Source of the DNA: a virus
Strand: one strand, 5' to 3'
IMG/VR virus record: IMGVR_UViG_3300009094_000009
Location: 1 to 41,328 of that record
Length of the DNA: 41,328 bases
Shown here: one piece after another, positions 1 to 41,328 of the stretch
How positions within the stretch are numbered: the stretch's first letter is position 1
Layout: every line of letters begins with the position of its first letter
Translations under genes and position numbers: made by a program
Notes under the pieces: model-generated
The model's input: only the letters and a program-made list of their open reading frames with translations
The model's database searches: none
What the model was told of the DNA's origin: nothing

Positions 1-123
1 GCGAGAACATGATCGACGCGATCCGCAGCGAGAAGATCGCCAAGCTCATGGTTAATGAGCAGACGCTGCACGAGGCGAGCATCGCCAATCTCGCCGAGCG
101 CGCGCAGATCGAACAGAACACGC
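1..123. repeat. Terminal direct repeat, copy 1 (circular contig overlap)
   Basis: Bases 1-123 are identical to 41206-41328. The reading frame of the tape measure gene continues across the join without a break (the ATG at 9 equals the one at 41214, 537 codons from the start at 39603). This is what an assembler leaves on a circular or circularly permuted molecule; the unique length is 41,205 bp. A real 123-bp terminal redundancy is less likely because it lies inside a structural gene. Confidence 0.95.
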
Positions 124-815
124 TGCAGACGATGGTCGACGCGGAGGTCGGCACGTATACGCCCGCGATGATTGAGGCGCAACGCGAGAAGGTCCGAGCC
201 GCCGCCGAAGCCGCTGGTCTGTTCTATGACGCGTGGGGCACCGCCCTCGGACAGATCCCCGGCTTGGCGGGCGAGGCGGCTGACGGCATCGTCAACGAAT
301 TCGATCGCGCGACGGAGCACGTCGTCACGTCATGGTCCGAAGCGATGGACCAAGTTCGACAGGGCAAGGGCGTCATGGAAGGCGCCGTCGAGGGCGGTCC
401 CGGCACGATGACCGATTACGGGCCGTGGGGCTCAGCCGAGCACAAAGCCGCCGTGGCGAAGGCGTACGCGGCGGGGCGCTACTTTGGTCCGGTCAAGCAG
501 CGCGCGCCGAATCCGTATCGACTGCCGGGCATGTCGTACGACGTCGACTGGGAAGCGCTCGGCATTCCGGGCACGGTGTATCCGAAAGCGGCGGGTGGAC
601 CCGTCGACGCGCGTGCGCCGTATCTGGTTGGCGAGCAGGGACCCGAGCTCTTCGTCCCGACGACGAGCGGCAGCATTGTGCCCAACGGCGCGACAGGCAG
701 CGTCGTCGTCAACAACACGTTTCACGTCAACGGCACGGGACGCGACGTCGCGCGCGTCGTGCTCGACGAAATCAACAAGCAGATTCGAGTCGGGCGCAAG
801 TGGCCCGCCGTGTAG
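1..815 (+). CDS. Tail tape measure protein, C-terminal part
   Basis: This is the end of the gene that starts at 39603; across the circular join the whole protein is about 805 residues. It is the internal scaffold that sets tail length and is threaded through the tail tube. The C-terminal part has an alanine/glutamate-rich helical stretch, then the segment GGPVDARAPYLVGEQGPELF, which is typical of tape measure C-termini in siphophages, followed by a beta-rich end (VVVNNTFHVNG) and a short basic tail. It stops at TAG 813-815 and is followed after 12 bases by the fibre-like gene. The size is short to medium for a tape measure. The identification rests on position after the frameshifted chaperone, the hydrophobic N-terminal half and this C-terminal signature. 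Confidence 0.9.
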   Translation, partial: ENMIDAIRSEKIAKLMVNEQTLHEASIANLAERAQIEQNTLQTMVDAEVGTYTPAMIEAQREKVRAAAEAAGLFYDAWGTALGQIPGLAGEAADGIVNEFDRATEHVVTSWSEAMDQVRQGKGVMEGAVEGGPGTMTDYGPWGSAEHKAAVAKAYAAGRYFGPVKQRAPNPYRLPGMSYDVDWEALGIPGTVYPKAAGGPVDARAPYLVGEQGPELFVPTTSGSIVPNGATGSVVVNNTFHVNGTGRDVARVVLDEINKQIRVGRKWPAV

Positions 816-827
816 GAGAGGACTGCT

Positions 828-1514
828 ATGGCCGCGCCGCTCGATCGCTCGTGGTACAACACGCTCGTCGATGATGACGGCAGCGGACAGACGGGCACCG
901 TCTGGGACAAGTCGCAAGTGAACGCGCTCATGAACACGATCGACAGCGCGTTCGTCTCGCATGTCGATCGCACGGGCACCCCCGCCTTGGGTCAGATCGC
1001 CGTGTTCACGGATGCCGACACGCTGCGCGGCGACGCGCTGCTGACGCCACCGAACGGGCAGATCAAATTTCCCACCACGCAAGTCCCGAGCAGCGATGCG
1101 TACACGCTCGACGACTACCGCGAGCTCCCGTGGACCCCCACGATCCTCGCCACGGGCAGCGCGTCTGGGCAGACCTACTCCAAGCAGCAAGGGATGTACA
1201 CGAAGATCGGGCGACGCATTACGGCGAGTTTTTGGGTCGCCCTCTCCGCGAAGGGCACACTGACGGGCGACGTGGCGATTGGCGGCTTTCCCTACCCCCC
1301 GGGGCCGAGCGAATCGGCGATCGCGACCGTGCTGTATATCCTGCTGGCGACGACGTGGTCGAACGTGGTCGGGTTCGTGGACAACCAGAATCAAAACATC
1401 TTCCTGCGCGGGACCACGGTCCCGGCCACGAATAACAACACGCCGCTGCAAGGGACCGACGTCGCGAACACGAGCAACTTCATCGGTACGATTTCGTTTC
1501 TCACCGCCAACTAA
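828..1514 (+). CDS. Tail fibre-like / minor tail protein
   Basis: This protein of 228 residues begins at an ATG with a GGAGAGG ribosome site 7 bases upstream, between the tape measure and hub genes. The N-terminal 100 residues (SWYNTLVDDDGS, then TPALGQIAVFTDADTL) look like a fibre attachment region. From about residue 100 there is a beta-rich domain beginning WTPTILATGS and containing YTKIGRR and KGTLTGDVAIGGFP. The same domain, recognisable by PWTP/FTPIL, the KGT.TG motif, GFP and a late NTSNF motif, closes the gene at 36463-37356, so the two are paralogues in their C-terminal halves. Such domains are common at the ends of phage fibres and would fit host binding or decoration. The exact role is inferred. 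Confidence 0.7.
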   Translation: MAAPLDRSWYNTLVDDDGSGQTGTVWDKSQVNALMNTIDSAFVSHVDRTGTPALGQIAVFTDADTLRGDALLTPPNGQIKFPTTQVPSSDAYTLDDYRELPWTPTILATGSASGQTYSKQQGMYTKIGRRITASFWVALSAKGTLTGDVAIGGFPYPPGPSESAIATVLYILLATTWSNVVGFVDNQNQNIFLRGTTVPATNNNTPLQGTDVANTSNFIGTISFLTAN

Positions 1515-1543
1515 CGGATCGGCGCAGGGCGGCGCGATGATCG

Positions 1544-4500
1544 ATGGCGCGACAAACACAAGCACGGCTCAAAGTCCTGCGGCTGAAGTCTGGACGACTC
1601 GGCGCGGGCGTCGTGCGCGTGCAGGCGCGACTCAAGGTCCTGCGACTCGGCGCGGGACGTCTCAACGCGGTACTGCCGAATGCGCCGAGCGCGCCGATTC
1701 CCGCGCACGGCTACGTCGGCGGACCGTACGAGCTTCGGTGGAGCAGCACGACCGCGCAGACCTATGAGGTCTACTTCGGCACGAGCCCGACGCCCGCGCT
1801 CGTCGGCAGCGTCACGACCCCGCGTATCGCCCTGCCACCGCTGACAGACGGCACCGTCTATTACTGGCGCGTCGTCGCGCACAGCAGCTTCGGCGCCCGC
1901 ACGTCGCCGACGTGGTCACTCACGGCACGCGCCCCGACCGCGCCCGTGCTCGTGTCGCCCGCTGACCACAGCGTGAATCAATCGCGCACACCGACGCTGA
2001 CATGGCAAGCCGTGACCAATGTCACGGATGCCTATTACGAGGTGCGGCTCGGCACGAGCACGTCGCAGCCCGCGCTCGTCGCGACGCTCGCGCATCCGAC
2101 AGCGAGTTACACGGTCGGCACCCCGCTCGCGATCGGCGTCGCGTATCACTGGCGCGTCGACGCGCGCAACAACGCGGGGCGGCATGGCTCGGTCACGTGG
2201 ACGTTCACGACGACGAACACGACCGCACTCGTCATCAGCATCGGGGGCGCGACGCTCGTGCGCGTGCGTCGTGCGGGCATCGCGATCCATGACGTCATGA
2301 ATGCAGCGAACACGGCGAGCTTCACTGTCGAGGGCAGTGCGCCGACGGTGGGACAAGACGTGCGCGTCGGCATCGGCTCGCTCAACGCGAGCGATCTGAT
2401 CTTCGGCGGGACCATCACGAGCGTGGAGAGTGTGTATGAGGGCGTGACGCGCAATCGCGCGTGGCGCGTCTCCTGCGAGGACTACACCAACGCGCTCAAT
2501 CGTCGCAAGGTGCGCCGACGCTATGCGCAGCAGTCCGCGACGGCGATCGCGCTCGACCTCATGGCGCGCGACGCGCCGCCCGGATTCGCCACCACCGGGA
2601 TCGTCGCGGGCCTGCCGACGATCGAGGGCGGGATCGACTTCACCGACGAAGACTTCGTGCAATGTTTCGCGCGACTCGCCGAGCGCATTGGCGGCTACTG
2701 GTATGTGGACTATGCGCGCGCGGTGCATCTCTACACTGAGGAATTGAGCAACGCCCCGGAGCCGATCCTGCCCGACACGCGTCTGCTGCTCAACGACCCG
2801 CCGATCGCGCAGACGACCGACGTGTCGCAGATTCGCACGCGCGTCTATGTCGAGGGTGGCGGCTCGCAGGCACGCGAGCAGATCAACGTCGGCGCGACGA
2901 GCATCCCGGTCACTGATGGCACGTGGTACTCGGGCGCGGGCGGGCTCGTCGTGTCCGGGCCGCAGCGCATTCGCTACACGGGCAAGGGCGTCACTGGCGG
3001 ACCGGGAGCCCCGACCGCTGCCGCCACGCTCGTCGCGGGCAATCTGATTGGCGGACCGTATCTGTACAAAGTGACGACCATCGCGGGCAGTGAGTCGCCG
3101 CTGTCGGGTCCGTCGAACGCGGTCACGCTGCTGCAGGTGGTCGAGCCATCGAGCGCGCCGAGTGTGAGTCCGGGGGGCTTCGATGCGCCGACGAGCGCGC
3201 CAGACGCGACGCGGGTCGTGGGCGGCTCGATGGCGAGCGGATCGTATGACTGGCGCGCGACGTTTGCGACGAATGCGGGCGAGACGACCGTGGGCCCGAC
3301 GAGCGTCGTCGTGTCACTCGGGCCCGAGACGACGGGCGGGCTCGATCCGAATGCGGGCAGCGTCGCACCCGCTGAGCGTCCTACCGATTGGGGCGGACCG
3401 GACGTCGGCAGTCATGCGTACTACACGACGGCGCTGAATGCCGCAGGCGAGACAACGCCGCGCTTCGCCGCGAACTACTTCGCGCCGTCGCTGGCGGTGC
3501 CCGTCGTGAGCGGCATCAATGGACCGGGCGCGGGCTCGCTGATTTACACCTACGTCATGACCTACGCGACGGCGCTCGGTGAAACGACGCGCTCGGACTC
3601 GCGCAGCTTCATCGTGTCGCAGCCCATCTCGACGTCGGCCGGGATGACGCTGTCGGGTCTACCGCTGGGTCCGAACAACGTCACGCGCAAGCTGTATCGC
3701 AGCAAAGGCGCGACCTCTGGTGGGCATCCCGATCTGTTTGCATGGGGGCTCGTTGCGACGCTCGCGGCGGGCGTGACGCAGATCACCGACACGGTGCCCG
3801 ATGCGAGTCGCGGCCCCGCCCCACCGACGACGAACACGGCGGGCGCCTGCGCGGTCAATCTCGTCATCGTCCGACACGGCGGCGCGGGCGTGACGAAGCG
3901 ACGCGTGTATCGCACACCGACGACGGGCGGCACGGCCAAGCTGGTGCTCGAGGTGGACGGCGATCCCGCGAACCTCACGGTCGTCGACACGCTGAAGGAC
4001 AGCAGTCTGGGCGTCGCCGCGCCGACCGAGAACACGACGGGCACGACGACGACCTATGCGAGCGCGTCGCTCACCAACATTCCGATTGGGCCCAGCGGCA
4101 CGACGAAGCGCAAGCTGTATCGCTGGCTCGCCACCGCGGGCGAGTATCGGTTGACGGCGACGATCAACGACAACACGACGACGACCTACACCGACAGCAA
4201 GGCGGACGCGTCACTCGGCGCGGCGCCGCCGACGACGAACACGATCGGCGGCGCGCTCGGCATCGGCCGGTACTGGTGGGGCGTGAGCTTCGCGACGGCG
4301 AATGGGGAAACGCTCACGGGCCCGCTCGTCGCGTTTGATGTCACGACTGGTGCGGCGACGCTCACGGGCATTCCGACATCGAGCGATGGGCGCGTGACGC
4401 AGCGACGCGTCTATCGCACAGCGGTCAATGGCGGACCGCTGCTGCTCGAAGCAACGCTCAACGACAACACGACCACGACGCTCACGAGCGCGGGCGCGGA

Positions 4501-5194
4501 TGGCGCGCTCGGCGCGTCGAGTCCCGTCGCCAACACGACGGGCGGGGCGCGTGTCACGCTGACCAACATCGCGATCGGCGGCGGCGCGACGACCGCGCGC
4601 AAGGTGTATCGCACGGTCGCGGGCGGTGGCGAATTCCGCTTCCTCGTCACGCTCAACGACAACACGACGACGACCTATGACGACAACAAAGCCGACGCCG
4701 CGCTGGGCGAAGTCGCCCCCGGCGATCTGCTCGTCGAGCTCACAGGCGTGCCGGCGAGTGGCGCGGGGTCCGTGCTGTATCCGCTCAAGACGGGCGATGA
4801 GCTCAACCTCTACGTCCAGTGCGACGACGTCACGGCGCAGAATGAGCTCAAGGCGCTTGAGGGCGCATCGAGCGACGGCGTCGTCGAGCACGTCATCCAA
4901 GATCGACGGGTGGGGCTCGCACAAGCGACGGCACGCGGCAACGCCGAGCTCGCCCTGTTCGCGCGTCCGCTGCGCACGGTGACGTATGCGACGCGTGACC
5001 CGAAGACGCGCACCGGGAAGACGGTACGGATCGCGCTGCCCTCGGTCGGCATTGACGGGGAATTCGTGATTCAGAGTGTCGAGCTCGACGAGCTCGACGA
5101 AGCCCCCGGACTGCAGCCGCGCTATCGCGTCAGCGCGAGCTCGGTCAAATTCACCATCGAAGACGTGCTGCGTCGCCTGCAGCTGGAGTCGTGA
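1544..5194 (+). CDS. Baseplate hub / tail tip protein with FN3-like domains
   Basis: This is the longest gene in the genome (1216 residues). Domains in order: a short duplicated basic motif (residues 6-19 and 27-40, both with QARLKVLRL); two fibronectin type III-like domains (about 46-130 and 131-224, each with a Y.WRV strand); a hub-like domain of the phage late-control/gp27 type (about 229-480, with SFTVEG, FGGTITSVE and YTNALNRRKVRRRY); a long insert of Ig-like repeats (about 484-1060); and a return to the hub fold (about 1061-1216). It would form the tail tip that carries fibres and opens the tail. It is the last gene of the late operon and faces the leftward operon. The assignment is by position after the tape measure and by domain pattern. 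Endopeptidase activity cannot be judged. Confidence 0.75.
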   Translation: MARQTQARLKVLRLKSGRLGAGVVRVQARLKVLRLGAGRLNAVLPNAPSAPIPAHGYVGGPYELRWSSTTAQTYEVYFGTSPTPALVGSVTTPRIALPPLTDGTVYYWRVVAHSSFGARTSPTWSLTARAPTAPVLVSPADHSVNQSRTPTLTWQAVTNVTDAYYEVRLGTSTSQPALVATLAHPTASYTVGTPLAIGVAYHWRVDARNNAGRHGSVTWTFTTTNTTALVISIGGATLVRVRRAGIAIHDVMNAANTASFTVEGSAPTVGQDVRVGIGSLNASDLIFGGTITSVESVYEGVTRNRAWRVSCEDYTNALNRRKVRRRYAQQSATAIALDLMARDAPPGFATTGIVAGLPTIEGGIDFTDEDFVQCFARLAERIGGYWYVDYARAVHLYTEELSNAPEPILPDTRLLLNDPPIAQTTDVSQIRTRVYVEGGGSQAREQINVGATSIPVTDGTWYSGAGGLVVSGPQRIRYTGKGVTGGPGAPTAAATLVAGNLIGGPYLYKVTTIAGSESPLSGPSNAVTLLQVVEPSSAPSVSPGGFDAPTSAPDATRVVGGSMASGSYDWRATFATNAGETTVGPTSVVVSLGPETTGGLDPNAGSVAPAERPTDWGGPDVGSHAYYTTALNAAGETTPRFAANYFAPSLAVPVVSGINGPGAGSLIYTYVMTYATALGETTRSDSRSFIVSQPISTSAGMTLSGLPLGPNNVTRKLYRSKGATSGGHPDLFAWGLVATLAAGVTQITDTVPDASRGPAPPTTNTAGACAVNLVIVRHGGAGVTKRRVYRTPTTGGTAKLVLEVDGDPANLTVVDTLKDSSLGVAAPTENTTGTTTTYASASLTNIPIGPSGTTKRKLYRWLATAGEYRLTATINDNTTTTYTDSKADASLGAAPPTTNTIGGALGIGRYWWGVSFATANGETLTGPLVAFDVTTGAATLTGIPTSSDGRVTQRRVYRTAVNGGPLLLEATLNDNTTTTLTSAGADGALGASSPVANTTGGARVTLTNIAIGGGATTARKVYRTVAGGGEFRFLVTLNDNTTTTYDDNKADAALGEVAPGDLLVELTGVPASGAGSVLYPLKTGDELNLYVQCDDVTAQNELKALEGASSDGVVEHVIQDRRVGLAQATARGNAELALFARPLRTVTYATRDPKTRTGKTVRIALPSVGIDGEFVIQSVELDELDEAPGLQPRYRVSASSVKFTIEDVLRRLQLES
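3644..4720 (+). repeat. Five degenerate Ig-like repeats inside the hub gene
   Basis: Within the hub protein, residues about 700-1060 hold five copies of a 45-70 residue unit. The core is an R(K/R)(L/V)YR strand, then a turn, then NDNTTTTY.D and a closing ADASLGAAPPTTNT-like linker. Units sit near residues 716, 785, 854, 953 and 1018. The DNA repeats are visible as recurring acgacaacacgacgacgacc-type strings. The copies diverge enough to look old and not freshly duplicated. Confidence 0.8.
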
Positions 5195-5491
5195 CCCGTT
5201 CGGGCACACGACGGACTGCGTAAGAATTACCCTATCGCGACGCGAACCGCTACGCGCCCCGTACAGCGACGCGCGTCGACGACGTGCTGACGTAGGGGCC
5301 GAGCCGCGATCGTCGTTGCTGGGGCGACTGTGCGCGATTGCGGACGCGTCTGAGACGTGGTCGAATCAGCACGCGCGGCTGTGTGCGCGCGTCCGCCAGC
5401 CAGCGGTCGTCATGGGGCGCTGGCGGGCAGCAAGCGCGTGCCTCAGCCGCGTGCTCAGCGCGTGCGGTGCTGCTGGCTCGACGCGCAGACG
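5195..5491. other. Convergent gap between hub gene and leftward operon
   Basis: About 300 bases lie between the end of the rightward late operon and the end of the leftward operon. I see no convincing gene. The open frames here share the skewed composition of the strand opposite and start without ribosome sites. A transcription terminator for both sides is expected, but I could not find a clean hairpin with a U tract. Confidence 0.5.
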
Positions 5492-5596
5492 TCAGCCCAG
5501 CAACAGCAACAGCCCCATGCACAGCACGAACAGCACGACCGCCGCACCGAGCGCGAGCGCGACGAGCAGCAACGCACGCGGCGTCAGCGAATCCAT
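5492..5596 (-). CDS. Tiny one-helix membrane protein
   Basis: This gene encodes 34 residues: MDSLTPRALL, then an unbroken hydrophobic run to the end (VALALGAAVVLFVLCMGLL). It is a single transmembrane segment with a short charged N-terminus. Its ATG at 5596 lies 13 bases inside the previous gene (5584-5676), which also encodes a one-helix peptide, so translation is probably coupled. The longer open frame upstream in this phase is arginine-rich and is the shadow of the neighbours. Function is unknown. Small holin, antiholin or superinfection proteins look like this, but no family was recognised. Confidence 0.6.
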   Translation of the reverse strand: MDSLTPRALLLVALALGAAVVLFVLCMGLLLLLG

Positions 5597-5676
5597 GTCA
5601 GCAGGTAGAGGGCGAGCGCGAGCAGCACGCACGCGACCAGCAGCAGATGACGCGGACGACGACGATGCGTGTTCAT
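5584..5676 (-). CDS. Tiny one-helix membrane protein, basic N-terminus
   Basis: This gene encodes 30 residues starting MNTHRRRPRH and continuing with a hydrophobic helix (LLLVACVLLALALYLLTWIR). The positive N-terminus followed by one helix predicts an inner-membrane peptide with its N-terminus inside. It begins 10 bases after the stop of the zinc-finger gene 5686-5913 and overlaps the next membrane peptide gene by 13 bases in another frame. No strong Shine-Dalgarno sequence is visible, so it may rely on coupling. It is too short for routine gene callers. The pairing with a second one-helix peptide suggests a two-part membrane function, possibly lysis-related. This is inference only. Confidence 0.55.
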   Translation of the reverse strand: MNTHRRRPRHLLLVACVLLALALYLLTWIR

Positions 5677-5685
5677 CGTGTGTGC

Positions 5686-5913
5686 TCAGCTGGTACCGAA
5701 TCGAATCGTGAAGCTCTTGTCGCGCACGTCTTCGGGTTGCAGTCCCGGCGAGTACGCCTGCAGCGAGGTCCGCTCGCAGCAACGCGGACAGCGTGCGGCT
5801 TTCAACGCGGCGACGTAGACGGCGAGCGCACACGGCACGACGCAGCCGAGATGGAAGTCGAGCGCGCAGCGAGTGCAGCGCGCCCAGCACAAGGACGTGA
5901 CGTCGCGTGTCAT
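5686..5913 (-). CDS. Small zinc-finger-like protein
   Basis: This protein of 75 residues is rich in cysteines (CWARCTRC near residues 9-16, CVVPC near 24-28, CPRCC near 41-45), which suggests one or two zinc-binding knuckles. The start is taken at ATG 5913, just after the stop of the gene at 5916-6452. The frame stays open further upstream, but that part is arginine/alanine-rich shadow sequence. It belongs to the leftward operon. I recognise no family. Similar small zinc proteins are frequent in phage early or accessory operons and often bind nucleic acid or proteins. Confidence 0.65.
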   Translation of the reverse strand: MTRDVTSLCWARCTRCALDFHLGCVVPCALAVYVAALKAARCPRCCERTSLQAYSPGLQPEDVRDKSFTIRFGTS

Positions 5914-5915
5914 CG

Positions 5916-6452
5916 TCAGTGTCCGAACGGCGACGGCGGCACGGGCACCCCGTCGCCGCGTCGATGCGTGCGGAAGCGTCGCTGTATCTCCGCGCGCATC
6001 TCCTGCATCATGAGTCGCATGCGTCCCGGCAGCAGCGCCTCGTCGTCGTGCTTGACGCTGTCGACGTGTCGACGCAGCGCCGCGTAGTTGTGCGCGTTGA
6101 TATGCGCGCCGCACGTCGCGCACGCGTGCCACTCGCCCTGAGACATCATCGGCGCAGCGCGCAGCACGTCGAGGACCGTCGGCATCTCGAAGTCGACGCA
6201 CGGGAACCGCCAGCAGACGGGACGCGCGCTGCAGAAGTCGCAGCACGCCATCCACGCGGCGCGCTCGCGCTCAAGGTCGAAGCCGTGCCAGAGCAGACGC
6301 CAGACGCCAGACGCGTCGCAGCGCAGCACACCGCGCGCGATGAGCGCGTCGCGAATCGACGGATGAAACGTCTGCACGCGATCGTCGAGGTCGATCGCCG
6401 TGCAGCCGTGTCCGTGTTCGTCACGTGCCATGTCGCGGGCGTGCTCTGTCAC
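5916..6452 (-). CDS. Zinc-binding phage protein, unknown function
   Basis: This protein has 178 residues. The central part has CDFCSARPVCWRFPC (about residues 71-85) and, after a spacer, HACATCGAH. The paired motif CDFC...W.(Y/F)P......W.AC..C is familiar from a widespread small phage protein family without a known function, and here it is embedded in a longer protein. The N-terminus (MTEHARDMARDEHGH) is charged and the C-terminus has a helical MRLMMQEMRAEIQRR segment. The start at 6452 overlaps the stop of the preceding gene (ATGA), which shows translational coupling in the leftward operon. Confidence 0.75.
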   Translation of the reverse strand: MTEHARDMARDEHGHGCTAIDLDDRVQTFHPSIRDALIARGVLRCDASGVWRLLWHGFDLERERAAWMACCDFCSARPVCWRFPCVDFEMPTVLDVLRAAPMMSQGEWHACATCGAHINAHNYAALRRHVDSVKHDDEALLPGRMRLMMQEMRAEIQRRFRTHRRGDGVPVPPSPFGH

Positions 6453-6994
6453 GCGCTCGCCCCCGTCCCGTTGACGCTGACGTCCGGTCGAAGCTTGCGC
6501 ACGACCCAGCCGTCAGCGGTGCGTTTGAGCTCGCGCGTCTTGACCAACTGCGACAGCGTCAGGCCGAGCACGCGTCGTGCATTGCCGTTTGAGCCGAGCT
6601 TCGCGTTTCCCGGCCCGCCTTTGAAGTCGCGCTCGACGAAGCGCGTCTGCGGCAGCAGCTGCTCGAAGCTCACAACTGCGTCGCCCACTTCGCGGAACAG
6701 TCCGCGCACGACGTCGATCGGACGCGTGCCCGCCTTCGTGTCCTCGCGCACCTTGCGACTGTACCGTGCTGCTGCTGACGTCGACGTGCCGCGCTTCGAC
6801 TTCGCGGGTCCGAGCCTGATGGACGCGTCAGCTGTCGCGCGCTCGCGCACGTGACCGACGACTTTGTTCGCGCGCTTCAGCATCTTGCCGACGTCGAGCA
6901 GCAGTCGAATCGCGTCGTCGCAGCGCTGCGCTTCGCGTCGATGATGCTCGCGAAGCTCGATGAGTTGCTGTACTTCGGGTGTCGTCTTCGTCAT
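6449..6994 (-). CDS. Hypothetical protein of leftward operon
   Basis: This protein has 181 residues. The N-terminal 50 residues form a charged helix (VQQLIELREHHRREAQRCDD), the middle is basic and low in complexity, and the C-terminal 80 residues look like a folded winged-helix-type domain (PIDVVRGLFREVGDAVVSFE, then LGLTLSQLVKTRELKRT and GWVVRKL). That final pattern, a helix followed by a short beta wing, would fit DNA binding. I infer this from shape and not from a recognised family. A GGAGGC ribosome site lies upstream of ATG 6994. The start overlaps the stop of 6991-7245 and the end overlaps the next start, so it sits inside a tightly coupled operon. Confidence 0.7.
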   Translation of the reverse strand: MTKTTPEVQQLIELREHHRREAQRCDDAIRLLLDVGKMLKRANKVVGHVRERATADASIRLGPAKSKRGTSTSAAARYSRKVREDTKAGTRPIDVVRGLFREVGDAVVSFEQLLPQTRFVERDFKGGPGNAKLGSNGNARRVLGLTLSQLVKTRELKRTADGWVVRKLRPDVSVNGTGASA

Positions 6995-7245
6995 GGGGTC
7001 GTGCCTCCTTTGTTGTTGTGCGTGAGTCGCGCGCGACGTCGACAGTCGCGACGCTGCAGCGTGCGGATGATGCGTGCGTCTTCGAGCTCAAGGATCGTCG
7101 CGCAGCGATGCAGCTGGCTCGCGAGCTCGCGATAGACCGCTGCTGCGTCGACGCGCGACAAGTCCGCTTCGACGACTTCGCGACCAATGAGGGGCACGAG
7201 CTCAGACGCGAGTCGTGCGCAGACAGCAGCGATGGTGTCGTTCAT
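6991..7245 (-). CDS. Small helical protein of leftward operon
   Basis: This protein of 84 residues is mostly helical (MNDTIAAVCARLASEL, then VYRELASQLHRCATI) and has a basic tail (RRDCRRRARLTHNNK). The start ATG 7245 overlaps the stop of the upstream gene (7242-7451) by the ATGA arrangement, and its own stop overlaps the following start. No motif identifies a function. The position between putative nucleic-acid binding proteins suggests a regulatory or DNA-related accessory role, with no direct evidence. Confidence 0.7.
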   Translation of the reverse strand: MNDTIAAVCARLASELVPLIGREVVEADLSRVDAAAVYRELASQLHRCATILELEDARIIRTLQRRDCRRRARLTHNNKGGTTP

Positions 7246-7451
7246 GAGTCGATACCGTCAATCCAGAACACGTGACCGACTTCGCAGCGGTACTGATAAT
7301 CGACATATGCGCCATCGCTCGATTCCCATTCGCGATACAGCACGGGCGCGTTGCATGGGCGATCATCGACGAGTCGAGGACAGCGACGCTCCGACTCATG
7401 CCACGCGCTGAAGTCGCCTTCGCTGTCGTCGTACTTGCGTGAAGTCGTCAT
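7242..7451 (-). CDS. Small zinc-ribbon-like protein
   Basis: This protein has 69 residues. A cysteine pair (CPRLVDDRPC, about residues 24-33) is followed by a beta-rich segment and a second site (CEVGHVFWIDG), giving a C-x8-C...C-x3-H arrangement that resembles a small zinc ribbon. The start is set at ATG 7451 (MTTSRKYDDSEG), which overlaps the stop of the 7448-7960 gene; the frame continues upstream only as shadow. Four residues after the H the protein ends in DGIDS. Function is unknown. Confidence 0.7.
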   Translation of the reverse strand: MTTSRKYDDSEGDFSAWHESERRCPRLVDDRPCNAPVLYREWESSDGAYVDYQYRCEVGHVFWIDGIDS

Positions 7452-7960
7452 GGTCGATTCAATGTCGCAGCGACGTCGCGCTCGTGCTGCTGCGTGCGCT
7501 CGCGTCGTCGACGCTGACGCTCGTCGCGCTGCGTGCGCGCTTCCGCTTTGCGCTCGCGCTGCTTCAGTGAGTGAAACGACACGAGCGCATCGCGCGTCGT
7601 GCCTGCTGTCGCCCACGCGTCAGCGTTGAGTCCTTTCGACTCGAAGAGTCGCCAGAGCACATACAGCGTCGTCTCACCGAGTCCCGCGATGCCCGCGAGT
7701 GAGTAGGGCGTCGCCTTGTCGTACAACTCGCGCACCGTCGTCGCGCCGAGCGCGTCAGCAGCAGCGGTGAGCAGACGCGCCGCGCGTGTATGCACGACGC
7801 CGAGCTCCGTCGCGAGTCGATGCGTCGACCACGTCTCGCGACCGATGCGCAGCGGCGCGTGCTGCTCGTCGCTCGCGCTCAGTCGCTTGACAAAGTCACT
7901 GCCGATGAGACGCGTAATGGTCGGGGTAAACGCGAAGCTCGAACGTCGCTGTCTCGACAT
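7448..7960 (-). CDS. First gene of leftward operon; helix-hairpin-helix-like
   Basis: This protein has 170 residues and starts at ATG 7960. The central part (about 65-115) reads as two helical DNA-binding-like units: THRLATELGVVHTRAARLL resembles a helix-turn-helix, and YSLAGIAGLGETTLYVLWRL resembles a helix-hairpin-helix of the RNA polymerase alpha C-terminal type (I.GLG..T...L). The last 45 residues form a highly charged helix rich in Arg, Glu and Gln. This suggests a DNA-binding regulator leading the operon. A possible -10 (GATAAC on the minus strand, 7971-7976) lies about 10 bases upstream, which would leave almost no leader. Confidence 0.7.
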   Translation of the reverse strand: MSRQRRSSFAFTPTITRLIGSDFVKRLSASDEQHAPLRIGRETWSTHRLATELGVVHTRAARLLTAAADALGATTVRELYDKATPYSLAGIAGLGETTLYVLWRLFESKGLNADAWATAGTTRDALVSFHSLKQRERKAEARTQRDERQRRRRERTQQHERDVAATLNRP

Positions 7961-8074
7961 AGTCGCGCACGTTATCACAGCTGGCGCGTGAGTCATGCAC
8001 TCCCGCTGCAGTCTAGTGAGTCGACGCTGCGCTCGTGTGAGCGCTGCACCGCGAAGCGCGACAACGCAGCTGCT

Positions 8075-8310
8075 CGAAACACTAGCCGAAACACTAGCCG
8101 ACGAGGGGTCAAAACCGCTAAGTCGAGGTTGTGCGAGCATTTCGCGCGAATCGCAGAAAACGCTAATGTTCTCAGCGGTGAGCCCCGGTGAATTGAGATG
8201 AGCTCAGACGAGCTCTGACGGCATGAAATAGACTTGACGAGTCTACGTCGAATCGCGAAAACCCTAATGAATTCGCGATTTTACCCCGAACACTAGCCGA
8301 AAACACTAGC
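8075..8310 (+). repeat. Direct repeats CGAAACACTAGC and relatives
   Basis: Two tandem copies (8075-8086, 8087-8098) and a second pair (8287-8297, 8298-8310, the latter with one extra A) of CGAA(A)CACTAGC flank the middle of the gap. Weaker relatives lie between: AAAACCGCTAAG near 8111, GAAAACGCTAATG at 8156-8168 and GAAAACCCTAATG at 8257-8269. All point the same way. They look like operator or iteron sites. The second pair sits directly upstream of the candidate TATCAT box. Confidence 0.75.
8251..8280. promoter_or_regulatory. Perfect 9-bp inverted repeat
   Basis: AATCGCGAA (8251-8259) and TTCGCGATT (8272-8280) are exact reverse complements spaced by 12 bases. The spacer contains one of the GAAAACCCTAATG repeats. 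The arrangement fits a dimeric regulator site about two helical turns long. Confidence 0.65.
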
Positions 8311-8403
8311 CGCGCGCTATCATTGTGTCGTCGCATTCACCTTTTGCATGCGACACGCTTTCGTCCTCATGACGACGACGAACGACACGAAAGGCGCACG
8401 ACG

Positions 8404-9552
8404 ATGGGTCACTTGATACAGCAGAAGAACAACTCGCAGAACCTGCTCATGGTCTGGACGGGAACGGACGGCAAGCGCATCACGCGCAGCAGCGGCACGA
8501 GCGATCGCAAGGAAGCGCAGCGACTGCTCGACATCGAAGTCGGCAAGGTCGCACTGGGCGACGTCGTCACGCGTGAGACGACGGGACGTCGCGCGTGTAC
8601 GTTCGACGACGCGGTGCGGCTGTATGACGACGACCTGACGAAGCGCAAGTGCAGCGGGCGCGATGATCTGGTCGGCAAGATCGCGCTGCATCTGCGTCCC
8701 GTGTTCGGGACTCCCGGCACGCGCAAGCTCGCCGACATCACGACGGCGAGGGTCGAGGCATACGACAAAGCGCGACGCGACGCGGGCGCGAAGCGCGAGA
8801 CGATCAATTCAGAGCTTCGCGTGCTGCGTCGACTGTTCATGATTGCGATCGAGCGCAAGCGCTATCGCGGCGACGTGCCCATCATCACGATTCCCGATGC
8901 GAAGAACGCACGGACAGGGTTCTTCGAGCGCGCGCAGTACGACGCGCTGCAGCAGCAGCTGTCGCACTGGCTGCGCGGTCCCGTCACGCTCGCGTACTTC
9001 ACGGGCTGGCGCTTCGCGTCTGAGGTCTGCTCACTGCGCTGGAGTGAAGTCGACCTGACAGCGGGCGTGCTGCGACTCGACAACAGCAAGAACGGCGAGG
9101 GGCGCGTCTTCCCGTTCACGCCGATCGCGGAGCTCGACGACGCGCTGCACGCAGCGGACGTGCAGCGACAGCGTCTGCAGCGCGAGGGCGTCATCGTGTC
9201 GCACGTGTTCCATCGCAACGGCGAGCCGCTGGTGCTGCCGCCACGCGGGAGCTCGCGCACGGGTGAGACGACGAAGTGGGTGCGCAGCGATTGGGCTGAG
9301 TCGTGTAAGCGCGCGGGCGTCGTCGGTCGCATCCCGCACGACATGCGACGCACTGCGGTGCGCGACTTGATGCGCGCGGGCGTGCCGCTCAAGACGGCCA
9401 TGAAGCTCACGGGTCACAAGTCGATGAGCGTCTTCCTGCGTTATCAGATTGTCGATGAGAACGACCTGACAGCAGCGGTCACGCAGTTGGCCGCGCGTCA
9501 CGCGCTGACGCAGCAGCAGCTGCGACGCACGCGCACGAAGCGCGCCGCATAA
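8404..9552 (+). CDS. int: Tyrosine site-specific integrase
   Basis: This protein of 382 residues integrates the phage into, and excises it from, the host chromosome. An N-terminal core-binding domain (about 60-155) precedes the catalytic domain. The catalytic set is visible: Arg203 (FTGWRFASEV), Lys229 (NSKNGEG), His312 and Arg315 (PHDMRRT), His338 (LTGHKS) and the Tyr347 nucleophile (LRYQIV). ATG 8404 is chosen because GAAAGG lies upstream and the protein then starts with a short beta segment typical of such enzymes; the frame stays open to 8323 without support. A strong hairpin follows the gene. The repeat-bearing gap upstream may control it. An attP core was not identified. Confidence 0.95.
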   Translation: MGHLIQQKNNSQNLLMVWTGTDGKRITRSSGTSDRKEAQRLLDIEVGKVALGDVVTRETTGRRACTFDDAVRLYDDDLTKRKCSGRDDLVGKIALHLRPVFGTPGTRKLADITTARVEAYDKARRDAGAKRETINSELRVLRRLFMIAIERKRYRGDVPIITIPDAKNARTGFFERAQYDALQQQLSHWLRGPVTLAYFTGWRFASEVCSLRWSEVDLTAGVLRLDNSKNGEGRVFPFTPIAELDDALHAADVQRQRLQREGVIVSHVFHRNGEPLVLPPRGSSRTGETTKWVRSDWAESCKRAGVVGRIPHDMRRTAVRDLMRAGVPLKTAMKLTGHKSMSVFLRYQIVDENDLTAAVTQLAARHALTQQQLRRTRTKRAA

Positions 9553-9566
9553 CTCCGTCGCTCACG

Positions 9567-9599
9567 CGCCCCCGGTTCGACACGACGTCGCCGGGGGCG
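9567..9599 (+). terminator. Hairpin after integrase
   Basis: CGCCCCCGG (9567-9575) pairs exactly with CCGGGGGCG (9591-9599) around a 15-base loop, 15 bases after the integrase stop. There is no U-rich tail, so it may work as a terminator, a pause or an RNA end-protecting stem. Confidence 0.65.
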
Positions 9600-9718
9600 T
9601 CGTGCGTACGGCAGCAGATGCCGTGTCAAACCACGCAGCCCAGACCATCACGCGCGCGGCGGCTCGACTCGATACTCACAGTGCGGGCATGTCCGCCCGC
9701 CCCTGAAAGGTTGACCCC

Positions 9719-10126
9719 ATGACGAAGACAGCGAAGCAGACGAAGACGAAGCAGACGAAGACGACGACGAAGCAGACGAAGCGCGCGACGAGCGCGAAGC
9801 CGCAGCAGCTGACGCTCGTGCAGCCCGTCGCAGCAGAGCCCGTCGCAGCAGCAGTGACCGCAGCGCCCGCAGTCGCGACGACGACGAGCGACGACGCAGC
9901 GGCGCGGAAGCAGCGCCGCAAGGAAGCACGCGCGGCGCGTCGTGCGCGCAAGCTCGCAGCGGGAGCAGCGACGACGACGACAGCGACGACGAGCGTCGAG
10001 TCGAAGCCGAAGACGACGACGACGGGCGCACGCGCGTCGCTCATCGCGCAGCTGGTCGATGTCATCGTCGACGAGGTGCGCGTCGAACTACGCGCGAAGC
10101 TGTCAGCAGCGCTCGCGACGCTGTAA
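9719..10126 (+). CDS. Highly basic, low-complexity histone-like protein
   Basis: This protein has 135 residues. The first 30 residues are nearly all Lys, Thr, Gln and Ala (MTKTAKQTKTKQTKTTTKQT), the middle is alanine-rich and then strongly basic (ARKQRRKEARAARRARKLA), and the C-terminal 30 residues form an amphipathic helix (LIAQLVDVIVDEVRVELRAK). The composition resembles bacterial histone H1-like or nucleoid proteins, and suggests DNA or RNA binding with a helical dimerisation end. The leader GAAAGGTTGACCCC before the ATG matches that of several other genes here, which supports a real gene. It stands alone between two hairpins, so it is probably its own transcription unit. Confidence 0.65.
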   Translation: MTKTAKQTKTKQTKTTTKQTKRATSAKPQQLTLVQPVAAEPVAAAVTAAPAVATTTSDDAAARKQRRKEARAARRARKLAAGAATTTTATTSVESKPKTTTTGARASLIAQLVDVIVDEVRVELRAKLSAALATL

Positions 10127-10149
10127 CGTCGAGCTCGTCTCAACCCCCA

Positions 10150-10182
10150 GCCCCCGAACGCGCAAGCGACGCGTTCGGGGGC
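10150..10182 (+). terminator. Strong 13-bp hairpin
   Basis: GCCCCCGAACGCG (10150-10162) and CGCGTTCGGGGGC (10170-10182) form a perfect 13-bp stem with a 7-base loop, 23 bases after the histone-like gene. It is probably a terminator, though only a short TTCG follows. Confidence 0.8.
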
Positions 10183-10382
10183 TTCGTGCGTACGGGGGTC
10201 TGCGACGCGTCTGCTGACACGCTGAGCGACGAACGACGTCGCGCCGCTACGTCAGCACGTCGCGCGCGTCGAGCGCTCAGAACCGCTTCAGAACAGTCGA
10301 GCTTGAGCGCGTCAGCTGAGCTCGAAACCCCCAACAATCGCCGGGGCGGTACGGCTTTCGTGCAGGAGTGTGCAGGTTCGCC

Positions 10383-10411
10383 TAACTTAGCGGGACACTT
10401 AGTGCGATAAT
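10383..10411 (+). promoter_or_regulatory. Possible extended -10 promoter
   Basis: TGCGATAAT (10403-10411) resembles an extended -10 element. A weak -35 candidate (TAACTT) lies 17 bases before it. The next ATG is at 10418, which places the likely transcription start at or next to the start codon. The gap from 10183 to 10382 shows nothing else I can support. Confidence 0.5.
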
Positions 10412-10417
10412 AAGTGT

Positions 10418-10684
10418 ATGAGAACGAACGACACGGCGGCGGCGGTGACGATTGCGACGGGTTGCAAAGCGTGCGGAACACTCTGGAACGCGTCTGGTGC
10501 AGAGGGACAGTGCGGAACGTGCAAGCGCTGCCTCGGCTGCTGCGCAGTAGGCAAGCCCGGTACCTGCGAGCCGCGCAACGCAGCACGCGAAGCAACGATG
10601 GACGCAGCCGCGCTGCTGCGTCGTCGTCGCGCGCAGCGACGCTACACGCTGCACGGACAGCGCGACAACTTGAACAGCAAGTAA
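10418..10684 (+). CDS. Cysteine-rich small protein
   Basis: This protein has 88 residues. Eight cysteines in the first half (CKAC at 16-19, then CGTCKRCLGCC, then a later C) suggest two zinc knuckles. The second half is basic (LRRRRAQRRYTLHGQRDN). ATG 10418 follows a -10-like box by six bases, so the mRNA may be leaderless. It is the first gene of the small-gene cluster between the integrase and the repressor. No family recognised. The zinc plus arginine-rich layout fits nucleic-acid or protein binding. Confidence 0.65.
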   Translation: MRTNDTAAAVTIATGCKACGTLWNASGAEGQCGTCKRCLGCCAVGKPGTCEPRNAAREATMDAAALLRRRRAQRRYTLHGQRDNLNSK

Positions 10685-10712
10685 AACAGCAGCAGCGAAG
10701 ACGAGAACGACG

Positions 10713-11528
10713 ATGACGACGACGACATTGACGAAGACGAAGACGACGACACTGCAGCGCGACGACGCGTGCGTGTCGTGCGGTCGTCGTCTCAAGACAT
10801 TCAAGCACGCATGGGTCAGCGCGACGAGCAAGTACTGCACGAAGGCGTGCGCGACGACGCATCAGGAGCAGCACCCCATGACGACAACAACGACGACGAG
10901 CGACGACACGAAGACGCAGCAGCGCGCGACGTGTTCAGCGTGCTTCGCGGAGCAGGCCATCACGAAGCGCGGCGCGCTCGTCGCGCACGGTTACACGCGT
11001 CCGCAGCAGTGGCATCAGAACGTCGGCACGTGCGACGGCGCAGGGCAGATGCACTTCGGCACGACGCAGGGTCGTGACTACACGCAGACGCTTGCGCAGC
11101 GCGTGCGTGACGCGGCGCAGGGAGTCGACGTTAACGCGGCAGACGTGCTCGCGGGTCGCGCCCCGGTGATGGGTCGCAAGCGCATCGCGGGATCGCGCGT
11201 CTACACGATGACGGCGATCGAGAACGTGACGCAGTCGCAGCGTCAGCAGTACGCAGCGACGCTGACGCAGCAGGCGCAGCAGATGCGCGAGCACGCGCGC
11301 GAGCTCGACGCAGCAGTCGCGAAGTGGGTCGCGGTCGCGCCGAAGACGGTGCGCGTCGAAGCGAAGCAGACGCTGCTGCACATGCGCGACGCGGGTCGAC
11401 GCTTCGGCGGCAAGCTGTGCGCGTCGTCAGCAATGGGAGCGCTGAAGGGCTACACGACGAGCGACGTCGCAAGCGTGACGTGCGAGAAGTGCAAAGCGCT
11501 CATCGCGCGACGTCAGTCAACGAAGTAA
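10713..11528 (+). CDS. Zinc-binding phage protein, possibly fused from two genes
   Basis: This protein has 271 residues. Residues 1-55 form a small zinc unit (CVSCGRRL, then YCTKACATTH). Residue 56 is a Met inside an ACCCC-ATG context identical to other start sites in this phage (ATG 10878). After it comes a second zinc unit (CSACFAEQAI), a motif common in phage proteins (HGYTRPQQWHQNVGTCDGAG), a long helical part (about 165-235) and a final CEKCKALI. I keep the longest frame, but the true start could be 10878, or two genes may have been joined by loss of a stop. Function is unknown; the histidine/glycine-rich middle is found in small phage zinc proteins of unknown role. Confidence 0.7.
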   Translation: MTTTTLTKTKTTTLQRDDACVSCGRRLKTFKHAWVSATSKYCTKACATTHQEQHPMTTTTTTSDDTKTQQRATCSACFAEQAITKRGALVAHGYTRPQQWHQNVGTCDGAGQMHFGTTQGRDYTQTLAQRVRDAAQGVDVNAADVLAGRAPVMGRKRIAGSRVYTMTAIENVTQSQRQQYAATLTQQAQQMREHARELDAAVAKWVAVAPKTVRVEAKQTLLHMRDAGRRFGGKLCASSAMGALKGYTTSDVASVTCEKCKALIARRQSTK

Positions 11529-11555
11529 CGCAACGAACGACGAGGAACAACGAAC

Positions 11556-12182
11556 ATGAAGATCAACAGACAGCTTCGCAAGGACATCAATGCAGCGGTG
11601 CGCGCACACGTGCGCTCCGCTGCGCCGCTCGCAGAGGTCGGCTATCGCGACGTCACGACTGACGGTCGCACGCAGAGCAACAACGCGCTCAAGTGGCACG
11701 AGGACGCGGACCTCAACGACATGCGTCGACTCGCTGACGTGCGCGAGCTCGACGACGACGCGCTCAACCCCGGATGCTTCGAGCTCGACTTGTATGTGAC
11801 GACGGGAGTCGGCCTCTATCGCGAGCTCGAAACGAACGTCTGCGTCCTGATTCGTGACGGCAAAGTCGTCGGCGCAACGTCGAAGGGACTGCGCGTCGAA
11901 TCCATTAAGCGCGCGCTCGCGTTTCCGCTCGGCGGCTTCGACGATTCATTCTGGGGCGAGCGCGACACGCTCAAGCAGCGCGTCGATGAGATGCGCAGCA
12001 ATCCCGAACGCGCGCAGACGCTGCGCACGACCGCGCAGCGTCGACACGAGCTCGACGACACGACGACGTCGCGTCTCGATGACGACGGCGAGCGGTGGTG
12101 TCGCGATTGTCACGACTCATACAACGTCGCGAGCGGCTGCGAGTGTGGCCGCAAGGACGACGACGCGCAGCAACAGCAGTGA
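11556..12182 (+). CDS. Hypothetical protein with C-terminal zinc ribbon
   Basis: This protein has 208 residues. The first 140 residues have mixed helix and strand (NPGCFELDLYVTTGVGLYRE and then CVLIRDGKVVGATSKGL look like a small beta sheet). The last 30 have CRDCHDSYNVASGCECG, a zinc ribbon. The leader AGGAACAACGAAC precedes ATG 11556. It sits in the accessory cluster. I recognise no family. The first part might be an enzyme-like or RNA-binding fold, but no catalytic residues stand out. Confidence 0.65.
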   Translation: MKINRQLRKDINAAVRAHVRSAAPLAEVGYRDVTTDGRTQSNNALKWHEDADLNDMRRLADVRELDDDALNPGCFELDLYVTTGVGLYRELETNVCVLIRDGKVVGATSKGLRVESIKRALAFPLGGFDDSFWGERDTLKQRVDEMRSNPERAQTLRTTAQRRHELDDTTTSRLDDDGERWCRDCHDSYNVASGCECGRKDDDAQQQQ

Positions 12183-12212
12183 ACGACAGCAACTCGAAAG
12201 GACAACGAACAC

Positions 12213-12437
12213 ATGAAACGAAACCCAGTCACTGGTCGGATCATTCCGAAGCCGACAGCCTATCTACTGCACGACCTCGACCCCGCGATCTGGGATCGCT
12301 TCAAACAGCGCGCAGACGCGAGCGGGCTGCCCATGCGCACGGTCATGCTGGAGCTCGTCGCCGCGTATGCGAACGGCGCCATCGAGGTCGAGCAGCAGCT
12401 GGTCGTGCGTCCGTCGCGCAAGGCGGGTGCGCGATGA
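12213..12437 (+). CDS. Small ribbon-helix-helix-like protein
   Basis: This protein has 74 residues. After a basic N-terminus there is a beta segment (PTAYLLHDLDPAIWDRFK) followed by two helices (RFKQRADASGLPMRTVMLEL), which is the order of Arc/CopG-type DNA-binding proteins. GAAAGGACAACGAACAC upstream of the ATG is a good ribosome site. The stop overlaps the next start (ATGA). It is likely a small transcription regulator or a similar DNA-binding protein. The call is made from pattern only. Confidence 0.65.
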   Translation: MKRNPVTGRIIPKPTAYLLHDLDPAIWDRFKQRADASGLPMRTVMLELVAAYANGAIEVEQQLVVRPSRKAGAR

Positions 12438-12679
12438 CAACGACACTCGTGCGCATTCCGCGTCGCTTCTATGACGACCACGACGGACGTGCGCTGCCGT
12501 CGCCCGTCGTCGTCAAGGCGACTGCGCGACACTACTGGATCGATCGCTGCGACGCACACGTGCAGGAGCTCGTCGACGACGCGCGACACTATGTCGATCG
12601 CGACGCGCAAGATCACGACTTCGGGGCGCGTGCGCTACTGCGCGCGCTCGACTCGACTGAAAGGAACAGCACCCCATGA
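12434..12679 (+). CDS. Hypothetical small protein
   Basis: This protein has 81 residues. The N-terminal part reads as strands (LVRIPRRFYDDHDGRALPSP, then VVKATARHYWI) and the C-terminal half as helix (HVQELVDDARHYVDRDA). The start overlaps the stop of the ribbon-helix-helix gene, and the end overlaps the next start. No family or catalytic motif was recognised; it is probably co-translated with its neighbours. Confidence 0.65.
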   Translation: MTTTLVRIPRRFYDDHDGRALPSPVVVKATARHYWIDRCDAHVQELVDDARHYVDRDAQDHDFGARALLRALDSTERNSTP

Positions 12680-12954
12680 CCACGAGAACACAACACTGGT
12701 GCGGCGCGACGATGGTCGCGCTCGACCCCACGCGCCCCGGCGCGCTCTTCTGTCCTGAGTGCATCAAGCGACGCACGTCAGCGCCGCCAGCGACGACGAA
12801 GCGCTCGTCGTCGCGACTCACTGTCGCGGAGCGCGACGCGGTCATCGAAGCGATCGGGTTTCGACTCGCGGGCGAGATTGATAACGACAACGCAGACGCG
12901 ATCGTCGTCGCGCTCGAAAGCGCTCAAGCGAAGCTGCTGCGAGGTGTGCGATGA
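12676..12954 (+). CDS. Small protein with N-terminal zinc pair
   Basis: This protein has 92 residues. It has a CG...CPEC arrangement (WCGATM at 8-13, FCPECIKRR at 25-33), a serine/threonine linker, then a helical C-terminal domain (LTVAERDAVIEAIGFRLAGE, DNADAIVVALESAQAKLL). The start has both GAAAGGAACAGCACCCC upstream and an ATGA overlap. It is probably a zinc-stabilised protein of unknown function in the accessory cluster. Confidence 0.65.
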   Translation: MTTRTQHWCGATMVALDPTRPGALFCPECIKRRTSAPPATTKRSSSRLTVAERDAVIEAIGFRLAGEIDNDNADAIVVALESAQAKLLRGVR

Positions 12955-13154
12955 GAACGACGACCATCACAATCACGATCGAAGCGCGAGCGAACAGCAG
13001 CGAGAGTCGCATCAGAGAGGCGATCATGGCCGACGTCGACGAGTTGTTCCGCTTTCGTCGCGCTCGCAGCACCGAAGACGGACGCACGGTTTACGTGACG
13101 AGCGTCGAGCCGCAGGAATCGATCGAGCGAATCGTCAAGCGAGGTGTGCGATGA
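12951..13154 (+). CDS. Hypothetical small protein
   Basis: This protein has 67 residues, beginning with a beta strand (TTTITITIEARANSS), then a helix (RIREAIMADVDELFRFRRA), then two strands and a final helix (ESIERIVKRGVR). The alternating order suggests a compact alpha/beta fold. It starts by ATGA overlap. The last codons and ribosome site (GCGAGGTGTGCGATGA) repeat almost exactly those of the gene before, so the junction may have been copied. Confidence 0.6.
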   Translation: MRTTTITITIEARANSSESRIREAIMADVDELFRFRRARSTEDGRTVYVTSVEPQESIERIVKRGVR

Positions 13155-13432
13155 CGACGACGCGCGGCGCGATGCATCTGCTGCGCTGGGCGCGTGTCGA
13201 CGCAACGACGACGGAGCTTGTCGCGCCGTCGCTCATCGTCGGCTGCGTCTACACGATCGCACGCTATATGGGCAACACGCGCACGCAGGGACAGTGGCGA
13301 CTGACGTCGTCGAACGAAGACGAGACGCTTTGGTGGGGACGCACGCTGCGCGCGACGAAGAGCGTCGCGCAGCGTCTCGAAGATCAACGCATACGCGCAT
13401 TCCTGCGCGAACAGAACGAACGGAGCATTTGA
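13151..13432 (+). CDS. Hypothetical small protein
   Basis: This protein has 93 residues with a predicted beta-rich centre (VAPSLIVGCVYTIARYMG, then QGQWRLTSSNEDETLWWGRT) and a helical end (VAQRLEDQRIRAFLREQNE). It starts at ATG 13151 by ATGA overlap, after a GAGGTGTG ribosome site. No motif points to a function. Confidence 0.6.
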   Translation: MTTTRGAMHLLRWARVDATTTELVAPSLIVGCVYTIARYMGNTRTQGQWRLTSSNEDETLWWGRTLRATKSVAQRLEDQRIRAFLREQNERSI

Positions 13433-13436
13433 CCCC

Positions 13437-13745
13437 ATGACATTACGCAATTTTCTGCGCGACGTGCGCGAGCACGCGTCGAGCAATCTGATGGAGTTGC
13501 ACTGCGCGGGCGAGCAGCCCTCACGCTGGCGCGTCGCACGTGAGCGCGTCGGCGTCACGCTGCAGCACGTGCGCTATCTCATCGCGGCTGTCTACTGCGA
13601 CCGCTTCGGTCACTCGTCGCAGACAGAAGTCGCGGACAACGTCTACGGTGAGCGTGACGCGCGCGGTCGACTCGTCGACATCGACTGCGGGAGCGTCTCA
13701 TGGTTCTGTCCGCGTTGCGGACGCGGCGGCACGAATTACTTCTGA
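13437..13745 (+). CDS. Small protein with C-terminal zinc ribbon
   Basis: This protein has 102 residues. The first 60 residues are helical, with a pattern that could be a helix-turn-helix (RVARERVGVTLQHVRYLIAA). After a strand-rich stretch the protein ends with WFCPRCGRGGTNYF, a CPxCG knuckle. The start is the ACCCC-ATG seen at several other genes. It could be a small DNA-binding protein; this is inferred from layout. Confidence 0.65.
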   Translation: MTLRNFLRDVREHASSNLMELHCAGEQPSRWRVARERVGVTLQHVRYLIAAVYCDRFGHSSQTEVADNVYGERDARGRLVDIDCGSVSWFCPRCGRGGTNYF

Positions 13746-13760
13746 AAGGACACTGACCCC

Positions 13761-14000
13761 ATGACACAACTCGAACGACTGATACAGGCGCACACGCAGC
13801 GCGCGACGCTGGAGACGATTGCGACGCGCAGCGACACCGTCGCCGAAGAGATGGCGCGCGAACTACTGCGCGACCCCGTGATTCGCACTGAACTAAAGGC
13901 GCTCGTGCTCGCGGCCTTCAAGGCGACATGGACGTCGCTGAAGCAGCAGCGGCCCGCGCGCACGACGCGACGTCGACGCGCGTCGTTCCGCAAGCGCTGA
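13761..14000 (+). CDS. Small helical protein with basic tail
   Basis: This protein of 79 residues is almost entirely helical (LERLIQAHTQRATLETIATR, EEMARELLRDPVIRTELKAL) and ends in an arginine tail (TTRRRRASFRKR). GAAAGGACACTGACCCC before the ATG is the clearest example of the common leader in this genome. It is the last gene of the accessory cluster and is followed by a strong hairpin. Confidence 0.65.
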   Translation: MTQLERLIQAHTQRATLETIATRSDTVAEEMARELLRDPVIRTELKALVLAAFKATWTSLKQQRPARTTRRRRASFRKR

Positions 14001-14027
14001 CACGCGTCGCGCGCTCGCGACATCTCG

Positions 14028-14060
14028 CGGCCTCGCTCCGTAGAACTACGGGCGAGGCCG
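14028..14060 (+). terminator. Long hairpin ending the accessory cluster
   Basis: CGGCCTCGC (14028-14036) plus CCGTAG (14038-14043) pairs with CTACGG plus GCGAGGCCG (14046-14060), giving a 15-bp stem with one bulged base and a tiny loop. It starts 28 bases after the stop at 14000. TTGT follows. It is probably a terminator between the accessory cluster and the repressor region. Confidence 0.8.
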
Positions 14061-14261
14061 TTGTCATGTACGCGGGCTCCGAAAAACTACGGGCACGCGT
14101 CGCGCGCGTCGTGTCGTCCGTCGACGACGAGCGACGAAGGTCGTGCTTGCGATCGCGTGCGCCGATGGGTAGAGTCTGCGATCTTCGGCGGCGCGATCGG
14201 AAGACGGACTCGCCTCCCGCCCACAATCATTCGCAGTCGACGCAAGATGGGAGACGAGCCT

Positions 14262-14597
14262 ATGTCGACGTTGTCGTTGTCGTCGGCGTCGTCAGTGCGG
14301 GCGCGGCTGAACCAGCTGCCGTCACGCATGCAGCGCGCGCTGCTCGCGCAGCTGCGTGCGACCGTGCGCGTCATCACGGGACGCGAGTCGTCTACAGCTT
14401 CCGGCGTCGACGAGCTCGACGCGTTGCTGCAGCAGCTGCCGCGTCGCTGGCGTCGGGCGTACGCGTCGACGGTCGCCGGTATCGTGCGTCTGGTGCCTTC
14501 GCGGTCGTCGCGTCAGCGACGAGCAGCGACGATTCCTCGATCAACGTTGCGAAGCGCAGCTGCAGGACGCGCGGCAGCAGACGCAGATGGTCGATGA
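14262..14597 (+). CDS. Doubtful small basic protein, antisense to repressor end
   Basis: This open frame of 111 residues begins at an ATG with GGGAG upstream. The first 70 residues (RARLNQLPSRMQRALLAQLR, then VDELDALLQQLPRRWRRAY) look like plausible amphipathic helices. The last 40 are arginine/alanine-rich and lie antisense to the repressor's variable C-terminus. If real, the two genes converge and overlap by about 200 bases. No promoter was seen. The composition could also be a shadow effect. The stretch 14061-14261 shows nothing else. Confidence 0.3.
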   Translation: MSTLSLSSASSVRARLNQLPSRMQRALLAQLRATVRVITGRESSTASGVDELDALLQQLPRRWRRAYASTVAGIVRLVPSRSSRQRRAATIPRSTLRSAAAGRAAADADGR

Positions 14598-14913
14598 GTC
14601 GCTGCTCGAAGCGCGTCAACTCATTTTTCAGCGACGGCGGCTGCGTCACGTCGTCGAGCGGCACCGTCACGGTGTAGCCGCGCAGCTGGTCGTAGGGCGT
14701 CACGACATCGTGCATGAGCGTCGCGGGCGTCACGCTGAGCGCCGCCGCGAGCTTGACGATCGTGCGCGGCTCGGGCAGATGCTTGCTACGCTCCCAGAGG
14801 CTGACGGCTGTCGTGCGTGTAAAGCCTAAGCGCTTCGCGAGCACCTGTTGCGTCAGCCCCGCGCTTTCGCGCGCGCGTCGCAGGTTCGCGCCGAACGTCG
14901 TGATGTCAGTCAT
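14392..14913 (-). CDS. Cro/CI-type repressor (XRE helix-turn-helix)
   Basis: This protein of 173 residues is the likely lysogeny repressor. Residues 5-65 form a standard XRE domain: LRRARESAGLTQQVLAKRLG, then TRTTAVSLWERSKHLPEP and IVKLAAALSVTPATLM. The rest is a helical part (about 75-135) and an alanine/arginine-rich tail with no recognisable peptidase dyad, so it would not be a self-cleaving CI. It is transcribed leftward, opposite to the early operon, across a 134-base gap with tandem repeats. ATG 14913 is chosen because the HTH follows directly; the frame is open to 15060, but that extension would cover the promoter region. Confidence 0.85.
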   Translation of the reverse strand: MTDITTFGANLRRARESAGLTQQVLAKRLGFTRTTAVSLWERSKHLPEPRTIVKLAAALSVTPATLMHDVVTPYDQLRGYTVTVPLDDVTQPPSLKNELTRFEQRLIDHLRLLPRVLQLRFATLIEESSLLVADATTAKAPDARYRRPSTRTPDASDAAAAAATRRARRRRKL

Positions 14914-14944
14914 GACGCATAGTCTAATCCGAACAGTGTATGCG

Positions 14945-15001
14945 GCGTGAGTTGTAGTGAGTCCTAGTGAGTCCTGATGCATATGCTGTGCGTGATACAG
15001 C
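14945..15001. promoter_or_regulatory. Probable operator region of the lysogeny switch
   Basis: AGTGAGTCCT occurs twice in tandem (14956-14965, 14966-14975), and a related GTGAGTTGT lies 10 bases before at 14947. The 10-base spacing puts the sites on one face of the helix. A small inverted repeat GCTGT/ACAGC lies at 14985-15001. All lie between the repressor and the excisionase-like gene, where repressor binding sites are expected. Confidence 0.6.
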
Positions 15002-15008
15002 GTAGGAC

Positions 15009-15039
15009 TTGACAAGGTGTCGTGTGACGGTGGTATACG
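15009..15039 (+). promoter_or_regulatory. Early rightward promoter
   Basis: A consensus TTGACA lies at 15009-15014. The -10 is TATACG at 15034-15039 (19-base spacer), or GGTATA two bases earlier (17-base spacer). The following ATG at 15048 is only 8 bases beyond, so the message would be almost leaderless. It is flanked on the left by the tandem repeats, consistent with repression by the facing HTH protein. Confidence 0.7.
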
Positions 15040-15047
15040 TTCACCGC

Positions 15048-15347
15048 ATGCGACAATCACTCACACCCCAGACGCCGACGCCACCGCCCACCCGCGCGCG
15101 CTTCGCCTCGCTCGATGACGCGCCGGTCGTGCTGACGCTCGACGAGCTCGCCCAGATTTATCGCTGCAGCCCGCACACGATTCGACGACGACTCGAAGCG
15201 GGCACCTTCACGCCTGCCCCGATCAAGCGACGTCCGTATCGCTGGCGCAAGGACGACGTCATCGACGACCTCGATCGCCTCGCGGACGAAGCGGCGCGCT
15301 CGTCGTCGTCGTCCCGTCGTCGTCGTGCGTCGCGTCGTTCGCAGTGA
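15048..15347 (+). CDS. Excisionase-like helix-turn-helix protein
   Basis: This protein has 99 residues. After a proline-rich N-terminus, residues about 27-75 match the HTH_17/MerR-like excisionase family: LTLDELAQIYRCSPHTIRRR, then LEAGTFTPAPIKRRPYRWRK and DDVIDDLDRL. The tail is serine/arginine-rich. As first gene of the rightward operon facing the repressor, it may act as a Cro-like regulator or as a recombination directionality factor. ATG 15048 is preferred over the earlier start at 15009, which would overlap the -35 box. The next gene begins 30 bases later with a strong AGGAGGTG site. Confidence 0.75.
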   Translation: MRQSLTPQTPTPPPTRARFASLDDAPVVLTLDELAQIYRCSPHTIRRRLEAGTFTPAPIKRRPYRWRKDDVIDDLDRLADEAARSSSSSRRRRASRRSQ

Positions 15348-15376
15348 ATGCGTGTCAACCGCTAGGAGGTGTGCTC

Positions 15377-16246
15377 ATGGCTGATTCGTCTACAGCCATT
15401 GTTCCCGCGTCGTCGACGAGCGTCGCCCTGCCCGTGCCGCAATTCACCGGACAGCAGATGGTCGATGCGCTCGTCGCGTATCGCGAGGTGCAGCGTGCGC
15501 TCGATGGCGCGATGCCCGAAGCGATCATCGACGTCGAGGGTCGACCGTTTCGCAAAAAGGCGTACTGGCGCGCCATCGCCGTGGCCTTTAATCTCGACGT
15601 CGACGTCGTCGAAGAGCGACGCGAAGTCAGCGGCAGCTTTCACGACGGGCGCGAGAACGTCGGCTATGTCGTCACGTGTCGCGCGACGACGCGCAGCGGA
15701 CGCAGCGTCACGGGTGACGGCAGCTGCTTCGCCGTCGAAAAGGCGGCGCGCTTCCGCTGCCCGCACCCGCACCCGTCATGGGACGGCAAGTCGCTGCACT
15801 ACCCGCACGAGTCCTGTCCGGACTTCGACGCCGACTATCGCTGGCGCGAGTATCCGGCACAGGCCAGTGAGCACAATCTGCGCTCGCACGCGCATACGCG
15901 CGCCTTCAATCGCGCCGTGTCGAACAACGTCGGCTTCGGCGAAGTCAGCGCCGAAGAGGTCGAGCGCGACGATCGCGACGAGCGTCACGCGCCGACGACG
16001 TCGCGTCGCACGTCGAGCGCGTCGAGCAACCGACCTCCGCGCGTCATCTCCGATCTGCAGCGCAAGCGACTCTGGGCTATCGCGAAGGAAGCCGGGTGGA
16101 AGGAACCCGAGGTCAAGGCGTATCTGCTGCGCGTGCATCATGTCGAGCACACCGACGCGATCACCGTCGACAAGTACGACGCCATCTGCAAAGCGCTGGA
16201 GCTCGGCGTCGAGCCCGCGCCCGCCGCATCAGAGGTGTCGTCGTGA
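15377..16246 (+). CDS. Putative single-strand annealing recombinase (Rad52/ERF-like)
   Basis: This protein has 289 residues. Residues 45-195 have the layout of a phage annealing-protein family: IDVEGRPFRKKAYWRAIAVA, a beta hairpin region (VEERREVSGSF, YVVTCRATTRSGRSVTGDG), a Cys/His cluster (CPHPHPSW...HYPHESCPDF) and the conserved HAHTRAFNRAVSNNVGFGEV. The last resembles the TRAx3RA helix of ERF and Rad52-like proteins. The C-terminus (about 222-275) is a separate helical domain. The role would be to anneal single strands in recombination-dependent replication, with the exonuclease encoded next (stop/start overlap GTGA). AGGAGGTG before ATG 15377 fixes the start. The family assignment is from memory of related phage proteins. 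Confidence 0.6.
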   Translation: MADSSTAIVPASSTSVALPVPQFTGQQMVDALVAYREVQRALDGAMPEAIIDVEGRPFRKKAYWRAIAVAFNLDVDVVEERREVSGSFHDGRENVGYVVTCRATTRSGRSVTGDGSCFAVEKAARFRCPHPHPSWDGKSLHYPHESCPDFDADYRWREYPAQASEHNLRSHAHTRAFNRAVSNNVGFGEVSAEEVERDDRDERHAPTTSRRTSSASSNRPPRVISDLQRKRLWAIAKEAGWKEPEVKAYLLRVHHVEHTDAITVDKYDAICKALELGVEPAPAASEVSS

Positions 16247-16857
16247 TCAGCGTCGACCACTTCACGCCGAGCGGCCTGACGTTCGATCCCGTGGCGCACG
16301 TCTACACGCTCGACGATCGCGTGCTCGTCAGCGTGACCAACGTGCTTGCCGCTGCGGGACTCGCCGACCGCGCGTGGTTCACTGAGGACGATCGTCGTCG
16401 CGGCACGGCGGTGCATCAGGCGATCGAGCGCTATCACGCACGACTCGACGCCGTCGAGTGGGATGCGGTCGTCGCCCCCTACATGCGCGGCTATCGTCGC
16501 TTTCTCGCCGAGAGTGCGTTCCGCGTCGACGTCAGCGAAGAGCGACTCGCCGATCCGTTTCTGCGACTGGCGGGCACGCTCGATCTGCGCGGGCAATTCA
16601 TCAAGCACGACCTGACAGCGTCTGAGCGCATCGACGTCGTCGACGTCAAAACGGGCTGCTGTCCGCCGTGGGTCGGGATGCAAACGGCAGCGTACGTGCG
16701 TCTGCTGCCCGCGCACGTGCGCCCGCGCTGTCGACGCTGGGCGCTGCAGCTGCGCAGCGACGGCACCTATCAGCTGCTGTCGCTCGACAACCGCAACGAC
16801 GAACGTGTCTTCCTCGCGGCGCTGGTCATCGCGCAATACAAGCGGGGGTGGCTGTGA
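16243..16857 (+). CDS. RecB/Cas4-like PD-(D/E)XK exonuclease
   Basis: This protein of 204 residues starts with GTG. The nuclease core is clear: GTAVHQAIERYH (His58), LAGTLDLRG (Asp114), DVVDVKTG (Asp134 and Lys136) and QTAAYVRLL (Gln147, Tyr151). This is the order of motifs in phage RecB-like exonucleases. N-terminal residues 16-36 (FDPVAHVYTLDDRVLVSVTN) match the short beta region that often precedes the core. It would resect DNA ends and hand the single strand to the annealing protein encoded just upstream. It overlaps both neighbours by 4 bases, so the three genes are co-translated. Confidence 0.85.
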   Translation: MISVDHFTPSGLTFDPVAHVYTLDDRVLVSVTNVLAAAGLADRAWFTEDDRRRGTAVHQAIERYHARLDAVEWDAVVAPYMRGYRRFLAESAFRVDVSEERLADPFLRLAGTLDLRGQFIKHDLTASERIDVVDVKTGCCPPWVGMQTAAYVRLLPAHVRPRCRRWALQLRSDGTYQLLSLDNRNDERVFLAALVIAQYKRGWL

Positions 16858-17540
16858 CACTCGACGCGACTGAGACACGCGGCGACGTGCCGCGCGACGC
16901 GCTCGCGCTCGACGCGCTCGTCGAGCGGGCACGGGCGATCGTCATCACCGACGCGACGCAGTATCAGCGCGCGGCGGACTTCGTGCTCGGGCTCAAGGAC
17001 CTCCGCGCCGACATCGATCGACGCTTCGATCGACACATCAAGCGCGCATATGAGGCGCACCGTGCGCTCGTCGCGGAGAAGCGCGACGCCGAAGCACAGG
17101 CGGTCAACGCGGAGCGCATCGTCAAGCAGGCGATGGCGACCTACGACACGCAGCTGCAGCAGGCCATCGACGCGGAGCGGGCGCGACGGGACGACGAGCA
17201 GCGCGCCGCCAACGCGACGCTCGAAGCAGCCGCAACCCAAGCGGAGACGCGCGGCGACTTCAGTGAAGCCGACGCGCTGCGACAGCGTCAGTCGATGGCG
17301 CCGACCCCACTCGAGGTCGAGCGGCCACGCGCCGAGGGCATCAGTGTGCGCGAGACATGGAGCGCACGTGTCGTCGACTTCGACGCGCTCGTGCGTGCCG
17401 CCGCCACGACGAAGGCATACGTGGCGCTGTTGCTGCCGAACATGCCCGCGCTGCACGCGCAAGCGCGATCGCTCAAGCGGCGGCTGTCGCTGCCGGGAGT
17501 CGAAGCGGTGAGCACGAAGGACGTCGCGGCACGCCGATGA
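16854..17540 (+). CDS. Conserved phage coiled-coil protein
   Basis: This protein of 228 residues starts with GTG inside the stop of the exonuclease. Residues 45-150 are a long coiled coil (IDRRFDRHIKRAYEAHRALV, VNAERIVKQAMATYDTQLQQ). The C-terminal 60 residues (RETWSARVVDFDALVRAAAT, then LLLPNMPALHAQARSLKRRL, then PGVEAVSTKDVAARR) form an alpha/beta unit that I recognise as a recurrent element of phage recombination/replication operons with no assigned function. The constant link with annealing proteins and exonucleases suggests a DNA-metabolism accessory role. Confidence 0.7.
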   Translation: MTLDATETRGDVPRDALALDALVERARAIVITDATQYQRAADFVLGLKDLRADIDRRFDRHIKRAYEAHRALVAEKRDAEAQAVNAERIVKQAMATYDTQLQQAIDAERARRDDEQRAANATLEAAATQAETRGDFSEADALRQRQSMAPTPLEVERPRAEGISVRETWSARVVDFDALVRAAATTKAYVALLLPNMPALHAQARSLKRRLSLPGVEAVSTKDVAARR

Positions 17541-17866
17541 GCGAGGGGCTGTCGCGTCTGACGCTCGCGCCGTATACGCCGTTTGCGTGTCGCGTGTTCG
17601 GCTGTCTGCGCTGCGTCGCGTGGATGGAGGCACAGCCGAGCGGCCTCGGCCTCGGCTTCTGCGACGAACACAAGACGCGACACACGACGATTCCGATCGC
17701 CGTCTATGGACGCCAGCACGAGGGATGGGAGCAATGGCCCGAAAGTCTGGTCGAGTATCTGCTGCGCGAGCCCGCGCGACGCGCGACGCAGACGCGCTCG
17801 ATGCGCTCGTCGCACGACACGTGCTGCGCGGACTCAAACGCGAGCTCACCACCATGCGCGCACTGA
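17537..17866 (+). CDS. Small cysteine-bearing protein
   Basis: This protein of 109 residues starts by ATGA overlap. The first 75 residues look native: CRVFGCLRCVAWMEA, then GFCDEHKTRHTTIPIAVYG, a C-x4-C-x2-C...C-x2-H zinc-type pattern. The last 35 residues (serine, threonine and cysteine-rich) lie over the start of the next gene in another frame and look like out-of-frame sequence, so the protein may be truncated functionally or the overlap is tolerated. No family recognised. Confidence 0.55.
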   Translation: MSEGLSRLTLAPYTPFACRVFGCLRCVAWMEAQPSGLGLGFCDEHKTRHTTIPIAVYGRQHEGWEQWPESLVEYLLREPARRATQTRSMRSSHDTCCADSNASSPPCAH

Positions 17867-17973
17867 TTCAGCAGCAGAGGCGTCTCGACGATCGCGATCG
17901 GGGGCATCTCGAAATGATTCGCCACGTCGAGACGGTCATCGACAACAAGACGGCGACGTATCGCGGGAGGTGA
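17734..17973 (+). CDS. Small helical protein overlapping its upstream neighbour
   Basis: This protein has 79 residues: MARKSGRVSAARARATRDAD, then a helical body (ALDALVARHVLRGLKRELTT, DRGHLEMIRHVETVIDNK). ATG 17734 has GGGAG close upstream. It overlaps 17537-17866 by 133 bases in another frame. The second half has a normal protein composition and ends 3 bases before the next gene. Function is unknown. Confidence 0.55.
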   Translation: MARKSGRVSAARARATRDADALDALVARHVLRGLKRELTTMRALIQQQRRLDDRDRGHLEMIRHVETVIDNKTATYRGR

Positions 17974-17976
17974 CGA

Positions 17977-18399
17977 ATGGAACGAATGCTAATCAAGGAC
18001 CCGGACGTCGACATCGTCTTCGCGATCGAACAGGACGACGACGCGATCGTGCTCGCCGCGCTCGACGTGACGGCCGAAGCCAAGAGTGGCGGGCTCTGTT
18101 CGCATCTGCTCGCGTCGCTGCCGCTGGCGGGACGCATCGACGACGTCGAGATGATCAACCGGCAGCGCGAGCGCTTCACGCGCTTCGAGGTCGACTGCGG
18201 CAACGTGCATCACCTGATGCGCGATCTGCTGACGCTGGAGCACGACTATCGCGAATCGGTCGATCGCTTCGCGCTCGCCGACAGTCGGGCGAAGTCACTC
18301 AAAAAGGACGTCGACACGTGCGCCGCCAAGGTGCACGACCTACTGCAGCGCATCGCGACGCGCAAGCCGCTGCCGCTCTTCGAGGCGATTGGCGGATGA
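17977..18399 (+). CDS. Hypothetical protein of replication region
   Basis: This protein of 140 residues is preceded by a near-perfect GGGAGGTGA ribosome site. The first 40 residues are mixed beta/alpha (IVFAIEQDDDAIVLAALDVT); residues 60-125 are a charged helical region (MINRQRERFTRFEVDCG, LMRDLLTLEHDYRESVDRF, AKSLKKDVDTCAAKVHDLLQ). The stop overlaps the start of the replication initiator-like gene (ATGA). It may be a partner of that protein. No domain was recognised. Confidence 0.65.
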   Translation: MERMLIKDPDVDIVFAIEQDDDAIVLAALDVTAEAKSGGLCSHLLASLPLAGRIDDVEMINRQRERFTRFEVDCGNVHHLMRDLLTLEHDYRESVDRFALADSRAKSLKKDVDTCAAKVHDLLQRIATRKPLPLFEAIGG

Positions 18400-19382
18400 C
18401 ACGGGACCACGTCTACGGCAAGCTGCTCGACTCGTACTGGTCGGGCGAGACGGGACGCGCGATTCAAGCGCGCGGCAAGGACGCAGTCATCCTCGGTGTG
18501 TATCTGCCCTCGACGCGTCACGCGAACATGATCGGACTGTTCGAGCTCCCGCTGCTGTATATCGAACACGACTTGCCCGTGCTCGATGGACGCAGCGCGA
18601 TCCGCGACGCGCTGCGCGCGCTCGACGACGTCGGCTTCGCGTTCTATGACGACGACGCCGAAGTCGTCTGGGTCGTCGAGATGGCGCGCATACGCTGCGG
18701 CCTGCCCGATCACGACGTGCTGCTCGATCTGCGCGACAAAAAGCACGCGGCGATCCGTCGACTCCTGCGCACGGTCAAGCCCAACGACTTGACGTCACGA
18801 TTCGTCGCGCGCTACCGCGACCAGCTGAGCCTGAGTGATGCCCCTTACAAGCCCCTTCCAAGGGGCATCGAAGCCGAAAAGCCCCTTGCAAGGGGCATCG
18901 AAGGGGCTTCGCTACGCGCGCGTGATCAGCAGGCAGCAGGCAGCAGGCAGCAGGACGTACACACACACACTGACGATGAGCTTGTTGTCAGTACAAGCAC
19001 CTCGGAATCTCAGCCGCGTCCTAACCAGCCGAACAGTCGCAACGAAGACGGACCGCTCGACGAGTGGCTGCGCGCGCTCATGAGTGACTACCCGTCGACG
19101 CGCGTCACGCACGGCTATCGCACCGAGACAGCCTTCGTCGACCAGATTGCGCGCGACGGACGTGAGCCGCGCGTCGTGTATCAGGAGATGCGCGACAACC
19201 TCGAAAACCAGAAGCGCGGATATGAGTGGCGCGTCAAGCGCATGGTGCCCACGCTCGACAAGTGGCTCAGCGAAGGACGCTGGAAGCAGCGGCACGAGGA
19301 AGAACCCGCCGACGCGCTCGCGCCGAAGACGCAGCGCACGCTTGCCGCGCTCGACTCGATTCGACGAAAGGAAAATCCATGA
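18396..19382 (+). CDS. Replication initiator-like protein (winged-helix N-terminus)
   Basis: This protein has 328 residues. Residues 30-100 match the N-terminal winged helix of phage replisome organisers: LGVYLPSTRHANMIGLFELP, an acidic turn, AIRDALRALDDVGFAFYDDD, then VVWVVEMAR. Residues about 145-215 are a low-complexity linker (PLPRGIEAEKPLARGIEG, then Gln/Ala and Ser/Pro-rich). The C-terminal 110 residues are helical (LDEWLRALMSDYPSTRV, YEWRVKRMVPTLDKWLSEGR). The linker DNA carries spaced palindromes that look like initiator sites, as when an origin lies within the initiator gene. The downstream gene resembles a helicase loader. The role in starting phage DNA replication is inferred from fold pattern and neighbours. 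Confidence 0.6.
   Translation: MTRDHVYGKLLDSYWSGETGRAIQARGKDAVILGVYLPSTRHANMIGLFELPLLYIEHDLPVLDGRSAIRDALRALDDVGFAFYDDDAEVVWVVEMARIRCGLPDHDVLLDLRDKKHAAIRRLLRTVKPNDLTSRFVARYRDQLSLSDAPYKPLPRGIEAEKPLARGIEGASLRARDQQAAGSRQQDVHTHTDDELVVSTSTSESQPRPNQPNSRNEDGPLDEWLRALMSDYPSTRVTHGYRTETAFVDQIARDGREPRVVYQEMRDNLENQKRGYEWRVKRMVPTLDKWLSEGRWKQRHEEEPADALAPKTQRTLAALDSIRRKENP
18839..18972 (+). other. Candidate replication origin: palindromic iterons and simple repeats
   Basis: A 25-bp unit repeats at a 30-bp offset (18849-18873 and 18879-18903). Each holds a 16-bp palindrome, GCCCCTTCCAAGGGGC or GCCCCTTGCAAGGGGC. Half sites flank them (CCCCTTACAAG at 18841, AAGGGGCTT at 18901). Then come four exact tandem CAGCAGG copies (18927-18954) and an AC dinucleotide run (about 18958-18971). 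The block codes for the linker of the initiator-like protein, so it is free to carry DNA signals. Confidence 0.6.
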
Positions 19383-19804
19383 CGACGACCACGTTGACCG
19401 AATGCAGCGAGATGGTGAGCGCGCTCGCGCTGACGCTCGGCGTCGAGCTCGACGAGCCGCAGCTGCGTGCGTATCATCGCGCGCTGTCGAAGGTGCCCGC
19501 GTCGCTGCTGCGTCGTGCGATCGATCGTGCGACGTCAGCCTGCGATCGTTTCCCGAAGCCCGCCGAGCTCCTGCGACTCGCCGACGTCGAGCGACGTGCG
19601 CTGCTCGACGCGCACCCCTTCGTCGCGTGCGTCGACTGCACGCTCAGTCCCGGCTGGCGCCCGGTGCTGATCAACGGCGTCGAACGACTCGCGCGCTGCG
19701 CCTGTTATCGCGCGTGGCAGCAGTCGCTCGATCGCCTCGGCGTGACGCAGACGCCGCTGGCGATCGCCGAACGCGTCGAGAGTGACATCGAGCGCGTGTC
19801 ATGA
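19379..19804 (+). CDS. Helicase-loader-like small protein
   Basis: This protein has 141 residues. The N-terminal 75 residues (YHRALSKVPASLLRRAIDRA, then CDRFPKPAELLRLADV) match the pattern of small phage proteins of the helicase loader/inhibitor type, where helices end in a RFP.PAE motif. The C-terminal part has a zinc-like set (FVACVDCTLSPGW, then ARCACYRAWQQ). It starts inside the stop of the initiator-like gene after GAAAGGAAAATCC. I infer that it loads the host DnaB helicase at the phage origin. Confidence 0.55.
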   Translation: MTTTTLTECSEMVSALALTLGVELDEPQLRAYHRALSKVPASLLRRAIDRATSACDRFPKPAELLRLADVERRALLDAHPFVACVDCTLSPGWRPVLINGVERLARCACYRAWQQSLDRLGVTQTPLAIAERVESDIERVS

Positions 19805-20022
19805 CAGCGGACTGGTTCACGGCGCACTGGCACGAGCGCTGCGGCAGCTGCAACGCGCTCATTCCGGACGGCGCACCCGTGCGTCGGCTGCGGCACGGCG
19901 GGCTGCGCTGCGCGTCGTGCATCAAGCGGCTGCTCGGCGAGGACGTGCCGTCGCATCTCGCGTCGCCGCCCCCGGCGACACCCGCATCGTTCTCTCCATT
20001 CGACGACGGAGGCCACGAATGA
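19801..20022 (+). CDS. Small zinc-ribbon protein
   Basis: This protein of 73 residues has two CxxC pairs (HERCGSCNALIPDGAPVRRL, then LRCASCIKRLLGED), forming one zinc ribbon, then a proline/serine tail. It is coupled at both ends by ATGA overlaps. Proteins of this kind often lie beside phage replication genes and may bridge nucleic acid or partner proteins; the function is not known. Confidence 0.7.
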   Translation: MTADWFTAHWHERCGSCNALIPDGAPVRRLRHGGLRCASCIKRLLGEDVPSHLASPPPATPASFSPFDDGGHE

Positions 20023-20249
20023 CTGACTCGGCCGACACAGTGGCTGCTGACTTTCTGACACTCATCGAGCGACTTGCGCGTGAGCTCGACGAACACGAGC
20101 GCGCCGCGCGTGAGATTCGAGAGACGCTCGCGACCGTGCGCAAGCGACTCGCCGCAACGCCGGGAGCGCGAGCGGGCAAGCACGCGCGCAGCGGCAAGCG
20201 ACGCAAGCCGTTGACGCTGATCGACGACGAGCGCGCCGTCAGCAGCTGA
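20019..20249 (+). CDS. Small coiled-coil protein with basic end
   Basis: This protein has 76 residues: one long charged helix (FLTLIERLARELDEHERAAR, EIRETLATVRKRLAAT) followed by a lysine/arginine-rich stretch (GKHARSGKRRKPLTLID). It starts by ATGA overlap. The helix is likely a dimerising coiled coil, and the basic end may bind DNA. No family recognised. Confidence 0.65.
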   Translation: MTDSADTVAADFLTLIERLARELDEHERAAREIRETLATVRKRLAATPGARAGKHARSGKRRKPLTLIDDERAVSS

Positions 20250-20256
20250 GGGCGAC

Positions 20257-20532
20257 ATGGACGACGCAGCCATCGTCGAGCCGGTCCCGCATGACGCCGT
20301 CGACGCGCTCGTGCAGCGCTTCGTGCGCATCGCGTGTGACGAGCACGTCACGCTGGGCGTGTTTCGCGCGGCGCTCTTCGGCCTCGCCGCGAGTGAGTTG
20401 CATCGACTGGTGCACGACCCGCAGCGCGGCGAGGTGCCCGCCGAAGTCGTCGCGCTAGAAGAGCAGCTGAGTATCTTCGCGACGACGGTCACCGCGCTCG
20501 TGCTCGAACGACAGCAGCAGCGCCCGTCATGA
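20257..20532 (+). CDS. Small helical hypothetical protein
   Basis: This protein of 91 residues is helical throughout (AVDALVQRFVRIACDE, LGVFRAALFGLAASELHRLV, LEEQLSIFATTVTALVLER). The ribosome site CTGAGGGCG precedes the ATG. The stop overlaps the next start. No transmembrane segment is certain and there is no motif to suggest a function. Confidence 0.65.
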   Translation: MDDAAIVEPVPHDAVDALVQRFVRIACDEHVTLGVFRAALFGLAASELHRLVHDPQRGEVPAEVVALEEQLSIFATTVTALVLERQQQRPS

Positions 20533-21296
20533 CGTCGTCGCGTGCGGTGCATCTCGTGCCCGTGGAGGTCGATGAGTACGATCGCGTCGTTCCGGCCTCG
20601 CCGCTCTGTCCGCTGTCGGCGATACAAGACGGCGTCAACTACGGCTCATCGTGCAGTGCGGACGGCAGCGGCTGCATGGGATTCGCTGGCGTGTGGACTT
20701 CGCCCGCAGACGCGCACTACACGATGTGCCGTATGCCGGGACAGCCGACAGCCGCAGAACACTTCGCGCACGCGCTCGCCGTGCTGAGCGATCTGGCGTT
20801 CCTCTATCGCGACGAGCCGCGCGTGATCGGCTTTCGCGTGTTCGGCAATGTCGACGACTTCGAGGCTGCGTGGAACGCAGACGCGCGTGCGCCACTCAGG
20901 TGGCGGTCTGGCGAGTGGCGACTGTATGCGGGTCGCGATGGCTTCGAGCCCGTCTTCAGAAAGGACGACGTTATGCGAGAACCGATCGTGAAGTTTTACA
21001 AGTCATTCGAGCAAGGCGGCAACGGGGCATTCGCGACGGCGACCACGGCGGCAGAGCCCGAGGAATTTCTGCGCGAGTGTGCCGCTGAATTGGAAACAGT
21101 CGTGACCGCGCGCGCTGGCGATCTGCACTTCACCTTTGATGCGTTGCTGCCGCAGATCTGCGAGCTCTGGGCACGACTCAAAGGCTATAAGGCGGATGGT
21201 GTCTTCGAGAAGCGATACCTCGTCGCAGGAGAACCCAATCCCGAAGCGCACATGGAATGCGTGAACGGACGCGAGGTGACGACGAGCGCGTCATGA
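20529..21296 (+). CDS. Hypothetical protein, beta-rich with cysteine cluster
   Basis: This protein has 255 residues. The N-terminal 70 residues have four spaced cysteines (SPLCPLS, GSSCSADGSGCMGF, YTMCRMPG). The middle (about 95-145) is beta-rich (VIGFRVFGNVDDFEAAWNA, then WRSGEWRLYAGRDGF), and the C-terminal 100 residues are helical. The last part uses AT-richer codons than its neighbours (for example AAGTTTTACAAG near 20991), which hints at a separate origin for that domain. Function is unknown. Confidence 0.6.
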   Translation: MTSSRAVHLVPVEVDEYDRVVPASPLCPLSAIQDGVNYGSSCSADGSGCMGFAGVWTSPADAHYTMCRMPGQPTAAEHFAHALAVLSDLAFLYRDEPRVIGFRVFGNVDDFEAAWNADARAPLRWRSGEWRLYAGRDGFEPVFRKDDVMREPIVKFYKSFEQGGNGAFATATTAAEPEEFLRECAAELETVVTARAGDLHFTFDALLPQICELWARLKGYKADGVFEKRYLVAGEPNPEAHMECVNGREVTTSAS

Positions 21297-21544
21297 TGAC
21301 GATCGACGTCATTCGACAACAGCCACCGGAGCTCGCGACGTGTCGCAGCACGACGTGTCGCAAGCGCATCGAGTGGGTGACGACGCTGGCGGGCAAGCGC
21401 ATGCCCGTCGATCATCCGTTGCTCGTCGAGCGCGTGCATGAGCGCAACGACGGCACGCTCGTGAGCGTCATCGACGCAGCGCACTCTCACTTCGTGACAT
21501 GCCCAGACGCACGTCGCTTCAGACAGAAACGAGGGCGACAGTGA
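21293..21544 (+). CDS. Small zinc-ribbon-like phage protein
   Basis: This protein of 83 residues follows a familiar small phage pattern: CRSTTCRKRIEWVTTLAGKR, MPVDHPLLVE, and at the end HFVTCPDARRFRQKR. The Cys and His positions would make a treble-clef-like zinc site, and the strand WVTTLAGKRMPVD is the conserved core. The start overlaps the previous stop; the end overlaps the next gene's GTG start. The function of this group is unknown. Confidence 0.65.
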   Translation: MMTIDVIRQQPPELATCRSTTCRKRIEWVTTLAGKRMPVDHPLLVERVHERNDGTLVSVIDAAHSHFVTCPDARRFRQKRGRQ

Positions 21545-21747
21545 GTCTGCGACTCGTGCGACGCGCGCTGCACTGGAAGTCGATCGACGAGCTCAATCGC
21601 GAGCTCGACGAACGCATCGCGCTCGACGACGCATGGCGCGAGCTTGAGCGAAAGCAGCGCGCGCTCGATGCTGAGCGCACGCTCGATCTAATCACTGGTC
21701 CGTCGTTCTACTTCGGACCCGAACGTCCGCACGAAGACGAGTCATAA
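21541..21747 (+). CDS. Small charged helical protein
   Basis: This protein of 68 residues begins at a GTG inside the stop of the preceding gene. It is one charged helical region (IDELNRELDERIALDDAWRE, LERKQRALDAERTL) with a short C-terminal segment containing SFYFGPERP. It is the last rightward gene before the leftward HNH cassette. No family recognised. Confidence 0.55.
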   Translation: MSLRLVRRALHWKSIDELNRELDERIALDDAWRELERKQRALDAERTLDLITGPSFYFGPERPHEDES

Positions 21748-21948
21748 GTGATGGTGTCGTATGTGACAGCCCTCGCACAGCGCGATCAGGTCGTCAGGAT
21801 CTTCGTGACCCCATCGCGCATACGTGCGGTGATGCGCTTCAAGCGGTGGCGCGCCGTTGCACAGGGCGCAGCGCCATCCCGCGCGCGCTTTTGCGGCTGT
21901 GGCTTTCACGCGCCACTGCGGTGAATTGAGATACATGGGATCGAGCAT
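21742..21948 (-). CDS. HNH endonuclease, small
   Basis: This protein of 68 residues has the compact HNH form: YLNSPQWRVKATAAKARAGW, RCALCNGAPPLEAHHRTYAR, then DDLIALCEGCHIRHHH. The two CxxC pairs bind structural zinc, and the HH of EAHHRTY holds the catalytic histidine. It runs against the surrounding operon and shares 110 bases with the end of the ribbon-helix-helix gene in another frame. It could be a free-standing homing-type nuclease or a DNA-processing enzyme. A second HNH protein, next to the packaging genes, lies at 24464. Confidence 0.8.
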   Translation of the reverse strand: MLDPMYLNSPQWRVKATAAKARAGWRCALCNGAPPLEAHHRTYARWGHEDPDDLIALCEGCHIRHHHL

Positions 21949-22246
21949 GACGTTGCTCCGCTTGCTCTGTGCGGCTGTAGCCGACGCGTTTCGGATCGTC
22001 GCATGTCGTCGTCGTCGACGTGCCAGCGTCTTGCATCTGGGCGAAGTACTCGGACTCGTTGACTGGGGTCGTCACGCGATAGTCCCAGTTTTCCGCGACG
22101 CGTTGCTGGGCGGTGCGCGCCATCGTCTTGCGCATCAACTCGCGCATGCAATCCTGCACCGAGCAGCGACAGCGCTTGGCGAAGTCGAGATATTCGATGC
22201 GTTCCTCTTGCGACACGCGGACGCAGAATGCAGGGATTCGCGACAT
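21839..22246 (-). CDS. Ribbon-helix-helix-like regulator
   Basis: This protein has 135 residues when started at ATG 22246. Residues 1-42 (IPAFCVRVSQEERIEYLDFA, KRCRCSVQDCMRELMRKTM) have the strand-helix-helix order of small Arc-like DNA-binding proteins. The middle is helical, and the last 50 residues, overlapping the HNH gene, are of unusual composition and may be dispensable. A start at 22279 is possible, but a good promoter sits between the two. With the HNH gene it forms a two-gene leftward cassette, probably self-regulated. Confidence 0.6.
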   Translation of the reverse strand: MSRIPAFCVRVSQEERIEYLDFAKRCRCSVQDCMRELMRKTMARTAQQRVAENWDYRVTTPVNESEYFAQMQDAGTSTTTTCDDPKRVGYSRTEQAEQRHARSHVSQFTAVARESHSRKSARGMALRPVQRRATA

Positions 22247-22258
22247 GGGTCGAGAGTG

Positions 22259-22287
22259 ATACCACGAATCGTGCAACATCTCGTCAA
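22259..22287 (-). promoter_or_regulatory. Promoter of the leftward RHH/HNH cassette
   Basis: On the minus strand TTGACG (22287-22282) and TGGTAT (22264-22259) are separated by exactly 17 bases. Transcription would begin about 6-8 bases before ATG 22246, again an almost leaderless arrangement, and this supports that start for the regulator. Confidence 0.55.
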
Positions 22288-22299
22288 CGGATATCCACG

Positions 22300-22638
22300 A
22301 TGAGCACGAGCGACGGCGTGCGCTTCGATCGACTGTGCGTCGCAGTCGGTCTGCCTGCGCCCGTCGCGGAGTATCGCTTCGCGCTCACGCTCGGCCGACA
22401 GTGGCGCTTCGATTGGTGCTGGCCCGCGCAGCGACTGGCGCTCGAAATCGACGGCGGCGGCTACGTGCGCGGGCGTCATCATCGGCACGACGGCTTCATC
22501 GAAGACTGCAACAAGCTCAACACGGCGCTGTGTCTCGGCTGGCGCGTGCTGCGCATCACGCCCGAACACGTCAAGGACGGCAGCGCGTTCACGTTCGTCA
22601 AGCGCGCGCTATCGGAAGCGGGGAACGGTGGACTGTAG
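22300..22638 (+). CDS. DUF559/Vsr-like PD-(D/E)XK endonuclease
   Basis: This protein has 112 residues. VAEYRFALTLGRQWRFDWCW, then RLALEIDGGGYVRGRH, DCNKLNTALCLGWRVLRITP fit the fold of very-short-patch-repair-like nucleases: the Glu of AEYRF, Asp of RFDW, Glu and Asp of LEIDGG, and the helix ending in GWRVLR. Phages often carry such enzymes in replication operons, where they may cut branched or mismatched DNA. It starts at ATG 22300 across a short gap from the leftward cassette and overlaps the following gene. Confidence 0.75.
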   Translation: MSTSDGVRFDRLCVAVGLPAPVAEYRFALTLGRQWRFDWCWPAQRLALEIDGGGYVRGRHHRHDGFIEDCNKLNTALCLGWRVLRITPEHVKDGSAFTFVKRALSEAGNGGL

Positions 22639-23134
22639 GACCCCCAACGGTCGACGCGCGATCGCGCAGCAGCGCGCCGTCGCGCGACTCATCGCGCAGC
22701 GCTGGCAGGGCACGCTGGTCGAGACGCCGAACGGCGCCGCGAGCGTCGACGTGCTCTTCGCGCGTGAGGGCGAGCTCGTCTCGATCGGCGAGATTAAGAT
22801 CCGCTCGATGGCGTGGCGCGATCTGGTCGCGCTCGGGTCGTATCTCGTGACCTACGACAAGCTGCAACGCGGACGCGAGCTCGCGCGACTGCTCGGCGTG
22901 CCCTTCGATCTGTTCGTGCGCTTCGCCGACGACGTGCTCGGCTGGTGGCGCATCGCGCACGCGACGGGCGAGTGGGCGTGTCGCTTCGTCGTGCGCGAGA
23001 CGGAGACGGCGGCGACGTGCAACGGCGGACGCGTGACACGCGCCAACGCGTATCTCGACGTCCGCGACGCGCAGCTGCTGCGCGCGGCTATGCTACGCAC
23101 GCCCGCGCATGGTCGACGACGATCCGCTGACTGA
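22628..23134 (+). CDS. Second PD-(D/E)XK-like protein
   Basis: This protein of 168 residues starts at a GTG within the end of the previous gene. An N-terminal helix (RRAIAQQRAVARLIAQRWQG) is followed by TLVETPNGAASVDVLFAREG and LVSIGEIKIRSMAWRDL, which gives the D...ExK pair of PD-(D/E)XK enzymes (Asp of SVDVL, Glu and Lys of GEIKIR). The remainder (LGSYLVTYDKLQRGREL, GVPFDLFVRFADDVLGWWRI) is consistent with the rest of such a fold. It could be a Holliday-junction or flap nuclease. The tandem of two unlike nucleases suggests partner roles in processing replication intermediates. Confidence 0.65.
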   Translation: MDCRTPNGRRAIAQQRAVARLIAQRWQGTLVETPNGAASVDVLFAREGELVSIGEIKIRSMAWRDLVALGSYLVTYDKLQRGRELARLLGVPFDLFVRFADDVLGWWRIAHATGEWACRFVVRETETAATCNGGRVTRANAYLDVRDAQLLRAAMLRTPAHGRRRSAD

Positions 23135-23363
23135 GATGGCGTATGTCTGGCGCTGCGCGATCGACGATGCCCGCGTCGCGTCGTGTGCGCGGGCGCGACA
23201 GCAGACGCTGCGTCGAGCGCGCGCGTGCGTCGAAGCGGCGATCGCGTTGCTGCGGGAGCGCACGACGAAGACGCTGCGTCCCGTCGACGTCGTGCTGCTG
23301 CTCGCGCAGCGCTCGTATGTGCAGCCCTACGTGCGATCCGCACGCCGGAGGTCGGTTCGATGA
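23109..23363 (+). CDS. Small helical protein
   Basis: This protein of 84 residues overlaps the nuclease gene by 26 bases. It is helical (YVWRCAIDDARVASCARARQ, RARACVEAAIALLRER) with a winged-helix-like end (LRPVDVVLLLAQRSYVQPYV). It ends inside the next start (ATGA). The last motif could be a small DNA-binding unit; nothing else identifies it. Confidence 0.6.
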   Translation: MVDDDPLTEMAYVWRCAIDDARVASCARARQQTLRRARACVEAAIALLRERTTKTLRPVDVVLLLAQRSYVQPYVRSARRRSVR

Positions 23364-23572
23364 GTGACGCCCGCTGCGACGCGTGTCGGTTCTTCCGCGA
23401 GGCGTCGACGACGACGCTGGAGCAGCTGCCCTTCCGCGACGATGCGGCCGCGATGGGCGAGTGTCATCGACGGGCGCCGACACTGAATCAGCACCCCGAC
23501 CGTCCCGACTACCGCTGGCCCGTGACGAAAGTCGACGACTGGTGCGGCGACTTCCAGCCGCACGACGGCTGA
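23360..23572 (+). CDS. Small zinc-binding phage protein (WCGDF motif)
   Basis: This protein of 70 residues has CDACRFFREAST, MGECHRRAPT and, near the end, WPVTKVDDWCGDFQP. This set of cysteines with the closing DDWCGD.. motif is common in short phage proteins and likely binds one zinc ion. Function is unknown. It is the last gene of the rightward early operon and is followed by a large inverted repeat. Confidence 0.75.
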   Translation: MSDARCDACRFFREASTTTLEQLPFRDDAAAMGECHRRAPTLNQHPDRPDYRWPVTKVDDWCGDFQPHDG

Positions 23573-23617
23573 GCTCGTGTGGCACGTGAAACGTGAACAC
23601 GTGCGCGCGACGAGCTC
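23571..23617. terminator. Large imperfect inverted repeat
   Basis: GAGCTCGT (23571-23578) plus GCACGTG (23582-23588) pairs with CACGTGC (23598-23604) plus ACGAGCTC (23610-23617), with small internal loops and a 9-base hairpin loop. It starts at the stop codon of the last early gene, so it probably ends that operon. It could also act as a protein-binding palindrome. Confidence 0.6.
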
Positions 23618-23925
23618 GACCATACAGACGGCCCTAGAAACGACGCGCGCAGACGACGGGCTGAGACGCACAGTCGACGTCGCGCGTCGCGCAGCGGGCC
23701 GCTGAGCGCGTCTACAGCGGCATCTGACGGCAGGACGTCACGACACGCGCAGACAGAAGCTCAGCCGTCAATACTGCACAGCTTCGCACAACCGGGGCGC
23801 AGCGGCGCGTAGACGCGTCGTGTGCGTCGACGCACGAGAGGTCGCAGGAGGTCGCGATCGCCGCGCAGACGCCCGCTGTGCGCGTTTGCGGGGCGTTCTG
23901 AGCGGCTGCGCCGACTGCAGCGCTG
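23618..23925. other. Gene-free stretch with short palindromes
   Basis: About 300 bases show no convincing gene. They include a perfect 14-bp palindrome GTGCGTCGACGCAC (23822-23835), a tandem GAGGTCGC pair (from 23838) and an imperfect hairpin (ACGCCCGC/GCGGGGCGT, 23869-23895) that could end the leftward gene that follows. The position upstream of the HNH and terminase genes makes it a possible packaging-site candidate. Confidence 0.45.
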
Positions 23926-24183
23926 TCAGCGGGACGTGTCGACGTCGAGCTCAGCCAGTCGCACGCGCACGCGCGGCGGCTGCGACGTCACGACATACAC
24001 GCGTCGCGCGTCGCCCAGCGTCGACACGTCGACGGGGTCGAAGACGATGTCGAGCGCGGCGACGGTCAACTGCGTCTCGGCCTCGAAGCGCGCGACGCTC
24101 CCGCGCACGCTGGCGGCGACGTCACGCGTGAGCAGCTGCAGCGCAGCGCGCAGCGTGTCGGCGGGACTCTGGGTCGTGGACAT
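23926..24183 (-). CDS. Leftward small hypothetical protein
   Basis: This protein of 85 residues is alone on the minus strand. The first half is helical (ADTLRAALQLLTRDVAASVR) and the second is beta-rich (LTVAALDIVFDPVDVSTL, RRVYVVTSQPPRVRVRLA). The composition is protein-like, and an AT-richer stretch (GATTAAATCTGCTAGC on its strand) just upstream could be its promoter, facing away from the late operon. It resembles a single-gene insert (moron). No family recognised. Confidence 0.6.
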   Translation of the reverse strand: MSTTQSPADTLRAALQLLTRDVAASVRGSVARFEAETQLTVAALDIVFDPVDVSTLGDARRVYVVTSQPPRVRVRLAELDVDTSR

Positions 24184-24263
24184 GCGCGCAGGCTAGCAGA
24201 TTTAATCGCGAACACAATCACGCGCGGCGTGCGATACTGCGGGCCGCAACGAAAGGACACCCC

Positions 24264-24467
24264 ATGCCCATGTATTGCGGTGAAGCCGTCAGCGACGACT
24301 ATCTGCAATCGCTCGTCGAGGCGTATCGCGACGGCTGGAAGACGGTCGACGACAACGTCGAGGACGGCGACGCACCGATCATCGCGCGACTCGAAAGCGA
24401 ACAGGTCAAGCACGACGTCGGCGCGAAGGCGCTCGGCGTGAAGGACGCGACCGCAGGCGGGGCGTGA
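24264..24467 (+). CDS. Small hypothetical protein, first late gene
   Basis: This protein of 67 residues has a helical start (YCGEAVSDDYLQSLVEAYRD) and an acidic middle (DDNVEDGDAPIIARLESE). GAAAGGACACCCC before the ATG is the shared leader of this phage. It overlaps the GTG start of the HNH gene. It has the position of the first gene of the packaging and late operon; a GATACT box at 24233-24238 may be its -10. Function is unknown. Confidence 0.65.
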   Translation: MPMYCGEAVSDDYLQSLVEAYRDGWKTVDDNVEDGDAPIIARLESEQVKHDVGAKALGVKDATAGGA

Positions 24468-24859
24468 GTCAGCGCGCACGTCGCATCTGCGTCGATAACC
24501 CGCGCTGTCCGCATGTCGCCGTCGAAGGCAGCCGCTACTGCGCGCAGCATCTGCAGCAGCGTCTGCGCACGCAGCAGCCGACGGCGCATGCGCGCGGCTA
24601 CGACGGGCAGTGGGCGCTGTTCTCGCGTCGCTGGCTCGCGCTGCATCGCTGGTGCGGCGAGCGCGACGACTTCCGCCAGCACGCCGAGCACAGTCGCTGC
24701 ACGCAGCAGGGCGAGCGCACCCGCGCACAACTCACGGACCACATACAGGCGCTGCGTGCGGGCGGCAACAAGTACGACACGCGCAATCTGCAGTCACTCT
24801 GTCGTGCGTGTCACAACCGCAAGATCATCGCCCACGAAGGCGGCTGGGTCACTGTCTGA
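24464..24859 (+). CDS. HNH endonuclease beside packaging genes
   Basis: This protein of 131 residues starts with GTG. Its N-terminus has CVDNPRCPHVAVEGSRYCAQ, a zinc motif common in phage HNH proteins. The catalytic part reads RAQLTDHIQALRAGGNKYDT, then NLQSLCRACHNRKIIAHEGG: the DHI of the first H, the Asn of RNLQSLC and the CxxCH...K finger. In HK97-like phages such an HNH protein works with the terminases in cutting packaged DNA. Its place ahead of them here fits that role, though eight genes separate them. Confidence 0.85.
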   Translation: MSQRARRICVDNPRCPHVAVEGSRYCAQHLQQRLRTQQPTAHARGYDGQWALFSRRWLALHRWCGERDDFRQHAEHSRCTQQGERTRAQLTDHIQALRAGGNKYDTRNLQSLCRACHNRKIIAHEGGWVTV

Positions 24860-24874
24860 CGAAAGGACGCTCAC

Positions 24875-25021
24875 ATGGCGCTGCTGTCACTTTCGGCGTT
24901 GCTGCTGCTCGGCGCGTTCGTCGTCACCATCGCCGCCGCGCTCGGACGGGCGCCCCTCTGGGTCGCGGTGCTGCTCGTCGTCCTCGTGCAGATGCTCGGA
25001 CTCGGCTGGGCGATTCGGTGA
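24875..25021 (+). CDS. Small membrane protein, holin candidate
   Basis: This protein has 48 residues in two hydrophobic segments: LLSLSALLLLGAFVVTIAAA and, after LGRAPL, WVAVLLVVLVQMLGLGW. It is a two-helix hairpin with a very short loop. GAAAGGACGCTCAC precedes the ATG. The next gene, a small secreted or lipoprotein-like protein, overlaps it (GTGA). A tiny membrane protein coupled to a small exported protein could be lysis-related, but no sequence family confirms a holin. Confidence 0.65.
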   Translation: MALLSLSALLLLGAFVVTIAAALGRAPLWVAVLLVVLVQMLGLGWAIR

Positions 25022-25197
25022 CACGACACACGCTGCTGCTGCTCGTGCTCGTCACGACGAGCGCCTGCGCGCTGCCGCTGCGTCGCACGTGTCTCGACGG
25101 CTGGCCGATTCGCATCCTGCAGGACCCGCAGTGCGCGCGCGGCATCTGCGGCTACACGTGCGCGCCAGACCGCTGGCGCACTGACGCGTCACGCTAA
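25018..25197 (+). CDS. Small exported protein, possible lipoprotein
   Basis: This protein of 59 residues starts with GTG. MTRHTLLLLVLVTTSACALP is a signal peptide with a cysteine at residue 17 that could be a lipobox (TSAC is a weak match). The mature part is short and has four more cysteines (RTCLDGWPIRILQDPQCARG, then ICGYTCAPDRW), which would form disulfides outside the cytoplasm. It is coupled to the membrane protein just before. Possible roles are a spanin-like or superinfection protein. Unproven. Confidence 0.6.
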   Translation: MTRHTLLLLVLVTTSACALPLRRTCLDGWPIRILQDPQCARGICGYTCAPDRWRTDASR

Positions 25198-25208
25198 ACG
25201 GAGGCTTC

Positions 25209-25628
25209 ATGTCCACGACCTACATGCGCTCGGACCTTTACGTGTGGGACGTCGCGCTCGCCAACGGCGACATCCGCAAGCTGCTCGCAGCGCAGTCGCC
25301 CAGCGGCTTTACCTCGCCCGTGACCTCAGCGGTCCGGGGGGTGGCGTACGCAAACGGACCACCACCGGCCCCGTCGACACTCGTGCCCGCAACCGCCAAG
25401 CTCGGCGACGCGTCCTTCACGCTGCACGTGCAAGGCGTGAGCTTCCGGGTCGGCGACGTCATCACGTGGAACGGTGTCGCCCAGCCGACGACGCTCGTGT
25501 CAGCCACAGAGCTCACGACGTCGGTCGACATGACGAAGCAGACCACGGCGCTGCCCATCCCGGTGACCGTGCGTGCGCTCAGCGGCGCAGCCAGTGACCC
25601 GTTGACGTTCGACCTCCGGCTGACATGA
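25209..25628 (+). CDS. IPT/TIG Ig-like domain protein
   Basis: This protein has 139 residues. After a 45-residue N-terminus (MRSDLYVWDVALANGDIRKL) the rest is one Ig-like IPT/TIG domain: PSTLVPATAKLGDASFTLHV, GVSFRVGDVITWNGVAQPTT, LVSATELTTSVDM, then IPVTVRALSGAASDPLTFDL. GGAGG lies 6 bases before ATG 25209. Ig-like domains decorate phage capsids and tails and bind carbohydrates. Its place ahead of the terminases, away from the tail genes, is unusual. It may be a capsid or tail decoration protein. Confidence 0.75.
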   Translation: MSTTYMRSDLYVWDVALANGDIRKLLAAQSPSGFTSPVTSAVRGVAYANGPPPAPSTLVPATAKLGDASFTLHVQGVSFRVGDVITWNGVAQPTTLVSATELTTSVDMTKQTTALPIPVTVRALSGAASDPLTFDLRLT

Positions 25629-25879
25629 GTCACACGCAGACACGCGCGACACGGGAGCTCGACGCACACGCGCGGACTCGACGATGGCGAACGTCACTTC
25701 TGCACAGCAAATCCGACGAGGCCGCGCCGCCACCGTATGGCACTCAAATTTCTAGGGAATCTGACCGCGTCTTACTGCTTGGCCCCTCGATTCAGGCGGT
25801 CGCACGTTGTCGGTTGGGGGTAGACGGGGCGAAACCACCGGGAAACCCCACGAAATCGCCGGTACGCAGGATAACGTAA
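25625..25879 (+). CDS. Doubtful small protein between Ig-like and ParB-like genes
   Basis: This open frame of 84 residues starts at an ATGA overlap with the Ig-like gene, and its TAA shares two bases with the ATG of the ParB-like gene. This exact fit between coupled neighbours speaks for a gene. The sequence, however, shows no hydrophobic core pattern, and the DNA is AT-richer than elsewhere, so the stretch may instead be regulatory, for example a promoter for the modification genes or a packaging site. Confidence 0.3.
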   Translation: MSHTQTRATRELDAHARTRRWRTSLLHSKSDEAAPPPYGTQISRESDRVLLLGPSIQAVARCRLGVDGAKPPGNPTKSPVRRIT

Positions 25880-26451
25880 TGCCCACGCACATACGCGAGC
25901 TCACGAGTGACCCGCAGAACCGACGCACGCACAATCCACGCAACCTCGGCATGCTGAGCGACGCGCTGCGCGCGGTCGGTGCTGCGCGCAGCATCGTCAT
26001 CGACGAGCACGACGTCGTGCTGGCGGGCAACGGCGTCGTTGAAGCGGCAGCCGAAGCGGGCATCGTGCGCGTGCAGACCATCGACGTCGACGGTGAGACG
26101 ATCGTGGCTGTGCGTCGCACGGGACTCAGCGACGAGCAGAAGCGACAACTGGCGATGTATGACAACCGCACGAGTGAGCTCGCCGCGTGGAACGTCGAGC
26201 AGCTGAAGCTCGACACCGCAGCGGGACTCGACCTGCAGCCGTTTTTTACCGATGCCGAGCGCGTCAAGCTGTTCGGCGCTGCACTCGACGCGCCGTCTGC
26301 GTTCCCGGTCGTCGACGCGAACCTGCAGACGACGTATCGCTGCCCGTCGTGCGGCTACGAATGGAGCGGACGCGCGAAGACGCACGCAGCGCCCGAAGAC
26401 GACGACGCAGCGATCGCGAGTGATGACGCGCCGTCTGAGCCGAGCGTATGA
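25879..26451 (+). CDS. ParB/Srx-domain protein with zinc ribbon
   Basis: This protein has 190 residues. Residues 5-115 are a ParB N-terminal-type domain: IRELTSDPQNRRTHNPRNLG, MLSDALRAVGAARSIVIDEH, VVLAGNGVVEAAAEAGI, then ETIVAVRRTGLSDEQKRQLA and YDNRTSELAAW. The usual GERRxRA-type box is GNGVVEAA here, so classical ParB nucleotide chemistry is doubtful. The C-terminus has CPSCGYEWSG, a zinc knuckle. Such proteins are often found next to phage DNA methyltransferases and terminases. The stop overlaps the methyltransferase start. Start 25879 is preferred; an in-frame start at 25807 exists. Confidence 0.75.
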   Translation: MPTHIRELTSDPQNRRTHNPRNLGMLSDALRAVGAARSIVIDEHDVVLAGNGVVEAAAEAGIVRVQTIDVDGETIVAVRRTGLSDEQKRQLAMYDNRTSELAAWNVEQLKLDTAAGLDLQPFFTDAERVKLFGAALDAPSAFPVVDANLQTTYRCPSCGYEWSGRAKTHAAPEDDDAAIASDDAPSEPSV

Positions 26452-27431
26452 CGACGCCCGCGTATGTCGTGCCGACGCTTGCGGAGATACGCGGCTGGCC
26501 GCTCAGCGACTACTGCGTCGCGTCGCTGTTCTCGGGCTGTGGCGGCTCATCGCTCGGCTACCGCATGGCGGGCTTGCGCGTGCTGTATGCGAATGAATTC
26601 GTCGAGGCCGCGCGTGACACGTATCGCGCCAACTTCCCGCTGACGTATCTCGACCCGCGCGACGTGCGCAGCGTGAAGGGCGCCGACGTGCTCGACGTCT
26701 GCGGGCTCGAGGCGGGCGCGCTCGACGTGCTCGATGGCTCGCCGCCCTGCGCGTCGTTCTCCAGCGCGGGCAAGCTCGAACGTCACTGGCGCAGCGCGAA
26801 GAGCTACAGCGACACGCACCAGCGCACCGATGATCTGTTTTTCGAGTACCTGCGGCTCGTCGATGAGATCCGCCCGCGCGTCTGCGTCGCCGAGAACGTG
26901 TCGGGGCTCATCCGGGGCGTCGCCAAGGGACTGTGCAAGCAGATCCTTGCGCGCTTCGCGTCGCTCGACTATCACGTCGAGGCGCGGCTGCTCGACGCGC
27001 AATGGCTCGGCGTGCCGCAGCGTCGCTCACGCGTGATCTTCGTCGCCGTGCGTCGCGATCTGCACGTCGCGCCCGCACTGCCCGCGCCCGCCGCGACGCG
27101 CTTCGTCATTCGCGACGCGCTGCCGCAGCTGCTCGCGCTGCAGGACACCGTGTGGCATGCGCGCTGGATTCCCGCATCACAGCCCGCGCCAGCCATCACG
27201 ACCGCACCGACGCACTGCATCGAGCTCGACAAAGGCTCGACGCGTCGTGCGCTCACCATCCCTGAGCTCAAGCGACTGTGCAGCGTGCCCGATGACTTCG
27301 TGCTGACCGGCACGTATGCGCAGCAATGGGAGCGGCTCGGGCGCGCGGTGCCGCCCGCGATGATGCGCGCGATCGCGACGACGATCCGTGAGCGCGTGCT
27401 CGACGTCGCACGACTGGAGGCGAGCGCATGA
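26448..27431 (+). CDS. C5-cytosine DNA methyltransferase with Arg in motif X
   Basis: This protein of 327 residues has the M.HhaI size and order of motifs: SAM loop SLFSGCGGSSLG (motif I, 26-37), catalytic GSPPCASFS (Cys101), AENVSG (149-153), QRRSRV (191-196), a target-recognition part (about 205-265) and the end IPELKRLCSVPDDF plus QQWERLGRAVPPAMMRAIA. In motif X the usual GN(S/A) is G-Arg299-Ala. The Asn equivalent to M.HhaI Asn304 touches the cofactor, and in M.MpeI changing it to Lys or Arg permits carboxy-SAM. The gene is coupled to the ParB-like gene before and to a CmoA homologue after. It may therefore transfer a carboxymethyl group; ordinary methylation remains possible. Confidence 0.9.
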   Translation: MTTPAYVVPTLAEIRGWPLSDYCVASLFSGCGGSSLGYRMAGLRVLYANEFVEAARDTYRANFPLTYLDPRDVRSVKGADVLDVCGLEAGALDVLDGSPPCASFSSAGKLERHWRSAKSYSDTHQRTDDLFFEYLRLVDEIRPRVCVAENVSGLIRGVAKGLCKQILARFASLDYHVEARLLDAQWLGVPQRRSRVIFVAVRRDLHVAPALPAPAATRFVIRDALPQLLALQDTVWHARWIPASQPAPAITTAPTHCIELDKGSTRRALTIPELKRLCSVPDDFVLTGTYAQQWERLGRAVPPAMMRAIATTIRERVLDVARLEASA

Positions 27432-28156
27432 GTGACGAGACGACTGCTGTCGACCACGTGCAGCAGACGGGACCGTGGCGCTTCACGGCAGACGTGGCGT
27501 CGGTCTTCGATGACATGCTGCGTCGCTCGATCCCGCAGCACGACGACATGCGCGCGCTCGTCTTCGAGCTCGGCTCGCGCTTCGTGCGTCCGCAGACGAC
27601 CGTGCTTGACTTGGGCTGCTCGCGCGGCGAAGCGCTCGATCCGTTCGTGCGACGCTTCGGCGCGCACAATCGCTTCGTCGGTGTCGACGTCAGCGGACCG
27701 ATGCTCGACGCCGCGCGCGCACGCTTCGAGGGCTACATGCGCACGAACGTCGTCGCGATTGCCGAGTGCGATCTGCGGCACGACTATCCACGCGAGCACG
27801 CGTCGCTGACGCTCGCCGTGCTGACGCTGCAATTCGTGCCGCTCGAATATCGGGCGACGCTCGTGCGGCGCATGTATGAGCAGACGCTGCCGGGGGGCGC
27901 GTGCATCGTCGTCGAGAAGGTGCTGGGCGACTCGCCGCGCATCGACACGCTGCTCGTCGATGAGTATCTCAGCCTGAAGCGCGCGCACGGCTACAGCGCC
28001 GACGAGATTGCGCGCAAGCGACTCGCGCTCGAAGGCGTGCTCGTGCCGCTCACGGCGCACTGGAACGTCGAGCAGCTGCGACACGCGGGCTTCGCGGACG
28101 TCGACTGCTTCTGGCGCTGGCTCAATTTCGCCGGCTGGCTGGCGGTGCGCGCATGA
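27428..28156 (+). CDS. cmoA: CmoA-like carboxy-SAM synthase
   Basis: This protein of 242 residues matches CmoA in length and along its whole span: VFDDMLRRSIPQHDDM (26-41), the SAM loop VLDLGCSRGEAL (59-70), GVDVSGPMLDAA, CDLRHDYP, LTLQFVPLEYR (132-142), MYEQTLPGGACIVVEK (149-164), GYSADEIARKRLALEGVLVP (188-207) and FWRWLNFAGWLAVR at the end. The Arg of KR (198) probably corresponds to E. coli CmoA Arg199, which holds the carboxylate. CmoA converts SAM and prephenate to carboxy-SAM. In bacteria it serves the tRNA enzyme CmoB, which is absent here. Translational coupling to a DNA methyltransferase suggests that DNA is the acceptor. A plain SAM methyltransferase is the alternative. Confidence 0.8.
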   Translation: MSDETTAVDHVQQTGPWRFTADVASVFDDMLRRSIPQHDDMRALVFELGSRFVRPQTTVLDLGCSRGEALDPFVRRFGAHNRFVGVDVSGPMLDAARARFEGYMRTNVVAIAECDLRHDYPREHASLTLAVLTLQFVPLEYRATLVRRMYEQTLPGGACIVVEKVLGDSPRIDTLLVDEYLSLKRAHGYSADEIARKRLALEGVLVPLTAHWNVEQLRHAGFADVDCFWRWLNFAGWLAVRA

Positions 28157-28701
28157 AAAGTGGACCCGCTCCGAAACCGACGCGCCTGCGACAACTGCAG
28201 GGCAACCCGTCGCGCCGACCCATGAACCTCGACGAGCCGCAGCTGCCCGCCGCCGACGCGCGCTTCGACGTCGTGCCCATCGTGCTTCGAGACGACGCCG
28301 TCGCGAGCAGCGAGTGGCGACGTCTCGCGCCGCTGCTGCGTGTCGCGCGCATCGTCACCGAAGCCGATCGCGCGTCGCTCATCGCCGCGTGTCAGCAGTG
28401 GAGTATCTATCAGCACGCGCTGACGCAGGCGCCGCCCGAGCGTCGCGTGCTGCGCACGCCTAACGACTACCCGATGGTGAACCCCTATATCGCCATCGCC
28501 AATAAGGCGCTGCTGCACTGCGAGCGACTGTGGGATGCGTTGGGCCTGACGCCCGCGGCGCGCTCGCGTGTCGCGATGGCGGGCGCGGCGAGCGATAACG
28601 ATCCGTTCGCGGAATTCGACGAGCCGCGTGCGCGTCTCGCGCATGGGCCGTCGCTCGACGGGCGCATGCGCGTCGACGACGAGGATGGCTCCGTCAACTG
28701 A
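28153..28701 (+). CDS. terS: Terminase small subunit, P27 family
   Basis: This protein of 182 residues begins with the P27-family signature GPAPKPTRLRQLQGNPSRRP, followed by the helical core (EWRRLAPLLRVARIVTEADR, SLIAACQQWSIYQHAL) and PYIAIANKALLHCERLWDAL, GLTPAARSRV. It recognises phage DNA and brings it to the large subunit. It starts inside the stop of the CmoA-like gene and ends 17 bases inside the large subunit gene. The size is normal for the family. Confidence 0.92.
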   Translation: MKSGPAPKPTRLRQLQGNPSRRPMNLDEPQLPAADARFDVVPIVLRDDAVASSEWRRLAPLLRVARIVTEADRASLIAACQQWSIYQHALTQAPPERRVLRTPNDYPMVNPYIAIANKALLHCERLWDALGLTPAARSRVAMAGAASDNDPFAEFDEPRARLAHGPSLDGRMRVDDEDGSVN

Positions 28702-30409
28702 GCACGTCGTCGACGTCTACGCGCGACGCGTCGTCGCGGGCGACGTGCCGGCGGGCACCTATCATCGACTCGCGTGCGCGCGCCATCTGCGCGATCGTGA
28801 GCGCGAGCGCGACGACGACAGCTGGCCGTTCTACTTCGACGCGCTCGAAGCGGATCGCTTCTATCGCTTCGCGAGCTCACTGCGACACTACAAGGGCGAG
28901 CAATTCGCAGGACGACGCATCGAACTCGTCGACGTGCAGCGCTTTCGGCTCGGCTCGATCTTCGGCTGGTATCACCGCGAGACGAACCTGCCGCGCTACA
29001 CGACGGCGTATAACGAGCTCCCGCGCAAGTCGGGCAAGACGCTCGAAGCGGCGATCGTCGCGCTGTATCAGGTGTTCTTCCGGGGCGAGCCCGGAGCCGA
29101 GGGCTACGTCGTCGCGACGAAGCGTCAGCAGGCCAAGCTCTGTTTCGACGCGGCGCGCAAGCTGGTGCGCTCATCGGGGCTGCGCGATCGCATCCGCGTG
29201 CTGACGCACAACCTGCACCGCGACACGCTCGACGCCAAGCTCGAACCGTTGGGCGCGGACGCGGACTCGACGGACGGGCTCAACCCGTTCTGCATCATCA
29301 CCGACGAATTCCACGCGCACAAGACACGCGACCTCGTCGATGTCATGGAAAGCGCGACGGGCGCACGTCTCAGCTTTCTGCATTTCATCATCACGACCGC
29401 AGGCGACGAGCTCACGAGTCCGTGCGGCGAGATGCACACCTACTGCTGCAACATCCTCGACGAGACGCTGCCCAGCGACGCGGCGACCGAAAGCACCTTC
29501 GCGCTCATCGCGCACGCAGACCCGACCGACGACTGGCAAGACGAGCGCACGTGGGTCAAGGCCAATCCGATGTGGGACGTGAGCGTGAACCCGGACGACA
29601 TGCGCAAGGCGGCGCTGGCGGCGCGACACAATCCCGGCCGCGCGAATGAATTCAAGCAGAAGCGACTGAACCTCTGGATCGCCGCGCGCGATCCGTGGCT
29701 CAGCGTCGAGGGCTGGCGCAGCGGACAGCACGTCTGGGACGTCGACGAGCTCGTCGGCGAGTCGTGCTTCGTCGGCATCGACCTCGCGAGCAAGCTCGAT
29801 CTATGCGCGATGGTCTTCGTCTTTCCGCCGACCGACACGCGCGCCGCGTATCGACTGTTGCGCTGGGTGTGGACGCCCGAAGACACGCTGCGCGATCGCG
29901 CGCATCGCGACCACGCGCCGTATGAGCTCTGGACGCAGCAGCGCGGCTTCGACCGTGAGCCCGTCCTGCGCACGTCGCCGGGAACGCAAGTCAATCATCA
30001 GGTGCTGCGCGACGTGCTGCGCGAGCAGCGCGCGCGCTATCGCGTCGAGCGGATCGGCTTCGACCCGTGGCATGCCGACACGCTCATCGACCAACTCATC
30101 GAAGAGGACGGCTTCGAGCGCGACGACGTCGTCGAAGTCAGTCAGACGTACGCGGGCATGTCGAGCGGGGCGGCGGCGTATGAAGCAGCGGTACTGGCGG
30201 GACTCGTCGACGCGGGCGGCTGTCCGCTGATGACATGGACGCACGCGAACGCGGTGGTGCAGCGCGACCCACGTGGCAACGCGTTCCCGATTAAGAAAAA
30301 GTCGCGCGGACGCATCGACCCCGTGATGGCGGCGGTCATCGGGGTCAACCTCGTGCTGCGTGCGCGTCCAGAGTCACCGGCCGAAGATCCGGTGCTCATC
30401 GTCGCATGA
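28685..30409 (+). CDS. terL: Terminase large subunit
   Basis: This protein of 574 residues is the packaging motor and nuclease. Walker A is PRKSGKT (113-119); Walker B with the catalytic Glu is CIITDE (203-208). The coupling region FIITTAGDE lies near 232. The RNase H-like nuclease starts with CFVGIDLASKLDL (Asp near 364), and the last acidic site is GRIDPVMAAVIGVN near 540. The pattern is of the HK97/Terminase_1 type, normally coupled with P27 small subunits and cos packaging. ATG 28685 is chosen because the frame upstream of it lies within the small subunit and is arginine-rich shadow. Confidence 0.95.
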   Translation: MAPSTEHVVDVYARRVVAGDVPAGTYHRLACARHLRDRERERDDDSWPFYFDALEADRFYRFASSLRHYKGEQFAGRRIELVDVQRFRLGSIFGWYHRETNLPRYTTAYNELPRKSGKTLEAAIVALYQVFFRGEPGAEGYVVATKRQQAKLCFDAARKLVRSSGLRDRIRVLTHNLHRDTLDAKLEPLGADADSTDGLNPFCIITDEFHAHKTRDLVDVMESATGARLSFLHFIITTAGDELTSPCGEMHTYCCNILDETLPSDAATESTFALIAHADPTDDWQDERTWVKANPMWDVSVNPDDMRKAALAARHNPGRANEFKQKRLNLWIAARDPWLSVEGWRSGQHVWDVDELVGESCFVGIDLASKLDLCAMVFVFPPTDTRAAYRLLRWVWTPEDTLRDRAHRDHAPYELWTQQRGFDREPVLRTSPGTQVNHQVLRDVLREQRARYRVERIGFDPWHADTLIDQLIEEDGFERDDVVEVSQTYAGMSSGAAAYEAAVLAGLVDAGGCPLMTWTHANAVVQRDPRGNAFPIKKKSRGRIDPVMAAVIGVNLVLRARPESPAEDPVLIVA

Positions 30410-30780
30410 GCGATCTGAGTCTGCGATGGGCGGCGGTCGTCGAGCAGGCGGTCACGAGCGCGGAGTTTCGCGCGGCATGGCGCGAGGTCGGCGAGGCGGG
30501 CGTCGGATCGATGGATGCGGTCGAGGCGTGCTTCGCGCTCGTGCAGCAGAGCGCGTATCACGGCGAGCACTTGACAAACACGGCCAAGGACATCGCCGAG
30601 GCGGCGGCGACATGGGCCGATGCGCCCATGGACGAGTCCTCATTCGAGCGATTCATGGTGCGGTTGTTATCGCTGCTGCAAACGACCGCCGCGATCTATC
30701 TGGCGATCGGCGCGCTCACGGGCATCGGATCGATCAGCGGCGTCGGAGCTGGCGACGACGACGACGAGGGCGTCGCATGA
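30406..30780 (+). CDS. Hypothetical membrane-associated protein
   Basis: This protein of 124 residues is helical (AVVEQAVTSAEFRAAWREVG) with one likely membrane helix at about 84-108 (VRLLSLLQTTAAIYLAIGAL) and an acidic end (GAGDDDDEGVA). It is coupled by ATGA to the large terminase and to the next gene. The location between terminase and portal is a frequent site for small accessory genes. No family recognised. Confidence 0.6.
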   Translation: MSDLSLRWAAVVEQAVTSAEFRAAWREVGEAGVGSMDAVEACFALVQQSAYHGEHLTNTAKDIAEAAATWADAPMDESSFERFMVRLLSLLQTTAAIYLAIGALTGIGSISGVGAGDDDDEGVA

Positions 30781-31016
30781 GCAGCAGCGCGCGCCCGCGT
30801 GGTCGACCGCCGCTCGAAGCGGGCTCACGCTCGATCGAGATTGGCTTCTCGCTGCCCGCGCGTGACGCGCACGCGCTGACGTCGCTGGCGCTCGTCGAGC
30901 GGGTCAGCCAGCAGGACATCTGTCGACGTGCGGTCGTCAAGTATCTGCGCGAGCACACGCGCAGCCAATCCCGGTTACAGCGACGCGTCGTGCTGTCACG
31001 ACGCCTCGGCCTCTAA
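30777..31016 (+). CDS. Small ribbon-helix-helix-like protein
   Basis: This protein of 79 residues has GRPPLEAG followed by a strand (SRSIEIGFSLPARDAHALTS) and two helices (LALVERVSQQDICRRAVVKY), the order of MetJ/Arc-type DNA-binding proteins. The tail is basic. It may regulate late genes or assist packaging; nothing beyond the fold pattern supports a role. Confidence 0.6.
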   Translation: MSSSARPRGRPPLEAGSRSIEIGFSLPARDAHALTSLALVERVSQQDICRRAVVKYLREHTRSQSRLQRRVVLSRRLGL

Positions 31017-31132
31017 CGCGACGGCGGCTTCGGCGGCTCGCCCGTCGTCGGCTTGTCGGGAGGCGTTGGCGGGGGCTGGGGCTTCGGGGGCTCGGGCTTC
31101 TGCGGCGGGGTCTGCGTCTGCGACTGCGTCAT
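31013..31132 (-). CDS. Antisense proline-rich mini-protein
   Basis: This open frame on the minus strand encodes 39 residues, more than a third of them proline (MTQSQTQTPPQKPEPPKPQP and on). GAGGTG lies six bases before the ATG, a strong ribosome site. It ends in the stop region of the gene at 30777-31016 and is antisense to an otherwise empty 230-base gap. Small proline-rich proteins occur in phages, but a leftward gene inside the late operon is unusual. Simple-sequence DNA could also produce this by chance. No promoter was identified. Confidence 0.4.
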   Translation of the reverse strand: MTQSQTQTPPQKPEPPKPQPPPTPPDKPTTGEPPKPPSR

Positions 31133-31240
31133 GACATCACCTCGAAGCGTGAGCGTGTCACGGGCGCGGGCGCGGGCGCGAATTGTTCTGGAAAAAATTG
31201 ACGCTCAGCGGAAGCGCGCACGACGCTCGTGCGTCCTGAA

Positions 31241-31477
31241 ATGAGGTGGTGGCGTCGTTGGCTCTGGTGGCGTCCGCCGTGCGTGCTGCGCGTCGTCATC
31301 TGCAATCTCAAGAGTGATTCCGAGCTCGCGCTGCGTGGCGTGCTCTGGGGCTATCGCGGCGGCTGGCTGACGCTGCGCAACGTCGAAGCGCTGCGCGCGA
31401 ATGCGAAGCCCGCGCTGGTCGACGGTGAGGTCGTCATCGAGCGGGACAACGTCAGCTTCCTGCAGGTCATGCCGTAG
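31241..31477 (+). CDS. Small conserved protein before the portal
   Basis: This protein of 78 residues begins with a tryptophan/arginine-rich segment (MRWWRRWLWWRPPCVLR), then VVICNLKSDSELALRGVLWG, GGWLTLRNVEAL and ALVDGEVVIERDNVSFLQVM. This short beta-rich pattern (NLK.....RG.LW......L.LR) is often encoded just upstream of portal genes in siphophages. Its function is not known. A GTG at 31229 is an alternative start. The stop is immediately followed by the portal ATG. Confidence 0.75.
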   Translation: MRWWRRWLWWRPPCVLRVVICNLKSDSELALRGVLWGYRGGWLTLRNVEALRANAKPALVDGEVVIERDNVSFLQVMP

Positions 31478-32971
31478 ATGGCGATCATCAGCAGCGTCGG
31501 CGCACTGCAGTCGGTCAACGCGATGGCGTCGCCCGTGCTGGCGAGCGCGTCGAGTCCGTCGTCGACGTGGCTGTACAACGCAGTCGATCCCTACGTCTAC
31601 GGCGCGCTGTATCGCACGCAGCCGAGCGTGCGCATGGTCGTCGACTTCCTCGCCCGCAACATCGCGCAGCTGGGGCTGCACGTCTATCGTCGCGTCAGCG
31701 ACACGGATCGCGAGCGACTGCAGGACCATCAGCTGGCCGACTGGCTCGCGCACCCGACGGACTACACGACGCGCTATCGCCTCATCGAGTCGACGCTGCA
31801 GGACTTGGGGATCTACTTCAACGCGTACTGGGCCAAGGTGCGCATGCCCGACCGCATCGGACTGCAGCGTCTGCCGCCCGCGCAGATGACGGTCATCGGT
31901 GGACTCGTGCCGAGCGTCTATCGCTGGGTCACGAGCGCGGGTGACATCTACGACTTCGCCCCGCGTGACGTCGTCCACTTCAGCGGCTACGACCCGGACA
32001 ACCCGCTCATGGGTCTGTCGCCGCTCGAAACCCTGCGCCGCGTCATCGCCGAAGACGTCGCGGCGATGGCGCATCGCGAAGCGTTCTGGACGAACGCGGC
32101 GCGCATCGAGGGCGTCGTCGAGCGACCGCTGGCCGCGAAGCTGTGGTCGCCCGAACAGGTCGACAGCTTCAAGGGGCAATGGTCCGCGCGCTTCACGGGC
32201 GCAGCGGGCGCGGGCACCGTGCCCGTGCTGCAGGAAGGCATGAGCTTCAAGCCGATCGCCTTCTCGCCCCGGCAGGCCGAATACGTGCAAGCGCGCAAGC
32301 TGTCGCGCGAAGAGGTCGCGAGCGCGTACCACATTCCGCTGCCGATGGTCGGCATCCTCGAACACGCCACCTTTAGCAACATCAAGGAACAGCATAAACA
32401 GCTGTATCAAGACTCACTCGGGCCGTGGCTCGAAATGATCGCCGAAGAGATTGAGCGACAGCTGCTCGTCGACTGCGCCGATCAGGATCGCGTCTACGTC
32501 GAATTCAACATCGCCGAGAAGCTGTCGGGCAGCTTCGAGGAACAGGCCGCGTCGCTGCAGACGCTCATCGGCGCACCCATCATGACGCGCAACGAAGGCC
32601 GCGCGCGTCTCAACCTGCCGTCGATCGACGAGCCCGGAGCCGACGCGCTCGTGCGTCCGCTGAACACGACGACGACGACGAGTGACGCGACGGTGCCCGC
32701 GAGCGTGCCGCCGAGCGCCGTCGCGCCAGTCATCGAGCGCGCATGGCGTCGACAAGCGGCGGTGCTGCGCAAGGTCGACGTCGACGATCGCGCGCTCGCG
32801 TTCGACGATGAGCGCTGGACGCGCGAGCTCGCGCACGACTTGAAGCTGACGGGCGTCGAGGCGCTGCAGGCCGAACGGCTCGCCTACGTCGTCAACCGCG
32901 ACACGCGCACGCGACTCGAAGCGCAGATCAACCCGTTCACGCGTGAGGCTTCCGACTATGTCGACGACTAG
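31478..32971 (+). CDS. Portal protein, HK97 type
   Basis: This protein of 497 residues forms the dodecameric channel at the capsid vertex through which DNA passes. Landmarks are PYVYGALYRTQPSVRMVVDF, FLARNIAQLGLHVYRR, the stem-and-wing part (PPAQMTVIGGLVPSVYRWVT, DVVHFSGYDPDNPLMGLSPL) and the conserved helix with VASAYHIPLPMVGILEHATF, SNIKEQHKQLYQDSLGPWLE. The C-terminal 110 residues are variable and helical. It overlaps the protease gene by 14 bases, in the usual HK97-like order portal-protease-capsid. Confidence 0.93.
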   Translation: MAIISSVGALQSVNAMASPVLASASSPSSTWLYNAVDPYVYGALYRTQPSVRMVVDFLARNIAQLGLHVYRRVSDTDRERLQDHQLADWLAHPTDYTTRYRLIESTLQDLGIYFNAYWAKVRMPDRIGLQRLPPAQMTVIGGLVPSVYRWVTSAGDIYDFAPRDVVHFSGYDPDNPLMGLSPLETLRRVIAEDVAAMAHREAFWTNAARIEGVVERPLAAKLWSPEQVDSFKGQWSARFTGAAGAGTVPVLQEGMSFKPIAFSPRQAEYVQARKLSREEVASAYHIPLPMVGILEHATFSNIKEQHKQLYQDSLGPWLEMIAEEIERQLLVDCADQDRVYVEFNIAEKLSGSFEEQAASLQTLIGAPIMTRNEGRARLNLPSIDEPGADALVRPLNTTTTTSDATVPASVPPSAVAPVIERAWRRQAAVLRKVDVDDRALAFDDERWTRELAHDLKLTGVEALQAERLAYVVNRDTRTRLEAQINPFTREASDYVDD

Positions 32972-33950
32972 CCGCTATCGACATCTGTGCGCGTATGCGC
33001 TCGATCACCCGTGGGCGCTGACGCCCGACATGCTGCGCGTCGTCGCGAGCATCCTCAGCGATCGGCTGACGGGTGGACGTGCGAGCGACGAGCAGATCGC
33101 CTCGGCGCTGGCGCTGCGCAAAAACGATCTGCCGCAGCCGACGCGCGGCGGCGTGATGGTGATCCCGGTGTATGGCGTGCTGTCGCCGCGCATGAACATG
33201 CTGAGTGAGTCGAGCGGCGGCACGAGTTACGAGCGGCTCGGCGCGCATCTGCGCGAGGGACTGGCGCACAGTGACGTGTCGACGATCGTGCTCGACATCG
33301 ACTCGCCCGGAGGCAGCGTCGCGGGCGCCGCCGAGCTCGCGTCGCAGATTCGCGCCGCGCGTGCGCAGAAGCCCATCATCGCCGTCGCCAACCATCAGTG
33401 CGCGAGCGCGGCGTATTGGCTCGCCAGCAACGCGACGAAGGTGCACGCGTCGCCGTCCGCGTCGGTCGGCTCGATTGGCGTGTTCACGATTCACCACGAT
33501 CTGAGCGAGATGTTGGCGAAGGCGGGCATCAAGCGCACGCTCGTCGCCGCAGGCAAGTACAAGCTCGATGGGCTCGACGGCGAGCCGCTGTCCGAGAGTG
33601 CGCTGGCGTATCGCACCGACGTCGTCGGCAAGACGTATGAGCGCTTTGTCGGACACGTCGCCGCAGGACGCGGCGTATCGCCGAGCGTCGTTCGCAAGGA
33701 CTACGGCGAGGGACGCTGTCTCGACGCTGACGATGCGCTCACGTGCGGCATGGTCGACAAGATCGCCACGCTCGATGAGACGCTGGACCGTCTGCTGCCC
33801 GCAGGCGAGTCGCGTCCCGTGCTCGACTTTTCGTCACGCAGCGACACACCGCAGGAGCTCGCAGCGCGGGCCACCGGTCAGGATCGACGCGTCGACGTTC
33901 ACTGGCAGGCGCGCATCGAGCGCGCGCTGCTCGAATTGTCAATGCCGTAA
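32958..33950 (+). CDS. Capsid maturation protease, S49/SppA-like
   Basis: This protein of 330 residues has the Clp/crotonase-like core of S49 peptidases: VMVIPVYGVLSPRMNML, TIVLDIDSPGGSVAGAAEL (112-128), the nucleophile in NHQCASAAYWLAS (Ser150), SASVGSIGVFTIHHDLSEML, then VAAGKYKLDGLDGEPLS with Lys200 or Lys202 as general base. It would cleave the scaffold segment from the capsid protein encoded next. ATG 32958 lies inside the portal gene end. The last 50 residues are a flexible extension. Confidence 0.9.
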   Translation: MSTTSRYRHLCAYALDHPWALTPDMLRVVASILSDRLTGGRASDEQIASALALRKNDLPQPTRGGVMVIPVYGVLSPRMNMLSESSGGTSYERLGAHLREGLAHSDVSTIVLDIDSPGGSVAGAAELASQIRAARAQKPIIAVANHQCASAAYWLASNATKVHASPSASVGSIGVFTIHHDLSEMLAKAGIKRTLVAAGKYKLDGLDGEPLSESALAYRTDVVGKTYERFVGHVAAGRGVSPSVVRKDYGEGRCLDADDALTCGMVDKIATLDETLDRLLPAGESRPVLDFSSRSDTPQELAARATGQDRRVDVHWQARIERALLELSMP

Positions 33951-33962
33951 GAGGACCGCGCC

Positions 33963-35249
33963 ATGAACATCGACCAACTCCGTCGCGACTTTGTCGCGAA
34001 GCGTGACGCCGCGCAGACGCAGCTGAAGAAAGTCAGCACCGCAGCGGAAGCCGAGAACCGTCTCATGAACGACGACGAGCGCGCGAGCGTGCAGACGCTC
34101 ATGAGCGAAGCGAACGCGCTCAAGACGCAACTGGAGCGCGCCGAGAGTGACGCCGCGATGGGCCGCGCGATCGAAGCGCTCGTGCCCGCGACGATTCCCT
34201 CGCCCGCACTGCCCGCCCGCAATGGCGATGGCCGCACGTCTGCGACGCTGCCCGCGCCCGTGCGTCTGTCATGGGGCGAGCAATTCGTCAGCAGTGAGCA
34301 ATATCAATTCTTCCGCTCGGGTCAGCACAAGACGTCCTCAGCGTGGCGCTCGCCGTCGATTGAGCTCACCGCGCGTCCGTCCGGGCTCTGGGCGGCGACG
34401 CTCACGGAAGATCCGGCGAGCGGCGGCAAGCTGATTCTGCCCGACTATCAGGCGGGCGTGCAGCCGCTGCTGTTTCGACGTCCCGTCGTCGCGGACCTGA
34501 TTGCCCCCGGTACGACCGACAGCAATCTCGTCACCTACATGCGCGAGACGACCTTCACCAACGCGGCCGACACGGTCGCGGAAGGCGCGGTGAAGCCGGA
34601 AAGCACATTGACCTTCGACACGACGAGCGACCCCGTGCGGAAGATCGCGCACTGGTTGCCCTGCACCGAAGAGATGCTCGAAGACGCGCCGCAGATTCGT
34701 TCCTATATCGACTCGCGTCTGCGACTGGGCATCGAGCTCGCCGAGGAAGATCAGCTGCTGCAGGGCACGACGACGCCACCCGACATCGTCGGCATCCGCA
34801 ATCGCACGGGACTCGCGGCGGATGTCGTCGTCGGTGTCGCGCCCGACAACAACATCGAAGCGATCTTCCGACAGATCATGGCGATCGCGGGCGCGTCGTT
34901 TCTGACGCCGGATGGCATCGTGCTCAATCCTGCGAACTGGTCGACGATTCAACTCGCGAAGACCACGACGGGTGAATATCTCGGCGGCGGTCCGTTCAGC
35001 GCAGCGGCGACGCCGACCCTCTGGGGTCTGCCCGTCGTCGTGACGCCGGTCATCCCTGCGGGGGTCGGACTCGTCGGCGCGTATCGCACGGGCGCGCAAG
35101 TCTTCCGCAAGGGCGGCGTGCGGGTCGAAGCCTCGAACAGCCATCAGGACTTTTTCATCAAGAACCTTGTGGCCATTCGCGCTGAGGAACGACTCGCGCT
35201 CGCCGTCTATCGTCCGGGCGCGTTCGGTGAGGTGACGGGCCTCGTCTGA
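33963..35249 (+). CDS. Major capsid protein, HK97 fold
   Basis: This protein has 428 residues. The first 65 residues are a charged coiled coil (IDQLRRDFVAKRDAAQTQLK), acting as built-in scaffold (delta domain), followed by a proline/alanine linker likely cut by the protease. The HK97 core follows: VADLIAPGTTDSNLVTYMRE, AVKPESTLTFDTTSDPVRKI, AHWLPCTEEMLEDAPQIRSY, LGIELAEEDQLLQG, FLTPDGIVLNPANWSTIQLA, then LWGLPVVVTPVIPAG and VRVEASNSHQDFF. It forms the icosahedral shell. The gene stop overlaps the next start (TGATG). Confidence 0.95.
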   Translation: MNIDQLRRDFVAKRDAAQTQLKKVSTAAEAENRLMNDDERASVQTLMSEANALKTQLERAESDAAMGRAIEALVPATIPSPALPARNGDGRTSATLPAPVRLSWGEQFVSSEQYQFFRSGQHKTSSAWRSPSIELTARPSGLWAATLTEDPASGGKLILPDYQAGVQPLLFRRPVVADLIAPGTTDSNLVTYMRETTFTNAADTVAEGAVKPESTLTFDTTSDPVRKIAHWLPCTEEMLEDAPQIRSYIDSRLRLGIELAEEDQLLQGTTTPPDIVGIRNRTGLAADVVVGVAPDNNIEAIFRQIMAIAGASFLTPDGIVLNPANWSTIQLAKTTTGEYLGGGPFSAAATPTLWGLPVVVTPVIPAGVGLVGAYRTGAQVFRKGGVRVEASNSHQDFFIKNLVAIRAEERLALAVYRPGAFGEVTGLV

Positions 35250-35554
35250 TGTCGCTGCTGCTGAAACACGATCCGGGGCCGTGCCCGGTGGACGATTGTC
35301 CGCATACGACATGCACGGTCCCGGAGTCGCCGACACCGACGCCCATCGACGTGCTGACGTCCGGTCCGCCGTGGCTCGACGAGATTCTGGGGTTCGGTGA
35401 ACACATCACGACCGCGCTGCTCGTGCCGCAGCGCGGCGGACGACGCACACCGCGCGGACCGCAGACGTATGGTGCGCGCACGGCGTCGTCATTCTCGACG
35501 GTCGAGTATCGACGCGACGTGCGTCGACCGCGCTGGCAGGGGGTGCTGCGCTGA
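35249..35554 (+). CDS. Small cysteine-bearing head-region protein
   Basis: This protein of 101 residues has a short cysteine motif (GPCPVDDCPHTTCTVP, about 10-25) that recurs in small proteins downstream of phage capsid genes, then a proline-rich spacer and a basic end. It is coupled to both neighbours by TGATG overlaps. A structural or assembly role is suggested only by position. Confidence 0.65.
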   Translation: MSLLLKHDPGPCPVDDCPHTTCTVPESPTPTPIDVLTSGPPWLDEILGFGEHITTALLVPQRGGRRTPRGPQTYGARTASSFSTVEYRRDVRRPRWQGVLR

Positions 35555-36087
35555 TGGCTTATGACACGTGCGCCTGTCAACCGCTGACGACGAGCGTCGC
35601 GTTGCCAAACGTCAACGTGCTTGTCTATGCGCCCGCGCAGGAACCGTTGACGCTCGACGAAGCGAAGCTGCGCGCGGGACTGACATGGGCTCCCGGCGAT
35701 CCGCGCGACGCGCAGCTGCAGTCGTTCATTCGCGCGGCGCGTGAGCGGGTCGAGCGCGACACGGGCGTCGCGCTGCTGACGCAGACGCGCGACGTCTATC
35801 TGACGCACCTCGTGTCGTATGTCGACTTCCCTGCGCCCGCGCGTCCGCTGCAGTCGATGACGGAGATTGACGCGACCGACCCTGCGATCTATCCGTGGGC
35901 CTATCGCATCGTCGTCGGTCACGCGTCGATCGGGGACATCCCGCCGCTGCTGTACTTCGCGGTCGGACTGCTCACGGCGCACTATGCGACGGCGGCGCGT
36001 GACGCAGTCGTCATCGGGACGATCGTCGCCGAGATGCCCCTCGGGTATGAGGACGCGATCGCGGACTATCGCCGCGTGAGCGTGTAA
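35554..36087 (+). CDS. Head-tail connector protein (gp6-like)
   Basis: This protein of 177 residues has the connector pattern PLTLDEAKLRAGLTWAPGD, DAQLQSFIRAARERVERDTG, VALLTQTRDVYL and LLYFAVGLLTAHYAT near the end, with the helical core of the HK97 gp6 family. It forms the ring below the portal and joins head to tail. The first 20 residues hold a CACQ motif not typical of the family. The position after the capsid gene supports the call. Confidence 0.85.
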   Translation: MAYDTCACQPLTTSVALPNVNVLVYAPAQEPLTLDEAKLRAGLTWAPGDPRDAQLQSFIRAARERVERDTGVALLTQTRDVYLTHLVSYVDFPAPARPLQSMTEIDATDPAIYPWAYRIVVGHASIGDIPPLLYFAVGLLTAHYATAARDAVVIGTIVAEMPLGYEDAIADYRRVSV

Positions 36088-36092
36088 GCACG

Positions 36093-36473
36093 ATGCCGGG
36101 ATTGATTGGCGTTGCCCAGACCATCAGTCGACGACAGAAGCACGTGACGCTCGTCGTGCTCGGTCCGCCCGAGCCTGACGGCGAAGGCGGCTTCGTGCGA
36201 CCGGACGTGCCGCTCGTGCCCGGAGACAGCTGGGCACGCGTGCGCCCCGCGTCCCAAAGCGACATGGAAGCGCTCGCCGCAGGCACGGTGCTCACGCAAG
36301 CGACGCATCTGGTGTCGCTGCCCTATCACCCGCAGATCACGACCGAGACGATCGTCCTCGTCGAAAACTACCCGAATCCCGATCGGCGACTGTCGGTGCT
36401 GTATCGCGGTGACCCAGACGAGCGCAGCGCCGAGCTCGACTTGTTGTGCAGCGAGGTCGTCGATGCGTCTTGA
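36093..36473 (+). CDS. Head closure / head-tail joining protein
   Basis: This protein of 126 residues is beta-rich: HVTLVVLGPPEPDGEGGFVR, then DSWARVRPASQSDMEALAAG, VLTQATHLVSLPYHPQITTE and RLSVLYRGDPDERSAELDLL. This matches the SPP1 gp16-like stopper family, with the R-P....E........T......Y core. It seals the packaged head and makes the interface for the tail. It overlaps the next gene by 11 bases. Confidence 0.85.
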   Translation: MPGLIGVAQTISRRQKHVTLVVLGPPEPDGEGGFVRPDVPLVPGDSWARVRPASQSDMEALAAGTVLTQATHLVSLPYHPQITTETIVLVENYPNPDRRLSVLYRGDPDERSAELDLLCSEVVDAS

Positions 36474-37356
36474 TCAAGTCATCCTGCGCACGACGCGCGC
36501 GACACAGCCGCTCGCGACGGCGGTGCCTCCCGGGGCGCTCTGCTTCGTGCTCGACGAACACAAGACCGAACGCAGCAGCGGCAGTGCATGGGAAGACGTG
36601 ACCGACGTCACGTCGATCCCGCCGCCGCCCGTGATTGACGTCGCGGCGCTGCATCTGCGCACGACGCGCGGGGCGCAGCCCGTCGCGACGACGGTGCCGG
36701 TGGGCACGCTGTGCTTTGTGAGTGACGAGAACAAGACGGAGCGCAGCAACGGCAGCGCATGGCAGACCTACTCGGACGTCACGCCCCCGCCTGCGATCCC
36801 GACCGCTGCAGGACTGCATCAGATCGGCACGCGCGCCGCGCAGCCCGTCGCGTCGAGCGTCGCGATCGGGACCGTCTATTACGTCAGCAACGAAGGCAAG
36901 CTCGAACGATCGAGCGGCAGCGCGTGGCAGGAATTCAGTTGGCTGCCCGACACGGGCACGTTCACGCCGATACTGACGTTCGGCGGCGCAGCGACGGGCA
37001 TCGTCTATGCGACGCAATTCGGACGCTATCTCGCGCTGGGTCCGTGGGTCGCCTTCAACGCGCTGGTCGAGCTCACGAGCAAGGGCACCGCGACGGGCAA
37101 TAACTTGATCAGCGGCTTTCCGTTTACGGATGCCGCGATGTACTACACACCGATCGCGATGCAAGCCGAGGGCATGGCGGGCACGGGCACCGTGGGCATG
37201 GGGGCGATCATGCTGGGTCCGTGGGCGGGCGCGAACGCGGGCGGGATCGAAGTCGTGTATTCGAGCCGACTGCGACTCACCGACGCCAACTTCTCGAACA
37301 CGTCACGCATTGCCTTGTCGGGGCTGATGCTGCGCACGACGAGCGTGCCGTGGTGA
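36463..37356 (+). CDS. Repeat-bearing fibre-like or decoration protein
   Basis: This protein has 297 residues. The first 165 hold three copies of a 50-60 residue unit: LRTTRATQPLATAVPPGALC, FVLDEHKTERSSGSAWEDV; LRTTRGAQPVATTVPVGTLC, FVSDENKTERSNGSAWQTY; and IGTRAAQPVASSVAIGTVYY, VSNEGKLERSSGSAWQEF. The remaining 130 residues form the same domain as in the gene at 828-1514. The short repeats resemble carbohydrate-binding or sticker repeats of phage fibres. Encoding it between the stopper and gp10-like genes is unusual. It could be displayed on the capsid or neck, or assembled into the tail. Confidence 0.7.
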   Translation: MRLDQVILRTTRATQPLATAVPPGALCFVLDEHKTERSSGSAWEDVTDVTSIPPPPVIDVAALHLRTTRGAQPVATTVPVGTLCFVSDENKTERSNGSAWQTYSDVTPPPAIPTAAGLHQIGTRAAQPVASSVAIGTVYYVSNEGKLERSSGSAWQEFSWLPDTGTFTPILTFGGAATGIVYATQFGRYLALGPWVAFNALVELTSKGTATGNNLISGFPFTDAAMYYTPIAMQAEGMAGTGTVGMGAIMLGPWAGANAGGIEVVYSSRLRLTDANFSNTSRIALSGLMLRTTSVPW

Positions 37357-37360
37357 CGCG

Positions 37361-37819
37361 ATGAGCGCGAACAATCGCATCCATTGGGTCGGGCTCGACG
37401 AGTTGCGGGCGGCGCTGCTGCAGCTGCCCGAGGCTCTGGCGAGCGACGCGGAGACGATTGTCAACGACGCGGCGCAAGCGGCCTTCGATGAGATATACGC
37501 GGCGTATCCCGTGCGCACGGGCAATCTGCGCAACGGGCTCAAGGTGCAGACGCTCAGTCACGCATTCGACGCACGGGTCGGCTCGCGGGCGCTGGGCGCG
37601 GGCGCGATCCTCTACAACAACGCGCCGCATGCGTACATATTCGAGCACGGGACCGAAGCGCGACACACCGACATCGGCGCCGATCGCGGGCGCATGCCTC
37701 CGGGCAAGGTGTTCATCCCGCGCGTGATGCGCCATCGACGTCGCATGTACGAAGAGCTCGTCGCGATGATGGAGTCGCACGGGCTGCTGGTGACGGGCAG
37801 CGTGTATGCCGCCGCCTGA
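37361..37819 (+). CDS. HK97 gp10-like head-tail protein
   Basis: This protein of 152 residues has the family signature: GLDELRAALLQLPEALASDA, AYPVRTGNLRNGLKVQTL, YIFEHGTEARHT and PPGKVFIPRVMRHRRRMYEE. The P-VRTGNLR and (Y/F)..EHGT motifs are diagnostic of the gp10-like group, which acts at the head-tail junction. It overlaps the tail-terminator gene by 14 bases. Confidence 0.9.
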   Translation: MSANNRIHWVGLDELRAALLQLPEALASDAETIVNDAAQAAFDEIYAAYPVRTGNLRNGLKVQTLSHAFDARVGSRALGAGAILYNNAPHAYIFEHGTEARHTDIGADRGRMPPGKVFIPRVMRHRRRMYEELVAMMESHGLLVTGSVYAAA

Positions 37820-38237
37820 CAGCAACGCGATCGACACGGCGCTGGTGTCGAAGCTGTGGAACGACTCCGCGCTGCGCGCGCTCATGCCCGGAGGCGTCTA
37901 TTTCGACTATGCCCCGGCGAACATGGATCGCTTCGTCATCGTGTCACTCGACGCGAGCGACGACGTGCCGCGCTTCAACGGCAGGGCAATCGAAAGCGCG
38001 CGCTATCTGGTCAAGGCGGTGCAGCGCGCGACGGGACGCGACGACGTCGCCGAGGCCGCAGCACGCATCGACGTGCTGCTCGAAGATCAGACGCTCACCG
38101 CAGCGGGTTACGGCTGCGTCGCGTGCTATCGCGAAGAGCGGGTGCGCTTCGTCGAAGTCGACGACCTCGACGCGTCGATTCGCTGGCAGCATCGCGGCGC
38201 GCACTATCGCATCCAAATGACGCCACTCGTCGAATGA
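37806..38237 (+). CDS. Tail terminator-like protein
   Basis: This protein of 143 residues has the alpha/beta layout of DUF3168/tail-completion proteins: ALVSKLWNDSALRALMPGGV, YFDYAPANMDRFVIVSLDAS, a strand-rich middle (RYLVKAVQRATGRDDVAEAA), ARIDVLLEDQTLTAAGYG and a final RGAHYRIQMTP. It caps the tail tube at the head-proximal end. The call rests on pattern and on the position between the gp10-like and major tail genes. Confidence 0.8.
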   Translation: MPPPDSNAIDTALVSKLWNDSALRALMPGGVYFDYAPANMDRFVIVSLDASDDVPRFNGRAIESARYLVKAVQRATGRDDVAEAAARIDVLLEDQTLTAAGYGCVACYREERVRFVEVDDLDASIRWQHRGAHYRIQMTPLVE

Positions 38238-38247
38238 AAGGGACATC

Positions 38248-38724
38248 ATGATCAAGAGCGGACGGTACGGCGAGGTGTATTGGGACCCCACGGGCGCGAC
38301 GACGCTCGCGAAGGTGCTCTCGCTCAACAAGTGGAAGGCCGACTTCAAGACGGACAAGATCGACGTCACGTGCTTCGGTGACAGCAACAAGGTGTACGTG
38401 CCGGGCATGAAGGACGTCAGCGGCGACTTCGGCGGCTTCTATAACAGCGCCGACTTGACGATCTTCGAGGCGGCGGATCAGGACACCCCCGGCAAGCTCA
38501 AGCTCGTGCCCAACAGCACGGAGGCGACGTTCTTCTGGTCGGGGCTCGCCTACATGGACGCGTCGATCGACACGAGCGTCGACGGGGCGCCTGCGGTTAC
38601 GGGCACGTGGATGGCGGCGGGTCCGTGGACGCTCGCGCAGACGCTGGCGGCGACGGCGGTGAAGGCGCCCGTGCCCATCTGGGACGCGGAACAACAGCGC
38701 TGGACGTTGCCGAGCGCGGCGTGA
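38248..38724 (+). CDS. Major tail tube protein
   Basis: This protein of 158 residues is the subunit of the tail tube. GRYGEVYWDPTGATTLAKVL, NKWKADFKTDKIDVTCFGDS, NKVYVPGMKDVSGDFGGFYN and the later GTWMAAGPWTLAQ give the beta-barrel pattern of small siphophage tube proteins. GAAAGGGACATC before the ATG is a strong ribosome site, as expected for an abundant product. It is followed by a small gene and the tail chaperones. Confidence 0.88.
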   Translation: MIKSGRYGEVYWDPTGATTLAKVLSLNKWKADFKTDKIDVTCFGDSNKVYVPGMKDVSGDFGGFYNSADLTIFEAADQDTPGKLKLVPNSTEATFFWSGLAYMDASIDTSVDGAPAVTGTWMAAGPWTLAQTLAATAVKAPVPIWDAEQQRWTLPSAA

Positions 38725-38727
38725 CGC

Positions 38728-39018
38728 ATGTTCGCGTCGCTGACGCTGACGGGCGTGCGCGGCTCGATCGTCTGGGCCTATCACGACGCGGCGACGATTG
38801 CGCAGTGGGTCGTGCGTCGCTCACGTGACGAGCAGACGCAGCAATGGCGCTGGCGGCTGGCGGCGACGCTCGGCCCCAGCGTCGACCGCTTCAAGCTGCG
38901 GCAGCGTCCGCTGCGCTTCGTCGCGCCGCGTCACGGTGGCTTCTGGTGCTGGCAGTTGCGTGAGCTCACGCTGACTGATCGCACGCTCGTCGCGAACCTC
39001 GACCCCCCGGAGTATTGA
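38728..39018 (+). CDS. Small tail-region protein
   Basis: This protein of 96 residues is beta-rich (FASLTLTGVRGSIVWAYHDA, WRWRLAATLGPSVDRFKLRQ, FVAPRHGGFWCWQLRELTLT). It lies 3 bases after the tube protein stop and ends 3 bases before the chaperone gene, in the tail assembly block. The pattern of alternating strands suggests a structural or accessory tail role. No family recognised. Confidence 0.65.
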   Translation: MFASLTLTGVRGSIVWAYHDAATIAQWVVRRSRDEQTQQWRWRLAATLGPSVDRFKLRQRPLRFVAPRHGGFWCWQLRELTLTDRTLVANLDPPEY

Positions 39019-39021
39019 ACG

Positions 39022-39498
39022 ATGACACGCTGTCGGTTCGTACGGCCCGAGCTCGTCACCCTCACCCTGAGCGACGGCGACACGCTCACGGTCAAGCAGC
39101 GCCTGACGGCAGGCGAGCAGCGCGCGGCGTATGCGCGCATGTACGAGACGGGCAAAGTGAATCCGCTGCAGACGGGCGTCGCGATGATCATCGCCTATCT
39201 CGTCGACTGGTCACTGGTCGGACTCGACGGCACGGTGCTGCCGATTCGCGGCCTGTCGGTCGACGAGCTTGAGCACGTGCTCAACGGACTGGACACCGAA
39301 GACTTCATCGAGATCAAGGACGCGATCGAAGCGCACGAGCAGCAGCAGCGCGCCACGCGCGAGCGAGAAAAAAAAACACCCCGTTCTGGCGTGAATGGCG
39401 CCGAAGCGACCTCGCCATCGCGATCCGTACCGGCTGGCGCGTCGAATGGGTCCGAGCGCTCGACGACGACGACTATCGACTCGTCGTCGAGCTCCTGA
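39022..39498 (+). CDS. Tail assembly chaperone, short form
   Basis: This protein of 158 residues has a beta N-terminus (LVTLTLSDGDTLTVKQRLTA), a helical core (GEQRAAYARMYETGKVNPLQ, VAMIIAYLVDWSLVG) and SVDELEHVLNGLDTEDFIEI, the usual look of the first tail chaperone before the tape measure. After a nine-A run the zero frame turns into serine/threonine-rich filler and stops at 39498, which is the normal short product. The chaperones coat the tape measure while the tube grows. Confidence 0.85.
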   Translation: MTRCRFVRPELVTLTLSDGDTLTVKQRLTAGEQRAAYARMYETGKVNPLQTGVAMIIAYLVDWSLVGLDGTVLPIRGLSVDELEHVLNGLDTEDFIEIKDAIEAHEQQQRATREREKKTPRSGVNGAEATSPSRSVPAGASNGSERSTTTTIDSSSSS

Positions 39499-39596
39499 AG
39501 GGACGCGACGTGTCACACGACGACGCGCAGACACAGCCGCCACAGTCGACGACGACGCACGACGTCGACGCGCTCGCGCGGCTGCTCGACGAGTAA
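39022..39596 (+). CDS. Tail assembly chaperone, -1 frameshift fusion product
   Basis: Ribosomes slipping back one base at A_AAA_AAA (39369-39375) would continue through TPFWREWRRSDLAIAIRTGW, RVEWVRALDDDDYRLVVELL and an acidic end to TAA 39594-39596, seven bases before the tape measure ATG. The product would be about 191 residues (118 before the slip, 73 after). The -1 frame has clear protein character (aromatic and helical pattern), no start codon of its own with a ribosome site, and ends exactly at the next gene. This is the conserved gpG/gpGT-type arrangement. Confidence 0.85.
39368..39376 (+). promoter_or_regulatory. Slippery site for -1 frameshift
   Basis: This is a run of nine A bases. 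In the zero frame it reads A_AAA_AAA_ACA, so both lysine tRNAs can re-pair one base back. It lies between the helical core of the short chaperone and the -1 frame extension. Confidence 0.85.
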
Positions 39597-39602
39597 CCCA
39601 CG

Positions 39603-41328
39603 ATGGCGATCACCGGACGCTTCGAGGCGGACTTCACACCCTTCATGACGGCGGTGCAAGCCGCCGAGGTCGAGCTCAAGGGTCTGGAGACGAGCTCGTC
39701 GCGCGTCGAGAAGTCGCTCAATCGCATGGTCGACCAATTCAGCGGTCGGCGCATGATTCAGGACGCGAACCTGATGGCCGAAGCCGTCGAGCGCATCGGC
39801 GGCGTCTCGCAGCTGACGCAGTCCGAGCTTGAGCGGGTCGGCGCGAAGGCAGCAGAAGCCGCTGAGAAAATGCGCGCGATCGGGATGGACGTGCCCGAGC
39901 GACTGCAGAACCTCGCGCTGCATGCGAAGGACGGCGCGAGCGCGCTCGATCGCATGGGCGTCGCGGTCGGCACGTTCATCGGCAACTTCGCCTTCGACCT
40001 CGTGCAGCGCGGCGTGTCGTCGATCATGGGCATCGGGACCGCTGCGTTCGAGTCTGCAGGACACATCGCCGATCTGTCGCAGAAGCTGGGCATCAGCGCC
40101 GAAGCGGTGCAGGGCTTTGACTATGCCGCGAAGCAGACGGGCACGACGATCGACAGCTTCGCCGGAGCGATTAACAAGCTCAATATCAATCTCGCCAAGG
40201 GCGACGACAGCACGATCAACGCCCTGAAGTCACTCGGGCTCGAGTACGACGCGATCCGTGCGATGAAACCCGAGGACGCATTCCTCGCCATCGCTGACGG
40301 GATCGCCGCGATGCCCGACCCGATGGAGCGCGCGCGGGTCGGCACGGAGTTAATGGGCAAGGGCTTCGCCGACGTGCTGCCAGCAATCATGAGCGGACTG
40401 CGCGACACGGCCGACAGCGCCGCCAAGATGAGCGACGAGACAGTCGACCGACTCGATCGCGCGGGCGACGCGTGGCAGGCGCTGTACGACAAGGTCGTCA
40501 TCGTCACTGGCGGGATCATCGCGGAGGTGATTGCAGCGGGCGAGAAAATGCAAGCGGCGTATCGCGAGATGGGCGCGGGCGGAACCATCATGTTCTCACT
40601 GCGCAGTATGCTCGCGGGCATCACGGGCGACTATGGCTTCGTCGCCGACGCTGCGCAAGACGCGGCCAACACGATCTGGGGCTCGGGCGTGCCCGCGATG
40701 GACGACCAAGCCAACGCCATCGAGAACGCACGCGAGACGATGCGGCAGTACGAAGAGCAGCAGAAGGCGCGACAGAAGGCCGAGCGCGAAGCGGCCGCCG
40801 AAGCGAAGAAAGCCGCAGAGGAATTCACGAAGTGGGGCGAGACGTTCGAGAAGGTCACGGCCAAGGCGCAGCCGTGGCAAGACGTGCTCGCGACGAATGA
40901 CGCGCAGCTGAATGAGTGGGTACAGACGCTGCTGCGCGCGGGCAACTCCGTCGAGGACATCGCGAAAGCCTACAGCGTGAGCACGGGCATCGTCGAAGCG
41001 AACAGCCGCGCGCTGCGTGAGAACGATGCGACGCTCAAGATGATTGAGCGCACGTATAGCGACCTGACGTCGTTGACCGATCAGTACAACCAGCTGGTCG
41101 AAGAGCGCACGCTGACGACGACCGAGCGGCAGATCGCCGACATCAATCGCTGGGCCGACACCTACAAGGGGCGGCTGATGGAGCGCGGCACGCTGACGGC
41201 GGACAGCGAGAACATGATCGACGCGATCCGCAGCGAGAAGATCGCCAAGCTCATGGTTAATGAGCAGACGCTGCACGAGGCGAGCATCGCCAATCTCGCC
41301 GAGCGCGCGCAGATCGAACAGAACACGC
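39603..41328 (+). CDS. Tail tape measure protein, N-terminal part
   Basis: This is the start of the tape measure gene; it continues at base 1 and ends at 815 (about 805 residues in all). The first 120 residues are charged helix (FTPFMTAVQAAEVELKGLET, LMAEAVERIGGVSQLTQSEL). Hydrophobic, glycine-rich stretches near 122-155 (MGVAVGTFIGNFAFDLVQRG) and 297-314 (KVVIVTGGIIAEVIAAGEKM) are typical membrane-active parts. The motif LGISAEAVQGFDYAAKQTGT near 165-185 and MGKGFADVLPAI near 255 are found in many phage tape measures. A long coiled coil follows (YEEQQKARQKAEREAAAEAK). It is preceded by the frameshifted chaperone gene. Confidence 0.93.
   Translation, partial: MAITGRFEADFTPFMTAVQAAEVELKGLETSSSRVEKSLNRMVDQFSGRRMIQDANLMAEAVERIGGVSQLTQSELERVGAKAAEAAEKMRAIGMDVPERLQNLALHAKDGASALDRMGVAVGTFIGNFAFDLVQRGVSSIMGIGTAAFESAGHIADLSQKLGISAEAVQGFDYAAKQTGTTIDSFAGAINKLNINLAKGDDSTINALKSLGLEYDAIRAMKPEDAFLAIADGIAAMPDPMERARVGTELMGKGFADVLPAIMSGLRDTADSAAKMSDETVDRLDRAGDAWQALYDKVVIVTGGIIAEVIAAGEKMQAAYREMGAGGTIMFSLRSMLAGITGDYGFVADAAQDAANTIWGSGVPAMDDQANAIENARETMRQYEEQQKARQKAEREAAAEAKKAAEEFTKWGETFEKVTAKAQPWQDVLATNDAQLNEWVQTLLRAGNSVEDIAKAYSVSTGIVEANSRALRENDATLKMIERTYSDLTSLTDQYNQLVEERTLTTTERQIADINRWADTYKGRLMERGTLTADSENMIDAIRSEKIAKLMVNEQTLHEASIANLAERAQIEQNT
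41206..41328. repeat. Terminal direct repeat, copy 2
   Basis: Identical to bases 1-123 and inside the tape measure coding sequence; see the first copy. When the circle is closed one copy should be removed. Confidence 0.95.

Follow-up and report, generated by a model that had tools for sequence, protein, structure and literature searches.

The window, i.e., the whole stretch of viral DNA analysed here (41,328 nt, 66% GC), carries a ParB-like gene, cmoX and cmoA directly in front of the terminase genes, all on the plus strand. The ParB-like gene (25879..26451) encodes 190 aa from an ATG, or 214 aa if translation starts further upstream at the TTG of 25807; its product matches phrog_620 (4.6e-18) and has no Pfam match. 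It overlaps by 4 nt with cmoX (26448..27431; 327 aa, ATG; PF00145 DNA_methylase, 7e-49), a predicted DNA cytosine C5-carboxymethyltransferase, which is followed by cmoA (27428..28156; 242 aa, ATG; TIGR00740, 8.6e-50; phrog_4752, 2e-72), a predicted carboxy-SAM synthase. The small terminase subunit (28153..28701; PF05119, 2.2e-19; phrog_83, 3.5e-32) and the large one (28643..30409; PF20441, 1.9e-34; PF03354, 5e-29; phrog_9, 5.8e-142) complete the run. Most CmoX relatives also have a ParB-like gene beside them. The C-terminal end of the window ParB-like protein is formed by a CPxCGYEW motif, a possible zinc-binding half site, and counterparts occur in the ParB-like proteins of the Streptomyces phage TurkishDelight and Pseudomonas phage PaBG cassettes (CPRCEYTW, CPKCKFQF).

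An identical 123-nt repeat is found at both ends of the record, which thus represents a genome of ~41.2 kb that is complete or closes into a circle. Genes for portal, protease and major head protein accompany those for terminase, and no tRNA genes were found in the genome. A tyrosine integrase (8323-9552) together with a Cro/CI-type HTH protein encoded on the minus strand (14392-14913) suggests that the phage is probably temperate. Judged by CmoX, its nearest cultured relative is TurkishDelight with 55% identity, which gives no pointer to the host.

In a preliminary description of this DNA, a C5-cytosine DNA methyltransferase gene was reported in a 4-nt overlap with a CmoA-like gene immediately before the terminase genes, and the coordinates confirm this arrangement. 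The overlap (ATGA) was also read as a sign of coupling. Here, only part of the argument stands: cmoA overlaps the small terminase gene by another 4 nt, and exactly this overlap occurs in 24 out of 59 same-strand neighbour pairs of the window, so that it was rejected as evidence of coupling. The evidence for coupling of cmoX and cmoA is their conserved co-occurrence in relatives. A CmoB-like gene had been noted as missing, in good agreement with our search, in which TIGR00452 has no match anywhere in the record.

Likeness to the system of cyanophage S-B43

CmoA was described earlier as serving CmoB on tRNA and nothing else. This is outdated since the work of Yang et al. (Nat Commun, 7 Dec 2025; PMC12783734), who established the chemistry of CmoA and CmoX from Synechococcus phage S-B43 biochemically and crystallographically. 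In S-B43, CmoA makes carboxy-SAM (Cx-SAM), CmoX, a C5-methyltransferase homologue (SpCmoX), makes 5-carboxymethylcytosine (5cxmC) at GC, and CmoY, an Asn-synthase-like ligase, adds glycine to give the glycine amide 5gcxmC, which is found in virion DNA to the exclusion of 5cxmC (PMC12783734). In the Cx-SAM-bound crystal structure (8yf3), Arg350 occupies the position of HhaI Asn304 and contacts the carboxylate; the wild-type enzyme accepts Cx-SAM alone and not SAM, while the R350N variant accepts neither (PMC12783734). Modification by SpCmoX blocks HhaI restriction in vitro, and the enzyme can use host CmoA in E. coli (PMC12783734). The arginine mirrors the engineered carboxymethyltransferase M.MpeI N374K, in which a basic cofactor-pocket residue confers Cx-SAM use (cited in PMC12783734). 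The same study counted 5,615 CmoX candidates, 4,257 CmoA, 2,251 ligases and 1,660 ParBc genes on such contigs (PMC12783734). The idea that carboxy-SAM feeds the DNA enzyme is very likely right as a mechanism, but it is no longer new: it is already published from another phage, and the window adds a further instance that is unusual mainly in having no ligase.

The window enzyme closely resembles SpCmoX. Among PDB sequences, 8yf3 is its best match (6.1e-64), with HaeIII second (1.2e-23), and the AlphaFold model (pLDDT 90.6) again finds 8yf3 as the best fold match (2.4e-29). The SPPC, ENV and QxRxR motifs are shared with the S-B43 enzyme and provide the catalytic residues C101 (nucleophile), E149 and R193/R195, all invariant in our alignment. 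Motif X reads GRAVPP, and its R299 aligns with SpCmoX R350 and HhaI N304. With this arginine the window enzyme has a basic cofactor-pocket residue, as does M.MpeI N374K, but the latter is a laboratory variant with CG preference, whereas the window enzyme is a natural one.

Several differences from S-B43 (MN018232) are evident. In both phages, CmoA is adjacent to CmoX and CmoB is missing, but in the window cmoX precedes cmoA, a ParB-like gene lies upstream and CmoY is lacking; the cassette is part of the packaging operon, and its phage is an integrase-bearing one of 41 kb, whereas S-B43 is a cyanophage of 214 kb. Furthermore, the stretch between motifs VIII and X comprises 103 residues, the shortest of 129 enzymes compared, versus 147 in SpCmoX, and DNA specificity can therefore not be inferred from the latter. 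Counts of restriction sites in the window show depletion of the CG-centred CTCGAG, TTCGAA and CCCGGG and over-representation of the GC-centred GAGCTC and CAGCTG. We discarded site avoidance as evidence, since the depletion extends to CCGCGG, and such counts are confounded by codon usage in a genome of 66% GC.

The preliminary description of the neighbouring protein as CmoA-like along its full span of 242 residues is borne out by TIGR00740, where residues 10-240 align with positions 8-238 of 239. The score of 169.6 bits lies under the curated equivalog cut-off of 193.3. As a control, SpCmoA, whose activity is biochemically proven, reaches 115.6 bits and thus less than the window protein, so that the sub-cut-off score does not argue against function. 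PDB sequence matches are 1im8, 4gek and 4iwn, and the structure model matches 1im8 and 4gek in fold. The full-length fold is shared with bacterial CmoA (E. coli, 4gek/4iwn), and so is Arg199, which forms the salt bridge to the Cx-SAM carboxylate in the E. coli enzyme (PMC3663124) and is kept as R198 (KRLALEGV). SpCmoA has Glu at this position, and Arg is thus no absolute criterion. In the remaining cofactor pocket, D62, G64, S66, A70, D89, D117 and F137 are kept, while Y39H, I118L, N90V and N132V are changed; the departures from E. coli at Tyr39, Asn90 and Asn132 weigh against the proposed function. Bacterial CmoA partners CmoB, whereas the window protein has a DNA C5 enzyme as partner and scores below the TIGR00740 cut-off.

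Among cultured phages, TurkishDelight (L002) and PaBG (L004) share with the window the order ParB, CmoX (with Arg) and CmoA, at CmoX identities of 55% and 39%, respectively; both have a gene for an Asn-synthase-type ligase, which the window lacks. Moraxella phage Mcat8 (L003) is, like the window phage, small and has a ParB-like match, CmoX (with Arg), a CmoA-like gene and then terminase, with no CmoY match. Its CmoA-like gene, unlike that of the window, belongs to a divergent low-scoring class (76 bits).

Motif-X arginine and CmoA across 129 loci

If the arginine stands for Cx-SAM use, it is expected to travel with CmoA. We sampled loci from IMG/VR (80), GTDB genomes (46) and several cultured phages, of which 129 were usable; from each, CmoX was extracted, the motif-X residue was read, and a CmoA-like gene was sought within 7 kb. 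Such a gene is present next to 111 of 115 Arg enzymes and next to none of the 14 enzymes with Asn or Leu (Fisher 1.6e-15, for loci that are not independent).

Because of this dependence, a CmoX tree was computed without the motif-X columns. It contains four switches of the arginine, and CmoA presence is concordant in all of them (sign test p 0.125, which cannot reach significance with n=4). The position of the window enzyme is uncertain in detail, as tree building flagged long branches meeting. Thus, one active-site residue covaries with a neighbouring gene, which provides independent support for the view that phage CmoA/CmoX cassettes are widespread and modify DNA by way of carboxy-SAM. Their range extends to small phages and to named bacterial genomes.

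Four Arg loci have no CmoA. One is a contig end (L021) that stops just past cmoX; its twin L020, with an identical CmoX, has CmoA. The other three (L054, L056 and L057) form one clade, and CmoA is found nowhere in the clade's 43-kb record. Their CmoX might draw on host CmoA, by analogy with SpCmoX in E. coli.

Most of the CmoA-like neighbours (78 of 111) fall into the divergent class of about 65-140 bits, while the window CmoA belongs to the canonical class (359 bits). In the divergent proteins (e.g., L023, L042, L076) a conserved KELSL replaces the Arg199 region and the C-terminus is shorter; their Cx-SAM activity is putative. Two further C5-methyltransferase relatives, from cultured Rhodobacteraceae and Flavobacterium phages (L135, L136), have no annotated CmoA neighbour; here the motif-X residue is Met (GMSVPP). 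Several ParB-CmoX-CmoA-like cassettes were observed in single Verrucomicrobiota assemblies (e.g., JAOSKK01 and JAKQDD01; L096-L115 and L126, mostly Verrucomicrobiota), perhaps representing several prophages or other elements.

Proposed chemistry and the final base

Taken together, sequence and analogy point to the window pair as a CmoA-CmoX DNA carboxymethylation system, to which we assign a probability of roughly 0.88. CmoA would convert SAM and host prephenate to Cx-SAM. CmoX would then flip out a cytosine, Cys101 would attack C6, and the carboxymethyl group of Cx-SAM would be moved to C5, with Arg299 holding the carboxylate such that plain SAM is excluded. The product would be 5-carboxymethylcytosine in DNA about to be packaged, and this base would be expected to block restriction enzymes.

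An ordinary 5-methylcytosine methyltransferase that adjoins a CmoA homologue by chance would equally show every catalytic C5-methyltransferase motif and a fold of the HhaI/HaeIII type, as is the case here. However, Arg stands in place of the motif-X Asn, CmoA follows this Arg closely in the relatives, and wild-type SpCmoX refuses SAM (PMC12783734); we regard this reading as very improbable. More improbable still is that CmoA works for the host tRNA pathway (cmo5U via host CmoB), e.g., by aiding translation late in infection. This is the classical role of bacterial CmoA, and PHROGs labels the family as a tRNA methyltransferase, but the phage has neither a tRNA gene nor CmoB, CmoA presence follows the CmoX arginine, and cmoA sits in the packaging operon. 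Decay of the cassette, which the unusually short variable region of CmoX could indicate, seems the least probable: both frames are intact with the invariant residues kept, and a relative with ~96% DNA identity to the window (contig L007, 3300015371) retains both genes at 98-100% protein identity.

A variant that shares its first steps with the carboxymethylation system concerns the final base. There, 5cxmC would be an intermediate to which a phage or host enzyme that escaped recognition ligates an amine, such that an amide would be present in virion DNA. S-B43 does just this, with 5gcxmC and not 5cxmC in its virions (PMC12783734), and several large window genes without assigned function could hide the downstream enzyme. 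On the other hand, the complete record contains no Asn_synthase domain (PF00733, the CmoY-type ligase), a CmoY profile search of it gave no match, and no ligase-like Pfam family was matched among the larger genes scanned (Pfam/PHROGs). The cassettes of relatives have no further conserved gene besides those for packaging. Among Arg+CmoA relatives with records of at least 30 kb, PF00733 is present in 7 out of 13 and absent in 6; the ligase-free form is therefore common, although most ligase-free records may be incomplete. We consider the amide variant rather unlikely, yet a good deal more serious than the readings above.

Provided that CmoX is active, 5cxmC is probably the final base in the window phage, because a complete genome is at hand that has no recognisable CmoY amide ligase; as window genes without assigned function remain, we hold this expectation only somewhat above even, and at about even once the uncertainty in CmoX activity is counted in. 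A broader proposal, for which we see the chances as balanced, is that the window phage and a branch of relatives lacking the ligase keep the anionic 5cxmC as the final base of packaged DNA, with a shortened CmoX target-recognition region that possibly reads another or shorter target than GC. If true, this would be the first natural DNA ending in 5cxmC itself and not in its glycine amide. A complete genome without CmoY also makes it testable whether 5cxmC alone protects.

CmoA beside phrog_5475 and in other contexts

No N6-adenine or N4-cytosine partner of CmoA was found in the 2025 study (PMC12783734). We observe CmoA close to phrog_5475 in Aeromonas phage HJ05 (L137, 1-7420), Pseudomonas phage SM1 (L140; 12 such Pseudomonas records) and Gordonia phage Evaa (L141), and there is no C5-methyltransferase (PF00145) anywhere in HJ05, SM1 or Evaa. 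Members of phrog_5475 are ~520 aa long. Their N-terminus is of the ParB type, and the SAM-methyltransferase-like domain at the C-terminus carries a SAM-binding-like motif (DFGAG) and an invariant N-S-x-P-F (NSxPF). An IMG/VR scan at over 150 bits gave 52 loci including these three phages (further loci L142-L190), and 50 of them have a CmoA-like gene, mostly directly downstream. CmoA and the non-C5 methyltransferase-like phrog_5475 are thus a candidate for a second class of Cx-SAM-dependent phage modification. The pairing suggests another use of Cx-SAM, in a modification of a second kind that is missing from the 2025 paper and possibly more novel than the window pair.

The same gene run as CmoA in HJ05 includes a DAHP synthase (PF00793, 1.2e-49; L137:6257-7420). 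DAHP synthase opens the pathway that leads to prephenate, the co-substrate of CmoA, and the phage copy would raise the flux to it. A different context is found in Alcaligenes phage Afa-NA1 (L005/L139), a complete genome of 78 kb without a C5-methyltransferase, whose CmoA is 42% identical to that of the window. Downstream of this CmoA lie genes for NUDIX, MmcB-like, dTMP kinase and D12-class N6-adenine methyltransferase proteins, with an annotated thymidylate synthase beyond.

Follow-up and report, generated by a model that had tools for sequence, protein, structure and literature searches.

The window, the whole stretch of 41,328 nucleotides of viral DNA analysed here, carries two adjoining genes that very probably put carboxymethyl, not methyl, groups on the cytosines of the phage DNA. 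In the window sequence, the codon at 27342–27344 of the plus strand is CGC, encoding Arg299 of a 327-residue C5-methyltransferase homologue. Sequence comparison, a predicted structure and analogy with a characterised phage enzyme together give a probability of roughly 0.92 that the gene pair is a phage cmoX–cmoA module, which would produce 5-carboxymethylcytosine (5cxmC) in phage DNA from carboxy-SAM, with Arg299 holding the carboxylate. A system of the CmoX–CmoA kind is already known, having been described in December 2025 (PMC12783734), and the window provides a further member; we infer the activity of this very protein, its target sequence and its biological role. The features of the locus are as follows.

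25807–26451, plus strand: ParB-like domain protein, adjoining cmoX (phrog_620, E 4.6e-18); the true start is perhaps the ATG at 25879
26448–27431, plus strand: cmoX, DNA cytosine C5-carboxymethyltransferase homologue, 327 aa (PF00145, E 7e-49; best PDB sequence match 8YF3, E 6e-64)
26739–26750, plus strand: SPPC motif IV, Ser98–Cys101, with catalytic Cys101 (by alignment with SpCmoX S95–C98)
26751–26753, plus strand: Ala102 codon at the HhaI Gln82 place, second cofactor gate (by alignment; gate role from PMC10666283)
27342–27344, plus strand: Arg299 codon CGC of motif X, equivalent to SpCmoX Arg350 and HhaI Asn304 (by alignment)
27428–28156, plus strand: cmoA, carboxy-SAM synthase homologue, 242 aa (TIGR00740, E 8.6e-50; first PDB matches 1IM8, 4GEK and 4IWN)
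28153–28701, plus strand: terminase small subunit, next after cmoA (PF05119, E 2.2e-19)
28568–30409, plus strand: terminase large subunit (PF20441 and PF03354); the listed start is that of the longest ORF

In the proposed mechanism, CmoA would convert SAM and prephenate into carboxy-SAM. CmoX would flip a cytosine out of the phage DNA, Cys101 would attack its C6, and C5 would receive the carboxymethyl group from carboxy-SAM, yielding 5-carboxymethylcytosine. Arg299, standing in the usual Asn place, would hold the cofactor carboxylate while Ala102, in place of Gln, would make room, and the resulting mark would probably protect the phage DNA from restriction.

Likeness of the gene pair to SpCmoX and CmoA

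A PDB sequence search with the window CmoX places 8YF3 first (E 6e-64) and M.HaeIII second (1e-23). 8YF3 is SpCmoX of Synechococcus phage S-B43, a proven DNA cytosine C5-carboxymethyltransferase whose product, structure and HhaI resistance have been shown and whose cofactor carboxy-SAM is made by phage CmoA (PMC12783734; Nat Commun, December 2025). Consistently, 8YF3 ranks first in a Foldseek search with the AlphaFold2 model of the window CmoX (pLDDT 91.4, pTM 0.91), and structural alignment by VIA-align 2 also puts it first (Z 35.6, rmsd 2.3, 288 residues, 39% identity), with M.HaeIII next at 31.8. The cofactor and catalytic residues of SpCmoX named in PMC12783734 are all present in the window CmoX as F28, E50, F51, D72, C101 and R299. 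The characters of a CmoX, namely the PF00145 fold (Z 35.6 to 8YF3) with the SPPC motif at residues 98–101, an Arg at the HhaI Asn304 place (SpCmoX R350) and a neighbouring CmoA gene (27428–28156, TIGR00740 E 8.6e-50), are thus found together in the window.

Around the Arg299 codon the cmoX text reads FVLTGTYAQQWERLGRAVPPAMM, and the C-terminal motif of the protein is QQWERLGRAVPPAMM. Arg299 falls on Arg350 of SpCmoX (8YF3) in both the phmmer and the MAFFT alignments, and Arg350 is equated with HhaI Asn304 in the published work, in agreement with the initial annotation, which had placed Arg299 at Asn304 of M.HhaI. Arg350 contacts the carboxylate/carboxymethyl group of carboxy-SAM in the crystal structure, the R350N substitution inactivates SpCmoX, and the wild-type enzyme takes carboxy-SAM only (PMC12783734). 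The further proposal, that a basic amino acid in this position signals the use of carboxy-SAM supplied by a neighbouring CmoA, is supported by the natural SpCmoX R350. The comparison of Arg299 with Arg350 covered residue equivalence and fold. For M.MpeI, where the initial annotation cited replacement by Lys or Arg, the literature consulted names N374K only.

The gene after cmoX had also been named a CmoA homologue, and this identification stands by its match to TIGR00740 over 27428–28156 (E 8.6e-50), though its score of 169.6 bits lies below the equivalog cut-off of 193.3, a cut-off reached by no related phage record searched. Window CmoA resembles SpCmoA and E. coli CmoA in whole-length homology and motif I. 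Its Arg198 corresponds to Arg199 of E. coli CmoA, which binds the carboxylate (PMC3663124), and it differs from the E. coli protein in having His38 for Tyr39 and Val131 for Asn132. In SpCmoA, whose activity is proven, Glu takes the place of Arg199, indicating that Arg there is not indispensable.

The CmoA-like partner is shorter in 101 of the 146 CmoX loci, about two thirds, and wherever it was aligned it has Glu where E. coli CmoA has Arg199. This short form also lacks some of the C-terminal region, examples being L087:5049-5696, L309:9325-9993 and about 100 other loci.

Co-variation of the motif X residue and CmoA

Related loci were sampled by five viral scans and one genome scan together with reference phages, giving 333 aligned methyltransferases among which some contigs are present twice. 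The motif X residue is Arg in 155 of them, Met in 137, Asn in 37 and Leu in 1, the remaining 3 being gapped or misaligned. Of the 155 Arg rows, 146 have a CmoA-like ORF no more than 6 kb away, as against none of the 178 non-Arg rows, and after removal of rows more than 75% identical, the ratios are 59/62 and 0/31. When whole records were searched with TIGR00740, a match was found in 16 of 17 Arg-type records and in 0 of 18 others, L084 being left out of the count because it had been fetched through its CmoA. The alignment check of Arg against an adjacent CmoA-like gene, as the initial annotation had outlined it, therefore comes out in favour of the association (146/155 against 0/178), and on the tree residue and gene switch together on no fewer than four supported branches.

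Ordinary PF00145 enzymes encoded by the same bacterial genomes have Asn in 14 cases, Asp in 1 and Arg in none. Since Arg is never seen in these ordinary enzymes and yet occupies the position in 155 of the 333 relatives, Arg299 is not a chance substitution. The earlier description of the replaced Asn as near-invariant has to be qualified, since Met stands there in a large phage family of 137 rows. This Met-type C5-methyltransferase family (GMSVPP) has Ser after the catalytic Cys and no CmoA (L092:1884-2948, L091:2887-3885 and L113-L192).

Nine Arg rows are without a CmoA-like ORF nearby. Four of them lie at contig ends (L016, L231, L110 and L235), three form a one-cluster set (L049, L051 and L052), and the others are L222 and Erwinia phage Y3, which has a CmoA elsewhere in its genome. 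L052, the nearest relative of the window (about 64% identical), retains the Arg and has no CmoA in its 43 kb record; its gene order at L052:5441-9447 is ParB-cmoX-terS-terL, as in the window but with cmoA missing. These observations indicate that a phage-encoded CmoA is not strictly demanded by the Arg. By analogy with the published test in which E. coli CmoA was able to supply the cofactor to SpCmoX, a host CmoA might serve L052 (PMC12783734).

It is hardly credible that the window protein is an ordinary SAM-dependent C5-methyltransferase in which Arg299 is merely tolerated and that the CmoA homologue serves tRNA or is unrelated to the enzyme. The Pfam family and the fold are those of 5mC enzymes, and L052 and a few other Arg-type loci have no CmoA gene nearby, as such an enzyme would allow. 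However, Arg and CmoA occur together almost without exception and switch jointly, the motif IV Gln is replaced as well, and wild-type SpCmoX accepts only carboxy-SAM (PMC12783734). A refuting case, with Arg common in the absence of CmoA and methyl transfer proven, was not found among the 333 relatives. No TIGR00452 match to CmoB was obtained in the window or in 19 related records, so that the complete tRNA cmo5U route is not encoded, and tRNA modification as the purpose of CmoA was rejected for want of a CmoB in the window.

An enzyme that uses both SAM and carboxy-SAM, leaving mixed 5mC and 5cxmC, is improbable. Retention of the Arg by L052, which lacks its own CmoA, would fit such promiscuity, and an engineered M.MpeI variant reportedly retains some methyl transfer. 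Against this, the natural homologue SpCmoX took carboxy-SAM only (PMC12783734).

Cofactor switching and the second gate residue

The tree was built from 86 proteins with the columns around motif X removed. Five transitions between Arg and non-Arg are required on it, of which supported branches force at least four, and in every independent pair the presence of CmoA follows the residue. A single Arg clade is rejected only narrowly (AU p 0.041), and 4 independent pairs are too few for a sign test to reach the 0.05 level. Asn-type enzymes such as L070 are placed inside the Arg-type family. L043:617-2038 and L069:949-2004 are single rows inside this family whose motif X residue is Asn or Leu; with a non-Gln motif IV residue and no CmoA, they look like recent reversions. 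The tree is consistent with repeated cofactor switching in either direction.

Shortening of two conserved residues of M.HhaI, Q82 and N304, admits extended, bulky cofactors (PMC10666283), and the window CmoX has Ala102 at the Gln82 place. Among the relatives, the residue that follows the catalytic Cys differs with the enzyme type: Asn-type enzymes have Gln in 35 of 37 rows, Arg-type enzymes have Ala or Ser in 148 of the 153 rows that can be read, and every Met-type row has Ser. A word search of the text of PMC12783734 finds no mention of the HhaI Gln82 position. On the tree, position 102 of motif IV changes only twice, and not with every change of residue 299, so it characterises the background and does not act as a switch each time. 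A role as an independent switch was rejected on these two changes and on the non-Gln residues kept by L043 and L069.

A broader scenario, to which we give somewhat less than an even chance, is that phage C5-methyltransferases have on several occasions exchanged methyl for carboxymethyl transfer, or the reverse, through motif X (Asn, Leu or Met to Arg and back), the motif IV Gln having already been lost and cmoA being gained or lost together with the residue, and that the final DNA mark of the window phage, which has no ligase, is bare 5-carboxymethylcytosine. Repeated joint switching of the residue and cmoA would give a natural series for methyltransferase cofactor change, at the positions that chemists chose in M.HhaI. 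Relative to PMC12783734, the likely additions are the switching of residue and gene in concert, the second gate position and a complete-looking, ligase-free phage genome with CmoX and CmoA. One residue and a gene neighbour can predict an unusual phage DNA modification from bulk sequence, and the window offers a compact, ligase-free pair of genes that is ready for testing.

Gene neighbourhood, fate of the mark and known systems

Three ATGA overlaps join the ParB-like gene, cmoX, cmoA and the terminase small subunit gene, cmoA lying directly downstream of cmoX with the 4-base overlap. The module is followed by terminase, portal, protease and capsid genes. An integrase is encoded at 8323-9552, and the window virus is a temperate phage. 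An exact 123-base direct terminal repeat (1-123 = 41206-41328) suggests that the record is a complete, circularly assembled genome. The window portal is nearest to those of Arthrobacter phages (about 52%), which only hints at an actinobacterial host.

ParB-like neighbours occur in most CmoX loci but were rejected as diagnostic of CmoX because Asn-type loci have a ParB-like gene too. A putative PDDEXK endonuclease (22628-23134, PF24579, E 1.5e-10) lies upstream of the modification genes. GGCC is rare in the window relative to base composition but only mildly so under a Markov model (0.68), and the relatives vary; no conclusion on restriction-site avoidance was drawn from it.

The AMP-forming amide ligase (CmoY) of CmoA–CmoX–CmoY hypermodification is not recognisable in the window: a six-frame search gave no match to a CmoY homologue, and no PF00733 Asn_synthase domain was found. 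In phage S-B43, CmoY couples glycine to 5cxmC, and all detected 5cxmC is converted (PMC12783734). Since no CmoY-like ligase is found in the window, its mark may stay bare 5-carboxymethylcytosine, barring further modification by an enzyme that went unrecognised. It is possible, though rather unlikely, that CmoX and CmoA act as proposed and that 5cxmC is an intermediate, to be coupled to an amine, as glycine is by CmoY, through an enzyme of the host or a phage ligase that escaped recognition. The complete conversion in S-B43 would favour such a step, as would the CmoY-like ligase found within 6 kb in 44 of the 146 Arg-plus-CmoA loci and the several window ORFs that match no family, whereas the complete-looking record has neither a CmoY homologue nor an Asn_synthase domain and the parB-cmoX-cmoA-terS operon holds no further enzyme. 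Up to the CmoX step, an intermediate role of 5cxmC is compatible with the cmoX–cmoA explanation.

Several Verrucomicrobia assemblies (L303-L318 and L320) contain many copies of a ParB-cmoX-cmoA-like run. In L309 the run is followed by terminase-like genes, suggesting that the Verrucomicrobia copies are probably related prophages.

SpCmoX and the window CmoX, with 44% identity over 290 aligned residues, are alike in fold, SPPC motif, named cofactor residues, the Arg at the HhaI Asn304 place and the adjoining CmoA gene. The window protein is 45 residues shorter and its target-recognition region is much shorter, so that it need not share the GC target motif of SpCmoX, and, unlike the SpCmoX locus, its gene has ParB-like and terminase neighbours and no CmoY ligase. 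Streptomyces phage TurkishDelight and Moraxella phage Mcat8 resemble the window in having a ParB-like gene, an Arg-type CmoX and a CmoA-like gene in one run. TurkishDelight differs in having a glutamine-amidotransferase ligase in between, whereas Mcat8 has the terminase after the module as in the window but a short CmoA-like form. The engineered M.HhaI Q82A/N304A and M.MpeI N374K enzymes are altered at the same two positions, the motif IV Gln and the motif X Asn; those changes were made in the laboratory, whereas Ala102 and Arg299 of the window CmoX are natural.
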